From IMG/VR virus record IMGVR_UViG_3300032011_000069, positions 1 through 32,081 of that record: a stretch of 32,081 nt of DNA; one strand, given 5' to 3'. Of this stretch, positions 1-32,081 are shown piece after piece (the stretch's first letter is position 1; every line of letters begins with the position of its first letter). The notes below the pieces were generated by a model. It was not told the DNA's origin. It ran no database searches and saw nothing but the letters and a program-made list of their open reading frames with translations. The DNA is from a virus. The position numbers were made by a program, and so were the translations under genes.

Positions 1-30
1 AGACAAACGGGATAGAACCGAGGGGACAAA

Positions 31-306
31 ATGTTAAGCAAAGACGGCGAAACGCTCGAGGACGTAGTGGCGAGGATGGCGGACGAACTCCGCGCGTGGT
101 TAGAGACGACCGACTCGCCCGACAAATCGCTCTCGTTACACGCGCGGAGATTGCTCTCCCGTTGCGAAACGATCCGCAGCGACTTCGGACCACTGGAGGC
201 GACGGGATTACGCAAGGGTCCCGCGTCCGATATGGCCTGGGTCGAGTTGGGTTCCGACTTCGCGCTATGGAAAGCCCAGGCATTTGTCGAGAGCGATAAA
301 GATTAA
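31..306 (+). CDS. small hypothetical protein (91 aa)
   Basis: I do not recognise a family. The protein is acidic and probably helical and soluble, with no signal peptide or membrane segment. An AGGGG Shine-Dalgarno lies 6 nt before the ATG, which supports a real gene. It is one of only two protein genes on the plus strand. Its TAA shares bases with the TAA of the converging gene at 303-545, so the two genes meet tail to tail. Its orientation opposite the late operon would suit a gene expressed separately from lytic functions, such as a lysogenic accessory gene, but that is inference. Confidence 0.6.
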   Translation: MLSKDGETLEDVVARMADELRAWLETTDSPDKSLSLHARRLLSRCETIRSDFGPLEATGLRKGPASDMAWVELGSDFALWKAQAFVESDKD

Positions 307-545
307 TGGTCCGCGACCTCCTCGAGAATTTGCGTTCGCTCGATACATGATCGGAGGATCGTGTAAGTCGTCGTATTGTGGTCGCACTTGCGCCGCTTCG
401 CCGTGTACGCCCAGGACGCAACGATAACCGAACGTGAGTCGATTTTTATTAGGCGACCATATACGGTAAACCGCTCGGCTTTCGCTCCTTTCGAACTCTC
501 GACGTGATCGAGGAAGGTTATCCCGACGATGTCATTCGTTTTCAT
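303..545 (-). CDS. small hypothetical protein (80 aa)
   Basis: The family is not recognised. The ATG lies 14 nt inside the 3' end of the phosphoesterase gene, so it is probably translationally coupled to it and is the last gene of the leftward operon. The sequence alternates short hydrophobic stretches (DIVGITFLDHV, RLIKIDSRSVIVASWAY) with charged residues, which suggests a small beta-rich domain, possibly SH3/OB-like. This is only a guess from the residue pattern. It has two cysteines and no membrane segment. Its stop overlaps the stop of the converging plus-strand gene. Confidence 0.6.
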   Translation of the reverse strand: MKTNDIVGITFLDHVESSKGAKAERFTVYGRLIKIDSRSVIVASWAYTAKRRKCDHNTTTYTILRSCIERTQILEEVADH

Positions 546-1728
546 GTTCTCGCTCTCGTATGATTCGTAAATCGCAAACGTTCCGCGATACCTCGCCGAA
601 TCGCTTGTGATAGGTGACGGAGGTTATCGACCTGGTCGCTTTGTAAAGACTGTCCGCGTGGTAGGCGTCCGAGGCCGTTAGCGGGTTCCAAACCTCGAAC
701 AAACACGGCCCGAGCTCCTCGCGTTGCTTGTGGTGAACGTGGCCGTTGTCAACGTAAGTGTGCGTCGAACGTCCGATCTCCTCGCGAAATCGGTTTGTTA
801 GATAGGCGAGTTGGTGCGGCCGGTTTTTCTCGCCGTGATAAACAAAATGTAAACACCGACCCCACTCGACGACCTGGATTTTTGCGTCGTTCCGCATAAC
901 CTCGACGCGAGGTTCGTTTTCGAAATACGCTTCGAGTGCGATTTCCATTGAGACCGCCGCGTCGGGATCGTGATTCCCTCGAGCGTTAACCACGGTCGCG
1001 ATCTCGTGTTTTGTAAGCATTAACCGAACCGCGTCTCGTAGTATGTGAGCGGCTCGCCTGGCGGTCCTGCCGTGTCGTCCGTCGACGTCGAGGGCGTTTC
1101 CGCTTCCTGGCGTTTGTCCCTTGCGGTCGTTCGCGTGGCAAAAGTCGCCGACGTTAACCAGGACGCCGAGTTTCGTTGGTGGTGCGGAGTCGACGAGGAA
1201 TCGCAAACCGCCGACAATGTCGCGAGACGACTTTTCGAGGTCGTAGTCCTCTCCGCTTGTCTCGTCTTTCCAGGCGTACAGTCCGAGGTGTTGGTCGCCA
1301 ATTTTGTAGTGTGTTGCGAGTTCCTCGTTTGCGAAATGCTTTCGCCGATTTTTGTTCGCTTTGAACGTCCCGCGTACCTCGTCTGCGAGTCCGTCGGTAA
1401 ATCCACGAATCGCTGCCTGGATTGCCTGCAAATTTGCGGCGCTCTTTACCCATTGCAGACGTACGTTGCCCTGGTCGTCGTAGAGCGTCGACGCGCCTTT
1501 GAGAATTTGCGTCTCCGGAACGGCTTTTGTTAAATCGTGGTCGGGAGAATAACCGCGAATTTCCGCCCTTTGTTTTGCTCGCTTGTAATGAACCGCGATC
1601 GTGTTTCGCTTTATCCCGAGGACCTTTGCCGCTTTCTCCTGCGTACCTTCGGCGAACCAAGCCACGAGAACCTCTCGCTGGCGATCTGTAGAAAATTCGA
1701 GGAGTCGTTTGTCGAACGGATCGGACAT
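532..1728 (-). CDS. calcineurin-like metallophosphoesterase with N-terminal HTH
   Basis: Predicted metal-dependent phosphoesterase acting on nucleic acid or nucleotide phosphoesters. The metallophosphatase motifs appear in order: D145-x-H147 (IGDQHLG), D195 (NVGDFCH), N252-H-D254 (RGNHD), H298 (VYHGEKN) and G329-H330-V-H332 (NGHVHH). All five blocks are present, so it should be active. Residues 10-55 form an additional helix-turn-helix resembling a sigma region 4 or phage HTH domain (REVLVAWFAEGTQEKAAKVLG, then NTIAVHYKRAKQRA), joined by a linker of about 85 residues. Phage phosphoesterases of this kind occur near packaging or lysis genes in other phages. The exact substrate cannot be read from sequence. 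It sits 14 bp after the TM/coiled-coil gene and overlaps the next small gene by 14 nt. Confidence 0.85.
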   Translation of the reverse strand: MSDPFDKRLLEFSTDRQREVLVAWFAEGTQEKAAKVLGIKRNTIAVHYKRAKQRAEIRGYSPDHDLTKAVPETQILKGASTLYDDQGNVRLQWVKSAANLQAIQAAIRGFTDGLADEVRGTFKANKNRRKHFANEELATHYKIGDQHLGLYAWKDETSGEDYDLEKSSRDIVGGLRFLVDSAPPTKLGVLVNVGDFCHANDRKGQTPGSGNALDVDGRHGRTARRAAHILRDAVRLMLTKHEIATVVNARGNHDPDAAVSMEIALEAYFENEPRVEVMRNDAKIQVVEWGRCLHFVYHGEKNRPHQLAYLTNRFREEIGRSTHTYVDNGHVHHKQREELGPCLFEVWNPLTASDAYHADSLYKATRSITSVTYHKRFGEVSRNVCDLRIIREREHENE

Positions 1729-1742
1729 TTTAATCGCTCCCG

Positions 1743-2027
1743 TTATTCGATGTTACGTCGATAGCTCTCGACGTCAGTTCCTTCAAGTTTTGCGAGGACG
1801 CGCCAGAGTCGTTCGCGATCGCGTCGACATTCGGTTCGCTCGACTTCGAACGCTTTTCGTATCTCGAGGATTTCGTTTTCGCAGTTTTTCCGCTCCGCGA
1901 TTAAATCGTCTTTCATACTCGACATTTCGAGCAACAGCCGCCGGTGTAGGTATCCGATCGCGGTCCCCATCGCAGCGATCGCCGAAACGAGAGTCCCCAC
2001 GGTTGTCGAATCAAATTCGGCGAACAT
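1743..2027 (-). CDS. small TM plus coiled-coil protein (possible lysis accessory)
   Basis: 94 aa. Residues about 8-26 form one hydrophobic segment (TVGTLVSAIAAMGTAIGYL). A strongly charged helix of about 60 residues follows (EMSSMKDDLIAERKNCENEI and onward), predicted to be a coiled coil. This layout is common for phage spanin-like or holin-partner proteins and for small inner-membrane proteins encoded beside lysis genes. It lies 2 bp after the stop of the C1 peptidase gene and 14 bp before the phosphoesterase gene, so it belongs to the same operon. A lysis role is inferred from architecture and position only. Confidence 0.6.
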   Translation of the reverse strand: MFAEFDSTTVGTLVSAIAAMGTAIGYLHRRLLLEMSSMKDDLIAERKNCENEILEIRKAFEVERTECRRDRERLWRVLAKLEGTDVESYRRNIE

Positions 2028-2029
2028 CT

Positions 2030-2821
2030 TTAAACCTCTGCGACTGCTGAAACTGCGCGAACTGTAACCGACTCAAACGGAACCGCTTTCGAGCCCCAAA
2101 CCGTACCGAACCCTCGTCGACGTCCGTTCCATTTTGGTCCGTAGCTGTTCACGAACTCGATTCCAAATTCGACCCGTCGGCCTCGCTTGCGGTATGTTCC
2201 CGCGAGTGCTGCGACGGCGTGTCGCCACCAAGAAAACGCGACGGCAACCGGGCTCGGATTAATTGGGCAAATTAGCGCCGACATCGTTTCCTCGAAAACT
2301 TGGTCTCGCGCGTGCTCCTGGAAATCAACCAAACGGTGCAGCTTGCGAGACTCGACGACAGCGGGTTTTTGCTCGAGCGTTCGGTCCATCGAATAACCAG
2401 GCCAAACGTCGACGGTTGGCGCTCCGATTTTTTGCACTGCGTGCGCCGCTTCGATGCAAAACCCACCCTCGTTTTTGTAGTTTTTGTGCATTGCTGCGAC
2501 TGCGTGCGCGGATAGGTTCGGAACTGGGTCGATTCCTTGGGCCGCGTAACGGTTTGCGATCGCTCCCACGATCGAATACATCCAACAGTACCCGAACGCG
2601 CCCTGGTTCAAGGGTTCGATTTTGTTGTATTGGTGAACCAAAAGCGGCGAGGTTTTGTAGCGTGCTCGCTGTAGCTCGATTAGCTCGACCCAGTCTCGCC
2701 GAGGATAAACCGGCCCCTCGTAAGGCTTGAAAAAACAAAACTCGGGGAACTCGTCGTAATCGCGAGGAACGTAACCGGTCGGATCATCGTCGGAAATTTC
2801 GAAATCGTGCTCGTCGTTCAT
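2030..2821 (-). CDS. papain-like (family C1) cysteine peptidase
   Basis: 263 aa, with the complete catalytic set of papain-type peptidases: oxyanion Gln73 and nucleophile Cys79 in NQGAFGYCWMYS, His201 in SWWRHAVAA, and Asn225 in FVNSYGPKWN followed by the GFGTVW equivalent of the family's NSWG..WG..GY block. There is no signal peptide and no long inhibitory propeptide; the first 60 residues are acidic and aromatic-rich. The ATGA overlap with the preceding TM gene places it in the putative lysis/tail-fibre operon. It may cut cell-envelope peptides as an unusual lysis enzyme or mature a virion protein; both are inference. No other endolysin-like gene is visible in the window. Fold assignment is confident; role is open. 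Confidence 0.85.
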   Translation of the reverse strand: MNDEHDFEISDDDPTGYVPRDYDEFPEFCFFKPYEGPVYPRRDWVELIELQRARYKTSPLLVHQYNKIEPLNQGAFGYCWMYSIVGAIANRYAAQGIDPVPNLSAHAVAAMHKNYKNEGGFCIEAAHAVQKIGAPTVDVWPGYSMDRTLEQKPAVVESRKLHRLVDFQEHARDQVFEETMSALICPINPSPVAVAFSWWRHAVAALAGTYRKRGRRVEFGIEFVNSYGPKWNGRRRGFGTVWGSKAVPFESVTVRAVSAVAEV

Positions 2822-3234
2822 TGCCTGGCCTCGATCTCGCGGATTGTCGAGTCGGGTCCGTTTGGCAATGGTACGGTTTCAAGTTTTCCGTTCGAAAAAT
2901 AGAAAACTAGGCTCGGCGGGTTTTTGTTGCCTGAAACGCTCATTCGCTCGAGCCAGGGTTCGGCGTTGTTTGTGGATTGTCCGGCGAGAAGTCGTCGACG
3001 TTCAATTCCGTGATCGTCACAAAACATTTCGACGGCGACGCTCGAGCTCGCGACGCCCTGACCTGGTCGCATCTGTTGAGTCGTTACAAACAGAACGGCC
3101 TCGAGTTTTTTTTGTCCTGGTATCGCTCGAGACAAAAAACGACCGCCGAACAAAAGCAAACCAAGAGCCAGGAGGATTGCGGCGAACGCTGCGACGTTCG
3201 CCGGCTTGCTGGCATCCTTGCGAATGTCGACCAT
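2818..3234 (-). CDS. single-TM membrane-anchored protein (138 aa)
   Basis: A hydrophobic segment at residues about 14-33 (VAAFAAILLALGLLLFGGRF) follows a short basic N-terminus, then an extracytoplasmic domain of about 100 residues with few hydrophobic stretches. The topology is that of an N-in, C-out anchored protein. It overlaps the holin-like gene before it by 1 nt and the C1 peptidase gene after it by an ATGA overlap, so all three are probably translated together. An envelope-disrupting or spanin-like function is possible from position, but no family was recognised. Confidence 0.65.
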   Translation of the reverse strand: MVDIRKDASKPANVAAFAAILLALGLLLFGGRFLSRAIPGQKKLEAVLFVTTQQMRPGQGVASSSVAVEMFCDDHGIERRRLLAGQSTNNAEPWLERMSVSGNKNPPSLVFYFSNGKLETVPLPNGPDSTIREIEARQ

Positions 3235-3650
3235 TATTCGGGCTCGGCGTTTGGCTTGTCGATCGTCAGTTTGTCCTCGAGCGAATCGAGTCGGTCGACG
3301 ATGTTCTCGAGAACGTTTGCGAGTTTGCCGGGGTCGACCTCGCCGTTTGCGGCCGCTGTTTTTTTACCTCGGAACTTTCCGACGGCGTTTCCGAGATACT
3401 CGACGACGGAGCTCGCCAAGGGCTCGAGGCCCGATACCAGCATAATTGCGAGGAGTCCGATTAACTGAACGCTCGAGACCACCCCGGAAAGGAATAGGGT
3501 CGCGAGCGAAACCGATTCGACTCCGTCGCTATTCTCGCCAGGCTCGGCGAACAGAACGTCCAGGAAACCCGCTTGGTACAGCTTGAACGCCAAAACCAAG
3601 ACGAACGCGCCCACCAAAAACTGGAAACTAGAATTTTGTTTCAGTGACAT
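3234..3650 (-). CDS. two-TM protein, holin candidate (138 aa)
   Basis: Two hydrophobic segments are visible, about residues 10-31 and 50-75, separated by an acidic loop. A basic stretch (KFRGKK) and a C-terminal helix (LANVLENIVDRLDSLEDKL) that looks like a short coiled coil follow. Small size, two membrane spans, a charged tail and a place just before an envelope-type protein and a peptidase fit a class II-like holin, but holins are not identifiable by sequence alone. Its ATG overlaps the previous stop by 1 nt and its stop overlaps the next ATG by 1 nt. Confidence 0.6.
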   Translation of the reverse strand: MSLKQNSSFQFLVGAFVLVLAFKLYQAGFLDVLFAEPGENSDGVESVSLATLFLSGVVSSVQLIGLLAIMLVSGLEPLASSVVEYLGNAVGKFRGKKTAAANGEVDPGKLANVLENIVDRLDSLEDKLTIDKPNAEPE

Positions 3651-4258
3651 TACGGTAACTCCTGGTAAACCAATGCGACGGCGACAAATCCTCGCGTTAC
3701 GGTTCGATGCTGTCCGTCGCTCGCGATTTCGCGGACCGAGTACCGATAAACGTCGGACGGAATTTTCGTTTGTTCGCGTGTTAGCTCGATTGAGATTGTC
3801 GAGTCGTCGACTTTTGTTGCCGCTGTTTCGATTAGGTTCGAACCGGCCTCGTCGACGACTGCAAACTGAAGGGTCCCGGTAATCGCCGGGAACGTTCCGG
3901 TAATTATGACCGCGTTAGCTCCCAGGTAATCGTCGGTACGATTTAGCTCGAGATACTCGTCGGCTTGCGTCGTTCCTGGTTGAACGACGAGCGTTCCGGT
4001 GTACTCGAGACCGAGCGTTCCGTAGTTCACGCCCAGGCGAACATCACCGACGCCAGGAACGACGAGGTTTCCGGTTGACCCGACGCCGACGGCAACTCCG
4101 AGCCGGACGTCGTTTACACTTGGGACAATCGCTCCGGATTGCTGGAAAGTACCGACGAGGGCGTTCTGCGGGTCGCCGTAGGTGACGCCCTGGAGAACGT
4201 CGGCCTCGGCCGGATAGTTTGCTCCGTAAAACGTCGCGAACGAATTTTGTAAACTCAT
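3650..4258 (-). CDS. repeat-containing virion/tail-fibre protein (202 aa)
   Basis: The N-terminal half carries three copies of a short glycine-valine repeat: DVLQGVTYG, DVRLGVAVG and DVRLGVNYG, each followed by a small-residue segment ending in VGT/VVP. Such units commonly form beta-solenoid or fibre elements in phage tail proteins. The C-terminal half (about residues 105-200) has alternating strands resembling an immunoglobulin- or BppU-like N-terminal domain (ITGTLQFAVVDEAG, DVYRYSVREIASDGQHRTV). It follows two fibre genes with a 9-bp gap and precedes the holin candidate. Probably a distal tail or adhesion component, inferred from composition and neighbours. Confidence 0.6.
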   Translation of the reverse strand: MSLQNSFATFYGANYPAEADVLQGVTYGDPQNALVGTFQQSGAIVPSVNDVRLGVAVGVGSTGNLVVPGVGDVRLGVNYGTLGLEYTGTLVVQPGTTQADEYLELNRTDDYLGANAVIITGTFPAITGTLQFAVVDEAGSNLIETAATKVDDSTISIELTREQTKIPSDVYRYSVREIASDGQHRTVTRGFVAVALVYQELP

Positions 4259-4267
4259 TTTTAACCT

Positions 4268-5269
4268 TTACGAAATTGTTACCTGGATCGTGTCGCCGCT
4301 TTGCGCCGTGTGCGTGTACTGCGTGTTAAGTTTCGGAACGTTTGCGAGCTCGCTCGCCGTTGCTAGTCCGGACTGTATTTCCGTAACCGCGTCCGCCTTG
4401 ATTGCGGCCGCGTCGATTGCGTCGGTCGCGACGCTTTGGACGTTTGCCGAGACGGTATCGGAGCTCGGGTCGAAATCGTGCAGAGCGGCGATCGCGTTTC
4501 CGTTGCTCGCAATCCCTGCGTTATCCGGCGCGACTGTGTTCGCGTTGTCCGTTCCGCGCATATCCGAGTTAGTTGTACACGTTCCGACGAGGGTAACATT
4601 CGCGACGGGATCCGAACTCGGGTCGAAATCGTTTAACGCTGAAATCGCCGCCGACGTTGCCAGGGTTGAGACGTCCGCTTTAAACGCGTCCTCGTTTGTT
4701 CCCTGGGTAAAGTAGTTGTAAATGTCGGACGCGGAGGGACCAGAACCGCCGGAGCTCGGCGCGTTCTCGAGAGCGTTCGTCGTGTACTGATAAACCGCTC
4801 CATCCAGAACGAGAGCCGTGTCGAGTTTGTCGGTAACTGTTTTAACGGCCGTAACGTCGGACGCGTTCGCGGTTGTTACCGCGCTGGTAACCGAACCGAC
4901 TGTCGTTACGTTCGCGACGGTATCGGAGCTCGGATCGAAATCGTTTAGGCTCGAAATTTCCGACGACGTTGCCAAACTCGAGACGTCCGCTTTAAAGTCG
5001 GCGGGCGTGATTGGGTAGCTTTGAACGCATGACGTTATAGCGTTTGCGATTTCCAGCGTCGCGACGAAATGGTCGCAATTTGTCTCGGCTTGCGAAAGCG
5101 CGAGGTTCCACATTCCCGAGCCGATATGCTGCGGCGTGAAAGTCGACGTCGCCTGCGAACCGCCGTCTTTTGATATTTTCGCGTAAGGCGTTCCGGTGCT
5201 GACGTTTGAACCGTCGGCGGCGAGAAGCATCAAAAACGAAACGCGTTGGTTTGAAACATTTTTTTTCAT
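4268..5269 (-). CDS. tail-fibre-like protein with repeated LxDFDPSSDxV units (333 aa)
   Basis: The start was placed at the ATG at 5269 because it forms an ATGA overlap with the previous gene. A longer reading upstream gives an Arg-rich stretch that is only the shadow of that gene. Residues 1-90 look like a BppU-type N-terminal fibre domain (VSFLMLLAADGSN, then GMWNLALSQAET). The shaft contains three copies of a unit around LNDFDPSSDTVANV / LNDFDPSSDPVANV / LHDFDPSSDTVSANV, separated by Ala/Thr/Ser-rich heptad-like sequence, as in trimeric fibre shafts. The C-terminus ends in a short beta-rich cap. Likely part of the host-recognition apparatus. Confidence 0.7.
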   Translation of the reverse strand: MKKNVSNQRVSFLMLLAADGSNVSTGTPYAKISKDGGSQATSTFTPQHIGSGMWNLALSQAETNCDHFVATLEIANAITSCVQSYPITPADFKADVSSLATSSEISSLNDFDPSSDTVANVTTVGSVTSAVTTANASDVTAVKTVTDKLDTALVLDGAVYQYTTNALENAPSSGGSGPSASDIYNYFTQGTNEDAFKADVSTLATSAAISALNDFDPSSDPVANVTLVGTCTTNSDMRGTDNANTVAPDNAGIASNGNAIAALHDFDPSSDTVSANVQSVATDAIDAAAIKADAVTEIQSGLATASELANVPKLNTQYTHTAQSGDTIQVTIS

Positions 5270-6456
5270 TGGAATAACCCGACGATGGGGCTCGGTGGAA
5301 TGTAATACGCTTTGAAAGGTTCCGTCGGTCCGCCTGCTACGCCGCGACCGGTATACAACCAGTCCCGGTCGTCCTGGGTGAGTTTGTAACCGGCCCAGGC
5401 TCGGACGTCGTCGACGAGACCGTCGAACGGCCACCGGATCGTACCGGACGGAGCTCCACCGAGAGAAGTATCGACGAGACCTCCGACGGCGAGCGGCGGT
5501 TCCGGTCCGGACAAAGTCGCATAAGGCAAGGCGGTCACACCGTTACCGTACTCAATGTTAGTTGTGCTTTCGGCTTGGTTGTCGATGTAAATTTTCACGC
5601 GGTCGGCGAGAGGTTCCGACCCGTCAAAAATTATGACAATGTGATACCACTGGCTCGCGGTGTTGATTGTGTTGGCATAAGTTCGCATCCCGTCCGACGA
5701 GGCGAACGCTGGGTCCCAAAAACCCACGAATAGGTTTACCGTTGAACCGCTTAGGTAAATCTGCCAGTTACCCTTTCGGTAACCGTGGTTACAAAAAATC
5801 ATTTTTTTGGTCGAGAGTTGGTCCGGGTAGCACCACATCGACCACGAGCAGGTTGTCACGCCGTCGAACTCGTCGCTCCCGTCCGGGTTTTGCCAAACGT
5901 CGTCGGTTCCGTCGAACGAAAAGGCGTTGGTTCCACTGCTTCCCGTGTTTGCAACAATCGTCGCGCCGTTCTCTGGGTAAATTGGTCGCCTGGTTGTACT
6001 CGCGGTTAAGTCAAAGCCCCCGCGAAACGTGTCGGCGTTGTGCCAAGTTGTCTCGCTGTACGTCGAAGGCATCCCGACTTGGGTACAGTCCGCGAGAACC
6101 GCACTTTCGAAAAAATCGACCGAGTTGAACATCTGGTCCGCGATATAAAATTCCCAGGTTCCGTCGATCGTCGAGGGAAAATCGTTCGTCGCGATTGTGA
6201 GACTATCGGTTCGCTGACCGCTTCCGAACGGCAAACTCCCTACTGTAAAAATGTCGTGTTGCGTTCCGTCGGGGTCGAGGACGTACGCTTCGACGCCTTG
6301 CCAGGACGTTTGACTCGACCAGGTAATCGAGACGCGGATTTCGTCGACGTCGCCGTCCGTCTGCAAAAAACCTACGCCGTCGACCTCAACGTCGCGTTGT
6401 AACGACTGGCCCTGCCCCGACGTATCGTTTTTGTAGGTGAGGTAGTTAGTTGGCAT
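5266..6456 (-). CDS. LamG/concanavalin-like lectin tail protein (396 aa)
   Basis: Residues about 180-375 show the hallmarks of a LamG-like jelly-roll domain: FSFDGTDDVW, CSWSMWCYPD, QWYHIVIIFDG, KIYIDNQ, and FDGLVDDVRAWAGYKLTQDD near the end. Residues 1-130 form another beta-rich region resembling a proprotein-convertase P or CUB-like domain (GTWEFYIADQM). LamG domains in phage tails bind cell-surface sugars, so this is a good receptor-binding candidate. It heads the fibre set, and its ATG follows directly on the TAA of a small ORF at 6457-6588. C1 peptidase, holin candidate and fibres follow in one run of overlapping genes. Confidence 0.8.
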   Translation of the reverse strand: MPTNYLTYKNDTSGQGQSLQRDVEVDGVGFLQTDGDVDEIRVSITWSSQTSWQGVEAYVLDPDGTQHDIFTVGSLPFGSGQRTDSLTIATNDFPSTIDGTWEFYIADQMFNSVDFFESAVLADCTQVGMPSTYSETTWHNADTFRGGFDLTASTTRRPIYPENGATIVANTGSSGTNAFSFDGTDDVWQNPDGSDEFDGVTTCSWSMWCYPDQLSTKKMIFCNHGYRKGNWQIYLSGSTVNLFVGFWDPAFASSDGMRTYANTINTASQWYHIVIIFDGSEPLADRVKIYIDNQAESTTNIEYGNGVTALPYATLSGPEPPLAVGGLVDTSLGGAPSGTIRWPFDGLVDDVRAWAGYKLTQDDRDWLYTGRGVAGGPTEPFKAYYIPPSPIVGLFQ

Positions 6457-6588
6457 TTAGTCGCGACCGTTTTCGAAAGCGTCGAGAAAATCCTCGGCCG
6501 CTTTTTTTGAAACGAACGCGAACTGAGCGAGATTTACCTCGACGATCCACGTTTGAAATTCAGTCGACCAAAAAATCCGATTGTCGAT
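6457..6588 (-). CDS. small ORF without a standard start codon (about 43 aa)
   Basis: An open frame runs from an in-frame stop at 6610-6612 to a TAA at 6457-6459 that abuts the next ATG (TAAATG). It reads protein-like: IFWSTEFQTWIVEVNLAQFA then FVSKKAAEDFLDAFENGRD, with aromatic and acidic residues spaced as in a folded small domain. It contains no ATG, GTG or TTG codon. An AAGGA lies 8 nt before an ATC codon at 6588, which is the best start if the ORF is used. The product is unknown. It may be real with a rare start, a remnant, or contain a sequencing error. Confidence 0.35.
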   Translation of the reverse strand: MDNRIFWSTEFQTWIVEVNLAQFAFVSKKAAEDFLDAFENGRD

Positions 6589-6611
6589 TTTAGCGTTCCT
6601 TTTAATGCGTC

Positions 6612-6637
6612 AAAAAAAGTTTCTCCGCCTGGCGGAG
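6612..6637 (-). terminator. intrinsic terminator after CAP-like gene
   Basis: A perfect inverted repeat CTCCGCC/GGCGGAG (6623-6637) begins immediately after the TAA of the CAP-like gene. On the minus strand it is followed by AAAC and seven T residues. This is a standard Rho-independent arrangement. It would separate the secreted-protein genes from the tail-fibre/lysis genes, or act as a leaky terminator. Confidence 0.7.
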
Positions 6638-7141
6638 TTACCGCCGAAAACGGAAGAACGGTGCGACGCGGCGAACCGTTGAACCCGTCGACAAACTGCC
6701 GGGATGGTCAAGCAAGAGACACGAATAAAACATTCCGTCGGAACCCTCGACGATCGCCGCTCCTGCTCTCGTTCCTGCTGGCGCCGTGTACTGATAACAC
6801 GCCCGAAAAACGCGGCCCGGTCCGTACCCGATACCCTCTTTCGATGCTGGAGCGAGACTGCCGCCAAGATGACCGCGAACTCGGCCGCTCGCCGCTCTAG
6901 TCGCTCGCTCGAATGCCAGAGCTTCGAGACTAGAATCGGAAACGAGCGGACCGAGAGAACGGGTTTCGCGTTGTTTGTTTACCAGGGCAAGACCGGCCGA
7001 CGCCCTTTCGGGTTCGACCTGTTTCGGATCGTCTGCGACCAGCGTTTCGAGCTCGATCGCGGGTTCTGCGACTTGGGAGTCGGTTTCCGGCTTTACGAAC
7101 CAAAACGCAAAAAACGCGAGAAGTATCGCCGAGAATCTCAT
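6638..7141 (-). CDS. secreted CAP-like protein (167 aa)
   Basis: The start at 7141 gives a clear signal peptide (MRFSAILLAFFAFWFV), and GGGG lies just upstream. An earlier in-frame start at 7189 would bury it. The mature part resembles small CAP/SCP-type proteins: ALVNKQRETRSLGPLVSD, SLEALAFERATRAA, then GHLGG, EGIGYG, ACYQYT and AGAAIVEGSDGMFYS. I know the last block from short secreted planctomycete proteins of the form YxYAGAAxxxGxDGxxY. CAP domains are extracellular and their function here is unknown. Its ATG overlaps the stop of a 23-residue membrane peptide, and a terminator follows its stop. Confidence 0.7.
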   Translation of the reverse strand: MRFSAILLAFFAFWFVKPETDSQVAEPAIELETLVADDPKQVEPERASAGLALVNKQRETRSLGPLVSDSSLEALAFERATRAASGRVRGHLGGSLAPASKEGIGYGPGRVFRACYQYTAPAGTRAGAAIVEGSDGMFYSCLLLDHPGSLSTGSTVRRVAPFFRFRR

Positions 7142-7209
7142 TTTCTGCCCCACCGCAAATAGACAAGCCAAAAACACGCCAGGCCGCAAAACGCTATTAA
7201 CAAACTCAC
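7138..7209 (-). CDS. 23-residue single-TM micropeptide
   Basis: GTG start at 7209. The peptide is VSLLIAFCGLACFWLVYLRW plus GRK, which is one hydrophobic span ending in a basic tail. The GTG overlaps the TGA of the upstream lipoprotein-like gene (GTGA), and its own TGA overlaps the ATG of the CAP-like gene (ATGA). It thus fills the intergenic space with stop/start coupling on both sides. That double coupling and the membrane-helix composition support it. No separate Shine-Dalgarno is visible, so translation would depend on re-initiation. Confidence 0.5.
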   Translation of the reverse strand: MSLLIAFCGLACFWLVYLRWGRK

Positions 7210-7511
7210 CGACCGAGGAGGCGAGCCAGTAAACCTCGAGACCTGGCTCGAACGTTCGAGACGGCGTTTCGGCATGACGGGCCTACGCAAACGCTTTCAA
7301 CTCGCGACGCCTGGAACTCTCGGCGAGCTCGGAGTCGGTCGAGCATCGGTTCGCGTTCAACGATTTTGACGCCTGGCATATCCTCGACGGTTCGCTCGAC
7401 GACGGGTCGCCACTTGATCCGCTCCCGAACAATTTTCCCAGGTTCCAAAACTTCGCCGCCGCACGCCGCGAACCCTGCAACGCTCGCCATTACCAAAAGC
7501 AAAAACCGCAT
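7206..7511 (-). CDS. small exported protein, possible lipoprotein (101 aa)
   Basis: A hydrophobic N-terminus (MRFLLLVMASVAGFAAC) ends in FAAC, an approximate lipobox with Cys17 as the possible lipidation site; cleavage by signal peptidase I is an alternative. The mature part is highly basic and Arg-rich, with two further cysteines in VCVGPSC. A good GGAG Shine-Dalgarno lies about 8 nt upstream. It is the first gene after the 700-bp non-coding region and is coupled to the 23-residue micropeptide. No family was recognised; an envelope role during lysis or superinfection exclusion is speculation. Confidence 0.6.
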   Translation of the reverse strand: MRFLLLVMASVAGFAACGGEVLEPGKIVRERIKWRPVVERTVEDMPGVKIVEREPMLDRLRARREFQASRVESVCVGPSCRNAVSNVRARSRGLLARLLGR

Positions 7512-7743
7512 TTTTTCCGCTCCGTCGTTTGTGTTGAAAAACGAGCTCGAGCCGGAAGCTACGAAACCGACTCGAGCTCGACGCGTACGATTCGAGGGGA
7601 CTAAAAATCGAACGCGAGGTGATCGAAGCGCAAACGGTATCGACTTCTGAAAAAAAAATCCAATCGACGGAATGCGACGTCTCGGGGTAGAGAAACCAGG
7701 TAGAGAAACTTTTTCTTTCTCTTGCTTTTTTCTTTACGTCGCC

Positions 7744-7892
7744 GATGCGCCCGTCGGGCGCATCAAAAAACTTCTGGTATGGCCGGTAAGAAAAACGCAC
7801 TGTCCGGACGGAGCGACCGGACAACAAAAACCAGAATTTTTTTTGATCCCTCCGTGGGTGGGATCAAAACTTTTCGCTATGGCCGAACGGCC
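7744..7892. repeat. tandem hairpin array with conserved tail
   Basis: Hairpins are GATGCGCCC-gtc-GGGCGCATC (7744-7764), TGTCCGG-9nt-CCGGACA (7801-7823) and TTTTGATCCC-9nt-GGGATCAAAA (7841-7869). The first and third are each followed by the same tail, ATCAAAA..CTT..TATGGCCG (7762-7785 and 7863-7885), so they are diverged copies of one unit. TTCTGGT (7772-7778) pairs with ACCAGAA (7830-7836), enclosing the middle hairpin and running into eight T residues on the plus strand. A short GGCC-GAAC-GGCC hairpin ends the array. Confidence 0.65.
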
Positions 7893-7932
7893 GAGAGGGG
7901 GGGGCGATTTGCTTTGTACATGAAATACATGA

Positions 7933-8214
7933 TACAGACGGCCCTTATATAAATAGGCTTTTAAACCCTTCAAAAACTACCCTTAAAAAAAACGTCTGTA
8001 TAATCTGTATTATATAAATATATATATATTTATTTAGTTATTTCTTATAAGAAAAACGCTGTTTCCTTTGTACAGACGGCGTCTGTATCTTGTCTGTATT
8101 ACCTCCGCTTATACAGGCCGAAATTCTGCGGAGGAATGGTCGCGTAGCTCTGGCGGGGGTGGTTCGCGTCTGTACGAACTCGCTTTGTACAGAACCCTGG
8201 TCTGTACGAACTCG
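7933..8214. repeat. iteron-like TACAGACG/CGTCTGTA repeats around AT-rich core
   Basis: The word TACAGACG or its complement occurs at 7933-7940, 7993-8000, 8071-8078 and 8080-8087. The last two form a perfect palindrome TACAGACG-G-CGTCTGTA. Shorter TCTGTA copies occur at 8004 and 8093. A 15-bp direct repeat GTCTGTACGAACTCG (8168-8182, 8200-8214) flanks the inverse TTGTACAGA. The AT-rich core between the first pairs includes a perfect palindrome TTTCTTATAAGAAA (8041-8054). Likely binding sites for the replication initiator or a repressor. Confidence 0.7.
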
Positions 8215-8218
8215 AGAC

Positions 8219-10732
8219 TTAGTCTCGGTTGTACGCTTTGCCCGCCGCCGTTAGTCGGACTCGGAAACCTGGTCCCGACTTTTTTACCTGGACGAGCTCG
8301 AGGTCCTCGAGGTCCTGTAGAGTTTCTCGGCGAATGTTTTTCGACCAAGAGACGAGCGGCGCGAGTTGGCAAAACCTTCCCCACTTCACGCCCTCGTCGT
8401 CGTCGTTTTTTTCCTCCGCTGCCTCGAGCATTCGGAGAACGGTCTCTCGCCGCGCCATTGCCTCGCGACTCGCCGCCGAGACGAACGCGCCTTTTAGCCT
8501 GGTGATGAATCGCCGCGTCACAAAAACGGTCAGGTCGACGGCTCGTCGCATATCGTCGACGGTGATCTCGAGCGGGTTGTCGCTCGAGACAGACCACCTC
8601 GAGACCGCAAACAGGAGAGCAAATTTTGCGACCTTTTCGCTGGCGCGATTCCATATCGCGAGTTCGACCCGCTCGCCGTTTTCCTGGTGCGACAGGTTCT
8701 TTTGCATGACGCGTCGCCGGAATCGTTGCGCGAGGTTTTTCGCTGGTCGCGAAATTGGGATCGTTAGCCAGTCCGGTTCCGGCCAAGCGTAAACGGGAAC
8801 ATTGCCGATGTTTGCTATCGCTTTCGGTTTCCCGCTCTCGTCCGTTTGGTCCGGATCGACGCTCGAGGCGTTGAACGACGCCAGGTCGCCGGTTCGCCCT
8901 CTGACCTTCGCGAATGCGTCGAGCAAAATTTGCGGCGGTTCGGTCGGCTGTTTTTCGAAGTCGAGCTCGTCGATTTCTTCGAACGTTAGTCCGCGAGCCT
9001 CAAACGTGAGAATTCGACCAATCAGACCGCTCTCGAGTTGCTCGTCCGTTAGTGCGTTGTAGAGTCGTTCGGGAGTCGTCGCGCCTGATAGCGTACAATG
9101 CGGAAAACTGCGATCGAGGTCGCCGAACTCGCCGGCTTTCGCCTGGGGTTTCCAGTAGCTCGAGCCGCTCGCCGAAAAAATGTTTTTCATCGTCGAGGAA
9201 ATCGTTTGTACCCACGTCGGTGCGTTCTTTTCGCCCATCCTCGCGATCGCGTCCCCGAGCTCGTCGAGCATGTGACCGGCGACGCCTCCGGTCGAGTACA
9301 AAACCGAGTTTGATAGTCCCGCGCCGCTGGTTAGTTCCTCCGCTCCGATTAGGTTCGTCGCCCCGGCTTTCGCGAGAAATTGTTTCGAGAGTCGTCGCGG
9401 CGACTCTTTTCCCGAGCCCGTTGTCGCGACGTTTATTAAGTAGAGGTTCGGAAATGTTCCCTCGAGCGAGTCGTCTCGGATCCGTCGGCCGGCGCCCAGG
9501 CTCAAAACGTGTAGCGCCGCCGAGAACGCGAGCTCCGGGTGATCGACGGCCGAATTCTCGAGGACCCAATCGGAAAACTGCCCGAGGAATCCGCCGTCGT
9601 TCATTAGCCGTCGAGAAACCTCCGTCGACGTTTCCTCGGACGCCTCGAGCTCGAGCGATTCAATGAACGGAGAAATGTCGATTCTCGCCGCGAGGTCGTC
9701 GAGCGTATCGGGTCGCGATCGGAAAATCGCCTCAGCCGCCCTGGTAACGTCCCCGGAATGTTCTAGGTCGGCGATCGCCTGAAGCGGTGTTATGCCGTTC
9801 GTTTGTCCAAAGGGCGAGTTAGGGGAAAACGAGGTCACTTGAAAAACGCCCTGCGAGCTCCTGTTTTTGCCAATGGTCCCCGTCGTCGGGTTCGACGACT
9901 CGCTCGCGGCGTGCTTGTATTCGAACCAGGTTCCGACTCGTCGGACGTCGTGGCCTTGTGATTGCATTAGCGCCGCGACGTCCTCGATTGAGTCTCTCGA
10001 GCGAATGTAGTCCTCGATGGTCGCGTCGCCCTGGTTAAACTCACCGGCCTGGCGGCGAAACTCGACCGCTGGTTTCTCGGGTTCGCTTGGCTCGTCGACG
10101 AGTCCCTCGAGCTCCTCGAGACTGTACTCGCGATTCGAGCGAAACCCGACTCGGACGCTCTCGCCGGATTCGCGAACGTAATCGGTAACGCGTAGGAGTC
10201 GGTGGAACGACTGGCCCGCGTCGAGTCGTATCTCGTCGCCTTTCGCGTTTGTCGAGCACTCCAGACCGACGAGCTCGCCGCGAACGTGTTTTTCCCATGC
10301 TCGCGTTAACGCTTTCGCCCTGGGGCGCGACGTCTCGTCGAGCTCGAGAGGCGCGTCGAGTTTCCAGTACGCGTGAATCCCTCCGGAGTCGCCGTCGGAG
10401 TCGACGCAAACCGTCGGAGGCGTCGACATTGCCTCGAGCGCCGCCGCGACGTCCTGGCGTGAACAGTAGCCCGGTTTTCCGCAATCGACGTCGAGGCAAA
10501 CCGCGACGAGCGATTTCGAATCTCGTTCGGATCCGTGAGAACCAGGGGAGAGGGTCGTCGGCTCGAGCAGGGTCGTCTTGAAAAACTGCGACTCTGTATC
10601 TCGGCAAATCGACCGGATGTTCTCGCGGTCGCCAAGTCGAACGCGTCGAAACGGACCCGAAACCGTATCCGCCAGGAGGAGGATTCCGTCGCTTGCTTTA
10701 CACTCTCCGAACAAAATCTCGAGGATTTCCAT
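8219..10732 (-). CDS. primase-helicase replication protein (837 aa)
   Basis: The N-terminal 200 residues look like an AEP/RepB-type primase: catalytic D81-x-D83 in VCLDVDCGK, SGGIH120AYWKLDAP, and the R-rich block DAGQSFHRLLRVTDY at about 171-185. Residues about 380-620 form a DUF3987-like SF3/AAA helicase domain with Walker A TTGSGKE (438-443) and Walker B-like HMLDELGD (487-494). The last 70 residues resemble a winged helix (WGRFCQLAPLVSWSKNIRRE). This fused primase-helicase layout is common in phages and integrative elements. It is the last gene of the replication operon and its stop abuts the iteron region, the expected place for its origin. Confidence 0.85.
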   Translation of the reverse strand: MEILEILFGECKASDGILLLADTVSGPFRRVRLGDRENIRSICRDTESQFFKTTLLEPTTLSPGSHGSERDSKSLVAVCLDVDCGKPGYCSRQDVAAALEAMSTPPTVCVDSDGDSGGIHAYWKLDAPLELDETSRPRAKALTRAWEKHVRGELVGLECSTNAKGDEIRLDAGQSFHRLLRVTDYVRESGESVRVGFRSNREYSLEELEGLVDEPSEPEKPAVEFRRQAGEFNQGDATIEDYIRSRDSIEDVAALMQSQGHDVRRVGTWFEYKHAASESSNPTTGTIGKNRSSQGVFQVTSFSPNSPFGQTNGITPLQAIADLEHSGDVTRAAEAIFRSRPDTLDDLAARIDISPFIESLELEASEETSTEVSRRLMNDGGFLGQFSDWVLENSAVDHPELAFSAALHVLSLGAGRRIRDDSLEGTFPNLYLINVATTGSGKESPRRLSKQFLAKAGATNLIGAEELTSGAGLSNSVLYSTGGVAGHMLDELGDAIARMGEKNAPTWVQTISSTMKNIFSASGSSYWKPQAKAGEFGDLDRSFPHCTLSGATTPERLYNALTDEQLESGLIGRILTFEARGLTFEEIDELDFEKQPTEPPQILLDAFAKVRGRTGDLASFNASSVDPDQTDESGKPKAIANIGNVPVYAWPEPDWLTIPISRPAKNLAQRFRRRVMQKNLSHQENGERVELAIWNRASEKVAKFALLFAVSRWSVSSDNPLEITVDDMRRAVDLTVFVTRRFITRLKGAFVSAASREAMARRETVLRMLEAAEEKNDDDEGVKWGRFCQLAPLVSWSKNIRRETLQDLEDLELVQVKKSGPGFRVRLTAAGKAYNRD

Positions 10733-10737
10733 TCCGT

Positions 10738-11067
10738 TTATTCCTTGTATGTTTTCCCTCGGACAATGTTCGATAGGGTCGAAGTCGACATTTCGAACTC
10801 ACTTGCGAGCGCCGAGAGGGTAGTAGCTTTTTGAGCGACCCGGTCGCGGATTTCTGCGACCTGGTCGAGTGTTAGTTTTCTGCCATGCGTTCGCCCTCGC
10901 CTGGTAATTGGGCCGTCCGCGTTTTTCCGAGTCTCGCCTCGGATCATTAGCCTCGCGGTCTCTCGAGCGATTCCGTACTCGTTCGCCAGGTCAATTTGTC
11001 GGACTCCGCCCAGAGCGTATCGCGATCGGATTTCCGCGACCTCGTCGCTCGATAGTTTCCTGGTCAT
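10738..11067 (-). CDS. tandem helix-turn-helix DNA-binding protein (109 aa)
   Basis: Two copies of the same HTH unit. Copy 1 (about residues 4-48) has KLSSDEVAEIRSRYALGG, then DLANEYGIARETARLMIRG. Copy 2 (about 63-109) has KLTLDQVAEIRDRVAQKAT, then ALASEFEMSTSTLSNIVRGK. The unit resembles the HTH repeats found as DNA-binding tails of HNH homing nucleases, here without a nuclease. The start at 11067 was chosen because its ATG overlaps the stop of the upstream micro-ORF. It lies 5 bp before the primase-helicase gene. Probable regulator or origin-binding protein, inferred from context; no classical CI or Cro gene is otherwise visible. Confidence 0.75.
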   Translation of the reverse strand: MTRKLSSDEVAEIRSRYALGGVRQIDLANEYGIARETARLMIRGETRKNADGPITRRGRTHGRKLTLDQVAEIRDRVAQKATTLSALASEFEMSTSTLSNIVRGKTYKE

Positions 11068-11180
11068 CGTCCGTACCTTCGGCGGTCGTCGCGGATCGAC
11101 CAGACGCAAACCGCGAAACACAAAACGACGGGAGCGAATCCAATCGCCAAGGTTGCGTAATCAAACCAATCGAGAACCAT
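11064..11180 (-). CDS. 38-residue single-TM peptide in the replication operon
   Basis: ATG at 11180 with GAGG 8 nt upstream. The peptide starts MVLDWFDYATLAIGFAPVVL, continues CFAVCVWSIRDD and ends RRRYGR: one membrane span of about 20 residues and a basic cytoplasmic-type tail. The TGA overlaps the ATG of the tandem-HTH gene, and only 3 bp separate its ATG from the helicase stop. Shine-Dalgarno, coupling and composition all support a real gene. A membrane peptide between a helicase and an HTH protein might anchor replication to the membrane or act in superinfection exclusion; both are speculation. Confidence 0.7.
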   Translation of the reverse strand: MVLDWFDYATLAIGFAPVVLCFAVCVWSIRDDRRRYGR

Positions 11181-11183
11181 TTT

Positions 11184-12848
11184 TCAAACCTCGAGCTCGA
11201 CGCGTTGGGGGATTTCTCCGATCACGGACGCCTCGTCGTCCAGTCGCCAGAACTCGCCGTCCTGGACGAACTCGAGTTCGCGGTCGTCTGCGACCGCTCC
11301 GGCTCGGAATAGCTCGACGAGCTCGACCGCTGTTTCCGGGAACGCCGAGACGCTGCGACGAGCAAACCAGGTTCTCGACTTGTTCCTGGCGAACGCTTTA
11401 TGCTCGGGGAACAGAAAAACCGAGCGATAGATTTTTCGAATCGCGTCCGGCTTGTCCGGATCGTCGCCCAGGTAGGTAACGCGGACGGAAATCGGGTCGC
11501 CCTCTTTCCAGCCTCGTTTTCGGTGTAACTTCGCGTCGCGATTAAAAACTCGGATTCGTTGTCGTCGCTCGACCGCGTCGGCCTCGAGGACTGCGCCCGT
11601 GTCCGCGTCGTCGATTTTCGTTTCTCGCTCCTGGATTTCGAACTCGACCGGACAGAACCGGCAAACCCTGGCCGACGCTGGGTTCTCCTGGTTGCAACCT
11701 GGGCAAATTTTCATCGGAGCGAAACCGTCGCCGTTTTTCTGCAAACTCCGAACGCCGTAGTTTGCCGCGTCGAGGCAACCGTGGCGCGAGAGGTTGCCGC
11801 CGAAATCGAGTAGGAGGCAGTCGGTTTTCCCTGGCGACTTCCGAAACCCCCGGCCGCAAATTTGCGCGAACAATCCCGGCGAGGTTGTCGCGCGGAGGAC
11901 CGCGACCAGGTCAATGTGGGGAGCGTCGAAACCGGTCGTTAAAACGTTCACGTTTACTAAATAACGGAGCTCGCCGGATCGGAATAGCTCGAGGTTTGTT
12001 GCCCGTTCGAGCGGCATCGACATTCCCGAAACGACTCTCGCGTCCTCGCCGGAAATTTGCCGGATTAAATGGGCCGTCTGTTCGGCGTTCGAAATGGACG
12101 CGGTAAAAATTAGACAATGGTTCCGACCTTCCCGCTCGGCCGTCTCGACAATCTCGCGAACCGCTGCCTCGGTCGCCATTGCGAACCGCGACGCCATTTC
12201 CTCGAGAACAAACTCGCCTCGGTTGATCTTGCAACCGTCCATCGAGACGGACGTTTCGGTTTTCGCGTTGCGAACCGGCGCGATTAGTCCCGCCTGGATT
12301 AGCTCGGGAATGGTCGTCGTATGGGCGACGTGCGAAAACGGTCGTTCCGGTCCGGCGATTAGTCCGAGTTTCATTCGATAGGGCGTCGCGGTTAACCCGA
12401 CCAAGCGAGAACCCGCCAGGCGTTGCATATCGCTAATAAATTTCGCGAACATTGTTTCGTCGAGCGGGTTGATTAAATGGCATTCGTCGACAAAAACGAC
12501 GGCCCGAGCCCCGAACTCTGCCGCCTTTTGGTAAACCGACTGAATCGAACAGAAAACGACGTCCTGGTCGGTATCTCGGCGATTGAGTCCGGCGCAGTTA
12601 ACCCCGAACTCGGACGTCGGGAACTGCCTCGCGTACGCGGCCGAATTTTGCGAAATCAACTCGGCGTTGTGATGCAAAACGAGAGCTCGTTTTCCGCACT
12701 CGATAACCTTTCCGACGGCCTCCGCGATTACCAGGCTTTTTCCCGCTCCGGTCGGTAAAACCAGGGCGGGGTCGCCTTTTGACTTCCGACAGTAATCGTA
12801 CAAATCTCCGAGCGCCTTTTTTTGGTGCTCGTATGGTTCCAACCTCAT
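11184..12848 (-). CDS. DEAD/DEAH-box superfamily 2 helicase (554 aa)
   Basis: ATP-dependent SF2 helicase of the SSL2/UvrB-like type. Motif I is PTGAGKS (32-38), motif II is DECH (121-124), motif III is TATPYR (153-158), and motifs V-VI are VLTTGFDAP and QICGRGFRKSPGK (about 329-341). A zinc ribbon, C382-x2-C385 and C396-x2-C399, follows the helicase core, then a C-terminal domain of about 150 residues. The start at 12848 is set by the strong SD GAGGAGG 8 nt upstream; a longer in-frame reading lacks one. The upstream 66-nt cloverleaf element may regulate it. It belongs to the replication/recombination operon. Confidence 0.88.
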   Translation of the reverse strand: MRLEPYEHQKKALGDLYDYCRKSKGDPALVLPTGAGKSLVIAEAVGKVIECGKRALVLHHNAELISQNSAAYARQFPTSEFGVNCAGLNRRDTDQDVVFCSIQSVYQKAAEFGARAVVFVDECHLINPLDETMFAKFISDMQRLAGSRLVGLTATPYRMKLGLIAGPERPFSHVAHTTTIPELIQAGLIAPVRNAKTETSVSMDGCKINRGEFVLEEMASRFAMATEAAVREIVETAEREGRNHCLIFTASISNAEQTAHLIRQISGEDARVVSGMSMPLERATNLELFRSGELRYLVNVNVLTTGFDAPHIDLVAVLRATTSPGLFAQICGRGFRKSPGKTDCLLLDFGGNLSRHGCLDAANYGVRSLQKNGDGFAPMKICPGCNQENPASARVCRFCPVEFEIQERETKIDDADTGAVLEADAVERRQRIRVFNRDAKLHRKRGWKEGDPISVRVTYLGDDPDKPDAIRKIYRSVFLFPEHKAFARNKSRTWFARRSVSAFPETAVELVELFRAGAVADDRELEFVQDGEFWRLDDEASVIGEIPQRVELEV

Positions 12849-12879
12849 AACGAAAACCTCCTCGCTGTTCTCTCGAAAC

Positions 12880-12954
12880 AAAAAACAAGAGACCGCCGAG
12901 GAGATGCTCCTCGGGTCGTAAACAACTCAAAACGACGGCAACTCGCCCGGTCTC
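12880..12954 (-). ncRNA. 66-nt cloverleaf RNA element before the helicase gene
   Basis: In the gap between the ssDNA-binding gene and the helicase gene, 12889-12895 pairs with 12948-12954 (GAGACCG/CGGTCTC, 7 bp). All the sequence inside folds into three contiguous hairpins: 12896-12914 (8 bp, 3-nt loop), 12915-12936 (5 bp, 12-nt loop) and 12937-12947 (3 bp, 5-nt loop). No base is left unpaired at the junction. On the minus strand TTGTTTTTTG follows, then the helicase SD. It has a tRNA-like outline but no T-loop GGTTCGA and no standard anticodon loop. It may be a branched terminator, attenuator, processing site or small RNA. Confidence 0.55.
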
Positions 12955-12963
12955 CGAGTCGTA

Positions 12964-13440
12964 CTAGAATGGCGACGCCTCGACGTTGCCCCAGGACGCG
13001 GCTTTCGCGGTTGCCGGTTCCGATGATCCCTGCGCGGCGAAAAACTTTTTGACGCGAGCGGTATCGGGGAAACCCTCTTTAACCTCGACGATCGTTTCGA
13101 TCGTCAGCGGCTTGTCGCGGAGCTCCTCGTCGCTCTTTATGTTTTCCAGGCCGATAGCTCGGTAAATCGCGGCGAGCTCGTTTCGTCCAATCTGGACGGC
13201 TTTCTCGGATTGGTTTAACAGGTTCACGTTGTGGAAAACCTTTCGTCCGGAGTGTTCTCCGTCGATAACGTCGAACGTTAGCGACAACATCGTTCCGTCG
13301 TTCCGGTTTCCGCTCTCCTGCGCTTTCCTGGTCAATCGCGTTTCGCTGTCCGAAATCACGACTTGGTAACGACCGGCCGGAACCGGCGTTCGGCTTAGTT
13401 GTTCCGGTTCTTCGCTTGCGTAAAAATTCGATAAATCCAT
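12964..13440 (-). CDS. DUF669-type ssDNA-binding protein (158 aa)
   Basis: The core (about residues 20-105) matches DUF669 phage proteins, which replace SSB in many phages: PAGRYQVVISDSETRLTRK, GTMLSLTFDVIDGEHSGRK, VFHNVNLLNQSEKA and GRNELAAIYRAIGL. The tail is Ala/Ser/Glu-rich and ends in SPF, reminiscent of the SSB acidic tip that recruits partners, though less acidic. It sits directly after the Sak4-like ATPase gene, the usual pair in phage recombination modules. A role coating ssDNA during replication and recombination follows from the family. Confidence 0.8.
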   Translation of the reverse strand: MDLSNFYASEEPEQLSRTPVPAGRYQVVISDSETRLTRKAQESGNRNDGTMLSLTFDVIDGEHSGRKVFHNVNLLNQSEKAVQIGRNELAAIYRAIGLENIKSDEELRDKPLTIETIVEVKEGFPDTARVKKFFAAQGSSEPATAKAASWGNVEASPF

Positions 13441-13482
13441 CGTTCGTTTCCTCTTTCGTTGGGGTTGTTAAAAAACGTTTCG

Positions 13483-14211
13483 TTAAATGCGTGGATTGTG
13501 CTCGGCGTACTCCGAGAAGTTCCAGAAGTCGAACCGCTCGGGTAAATCGAGGCGACTTTTTGCGACGTGACCTGGTTCCGCCTGGGTAATCGCCTCGACG
13601 CCTCCGGCGTTCTTCGCGATCTTGCGTTCGCGGCCGAAATCCTCCTCGACCTTTCGCTGAAAAACTCGGCGGCGAATGAACAGGACCTCGTCAGAAAACT
13701 CGACGAGCGACGGAGCGTTTCGTTTCGAGAGTTTCGGGCCGTTCGTATCCCAGGACGTCCCGTCCGGATTCTCGATTCGATGGATTCCGGCGTGGGCAAT
13801 CACGACGACCTCGAGCCCGCTCGCCCGAACCGCCGAGAGCGTTCGGAGTAGCTCCTCGAATTTCTCCGAGATTGCGACGTCGCGTTTTCCGAATGCGTCC
13901 TGTACGCCGAGGGCGATAACCTCGCGACGAAAGAGCGTTTCGGCCGCGTCGGCCGAGTCGATAACGACGGTTTTAAAACCGTGTTCGGAGTCGTGCGCGA
14001 GCTCGTTTAAAACGCCCAGGGCGAGTTGTGAATCTGTAATGAGCGGCGTTCGATTTACCTCGAGGTCGTTCGTTCCTGCCTCGTAACTGATAAACAGGGG
14101 ATTCGGAAACCGACTCGCAAAAGTCGATTTCCCGAGGCCCCCGCCGCCGTAAATGGTTGTGACTCGCGGCGCTGAGACAACGCCCGAAATAATCCCGTTG
14201 AGTAAAGACAT
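13483..14211 (-). CDS. Sak4-like RecA-fold ATPase (242 aa)
   Basis: A phage AAA_24/Sak4-type single-strand annealing or recombination ATPase. Walker A is GGGGLGKST (22-30) and Walker B is TVVIDS (81-86). The block EVVVIAHAG (about 134-142) corresponds to the sensor strand, and EDFGRERKIAKNAGG fits the variable end of the family. The length is typical. Proteins of this family work with the DUF669/SSB protein encoded immediately downstream. The start at 14211 is the first Met of the conserved core. Confidence 0.8.
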   Translation of the reverse strand: MSLLNGIISGVVSAPRVTTIYGGGGLGKSTFASRFPNPLFISYEAGTNDLEVNRTPLITDSQLALGVLNELAHDSEHGFKTVVIDSADAAETLFRREVIALGVQDAFGKRDVAISEKFEELLRTLSAVRASGLEVVVIAHAGIHRIENPDGTSWDTNGPKLSKRNAPSLVEFSDEVLFIRRRVFQRKVEEDFGRERKIAKNAGGVEAITQAEPGHVAKSRLDLPERFDFWNFSEYAEHNPRI

Positions 14212-14236
14212 TTAAACCCTCTAAAGTAGAAAAAAA

Positions 14237-14830
14237 TTAAACAGACGTAGCCAAGTCGAGTTTTCGGCGTTGAATTTCGGACCTGGTCGGAATGTCGCGA
14301 GAAACCCACTCGCCCCGCTCGACCAGGACGAGTTCGCCGCTCTCGAAATCCCTCGCCTTGATGTAAAAATCCAGGTCCGCCGGTTTCCCCATTTCGCCGC
14401 GAATCCAGTCGGTTTCCTCCCAGACGTTCAACTCGGCGACGAGCGAGACGGGTTCGACCTCGAGACGTGTCTCGGGCGGGACCCATTTAAAAAACGACTT
14501 CGCCTTTTTGTGGCGATACTGGACCCAGGAGTCGGGGAGGCCGAGGTTCGACTGAGAAACCGAGAGGAGGAGGTTCGTCGTCTCGCGGAGCGTATCGACC
14601 GAATAGCAACCTGGGAGGACGGGTATCTCGGGGAGCGACTCCCGAGGGAACCAGAACCGAACCTCGTCGTAAATGCGGCCCGCGTCGCGTGGCGAAACTC
14701 CGACAAAAGTTCGCCCGTCGTAACAGGCCGCGACGGGAAATCGAGCGTCCCGCCTAACTCCATTCGTACAGAAAACGACCTCGCCGATTTCCGGCTGACC
14801 GCGATAAATTGAAATCCATTTCGTAGGCAT
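14237..14830 (-). CDS. DUF551-like N-terminal protein of early operon (197 aa)
   Basis: The N-terminal 70 residues fit the small DUF551 domain: start WISIYRGQPEIGEVVFCT, a conserved turn, FPVAACYDGRTF and final VRFWFPRESLPEIP. The C-terminal 120 residues contain WVQYRHKKAKSFFKWVPPE and an acidic region with no family I recognise. It is the first gene of the leftward replication operon and follows a 300-bp regulatory region. Its Shine-Dalgarno (AGGGG) lies next to one arm of a 9-bp inverted repeat that could partly hide it. Function unknown. Confidence 0.65.
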   Translation of the reverse strand: MPTKWISIYRGQPEIGEVVFCTNGVRRDARFPVAACYDGRTFVGVSPRDAGRIYDEVRFWFPRESLPEIPVLPGCYSVDTLRETTNLLLSVSQSNLGLPDSWVQYRHKKAKSFFKWVPPETRLEVEPVSLVAELNVWEETDWIRGEMGKPADLDFYIKARDFESGELVLVERGEWVSRDIPTRSEIQRRKLDLATSV

Positions 14831-14838
14831 CCGAACCC

Positions 14839-14898
14839 CTCTCGTTTGCTCACCTAAAAACTCACCAAACGGCGGTTTGAACGCGTGATAAACGAGAG
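14839..14898 (-). promoter_or_regulatory. leader inverted repeat abutting the SD of the first early gene
   Basis: AAACGAGAG at 14890-14898 and its complement CTCTCGTTT at 14839-14847 form a perfect 9-bp stem around a 42-nt loop. The loop holds a short AAAC-GGCG-GTTT hairpin. In the mRNA the downstream arm runs into the SD (GAGAGGGG) of the gene starting at 14830, so the stem could limit translation. Confidence 0.45.
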
Positions 14899-15052
14899 AT
14901 TCGGTAATTAGGGGGAACCTAAAACGCCGTAAAACGACGCCGTAGCGCGCCGGATCGACTTGTCGGCCTCACTGGAACTGAGACCGCGCGACTTAGATTC
15001 CGCCTAATAGAGAAAATCTCGCGGTTTAATCACCGCTCAACTCACCTTGGCA

Positions 15053-15082
15053 ACTATAGAGCGTATAAATCGGCAAAGTCAA
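15053..15082 (-). promoter_or_regulatory. early leftward promoter (sigma70-like)
   Basis: Minus-strand -35 TTGACT (15082-15077) and -10 TATAGT (15058-15053) are separated by 18 bp. It lies about 220 bp upstream of the first replication-operon gene and just downstream of an operator-like palindrome. Small inverted repeats GAGA-AAA-TCTC and GCGGT-TTAATC-ACCGC follow at 15011-15036. Consistent with the early promoter, though not tested. Confidence 0.5.
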
Positions 15083-15098
15083 CAGAGAACTTAAAATC

Positions 15099-15121
15099 GT
15101 TTTGACCTAACTTGTCAAAAC
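15099..15121. promoter_or_regulatory. operator-like palindrome, copy 1
   Basis: GTTTTGAC and GTCAAAAC flank a 7-bp spacer, making a perfect 8-bp dyad located 17 bp upstream of the -35 box of the putative early promoter. A related site occurs at 16767-16785. The distance to the promoter suits an activator or a looping repressor. Confidence 0.6.
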
Positions 15122-15151
15122 AAAAAAACCCGACGCCAGGACGGCGTCGGG
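15122..15151 (-). terminator. intrinsic terminator of the integrase transcript
   Basis: CCCGACGCC (15129-15137) and GGCGTCGGG (15143-15151) form a 9-bp GC-rich stem with a 5-nt loop, followed on the minus strand by seven T residues (15128-15122). It lies beyond the tRNA, so integrase mRNA would read antisense through the tRNA before stopping here. Confidence 0.85.
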
Positions 15152-15155
15152 GTTC

Positions 15156-15238
15156 GGAGGATAGGCGAATTGGAAAGCACCCTCATTGGAATTGAGGCGC
15201 GGTGTAAACCGTTGCGGGTTCGAGTCCCGTGTCCTCCG
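15156..15238 (+). tRNA. tRNA-Ser(GGA), class II, probable attachment site
   Basis: Acceptor GGAGGAT pairs with GTCCTCC (7 bp, one G-U), with discriminator G73 as required for serine. The anticodon arm is CCTCA-TTGGAAT-TGAGG with anticodon GGA. The long variable arm has a CGGT/ACCG stem. The T arm is GCGGG-TTCGAGT-CCCGT. The D arm is poor (A at position 8, short loop, weak stem) and no CCA is encoded. The integrase gene ends 1 bp beyond its 3' end, the usual arrangement for tRNA-directed integration. It could be a working phage tRNA, an attL/attR copy, or a partly decayed copy kept for its attachment-site half. Confidence 0.75.
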
Positions 15239-15239
15239 C

Positions 15240-16409
15240 TCAAAACATTTCGGATAAAACCGGCGCTGGTTTGGCGTCGGGGTCGACCGTCTGGTACAGG
15301 ACGTCCGCGTGGTTCTTGGCGTTCTCTTGGACGTAGAACTCGAGCGTCGTTTTGATGCTGGCGTGTCGCATTAAAACGCGTAGCGTGTCCGGCATTACAT
15401 GCGGGGACCACCTACAGCCAAACGCCCGCCGCCAGTCATGGGCGGAGGCGTATTTCGTTTTCCCGTCTTTCTCGGATACGACGACTCGAGCCTGTCGACC
15501 GCATTGGGAGATACGTTTGCCGACGGTCTTTGCCGAGATCGAGTCGCCTTTGGAAAGGGTCCATTTAAAAACCTGGCCTCGACGTTTCGACGGATTAACG
15601 TCGCGGAGTAGCTCCGCGAAATCTGGGGCCATTGGGATAATTCGATTTTGCCTCGCCTTTTCCGCACTGGCCGAAATTGAAATCATCGGTCGTTTCGAGT
15701 CGAGGTCGAGAACGTGGTGGTTTCCCTGCGTCGGTTCCCAGGTAAACGTAAACGTTTCGCCGAGCCGGAAACCGGACCGCCAGAGGGCTTCCAGGTTCCA
15801 GGCCCAGCGTTCGGCGTATTCCTCGCCGACTACGCTCGGGAGTTGTAGAGCGACCCGCTCCGCTTCCTCTCGAGTAATCGCTCGACCTCTGGCCGGATTC
15901 TCCGCTCGTCCGATGGGCGGCGGATCGGGGCGTCGGTCGATAATTCGAACCTGGCGAGCCCATTTGAGCGCGCTCATTAAATGGTTTCGGTACGCGTGGC
16001 AAGTCGCGACGCTCTTTCCCTCTTTCCGGAGTCGGAGAGCAAATAACGAGAAAACGGACTCGTCGAGGTCGCCGACCCATTCGAGACCTGGGCAAAGGTC
16101 GTCGAGTCGGTTCCTTGCTGTTTCGAACGCCTGGCGGGTTTTCCACGGGCCAAAATCGAGTTTTTCCGCGATATAGCGTTCGCAGAACTCTTGCCATCCG
16201 TTTAGCTCGCGGTGCTCTTGGTGTAGCGCCGCCTCGATATTGTCATCGACGACGCGCAAAAGCTCGAGGGCCTCGCGCTCGGCTTTTGCTCGCGTTGTCG
16301 ATGATGTCTTACGCTCGCCGATTTTCCCGTCTTTTCGAGTAAATCGGACGGTGTAGCTACCTTGCTGTTTTCTGCGAATTAGCTTCCATGCGGAGATATG
16401 TTCGAACAT
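15240..16409 (-). CDS. int: tyrosine recombinase / phage integrase (389 aa)
   Basis: Site-specific recombinase that would integrate and excise the phage. The catalytic set is complete: R215 (SGFRLGE), probable K251, H324 and R327 (SAHDWRRAF), H349 (LMRHASIKTT) and nucleophile Y359 (LEFYV). The N-terminal 60 residues form an arm-binding domain (GSYTVRFTRKDGKIGERKTS) and residues about 70-160 a core-binding SAM-like domain. Length is typical. Its stop lies 1 bp from the tRNA-Ser 3' end, pointing to that tRNA as attachment site. The gene overlaps the excisionase-like gene upstream by 31 bp, so the two are probably co-expressed. Confidence 0.93.
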   Translation of the reverse strand: MFEHISAWKLIRRKQQGSYTVRFTRKDGKIGERKTSSTTRAKAEREALELLRVVDDNIEAALHQEHRELNGWQEFCERYIAEKLDFGPWKTRQAFETARNRLDDLCPGLEWVGDLDESVFSLFALRLRKEGKSVATCHAYRNHLMSALKWARQVRIIDRRPDPPPIGRAENPARGRAITREEAERVALQLPSVVGEEYAERWAWNLEALWRSGFRLGETFTFTWEPTQGNHHVLDLDSKRPMISISASAEKARQNRIIPMAPDFAELLRDVNPSKRRGQVFKWTLSKGDSISAKTVGKRISQCGRQARVVVSEKDGKTKYASAHDWRRAFGCRWSPHVMPDTLRVLMRHASIKTTLEFYVQENAKNHADVLYQTVDPDAKPAPVLSEMF

Positions 16410-16591
16410 TTAGCCGACCTTTCCAGCGCCTCGCGGAACTGACGTCCCGAGACCAGTTTCCTATTTCCTGATGAAAAAATAGGACAGCTAATTTGTCGCA
16501 AAAACCGCTCAACCGACCGCTTTTGTTTGTAACCGAGGTTACTTGCTAGCGCCTCGAGCGTGTAAGATTTAGAATCGTCGATAGTTCCCAT
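16379..16591 (-). CDS. excisionase-like small DNA-binding protein (70 aa)
   Basis: The start at 16591 has an AAGGCGG Shine-Dalgarno; an upstream Met at 16657 adds 22 unlikely residues. The protein reads SYTLEALASNLGYKQKRSV, then FLRQISCPIFSSGNRKLVSG and REALERSAK, a layout of short HTH, wing and final helix as in MerR/Xis-type winged-helix proteins. Overlap with the integrase start and small size fit a recombination directionality factor. It could also regulate its own promoter. Family assignment rests on pattern and position. Confidence 0.65.
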   Translation of the reverse strand: MGTIDDSKSYTLEALASNLGYKQKRSVERFLRQISCPIFSSGNRKLVSGRQFREALERSAKCSNISPHGS

Positions 16592-16667
16592 CGTTCCGCC
16601 TTTTTGGGGCGCCCAGGACAATAATCGAACTCGGCAATCTTGCATCATTCTAGCCACCCTATTGGTT

Positions 16668-16704
16668 AGAGTATGTGAGTGACTGGGTCGGGGACTGATA
16701 CTCT
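16668..16704. promoter_or_regulatory. inverted repeat upstream of the excisionase-like gene
   Basis: AGAGTAT (16668-16674) and ATACTCT (16698-16704) form a perfect 7-bp inverted repeat with 23-bp spacing, in the intergenic region between the leftward excisionase/integrase genes and the rightward HNH gene. Likely operator or integrase arm-site component. Confidence 0.4.
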
Positions 16705-16716
16705 CCGGCCCGGTCT

Positions 16717-16741
16717 GCCGCTTTTAACTATAGCGGCTTTT
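16717..16741 (+). terminator. possible weak plus-strand terminator
   Basis: GCCGCT-TTTAACTAT-AGCGGC followed by TTTT. The stem is short and no plus-strand gene ends here, so it may instead be a regulatory hairpin in the excisionase/HNH intergenic region (16592-16919), which holds no gene. Confidence 0.35.
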
Positions 16742-16766
16742 GTTCTGCCTAGTGTCTATCAGTGCG

Positions 16767-16785
16767 TGACAACTGCGGTCAAAAC
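16767..16785 (-). promoter_or_regulatory. operator-like motif, copy 2
   Basis: On the minus strand this reads GTTTTGACC, then GCAG, then TTGTCA. It matches the palindrome at 15099-15121 at 16 of 23 aligned positions, including the whole left half and the TTGTCA core. A third half-like CTTGTCGAAAAC lies nearby at 16806-16817. The site sits between the excisionase and HNH genes, so one regulator may act on both the early promoter and this region. Confidence 0.5.
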
Positions 16786-16919
16786 CCGACTTTTTTTTGC
16801 GTTGTCTTGTCGAAAACTTGCAATCCTACGCGTTTGGGTAAAACGATCGCGAATTTGGGAACGCTTTTTGTACGATATTTGCGGGGTTTTTTTCAGAGTC
16901 CGCGTTTTTTCGTTTCCGA

Positions 16920-17261
16920 ATGCTTCCGTCGAAAAAATATTCCGTCGACGAGCGGGTCGACGCCTGGAACGAGTGGCAGAGAAAATGTTTCTACTGCGAC
17001 GCGCCGCTCTCTCGCCCTGGTACTTACGCCGGACGGAAAACGCAATTTGACCACCTGATCCCGGCGTCGCAGGGCGGCTCGGACGAACTCGAGAATTTGC
17101 GGCCCTGCTGTCGTCGCTGTAACGCGGATAAATCGACGACGTCGCTCGAGTTGTTTGTCGAGCGAAAACTCGCGAGCGTTCGACGCCAGGAGGCGCGTCT
17201 CGTTCAACTTCGCGAGGTGATACAAAAACTCGAGCTCGAGGAATCGAACCTCGAAACATAA
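16920..17261 (+). CDS. HNH endonuclease (113 aa)
   Basis: HNH nuclease with structural zinc ligands C23-x2-C26 (CFYC) and C64-x2-C67 (CCRRC), catalytic D44-H45 (FDHLIPASQGGSDE), N59 (LENLRPC) and the final CNADKS block. A charged helical tail of about 40 residues follows. It is encoded on the plus strand between the tail operon and the integrase genes. HNH genes are often free-standing homing nucleases or packaging nucleases in siphoviruses, but those are usually beside terminase, so a homing or accessory role is more likely here. No clear Shine-Dalgarno precedes the ATG, so the start is less certain. Confidence 0.85.
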   Translation: MLPSKKYSVDERVDAWNEWQRKCFYCDAPLSRPGTYAGRKTQFDHLIPASQGGSDELENLRPCCRRCNADKSTTSLELFVERKLASVRRQEARLVQLREVIQKLELEESNLET

Positions 17262-17299
17262 ATCGCGAGAGCGATAGCCAGAGCAAAACAGAACTCGAG

Positions 17300-17578
17300 T
17301 CAATCGGTTAAATGTTTCCTTGCGACTTTACACGCCTGGCGGATACATAGCGATACCCAAACACGGAGCGCGGAATCGGGGATCGTCTGAAACGCTTTTC
17401 GGAGGTGTTTTTTTTGGCCGAGAAAATACTCGACCCACTCGTCGAGCTCCGCCTCGACCTTGTCGGGTCCGTCGCGGTTCATTTGGCCGCGTTTGCTTTT
17501 ACACGAACAGCCTTTCCGGTCCGCGACGATCCATTCGGGGATGCGCGACGCGACGAGGTCTCCGACTCCGTTTCTCAT
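17300..17578 (-). CDS. small Cys-motif protein at end of tail operon (92 aa)
   Basis: The ATG at 17578 was preferred because it overlaps the preceding tail gene's TGA (ATGA). The N-terminal part, GVGDLVASRIPEWI then KGCSCKSKRGQMNRDG, has the G.GD..(10-20).C.C..R...MN..G pattern I know from small proteins in planctomycete phages and genomes, function unknown. The CxC may bind a metal. The C-terminal 50 residues are a charged helix. It converges with the HNH gene across a 38-bp gap and closes the head-tail operon. Confidence 0.65.
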   Translation of the reverse strand: MRNGVGDLVASRIPEWIVADRKGCSCKSKRGQMNRDGPDKVEAELDEWVEYFLGQKKHLRKAFQTIPDSALRVWVSLCIRQACKVARKHLTD

Positions 17579-20175
17579 ATCGTGCAATCCGTTACGGTAA
17601 TATCACATTCGTCCCAGGTTCCCGACGGAGTGTTCGGGTCCGGTTGATCCGGAACAATACAACCGCCGGTCAGACCGTACGTTCCACCGCATCCGGTTAC
17701 CTGGCCCGCGCCGAGTACGGTCGGTAGCGTGACGCCGTCAAACGTTGCGGGTTGCCAACTCAATTCGAGCTCGAGCATCATTGGTTGGGTGCAGTTATTC
17801 GGCTGGACGATACAAACCTGGGCCGTCGCGGTAACGGGGTTTACGTTCGGGTCGTCGCTCTCGAGCACGACCTCGAGTTCGGCGCAACAGTCCTCGATCG
17901 CTGTCCACTGTTGAGTCGAAATGTCAGCGTGGCCGGCTTGCCCAGAGCCAGTTTGCTGTCCGCTCCAGCTTAACCCGTCCAAGTTGAACGCCGCGCCGCC
18001 GTTGGTGCATTCGCTACACTCGACGAGGCAATCCGGCGGATCGGGGCATTCGGAACCGTCGCCGAGGTACTGGCCCCCGCGATTTGTGCAGTCCTCTTGC
18101 GTTTGGTCGGGCGTATACGTTCCGTCGTATTCGCGGCAACATCCCGTCTCGTCGTCGCAACAAATCTCGACTGGCTTTATGCCGCCTGGGTCGAACGCGC
18201 AAACGTACACGGTGTTATAGTCAAAATGTAACTGATCGCCGACGCGAGTTACGTTGTAAATGTTGTCGACCGGCAATAGAGCAGGCGAGGTCGATTCGAA
18301 TTCGTAATCCGATTCGCAATCTTTACCGTCGCCAAACACAAACCACGGTTTCGAAACTTTGAAATTCAAATCGCAACCGCTGAACGCGAGAATTTCGTCC
18401 TCCTCTGCTGTCGGTTGTCCGACCATTTCGAACGAGGTTCCGGTTCCGTACATGGCGGACCGCGTCGCGAACACTTTGTACGTTTGGTCGTTCATGTCCC
18501 AAAACGCGAACCCTTTTTCGCCTTCTTTTAAACACGTTTGTTCAAAACCCGGGAGCGTTTCAATGTGCTTGCTGACCTCATCAGGCGCGATGAAATAAAA
18601 CTCCGGATCGTCGCCCTCGTAATAATGATCGTATTCCCACTCGTCGTGGTCGGGATCGGTTGGGTCGAGCCCTCGCCAAGAACACTTTATATATCTCGCG
18701 ATCGGCGAATGTACTTCCTCGATTTGCCATCGGTCCGACTCCGGATTTTGCGTCGTGTACGGTGTATCGACGTTGCAACCGTCAAGGATGCGTTGTTTTT
18801 TTGGCGCCGCTTGGATACTTACCAATGAACCGTTAATCGCAGAAAAATGCCCGTCGTTGTCAGCTTCGATTTTGTAGTTGTATGGAATGGTTCCGTCGAA
18901 ATTGTTTTCGATCGCCGTGTCGTAATCGACGTTGGGCCATCGCGACAAGAAACTCTCATGGTCGTTGAAATAAAGCGTGACCTTTCCCTCTCCGATCTCG
19001 CCCGTCGGCTGCGAATGCGTCGAGTCGTTTATATAAACCGAAACAAGCATTTTGTTGAGTGTCTGCGAACACTGTTCGACTTCCCACCTTACTTCCGGCG
19101 CTATGTCGCTATCGTCGCAATTTTTCCCCGCATTAAAGGAGCCGTTCGACGCGGTACAGTTGGCCGCTGTAAAACCATCCGAGCAACTGCCCTCGATCGT
19201 ACACGAGCCCAAAATTTCCGTCGTTTCGACCGCGAAACCGATTGAACCGCCGCATGGAAAAACGGTCGACGGGACAACAGAGACGTCATTCGCTCCGATT
19301 GCTTTTGCGAACTGTTTTTGTGTGTCGCAAACCGTTACCGTATCGCCTGGCGAAACGTTGGTCGTTCCGTAGGTGTTCAAAACCAGAGCGTTTGCGGTCC
19401 CCGTGTCGTTAAAACCGTCGAGTAGTCGAAAACGAACTCGCGGGTTGTCGACGCCCCCTCCTCCGCCCTGGCAAATTTCGACGAGGTGAAAATCGCCCTG
19501 CGCAAATATGCAGTAACCGACGGTCCCGGTCGGTAACGCGCCGCAACTTAGCATCTTTACATAAACCGACGTCGCGAACTCCTCGTCGAGAAGCGTTAGC
19601 AGCTTCGCCGCCGCAGTCGGTCCGCTGGTGTAGGTTTGCGTTAGCTCAAACTTCCAGACTTGTTGCACGTCGGACATCACCGCGACCGCGTAGTCGTCCG
19701 AAACGACGGTCGCGATCTTATAACCGCTCGTCGATTTTTTCATGTAGGTCGGATCGACCGGATCGGGAAAACAATAATTTCCGACGGGTTGCTCCGTCTC
19801 CTCCCTAAATCGAACGACGGCTCCGCCAGCGTAAACACAAGGCCCGATCTCGTCGCTCTCGATCGGCTGCCGAGGAACGAGGAGCATGTGGCAAGTATCC
19901 GGCCACGTCGGTAACGCGAGCTCGACGATGTCGCCGTCCCCAATGTCGAAAACTGCGTCCGGGTCCCCGTAGAAATCGCCGAGACCGCGGACCTCGCCGA
20001 GCGCGACGTCCGCGATTGCCTTCCCGAATACAATGTCCTGGTGAAGGGTTCCGACGGTCGTTCCGGTTCCGTGTTCGTTCTCAGACAGTCGATCGACGAT
20101 GCGATTCCAGCGTTTCGCGGAGAGTTTGTCGCCGCGTTTTACTTTTAGATTGTCGTTAGTTCCCGACGTCGTCAC
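17575..20175 (-). CDS. large Cys-rich tail protein (866 aa)
   Basis: The N-terminal part (KVKRGDKLSAKRWNRIVDRL, then an alternating beta-rich region to about 240) resembles the start of phage tail-associated proteins. The rest is rich in Cys, Asp and Gly with no membrane span. A unit around CCREYDGTYTPDQTQEDC followed by NRGGQYLGDGSEC (about 675-710) matches a Cys-rich repeat I know from planctomycete proteins. Many cysteines suggest disulphide-stabilised extracellular modules. Position after the tape measure and the 286-aa tail protein suggests a tail-tip or adhesion role. No homologous phage baseplate family was recognised. Confidence 0.65.
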   Translation of the reverse strand: MTTSGTNDNLKVKRGDKLSAKRWNRIVDRLSENEHGTGTTVGTLHQDIVFGKAIADVALGEVRGLGDFYGDPDAVFDIGDGDIVELALPTWPDTCHMLLVPRQPIESDEIGPCVYAGGAVVRFREETEQPVGNYCFPDPVDPTYMKKSTSGYKIATVVSDDYAVAVMSDVQQVWKFELTQTYTSGPTAAAKLLTLLDEEFATSVYVKMLSCGALPTGTVGYCIFAQGDFHLVEICQGGGGGVDNPRVRFRLLDGFNDTGTANALVLNTYGTTNVSPGDTVTVCDTQKQFAKAIGANDVSVVPSTVFPCGGSIGFAVETTEILGSCTIEGSCSDGFTAANCTASNGSFNAGKNCDDSDIAPEVRWEVEQCSQTLNKMLVSVYINDSTHSQPTGEIGEGKVTLYFNDHESFLSRWPNVDYDTAIENNFDGTIPYNYKIEADNDGHFSAINGSLVSIQAAPKKQRILDGCNVDTPYTTQNPESDRWQIEEVHSPIARYIKCSWRGLDPTDPDHDEWEYDHYYEGDDPEFYFIAPDEVSKHIETLPGFEQTCLKEGEKGFAFWDMNDQTYKVFATRSAMYGTGTSFEMVGQPTAEEDEILAFSGCDLNFKVSKPWFVFGDGKDCESDYEFESTSPALLPVDNIYNVTRVGDQLHFDYNTVYVCAFDPGGIKPVEICCDDETGCCREYDGTYTPDQTQEDCTNRGGQYLGDGSECPDPPDCLVECSECTNGGAAFNLDGLSWSGQQTGSGQAGHADISTQQWTAIEDCCAELEVVLESDDPNVNPVTATAQVCIVQPNNCTQPMMLELELSWQPATFDGVTLPTVLGAGQVTGCGGTYGLTGGCIVPDQPDPNTPSGTWDECDITVTDCTI

Positions 20176-20178
20176 TTT

Positions 20179-21039
20179 TTAAACTCCGATAAACAAACCA
20201 CTAAACGCGGCGAACTCGTAAATGTCAGAGACGTACGCGCCTCGGGCGATGGTCTTTTTTAGCTTGGTCGTCGTGTCTTGCTTCTGGGCAAAATCGAACC
20301 AGATATATTGCCAGCCGAGTTTGTTAATTGATGAAATCGAACCGATCGTTTGGTTAGTAATGTTTACCGATGCTTCGAACGCAAAATCGAGAACGGGATT
20401 TTCGTCGGTAATAATGTCGCCGGTCGCTCCTAGGAACAATAGCTCGCCGCGTGCAAAACCTAAAAACGCTTCGTCGTTTACCTTCCCAGTAAATCCGGCG
20501 ATCACCTTCGCGTAGGCTAGTGCGGAATTAAAATTCGCTTTCTTAATGGTTGCTCGAATGTTAAGTTTCAAACTCGGGATAATTTTTTCGACGCCCTGCG
20601 GGTTGCCCTGAGCGTCAACGTTGATCGAGGTTCCGTAGTCGATCGCGGTAAAGTTCGTCGCGTTGAACTTCGTTTGCGCGAACGCCTCCTGAACGTTTAC
20701 CGTCGCGCCTGTTGTGTCGATCGAGACGACAAACTCGCCGGGCTCGGGCGTGAAGTCGTAAGCGGCCGTAAACTCCCAGGCGTCGGGACCTCCTTCCGGG
20801 TAAAGCGCCCAGGATAGAGTTTTCATCGCGAGGCCGTCGTACGCTAACAAACTCAAATTTGTAGCGTACAAAAGCAAAACCGCTCGACACGCGAGCGGGT
20901 CGGAACTCCCGCGAACGAGAAAACGCCGGTTTCCCGTTGCGTTGTCCTCCGACTGAGAACCGTCGCGGCCGGATAGCTCGCGAATCGAAATCCCGGTCGC
21001 TGGGTCGATCAAAATATCGGGCGTTGGTGGGTTGTTCAT
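20179..21039 (-). CDS. probable tail-tip/distal tail protein (286 aa)
   Basis: Soluble, beta-rich protein without signal or membrane segments: RRFLVRGSSDPLACRAVLLL in the first part, then EFVVSIDTTGATVNVQEAF, and KLGWQYIWFDFAQKQD near the end. It lies directly after the tape-measure gene, where siphoviruses encode distal tail or hub proteins. Its N-terminal wording (sixty residues of strand-turn-strand) fits a tail-ring protein, but no family was recognised. It ends 3 bp before the Cys-rich tail gene starts. Confidence 0.6.
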   Translation of the reverse strand: MNNPPTPDILIDPATGISIRELSGRDGSQSEDNATGNRRFLVRGSSDPLACRAVLLLYATNLSLLAYDGLAMKTLSWALYPEGGPDAWEFTAAYDFTPEPGEFVVSIDTTGATVNVQEAFAQTKFNATNFTAIDYGTSINVDAQGNPQGVEKIIPSLKLNIRATIKKANFNSALAYAKVIAGFTGKVNDEAFLGFARGELLFLGATGDIITDENPVLDFAFEASVNITNQTIGSISSINKLGWQYIWFDFAQKQDTTTKLKKTIARGAYVSDIYEFAAFSGLFIGV

Positions 21040-21051
21040 CTTTGGGGCCTG

Positions 21052-22797
21052 TTATGCGTTGAATGTCGACGGATCGGGGAACCGAGTATTTTTCGCAATG
21101 TCCGCCGTATGTTTTGCCGTGTCTTTGTTCGCCTTTAACATTTTGTCCTGGTAGCTTCCGGCTCCCATCGACATGGCCGCGAACGCCGAGAATGTGCCGC
21201 GTGTACTTGTCCCGCCTGCTGCCGCGAGCTCGCCCGTCGGTCCTGTTAAATCGAGACTTCCGAGAGACGACATTTGCTGCCGGTTCGCGTAAGCGTCCTG
21301 TTGTTCTTTGTTGCGTCGTTCGTTGTCTAGCCTGTCTTGGCGTTCCTTCGCCCTTTGTTCGCCGCGTCGCGTTAGTTCCGTGCGACGTTGCTCTCGATCT
21401 TTTTTCCGTTGCTCTACGTCGTCCTGGTTAATCGAAACGCTCGAGATAGCGCCCGCGACCGATTTAATCGCCGAGTTCACGTCGTCCATGATGTTTATTT
21501 CGACGAGACCGCCGCTCGCCTCACCGACTCCGATTTGCATGACCAGGGCGAGAGCCCGAACGACTCCGATCGTCCGCTTTACAAACTTGTCTATCGCTTG
21601 GCTCATCGAAAGCAGAGTATTGTCCCAGGTCGACATCATGCCCTCGCCGAGCTCGAGCCAAATTAGCTCGAGTGCTTGCGACGTTATGTCGAGCGCTTGC
21701 TCGAGGTTGCCTGCTTTGAGCTCGTCCATGATCGAGCCGAAATTGTCGGAAAACACTTTCGAGAGAGTTTGAAACGCTCGGCCCAGGAACGCGGTCGCCT
21801 TTTCGATAAACCCGAAATAGTGCGCCGCCGCTGCCGCCGCTGCGACCATTCCGCCGATTAGTAATCCGGCCGGAGAGAGAACGAGACCGACGATTGATCC
21901 GAGGGCAGTTATAGCCATACCGATTCCAATGATCGCGACGCCTGCGACCGAGAGGGCAGTTCCCAGGCCGACGACCGCCGCCGCTGCCGCCGCAATCCCT
22001 GCGACGAGACCTCGGTTCTCTTTCACAAAATCGACGGCGCTTTTTGCTATTTCGGCGAAGTGCGTCGCGGCTTCCGCGAGGATTGGGGCGAGCGCCGCAC
22101 CGATTTGGTTTTTTAACCCTGTCGCGACGCTCGAAACTCGATTCATCGCGTCACCGAACGCCGCCGCTGCGTTTGCGTCCTCTGTCGACATCGTGCGACC
22201 GAGCTCGCCCGCCTCGTTCATCAGTGCGCGTATCCCGTCGCCGCCCTCGTCCATTAACGGTTTGAGTTGTTTGAATGAGTCGCCGAGGATTTCGAAACCC
22301 ATCTGGTTCGCGAACGCTTCGTCCTCGACGTTCCCGAGCACGTCGGCGAGTCGCAAAAATTGCTCGTCCGCGCTTAGGCTGTTGAGCTCTTGCATGTCGA
22401 TACCGAGGAGCTTTAACGCTCGAGCGGCCGGACCCATTCCGGTTTGCGCCGCGTTTGCGATTCGTCGGCTTGTTCGAAACATCGCGTCGCCCACTGCGTC
22501 GATGCTCGTTCCGCTTTGCTCGGCCGCGAATGCCATCGCGGAAAGGCTTTCGACGCTGGCTCCGGTTCGGAGGCTCATTTTGTGCAGTTTGTCGCCCGCC
22601 GAGGCGAACGAGTTTGTCGCCGCCAAGAGAGGTGTTAAAACGGCTGCGCCCGCTCCGGCGACGCCCGCTCCGGCGACGGTCACTCGCTTTCCCATCGCGC
22701 TAACTTTGTCGCCCGCTTTTTTTAGTCCTCGCTCGAGCGACTCGGCATTGAGGCCGAGCGTAACGTATGCTTTTCCCGCCTCGGTTCCTTTTGTCAT
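21052..22797 (-). CDS. tail tape measure protein (581 aa)
   Basis: Sets tail length and helps DNA pass the host envelope. The N-terminus (TLGLNAESLERGLKKAGDKV, then KRVTVAGAGVAGAG) is typical of the tape-measure family, followed by the conserved region SLRTGASVESLSAMAFAAEQ and SADEQFLRLADVL. Residues about 255-345 form several hydrophobic, Ala/Gly-rich segments that may span the membrane. A charged coiled-coil stretch (DVEQRKKDREQRRTELTRRG) lies near residues 480-520. For a siphovirus the protein is short, predicting a short tail. The ATG overlaps the previous stop (ATGA). Confidence 0.88.
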   Translation of the reverse strand: MTKGTEAGKAYVTLGLNAESLERGLKKAGDKVSAMGKRVTVAGAGVAGAGAAVLTPLLAATNSFASAGDKLHKMSLRTGASVESLSAMAFAAEQSGTSIDAVGDAMFRTSRRIANAAQTGMGPAARALKLLGIDMQELNSLSADEQFLRLADVLGNVEDEAFANQMGFEILGDSFKQLKPLMDEGGDGIRALMNEAGELGRTMSTEDANAAAAFGDAMNRVSSVATGLKNQIGAALAPILAEAATHFAEIAKSAVDFVKENRGLVAGIAAAAAAVVGLGTALSVAGVAIIGIGMAITALGSIVGLVLSPAGLLIGGMVAAAAAAAHYFGFIEKATAFLGRAFQTLSKVFSDNFGSIMDELKAGNLEQALDITSQALELIWLELGEGMMSTWDNTLLSMSQAIDKFVKRTIGVVRALALVMQIGVGEASGGLVEINIMDDVNSAIKSVAGAISSVSINQDDVEQRKKDREQRRTELTRRGEQRAKERQDRLDNERRNKEQQDAYANRQQMSSLGSLDLTGPTGELAAAGGTSTRGTFSAFAAMSMGAGSYQDKMLKANKDTAKHTADIAKNTRFPDPSTFNA

Positions 22798-23342
22798 TCC
22801 CAGGTCCCCTTAAATGCTGCGGAGATTTTTCCGTCTTTTGCCAGGTGCTCCATTGCTGGAACCATAAACGGTCGTTTTTGTACGTTTACCGTCCGAGTTC
22901 GCGTTTTGTATCGCCTATCCTTTACTCGTCGATAGTTTTTTCTTGTGACGCGATGCCAGCCGCGAGGCCCTTGGTATTGCTTAATTGACATTCGAGAACC
23001 GAACTCGATCGCGTTCGGCATCGTAACAGCGTTTTTCACTCCGAAACTTGGCGATCGTAAAACCGGACCAACTATTCCGCTTTGATCTTTGTAGTCGTAC
23101 TCATACGCAATCGTTCGCAAACCCTCGGGTTCATGTGCGAACGGTCGTTCGCCGGGGCGGGATTTTTTTATCGGTCCGCCTCGTTTTCTCCCGTATGCTT
23201 TGCGGATTTCGTTTTGACGAGCTCGCTTTCGAATAAGTCCGAGCGAATCGCGAATCCCTTTGTTTGCCGCTCGGCGGTTCGCTCGCTCAATGTTTTTTAG
23301 CCCCCATTTAATGCGGGAGATTTTTTTCGTTATTACGCTCAC
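22794..23342 (-). CDS. HK97 gp10-like tail/neck protein (182 aa)
   Basis: GTG start at 23342 preceded by a strong GGAGG Shine-Dalgarno. It is very basic, with an N-terminal helical region (WGLKNIERANRRAANKGIRD), a central strand region, and the final block KRPFMVPAMEHLAKDGKISA, which matches the RPFmrPA-type end of HK97 gp10-like neck proteins. It is encoded, unusually, between the tail assembly chaperone and the tape measure rather than with the head-closure genes. It overlaps the frameshifted chaperone by 35 bp. The assignment is from the C-terminal block and basic character. Confidence 0.6.
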   Translation of the reverse strand: MSVITKKISRIKWGLKNIERANRRAANKGIRDSLGLIRKRARQNEIRKAYGRKRGGPIKKSRPGERPFAHEPEGLRTIAYEYDYKDQSGIVGPVLRSPSFGVKNAVTMPNAIEFGSRMSIKQYQGPRGWHRVTRKNYRRVKDRRYKTRTRTVNVQKRPFMVPAMEHLAKDGKISAAFKGTWE

Positions 23343-23990
23343 CTATTAACCTCCTGTATTCCGCCTCGGGATCGTCGAGTTTCGGGTTTGTTTTTCTGTA
23401 CGGGTTTAGCTGGCCTGGCGTCACTGGTTGTTTAGTGAAACAGGACATAACGTGCGCGGAAATGTGCGTCGTATGGTCCCAAATTTCGATTCGTCGGATT
23501 CGGCAAACCTCCTCGAGCTCGGAGAGCGTGAGGTCGTGCCAGTCGAGGCCGACGGTCGAAGCTGCCGCCAAGATTGCTACCCATTGAGCGTTTGCGCGAG
23601 CATCTTGTCGAAATCTATCTCCTCGAATTTCTGCCTCTCGTTCTGTGTCCCATCGCGAAACGCTTTCGATAGCTTCCCGAGTTTCGTTTGTCCGAGCTCC
23701 GCGTAAAAAAAAACCAGTTCGTCGAGGAACGCGTCGCTCGCTTTGTCTGCGATACCTAGTCCGGTCAACAAACGGTCGAACGCGTCGATCGAAACCCCCC
23801 GCTCGCTCGCCTGGTCCGCGACCAGGTAGAAAACGTAGGTTAGTCGGTCGAGTAGGCTCGACATGAGCGTTTGCCAATCGCTCTCGTTAAATAGGTCGAG
23901 TGACAATTTCCCTCGAATCGCCCGAGCTCTCCCGAGTGTTAGCTCGAGAGTCCACTCGTTGCCCTGGTTATCCGTGAACGTCTGCGGCAT
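23308..23990 (-). CDS. tail assembly chaperone, -1 frameshift product (gpGT-like)
   Basis: The 0-frame product ends at 23577. A second frame stays open from the nine-T run (23713-23705 on the minus strand) to 23308 and encodes protein-like sequence: WVAILAAASTVGLDWHDLTL, SELEEVCRIRRIEIWDHTTH and QLNPYRKTNPKLDD. It has no good start of its own. Reading GTT TTT TTT and slipping back one base joins the first 95 residues to about 130 more, mirroring the G/GT frameshift of lambda-like phages between tube and tape measure. The exact slip position within the T run is not certain. Confidence 0.65.
23577..23990 (-). CDS. tail assembly chaperone, 0-frame product (gpG-like, 137 aa)
   Basis: Acidic helical protein encoded between the tail tube and tape-measure genes, which is the invariant location of tail assembly chaperones. 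The sequence starts FTDNQGNEWTLELTLGRARA and includes LMSSLLDRLTYVFYLVADQA and DAFLDELVFFYAELG. The VFFY codons lie on the nine-T run. The SD AGGAG lies 7-8 nt before the ATG. The upstream 80-bp gap (23991-24070) holds a hairpin: GAGCG/CGCTC inside TTGGAA/TTCCAA. Confidence 0.75.
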   Translation of the reverse strand: MPQTFTDNQGNEWTLELTLGRARAIRGKLSLDLFNESDWQTLMSSLLDRLTYVFYLVADQASERGVSIDAFDRLLTGLGIADKASDAFLDELVFFYAELGQTKLGKLSKAFRDGTQNERQKFEEIDFDKMLAQTLNG

Positions 23991-24070
23991 GTTTTGCGCT
24001 CCTGGTTAGGTGTTGGAATCTCGAGAGCGTACGAAAACGCTCGGAAATTTTCCAATCGATCAGAAGTGCG

Positions 24071-24571
24071 TTACGGCGTCGGAGCGGGATAGGGTTCTTT
24101 TTCGATCTGAACGCCGCTTGCGTCGTACGCGTCCGCGAGACTGAACGGAACGCTTGCGACGACCGGGTCGCCGCCGTTTGCGGTCTCGGCGAACTGGCCG
24201 AATATGCAAGGCGCCGTCCACCCTTTCGCGTCCGGATTTACGTTCCCTTGGTCGTCAAGTCGAGGCGCGTTTATGTGCATCAGTTCGATGATATTGCCCT
24301 CCTCGCTCGCGTTCTTAATATAGGCGTATACCGTATCGGTGGCGCGACTGCGGACGTACTCGAGCGAGCCGTTGAACCCTTTATAACCTGGAATTTGCGA
24401 CGTGTTTTCGCTTCCGTGAAATTCGACGTCGGCGAGCGCCGGGCCATCGTTTACGGAAATGTTCCTCGCTCGCGGTATTTCCACCCAGTTCGGCGCCGCG
24501 TGCGAAGCGCTATTGTAATAAAGGTGCGTTTCCTTGCCGGAGTACGCTCCGCGTACCAGATCAGATGCCAT
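24071..24571 (-). CDS. major tail tube protein (166 aa)
   Basis: The fold pattern is that of phage tail tube proteins: NWVEIPRARNISVNDGPALA, then a FHGSENTSQIPGYKGFNGSL region and a late strand DPVVASVPFSLADAYD. The position directly after the tail-completion gene and before the chaperone is standard. The protein is soluble, with no signal peptide. A planctomycete-phage version is likely. The start is the first Met, 2 bp after the preceding stop. Confidence 0.75.
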   Translation of the reverse strand: MASDLVRGAYSGKETHLYYNSASHAAPNWVEIPRARNISVNDGPALADVEFHGSENTSQIPGYKGFNGSLEYVRSRATDTVYAYIKNASEEGNIIELMHINAPRLDDQGNVNPDAKGWTAPCIFGQFAETANGGDPVVASVPFSLADAYDASGVQIEKEPYPAPTP

Positions 24572-24573
24572 GA

Positions 24574-25053
24574 TTATACCTCGTCGCAGTAGTCGAAAAA
24601 TGTGATTGTGAGTTGAGAAAACCAGATCCCGTTTTCGAAGTAGCTCGCGACCTCGAGAGCGGTTTCCTGGGTAATGTTCGTAAACCGATGCCCGGCGAGC
24701 TCGGTCTCAGCGGTCGTTGTCGGCGGGGTCCAAATTCCGAGGATCGTTTCGACTATTCCGTCGAGCTCGTCGTTTGCCTCGAGCTCGGCCGCTCTGTAAT
24801 CGTTTTTTGCGTCGAGTGGGAAACCGGTCGCCTGGGGAGCTTTCGCCATGATCGAGACGCCAATGTCGACCGTTCGTTCCGCTGGTCCCATTTCGACGGT
24901 TATCGCTCGAGAGTCAACGCGAACGGAAACGAGCGTCGAGTCGAGGTCGTCGATCCCGTAGTTGGGAACGACGCTCGCTTCGACGTTAACGCTCGGAACG
25001 GCGCTCGCAATGAGAGCCGCGACCGCGTCGCGTAAATCGCTCGCCCTGGACAA
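24574..25053 (-). CDS. tail terminator/completion protein (159 aa)
   Basis: TTG start at 25053, since no ATG is available nearby and the reading begins at the conserved first helix (ASDLRDAVAALIASAVPSV). The middle, STLVSVRVDSRAITVEMGPA and TVDIGVSIMAKAP, followed by ELDGIVETILGIW and FSQLTITFFDY, fits the alternating beta-alpha-beta plan of gpU/HK97 tail terminators. It ends 2 bp before the tube gene. Function is from fold pattern and gene order. Confidence 0.65.
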   Translation of the reverse strand: MSRASDLRDAVAALIASAVPSVNVEASVVPNYGIDDLDSTLVSVRVDSRAITVEMGPAERTVDIGVSIMAKAPQATGFPLDAKNDYRAAELEANDELDGIVETILGIWTPPTTTAETELAGHRFTNITQETALEVASYFENGIWFSQLTITFFDYCDEV

Positions 25054-25057
25054 TGCG

Positions 25058-25411
25058 TTAACCTTTGCTCGTGTGGATTCTGTAGAACGTCTTAAAACCG
25101 TCGGACCACGACCAAAACGCGCCGTTATTTGTCTGTACCAGGTAATACGTTTCGCCCTGGTACTCGATCGCGTCGCCGCGACTCGGCTCGGCCAGGTTGT
25201 CTCCGATTTTTAGCGCTAATGGGTCGACGATAAAATCGACCGACTTTAGAGACTGGTAAACGTCGCCGTTTGCTTGCTCCTGCCAGTCGGTCGACCCGAT
25301 CGTCGCTTTTAGAGTTACGCGAATGCTCCCACGGACGAAAACGACATCGACTCCGGCCGAATCCATCAGCCGGAGGTTATGCGTTTTCAATCCGTCGACA
25401 AACATTCCCAT
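25058..25411 (-). CDS. head-closure/head-tail connector protein (117 aa)
   Basis: Short beta-rich protein with MDSAGVDVVFVRGSIRVTLK, DFIVDPLALKIGD, GDAIEYQGETYYLVQ and a C-terminal block WSWSDGFKTFYRIHT. This pattern of a small beta barrel ending in a W.w.D.....RIHT element matches head-closure proteins I know from related phages. Its place after the capsid gene and before the tail-completion gene supports it. Confidence 0.65.
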   Translation of the reverse strand: MGMFVDGLKTHNLRLMDSAGVDVVFVRGSIRVTLKATIGSTDWQEQANGDVYQSLKSVDFIVDPLALKIGDNLAEPSRGDAIEYQGETYYLVQTNNGAFWSWSDGFKTFYRIHTSKG

Positions 25412-25436
25412 AATCGGAACCTTTAAATCCTGGTGA

Positions 25437-26372
25437 TTAGGTCAGGGCGGTTTCGCTGTTGCCGACCGCATCGGTAACGACGATCGGAACGCCGAACGCG
25501 CTTTGTGGGAAGTCTGCGGGAGCTCCGGTCGGATTCGTTGCCGTTCGGCTCGACTGGAGTTGCTGCAAACTGCGACGGTTCATTACCAGGTGAGTGGCGG
25601 GTCGGGCCGCTGGAAACTTGGACAGAGCGTCGGAGATTTTGTCGTCCGTTAACCCGTTGGCGCTGGCGTCCAGGTTCGCGATTCGACCGATTGAGTAAAT
25701 CGAGCCGACTTGCAGGCCGAGGTATGCCTGGACCGGAGTTACATAAGCGTTGAACATTCCGGAGGAACTGCCGGCCATCATTTGCTCGTAACTTGCTCCG
25801 ACGGAAATGTTCCCGTCGTTTCCGGTAATCAGCGTGACGTCGGTTAAAGCGTCGACGCTGCGAATGAGATACACGCTCGACAACGCGGTCGAACCGCCGC
25901 CGTCAACGACCATTCCATCGGCGAGGGCGTCAATCGTTGAGGCGTCAGCAAGTCCCGTAAAACCGTCCGCGTCTGCGCCGGTCCCGTAAATCAACTGTTC
26001 CTCGGCTTTGAAAAATCCAGCTTGTAACGCTCGCTGGCTTTCCCTGGCGATCCAGGCTTCCTTTCCGTATCGGTACTCGTCCGCGAACGCCGAGTCGACG
26101 TGAAAAGAACAGTCCAAGAGAGCCAGGTCGACGGTTACTTTTGTGTCGTTGCTGTGTCCGTGGTCGCGGCCGTCGTTGATCGCGCGGAAACCGACCACTG
26201 GGGCGCTGGTTTCTTTCAGATATTTGTGCTGAGTTCCGTTGCTCGAGAACTCCGAAACGAGAGTCTGCAACAGCGGGGCGTCCTGCAACAAATCGGAAAT
26301 TCCGTCGATGTCTGCGACGTTCTGGTCGTTGATCTTCAGCAACTCGGAGAGTGGGGCGGGGTTGTGTGCCAT
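25437..26372 (-). CDS. major capsid protein (311 aa, HK97 fold)
   Basis: Capsid features include the N-arm (LSELLKINDQNVADIDGISD), the central axial-domain region VDLALLDCSFHVDSAFADEY, the helix ESQRALQAGFFKAEEQLIYG and the C-terminal strand FPQSAFGVPIVVTDA, a recurrent end of HK97-type coat proteins. It lies directly after the protease/scaffold gene. Its leader contains a five-copy (TTGG) repeat and an AAAGG Shine-Dalgarno. No delta-domain precedes the fold, because a separate scaffold is encoded. Confidence 0.85.
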   Translation of the reverse strand: MAHNPAPLSELLKINDQNVADIDGISDLLQDAPLLQTLVSEFSSNGTQHKYLKETSAPVVGFRAINDGRDHGHSNDTKVTVDLALLDCSFHVDSAFADEYRYGKEAWIARESQRALQAGFFKAEEQLIYGTGADADGFTGLADASTIDALADGMVVDGGGSTALSSVYLIRSVDALTDVTLITGNDGNISVGASYEQMMAGSSSGMFNAYVTPVQAYLGLQVGSIYSIGRIANLDASANGLTDDKISDALSKFPAARPATHLVMNRRSLQQLQSSRTATNPTGAPADFPQSAFGVPIVVTDAVGNSETALT

Positions 26373-26403
26373 TGGTTCGTACCTTTAGAAAAAACTCGGG
26401 TTG

Positions 26404-26423
26404 TTGGTTGGTTGGTTGGTTGG
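26404..26423. repeat. tetranucleotide repeat (TTGG)5 in capsid leader
   Basis: Five perfect tandem TTGG units lie between the protease/scaffold stop and the capsid ATG. On the transcribed strand they read CCAA repeats about 30 nt upstream of the capsid start. Confidence 0.9.
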
Positions 26424-26427
26424 GTCG

Positions 26428-26772
26428 TTAGTTGTTTGAGACGTCGCCGCGAACGGAAAACAAACTCTCGAACTTGGTTTTTTCGGTCTCGCTCTCGCTC
26501 GGAACGTCGACCGGATCGGATTCGCCGAGAGATACCGACTCGAGTTTTTGCTCGAGCTCCGCAATCCTGGCGTTTTTGTCGTCGATTTCTTTTCCGAGCT
26601 CGACGCAATGTTTCTCGAGAGCTTCGCCGAACGTTAGGCCCTGGTTGAACCATTCGACGCCGTTAACGTTGCCGAACGTTTCGGAGAACTGCGCGAGTTC
26701 TGCCAGGATTGTTTCGCGAGAGGATTCTGAGGAAATTTCCTCGATAGGTTGCTCGTCGTTTTTGTCGTCCAT
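26428..26772 (-). CDS. nested scaffold protein, internal start (114 aa)
   Basis: An in-frame ATG at 26772 is preceded by GAGGAG at 9 nt, a strong SD within the protease gene. The product starts MDDKNDEQPIEEISSESSRE and contains the coiled coil and acidic tail of the scaffold domain. Separate scaffold synthesis from an internal start is known for lambda Nu3. Expression here is inferred from the SD. Confidence 0.55.
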   Translation of the reverse strand: MDDKNDEQPIEEISSESSRETILAELAQFSETFGNVNGVEWFNQGLTFGEALEKHCVELGKEIDDKNARIAELEQKLESVSLGESDPVDVPSESETEKTKFESLFSVRGDVSNN

Positions 26773-27579
26773 GCTTGGCGACTCCTCGGGTTTGATGTGA
26801 AAAACTGAAATTTGGTTTTCGTTTGTCCATCGCTGGAAAAACTCTCGCGCTCGCCCTGGTTCGATTCCCAAGAGAGCGCCTGGCTTGTCGTCGCAAATCC
26901 CGCTCGCGTAGTTAAGAAACGCGAACGCCTCGGCGGGGAGGTCCTGGCGGTAAAACATGCCAGTCGGGTTCGCTGCTGGTTCGTCGACAACGTCAGCCGC
27001 GCGTAGTTTCAAAACGCGAGCATGAGGAAGGCCGTCGACGTTCATTTCGTCGGGAGAGGTGAAAACGCCGTCGTCGTCCGTGTTGTAGTCGGTAAACATT
27101 TCGGTCGCGTCAAAATCTTGTTCGAACACGATCGAGAGTCCGGCGGCGCTGGCGTCCTCCTCGGTTAATAACATGACGTACTCCGCGAGGTCGCCGTCGG
27201 GGGTTTGCCGAGAGCTCTCCGAGAAATGCAAGTCGCCGAGAACTTGCTCGCCCTCGACGCGAAAGTCGGTTACGCGTCCGAGCATTTTCCCGAGGCCGTC
27301 CGAGCTCATGCCAGGGTGAGTGAAACGCGCCTTGATCCCGTTTTCCGCTTCGCTGCCGAGCTCCGCGACCTGGTCTAACATCGTCGAGTCGATCCAGACG
27401 CCGTGGCCGAGCGCCTCGCCGCGAGTGATAACCGCGACGTCCCGAATAATCCCGCTCTCGTATCGTCCGCCCTCGCGGTCGATCTTCGGTTCCTTCTCGT
27501 TGTCCGCCCTGGCGAACCTAGTCGAGTCGGGCCGAACTTTGTTTTCTGTTTTCGCTGGTCGCGTTGCTGTTACGCTCAT
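26428..27579 (-). CDS. prohead protease with C-terminal scaffold (383 aa)
   Basis: Residues about 40-200 form a capsid maturation protease. The likely catalytic pair is H88 (ARFTHPGM) and S149 (AAGLSIVFE), with the strand GRVTDFRVEGEQVLGDLHFS between them. Residues 270-383 are a scaffold: acidic with a coiled coil (EKHCVELGKEIDDKNARIAE). An internal ATG at 26772 with its own SD could make the scaffold alone. The fused protease-scaffold layout is as in lambda C/Nu3. The start overlaps the portal stop (ATGA). Confidence 0.82.
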   Translation of the reverse strand: MSVTATRPAKTENKVRPDSTRFARADNEKEPKIDREGGRYESGIIRDVAVITRGEALGHGVWIDSTMLDQVAELGSEAENGIKARFTHPGMSSDGLGKMLGRVTDFRVEGEQVLGDLHFSESSRQTPDGDLAEYVMLLTEEDASAAGLSIVFEQDFDATEMFTDYNTDDDGVFTSPDEMNVDGLPHARVLKLRAADVVDEPAANPTGMFYRQDLPAEAFAFLNYASGICDDKPGALLGIEPGRAREFFQRWTNENQISVFHIKPEESPSMDDKNDEQPIEEISSESSRETILAELAQFSETFGNVNGVEWFNQGLTFGEALEKHCVELGKEIDDKNARIAELEQKLESVSLGESDPVDVPSESETEKTKFESLFSVRGDVSNN

Positions 27580-29030
27580 TCTTCGACCTCGTCGCTCTCT
27601 TGGTTAGATTGGTCCGGAACGACCGGCTCGCTCGTCGAGCTCCCGGCCTGCCAGAGTGGGTTTACGCCCTGGCTTTCGGCAAACTCTGCCGCCTTTGCGA
27701 TTTCTTCGATGTTGGTGTAATAGTCGGTCCCAGTCGCGCGGCAAATTCGCTGCGGAGTGTCGAGTCCGTTTTGAATCGCCATGACGGAGCCCGCTATTTC
27801 TTTCGCTGGGTCCCACCAGGGCATCCCGCGCGGAATCCAGTCGAACCGAATGTCGGAAACTCGCATCGACTCGGGGAGAATCAGGCGACCGTCGAGAACC
27901 CATGAATTAAGTTTCCAGCGGGTATAGTTCGACCGCATTTCGATTTGGTCGCTTCGCTTGTCTTTACAACTTCGCTCGTAGTGAAGGAACGACGCTCGCG
28001 AACCAAAAAAATTCGAGTGCGAGGAATCGAAAAACGACATTGGCAAGTCGAGCGACGTTAACGCGAGTTGCGTTACCAACTGGGTAAACTGCTGGAACTC
28101 GCCCGAGGGGGTTTTCGACTCGATAACCTCCATTTTCTCGCCGGGTTCCATATCGACATACCGAGTATCGGATTTTACGAACGCCTGAAACCCTCGAGGC
28201 GCTGCGACATGATCGAAATCGGTATCTCGCTCGCCGGATCCGTCGACGACGTCGTCGATTGCGAGAGGTGCCTCCTCGCTGTCCCGATAAAACGCGAGCG
28301 CGAATAGTTGCGAGACTTTGGATTTCAGCAGTGCGTAGCTTACGTTCTCATAGACATCCTGAAGGCTGCCCAGGGCCGAGACCATCGGCGAGATTCCTCT
28401 AACCTGGTCTTGCGCGTACCGATCGAAAAACCCGTAATGGATCGCGTTCCTAGCTTGGATATTTCGGACAAAATGTTTTCCGGTTAACCCGTCGCGAGTC
28501 CAAACGCCGAACCCGAGCTCGCGGCCGAAACCCGAGATCCGGATTCCGTTAACCCATTGGTCCGAGGATTCGCCAGGAGGATTTCGGAGGAGGTCGGCTT
28601 GGATACCCTGGATTCGTCCGTCTCGCATTTTTACCAGGAGCGTATCGCCGTCGAGAACGCGACGCATTTCGGCGAGGCGAAACATTTTCTCGCGTGAGAA
28701 TTTCCCCGCGACGTCGAACCGCTCTCGCGTCGAGTCCTCGGCCATGAGGGTTTCGATTTGATCGTCGAGCGACTTTTCGCCCGTGGCCGATTTAAAACTA
28801 AACTGAGCGACGTAGTCGAGATGCCGTCGAACCATCCAACCGGCGAGCGAGAGATTCCGCGTAAGGTCGCTCGCGGTCGACTGCAATCGGTCGCGTTTTG
28901 CTCCGCTCGCGTAATAATCCTCGCGGTAAATCGAGCTCGGCGATTGCTTGCGTTTGCCCTGGCCGTCGAGGACGTCGTATCCGAGCGACGTCGTTTTCCC
29001 GCGACCGAGTAGTTTGTCGAGAATACTCAT
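27576..29030 (-). CDS. portal protein, lambda family (484 aa)
   Basis: The dodecameric portal forms the DNA entry and exit pore and docks the terminase. Recognisable blocks of the lambda gpB-type family include ARRHLDYVAQFSF-like positioning early (WMVRRHLDYVAQFSF), LAEMRRVLDGDTLLVKMRDG, AIHYGFFDRYAQDQVRGISP, YENVSYALLKSKVSQLFAL and LPMSFFDSSHSNFFGSRASF. Length is normal. It overlaps both neighbours, gpW-like and protease, by ATGA. Confidence 0.88.
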   Translation of the reverse strand: MSILDKLLGRGKTTSLGYDVLDGQGKRKQSPSSIYREDYYASGAKRDRLQSTASDLTRNLSLAGWMVRRHLDYVAQFSFKSATGEKSLDDQIETLMAEDSTRERFDVAGKFSREKMFRLAEMRRVLDGDTLLVKMRDGRIQGIQADLLRNPPGESSDQWVNGIRISGFGRELGFGVWTRDGLTGKHFVRNIQARNAIHYGFFDRYAQDQVRGISPMVSALGSLQDVYENVSYALLKSKVSQLFALAFYRDSEEAPLAIDDVVDGSGERDTDFDHVAAPRGFQAFVKSDTRYVDMEPGEKMEVIESKTPSGEFQQFTQLVTQLALTSLDLPMSFFDSSHSNFFGSRASFLHYERSCKDKRSDQIEMRSNYTRWKLNSWVLDGRLILPESMRVSDIRFDWIPRGMPWWDPAKEIAGSVMAIQNGLDTPQRICRATGTDYYTNIEEIAKAAEFAESQGVNPLWQAGSSTSEPVVPDQSNQESDEVEE

Positions 29031-29227
29031 CCCAGGTAAATACTCGCGGAGGTCGGTCGTCGTTTTCGATACTGGTCCGACATCGAAATAAGTCGGTCGC
29101 GCTCCTGGCGTAGCTCGGCGATCGAAATCGAGACGGTCGTTCCGTCAACGCTTGTCGTCGTTACTCCGCTCTCGATTTTTGCGTCGAGCGCTTGGATTTT
29201 CGTTTGGAGTTCTTTCGCGGTGTACAT
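29027..29227 (-). CDS. gpW-like head-tail joining protein (66 aa)
   Basis: Matches the small gpW family: KELQTKIQALDAKIESGVTT, SVDGTTVSISIAELRQERD and DRLISM. The size is typical and it lies directly before the portal gene with an ATGA overlap, as in lambda. The start overlaps the end of the zinc-ribbon gene by 67 nt. Confidence 0.78.
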   Translation of the reverse strand: MYTAKELQTKIQALDAKIESGVTTTSVDGTTVSISIAELRQERDRLISMSDQYRKRRPTSASIYLG

Positions 29228-29496
29228 GCCGAACGTTCTAACGTGGTCGCGTCCGGCTTTCTAACGGTTGTTCTCCGCGTGGCGGAGTTATCTTGCGGAG
29301 CGTAAAAAAAACGCTCGACGCGGTGTTGTCCGCAACGCTTGCAAGACGTCCGCCGGAGTTGGACCCGTCCGTAACAAACGCCGTTGATAATCACGTCCGT
29401 TAGCTCGACGGTGTTGTGATATTTCGTCCGCTTGTCGCTTCCGCACTTCGGACAAACGACCGCCTCGACGTCTACTTTCATGTACTTTTCGGCCAT
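29161..29496 (-). CDS. zinc-ribbon protein between terminase and portal (111 aa)
   Basis: Two zinc-knuckle pairs, CPKC (15-18) and CKRC (52-55), are separated by a strand region TVELTDVIINGVCYGRVQLR, giving a zinc-ribbon fold. The basic tail (TPRKNSKRKSKRSTQKSRAE) overlaps the gpW-like gene in another frame. Starts 2 bp after the terminase stop. Small zinc-ribbon proteins at this place occur in planctomycete phages; possible roles are DNA binding during packaging or transcription control. Confidence 0.65.
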   Translation of the reverse strand: MAEKYMKVDVEAVVCPKCGSDKRTKYHNTVELTDVIINGVCYGRVQLRRTSCKRCGQHRVERFFYAPQDNSATRRTTVRKPDATTLERSACTPRKNSKRKSKRSTQKSRAE

Positions 29497-29498
29497 GT

Positions 29499-31778
29499 TT
29501 AAAACCCTACGAAATTTCGGTTTGTTCTTTTGTTTCGACGCTTGGTTTTCTTTTGCTGGCGATCCTCCGACGGATCGGGCTCAAACTCGAACCCGATACC
29601 CTCGACGTTTGCCAAGACGCAATTCCCGACGAGGCAATCCCAAAAGTCGTTATCTCGCGAGTTGAAATCCTGACGCCAAACGACGACGGAGTTTCCGACT
29701 TTGCCGACCTCGCGAATCGGCGTCTCGGCGACCAGGTGTTCGGCGAGCATCCGATGTCGAGCCGGGGGAGTTTCGAAAAACAGGATCGAAGAGTTGCTGC
29801 CCGGTAACGCTTCGAGTTTCTCGGCCGTTTTGGTTTTCCACCAATTCGTATCGACGATAATTTCGCGAACGCCGCGAGTGTTTTTCGGCGGCGGCTGTAG
29901 CCGGAGATGTAACCCGAGGCGATCGCCTTTTTTTGGTTGCCAGGAATCCCACTGCCGCGAATCTTTGCCGACGAACTGCCCGAACTGGGGATGTATTCGC
30001 CCGATGTAATTCGACTCCCTACAGAACCGGCGAACGGTTCGCGTATGGGCTCCGCTCCTGGCGTCGATCGCGACTCGGTCCATCGCCATAACTGCGCCGT
30101 CGAGTCGTCTGTACTTTCGTTTAAAAACGAGCGACGTTAACGCGGCTAGTCCCTGGTAAATCGCTTCGGAAATGTCGTCCGTTCGAAAACGTTTTTGTAA
30201 TGTTTTCTCGATTTGCTGTTTCGAAAAATAGATTCGCCGCTGATCGGGGAACGTCCCGTAGTCGATAACGTGGCCGCGACCGGTGAGCTCCCAGGCGACG
30301 GACATATAAAACAAAACGTTATTCTGTACGTCAATAAAGGTCGTAAGTTTTTCGCAGTATTCGGGAACGACCAGGCGTTTAACTCCGTTCGTTTTTTGTA
30401 ACAACGTTTCGACGTTGAGGTTAAACGGTAAATCGGAACGAGCGGAGAGCGGTTCGTTCTGATACTCGGCCGCGAATGCTGCCTCGTCGCGGAATCGTAA
30501 ATGGTAGGCGTGTTGCAACGCCGAGACCTCGTCGGGGTTTTTCCGATGTTCCCAGGCGACCGAGCTCCCGGCGTGTAGCTCGTCGAAATTGTCCTGGACA
30601 AACTGACCAGGAGCGAGACCGTCGTTCCCCTCGCGTAAATCGCTTTCGTATAACTCGCGGTATTTATCCCAGAGTTCGCGGCCGCGTTCGTTGGGCCAAG
30701 CGTAAACCATCGAGCATTTTTCGCCGCGCCAAACCGGAGACAGTTTTCGATTTAGAAGTCGGTCCGCCAAGTCGTTTTGATATACGACGGTCATCGCGCA
30801 GATTGCCGAGATTGTTTTACCTGGTCCGCTCATGCCCAGGACGTCGCCCAACATAATCTCGTAACGCTTATTACACTGGCTCGGGCTCGCGGCGCTTTCG
30901 CTGGTTTGCGGGTCGTCGATCAAAACCAAATCCGGACGGAGGATCGTTCCGTCGGACGTCGCAATTTGTTGTCCGCGAATGTTCCCCGTAATCCCGCAAC
31001 AATTCAGAACCGAACCGGACGTCGTCACGCCTGGAACGTTCCCGAACGAGATTCGATCGGCGAGCCATTGAACGTTAGTTTTCCGAGACTCGAACCGTTG
31101 TCCCTGGCTCCGTCGCGATTCCCCGTCGAGACTCTTTAACGCGTGTAACTCGCGAGCGTAGAGTTTCGCCAGGATAGGGTTCGACGAGATTTCGATTTTA
31201 ATGTTCTCGAGGAGACTCGTCGCGGCGTTTTCCGTTGCTGCCACGACGACACAAAACCGCCGGAGTCCCGTTAACAGCGACCACAACGCGGCCCTGGTTA
31301 CGATTGTCGTTTTCCCCGAGCCTCGAGGCATCGCGAGCGCCTTTAGCTGTCCGGCCTTGCAGGTGTTCTCGATTTCCGAAATCAGTCGGAGGTGATCGGG
31401 CGAAAACGGAATCGGAAAGGCGTTCGGGTAACAGTGCGAAAGATGATCCAAGAGCGACGCGTCGAGTTTTTTTCGGAGGCGTTTATCTGACGCCGAGAGT
31501 TCGTCGGGTAGCGGTGCGATGTCTTGGAGTGCGAGGCGTTGTTTCTGGGCGTACCTAACTCGAGCCGCCGTCCCCGCGTCGACGTTTCGTTTTCGTTGGT
31601 GCTTTAGCTCGCCGTTTTTTGGTTGCTCGCTTTTTGGTTTCGCCTTTAGTTGCGCTCGAATCTGCTTTCGTTCCTGGGGCGGGTAACTCGCGAGGAGTTT
31701 TCGTAATTCCGAGCTCGAGAGCTCGCGTAAGAAACTTATTTCCGTTTCCGTCAGCGTCGAGGTTGCGTCGGTGCTCAT
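29499..31778 (-). CDS. terL: terminase large subunit (759 aa)
   Basis: DNA-packaging motor ATPase and nuclease. The Walker A-like motif is AMPRGSGKTT (149-158) and Walker B is LVLIDDPQ (284-291). Nuclease acidic residues are likely in TFIDVQNN and DNDFWDC near the C-terminus. The protein is long for the family, with about 120 extra N-terminal charged residues. The first 75 codons overlap the small-subunit gene in another frame, and the SD before the ATG is weak. No later Met precedes the ATPase core, so this start is the best available. Confidence 0.9.
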   Translation of the reverse strand: MSTDATSTLTETEISFLRELSSSELRKLLASYPPQERKQIRAQLKAKPKSEQPKNGELKHQRKRNVDAGTAARVRYAQKQRLALQDIAPLPDELSASDKRLRKKLDASLLDHLSHCYPNAFPIPFSPDHLRLISEIENTCKAGQLKALAMPRGSGKTTIVTRAALWSLLTGLRRFCVVVAATENAATSLLENIKIEISSNPILAKLYARELHALKSLDGESRRSQGQRFESRKTNVQWLADRISFGNVPGVTTSGSVLNCCGITGNIRGQQIATSDGTILRPDLVLIDDPQTSESAASPSQCNKRYEIMLGDVLGMSGPGKTISAICAMTVVYQNDLADRLLNRKLSPVWRGEKCSMVYAWPNERGRELWDKYRELYESDLREGNDGLAPGQFVQDNFDELHAGSSVAWEHRKNPDEVSALQHAYHLRFRDEAAFAAEYQNEPLSARSDLPFNLNVETLLQKTNGVKRLVVPEYCEKLTTFIDVQNNVLFYMSVAWELTGRGHVIDYGTFPDQRRIYFSKQQIEKTLQKRFRTDDISEAIYQGLAALTSLVFKRKYRRLDGAVMAMDRVAIDARSGAHTRTVRRFCRESNYIGRIHPQFGQFVGKDSRQWDSWQPKKGDRLGLHLRLQPPPKNTRGVREIIVDTNWWKTKTAEKLEALPGSNSSILFFETPPARHRMLAEHLVAETPIREVGKVGNSVVVWRQDFNSRDNDFWDCLVGNCVLANVEGIGFEFEPDPSEDRQQKKTKRRNKRTNRNFVGF

Positions 31779-31989
31779 CGGTTTGGTTCTGTTTCTCCGC
31801 TGCGATTAAAACGCGAATCGCCTCCGAGACCTCGCTCGGTTTGGATTCGGGGTCGCCGATAATTTGCGCGAGCCTCGCCACCGCGAGACGTCGAACGCCG
31901 TCGGATATTTCCCATCGGTTGGCGTCGACCTGGTTCGACCAGGACGTCGGTTCCGAAATATTGCCTGGTGCGTTGTGGTCGTCGCTCAT
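31555..31989 (-). CDS. putative terminase small subunit (144 aa)
   Basis: First gene of the head operon, immediately before the large terminase, which is the usual place of the small subunit. Residues 25-75 form a helical region (VRRLAVARLAQIIGDPES, VSEAIRVLIAAEKQNQTD) that may be the DNA-binding or oligomerisation part. The C-terminal 45 residues are Lys/Arg-rich (GETKKRATKKRRAKAPTKTK) and overlap terL by 224 nt. No classical HTH is evident, so it could also be a different packaging accessory. No clear Shine-Dalgarno was seen. Confidence 0.55.
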   Translation of the reverse strand: MSDDHNAPGNISEPTSWSNQVDANRWEISDGVRRLAVARLAQIIGDPESKPSEVSEAIRVLIAAEKQNQTDEHRRNLDADGNGNKFLTRALELGITKTPRELPAPGTKADSSATKGETKKRATKKRRAKAPTKTKRRRGDGGSS

Positions 31990-32081
31990 GGTTTTGAGAG
32001 CGTAAACGAACTGCGGTTAAAAAATCAAATCGACGGAAAAAAACCCACCCTTGCGGAATCCAAAATGATGAAAACCTTGAT
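31990..32081. other. short right-end non-coding region
   Basis: 92 bp upstream of the first head gene. AT-rich with A runs; presumably holds the leader of the late operon, but no clear promoter pair can be read before the window ends. Confidence 0.3.

Follow-up and report, generated by a model that had tools for sequence, protein, structure and literature searches.

The trp leader is a ribosome-controlled attenuator that adopts mutually exclusive folds, one arm of which lies near a stop codon. In E. coli, ribosomes repress an intrinsic terminator located a few nt past a stop codon, and its efficiency grows with the spacing from that codon (tR2 study, PMC4824070). DUF669 proteins are phage single-strand DNA binding proteins (SSBs) encoded beside sak4 (PMC5928155). 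Here we describe a cloverleaf-shaped element lying between a DUF669 ssb gene and a helicase gene in the 32-kb record of an uncultured bacterial virus (the window, the whole stretch of 32,081 nt that was analysed). Like the E. coli terminators, this element combines a GC-rich structure with an immediate U tract, and it sits within an operon, a few nt past one gene's stop codon and ahead of another gene that runs in the same direction. The E. coli terminators, however, are simple hairpins, whereas a four-way junction is predicted here, with a last-formed 3' arm common to two of its helices (P4 and P1). The element also resembles a tRNA in having a closing stem of 7 bp and three arms, but it has no unpaired junction bases, its loops include one of 12 nt and one of 3 nt, and it lacks a CCA end.

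The sak4-ssb-helicase operon is encoded on the minus strand. It includes an unknown gene (14240-14830), followed by a Sak4-like AAA_24 recombinase gene, the first gene of the sak4-ssb module (13483..14211; AAA_24 E 5e-31; PHROG Sak4-like ssDNA annealing protein E 2e-31), and by the DUF669 phage SSB gene (12967..13440, stop codon TAG at 12964-12966; Pfam DUF669 E 8e-12; PHROG single strand DNA binding protein E 2e-23). The element comes next, then a superfamily-II DNA helicase gene (11184..12848, ATG at 12848-12846; ResIII and Helicase_C; PHROG DNA helicase E 3e-69), an HTH gene and a primase-like gene, after which an AT-rich palindrome, ATATAAATATATATAT, is found at 8012-8036. A reading of the sequence alone (the sequence-only reading) had placed the element between two replication genes, which is nearly right: one neighbour is the DUF669 SSB gene, itself paired with the Sak4-like gene, and the other is the helicase gene. 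The 115 nt that separate the DUF669 stop codon from the helicase ATG form the largest gap within this operon. No promoter-like site was found in this gap, so the helicase would be read from upstream and its expression should depend on readthrough; a terminator located here therefore has to be leaky. The helicase Shine-Dalgarno (SD) sequence AGGAGG is apparent at 12857..12862 on the minus strand. The longer motif CGAGGAG has 24 sites in the window (6.5 expected), at least one of which is the helicase SD.

The core of the cloverleaf occupies 12889-12954, the minus strand being the mRNA sense. Read on the mRNA strand from 12954 to 12889, it is GAGACCG GGC GAGTT GCC GTCGT TTTGAGTTGTTT ACGAC CCGAGGAG CAT CTCCTCGG CGGTCTC. 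Four helices, numbered in mRNA order, meet at a junction with zero unpaired bases: P1 (7 bp; 5' strand GAGACCG, 12948..12954; 3' strand CGGTCTC, 12889..12895), P2 (3 bp, loop of 5 nt; GGC-GAGTT-GCC, 12937..12947), P3 (5 bp, loop of 12 nt; GTCGT-12 nt-ACGAC, 12915..12936) and P4 (8 bp, loop of 3 nt; CCGAGGAG-CAT-CTCCTCGG, 12896..12914). The gap-free junction, its 7-bp closing helix and its hairpins of 8, 5 and 3 bp are thus as first described, and all 23 Watson-Crick pairs exist. The 66 nt that had been counted outside the loops in fact include them (46 paired and 20 loop nt), and only 12889-12954 of the original span of 12880-12954 is the core, 12880-12888 being the U tract on the minus strand. 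The P1 3' strand abuts the P4 3' strand to form a fully paired 3' arm of 15 nt that, as in the stem of an intrinsic terminator, ends right before a U tract (TTGTTTTTT, 12880..12888, minus strand; 7 U among the first 8 nt); here, the stem is branched. A terminator pattern scan did not list the cloverleaf as a terminator, because of this branched form. On the mRNA, the core is followed by TTGTTTTTTG, then by the helicase SD and ATG, confirming the reported succession of a U-rich tract and the SD. On the 5' side, a 9-nt linker (12955..12963, minus strand) containing CGACTC separates the stop codon from the cloverleaf, and the first base of P1 lies 9 nt after the ssb stop codon, within the ribosome-sensitive range.

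The core RNA was predicted to fold with a minimum free energy (MFE) of -32.2 kcal/mol (z -5.4). Shuffled controls, which the sequence-only reading had suggested as a check, folded worse, none of 200 being equally good. DNA parameters gave an identical fold (z -5.9), and z weakened to -2.6 once flanks were added. In a scan of 2136 minus-strand segments of 75 nt, the cloverleaf ranked in the top ten by z. Gap-free junctions with at least three branches were rare among 21,334 segments from both strands of the record, and the cloverleaf was the most stable of them.

A close relative, L083 (Sak4-like protein 91% and helicase fragment 87% identical), has the element in the same ssb-helicase gap. It also has, at about 1180-1901, an extra gene resembling the PP-loop/PAPS-reductase type (family assigned by eye) between the unknown and Sak4-like genes, which is absent from the window and from another relative, L165. 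When the L083 core was folded alone, its MFE structure was the same four-way junction, only weakly more stable than shuffled sequences (z -1.9). All 22 shared pairs are kept despite six substitutions at paired positions: two substitutions in the P1 5' strand (GAGGTCG in L083) yield G-U pairs on the mRNA strand and two mismatches on the opposite strand, while P2 and P3 each show one compensatory G-C to A-U double change. P4 and the P1 3' strand are unchanged. The pairing is thus maintained in a close relative, and covariation is present in the form of two compensatory pairs from one comparison, window with L083. Under a random-substitution model, Monte Carlo sampling put the chance of all pairs surviving at 3e-4 without bias, rising to 2e-2 when transition bias was extreme; an alignment shuffle test (126/500) was uninformative by design, having two rows only. 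Sequence identity between the window and L083 is 26/26 in the 3' half of the element, 58% in the 5' half, 54% in the following leader and 80% in the helicase gene. The P2 loop GAGT and the linker motif CGACTC are also common to both, and the L083 P3 loop is 10 nt longer, with an additional 5-bp helix.

Beyond this pair, the cloverleaf form was not encountered again. A covariance model built on the two sequences found no third member among 84 sources on the helicase side, drawn from the window and from viral and neighbour loci, no further member in 63 DUF669 loci or in P4-matching loci, and three weak matches at chance level over 392 genomes of one phylum; its other matches, to GC-rich coding DNA and the minus strand of helicase genes, were discarded. 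A pattern scan for P4 plus the P1 3' strand returned L083's contig only, and 17-nt P4 matches elsewhere were adjoined by no SSB, helicase or Sak4-like gene. No match to the element was obtained by blastn in 50,697 phage records. The sequence of L165, 91% identical over the Sak4-like gene, stops short of the element. The cloverleaf form is thus known from two sequences only.

Its position, on the other hand, is not peculiar to these two. Among 19 DUF669 genes with less than 60% protein identity to one another, 14 are followed by a strong hairpin (perfect, -10 kcal/mol or better, at most 75 nt from the stop codon), versus 8 of 76 ends of other genes at those loci (Fisher p 1e-7), and the conclusion was no different with an over-strict hairpin finder. 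Tails were compared at 19 loci with a hairpin, of which 14 count as independent under the protein criterion: the next 8 nt past the hairpin GC core were 54% U against 21% expected, and they included at least 4 U in 14 of the 19. Named phages had a post-DUF669 hairpin in five cases out of five. The hairpins of MiCath (Pseudomonas phage; CCCGCCTTCGGGCGGG TTATTTTTC), HD01 (Acinetobacter phage) and vB_PmaS-R3 (Paracoccus phage) occupy the same place after the ssb stop codon, inside an operon and with a U-rich tail, but are unbranched and unrelated in sequence to the cloverleaf. In the window itself, the strongest hairpin among 21 gene ends is that at the end of ssb. The cloverleaf therefore stands where a terminator-like hairpin recurs after ssb, which explains its position. 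Downstream of the DUF669 stop codons of L168-L230 and L234-L238, terminator-like hairpins recur inside the operons of widely different phages.

The U tract, the position after the SSB gene and the hairpins found there in other phages favour the branched attenuator among the options originally offered. Computation shows the fold and that one relative retains it, a signature of mRNA-sense RNA, a U tract, the genes on either side and terminator-like hairpins recurring after DUF669 genes. These features suggest that the cloverleaf is probably, though by no means certainly, a leaky branched intrinsic terminator at the 3' end of the ssb portion of an early sak4-ssb-helicase operon. From them we infer actual termination, a fraction of readthrough and a purpose in setting an expression ratio. 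RNA polymerase, having passed sak4 and ssb, would reach the U tract as the 15-nt 3' arm closes the junction; some complexes would terminate and the remainder would read through into helicase and primase. SSB transcripts, their 3' ends resistant to nucleases, would then be abundant and helicase transcripts less so. The cloverleaf of this lineage may have derived from the simple hairpin that other phages have at this place, P2 and P3 being putative insertions on the 5' side of the terminator stem. If the element does terminate, an intrinsic terminator can still function when additional arms divide its closing helix to give a full four-way junction. A wider rule is also indicated: DUF669-family phage ssb genes tend to end in an intra-operon terminator-like hairpin, which would be an easy means of producing more SSB than helicase and is testable in cultured phages.

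Several observations weigh against a leaky terminator: the U tract is poor in L083, where the stem is followed only by ATGTTTCC (4 U of 8), the L083 core is barely more stable than its shuffles, only two sequences carry the cloverleaf, the pattern scan missed it in its branched form, and a competing structure prevails in L083 once the natural 5' flank is included. The first of these would suit RNA processing or 3'-end protection, whereby a host RNase cuts or is blocked at the structure and the ssb and helicase messages differ in half-life without termination. This explanation, which we judge rather unlikely, is consistent with the retention of the structure in L083 despite its lack of a good U tract, with the conserved P4/P1 duplex and with some post-DUF669 hairpins of other phages that have no U tails; yet a U-rich tail follows most post-DUF669 hairpins, TTGTTTTTT is present in the window, and P4 is shorter than would be expected of a classical RNase III site. 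Conservation of sequence in the 3' half and in the P2 loop GAGT could also reflect a site on the mRNA that a protein of the phage or the host recognises, for example a translational operator of the helicase bound by SSB. The P4 3' arm is moreover complementary to the helicase SD in the window (-13.2 kcal/mol), but this complementarity is weak in L083 (-7.3 kcal/mol) and the element turned up in no further copy, leaving a protein site very unlikely. Sequestration of the SD by the P4 arm was itself rejected, since it is not kept in L083. A DNA-level element (cruciform, origin structure or palindromic operator) would draw on the good folding of the single strand with DNA parameters and on P4, a conserved 19-bp inverted repeat that is a perfect palindrome. 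This palindrome, however, has no second copy in the window, and the two G-U pairs of L083 P1 (G-T in DNA) are mismatches in DNA and on the other strand rather than the Watson-Crick pairs of a cruciform. Being pairs on the mRNA strand only, they argue that the fold acts as an mRNA-sense RNA and not as a DNA cruciform, and the cruciform put forward by the sequence-only reading, like any DNA-level element, seems more improbable still. The cloverleaf outline and the 7-bp acceptor-like stem could finally suggest a stand-alone small RNA or a degenerate tRNA-like RNA, to which we give almost no credence: the outline had rightly been said to lack tRNA hallmarks, there being neither a CCA end nor tRNA junction nucleotides, the gap has no promoter-like site, ARAGORN gave no match at the cloverleaf, and no Rfam family matched it at the gathering threshold (best sub-threshold score, 13.3 bits against 48).

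The competing structure of L083 raises the further question of a control by ribosomes. With the 5' flank, L083 is predicted to prefer over the cloverleaf a 10-bp hairpin in which the linker pairs with P1/P2, and the pairing probability of P1 rises from 0 to 0.85-0.97 when a stretch of roughly 9 nt or more, counted from the stop codon, is masked. In the window, a competing 11-bp helix is predicted in transcripts too short to contain the P1 3' strand, the linker pairing with the P3 loop; the full transcript reaches the cloverleaf without masking. A ribosome-dependent alternative fold is thus predicted clearly in L083 and as a transient only in the window, and the competing folds could either amount to a switch gated by ribosomes or be coincidental. 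In translation-coupled attenuation, a ribosome on the ssb stop codon would mask the linker and let the cloverleaf form, so that helicase would be reduced only while ssb is translated. The restoration of P1 by masking in L083, the 11-bp alternative in shorter window transcripts and the CGACTC linker common to both point in this direction; against it, the window needs no masking to form the cloverleaf, the alternative helices are not the same in the two sequences, and chance alone often produces competing folds. We therefore hold this coupling to be distinctly unlikely. The likeness to the trp leader lies in the mutually exclusive folds and in the arm near a stop codon, and it is strong in L083. 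The differences are that there is no leader peptide here, translation of the full upstream gene being what would control the outcome, and that switching is predicted only and is unequal between the window and L083. That a four-way-junction terminator would be a ribosome-gated switch, with SSB synthesis itself setting the SSB-to-helicase ratio, is a correspondingly doubtful proposal from these folding models.

Elsewhere in the record, a tRNA-Ser(GGA) gene (15156-15239, plus strand) lies mid-record beside the integrase gene and is kept, in alignment, in L083 and L165. A canonical strong terminator with a 10-bp stem and seven T (15129-15151, minus strand) is found after the integrase/tRNA region; neither L083 nor L165 has it as a unit, which suggests a fast turnover of terminators in this lineage. 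The hairpin TTTTGAC...GTCAAAA (15097-15123, minus strand), immediately upstream of a promoter-like site (15082-15053), is conserved in L083 and nearly so in L165, and is a possible operator.
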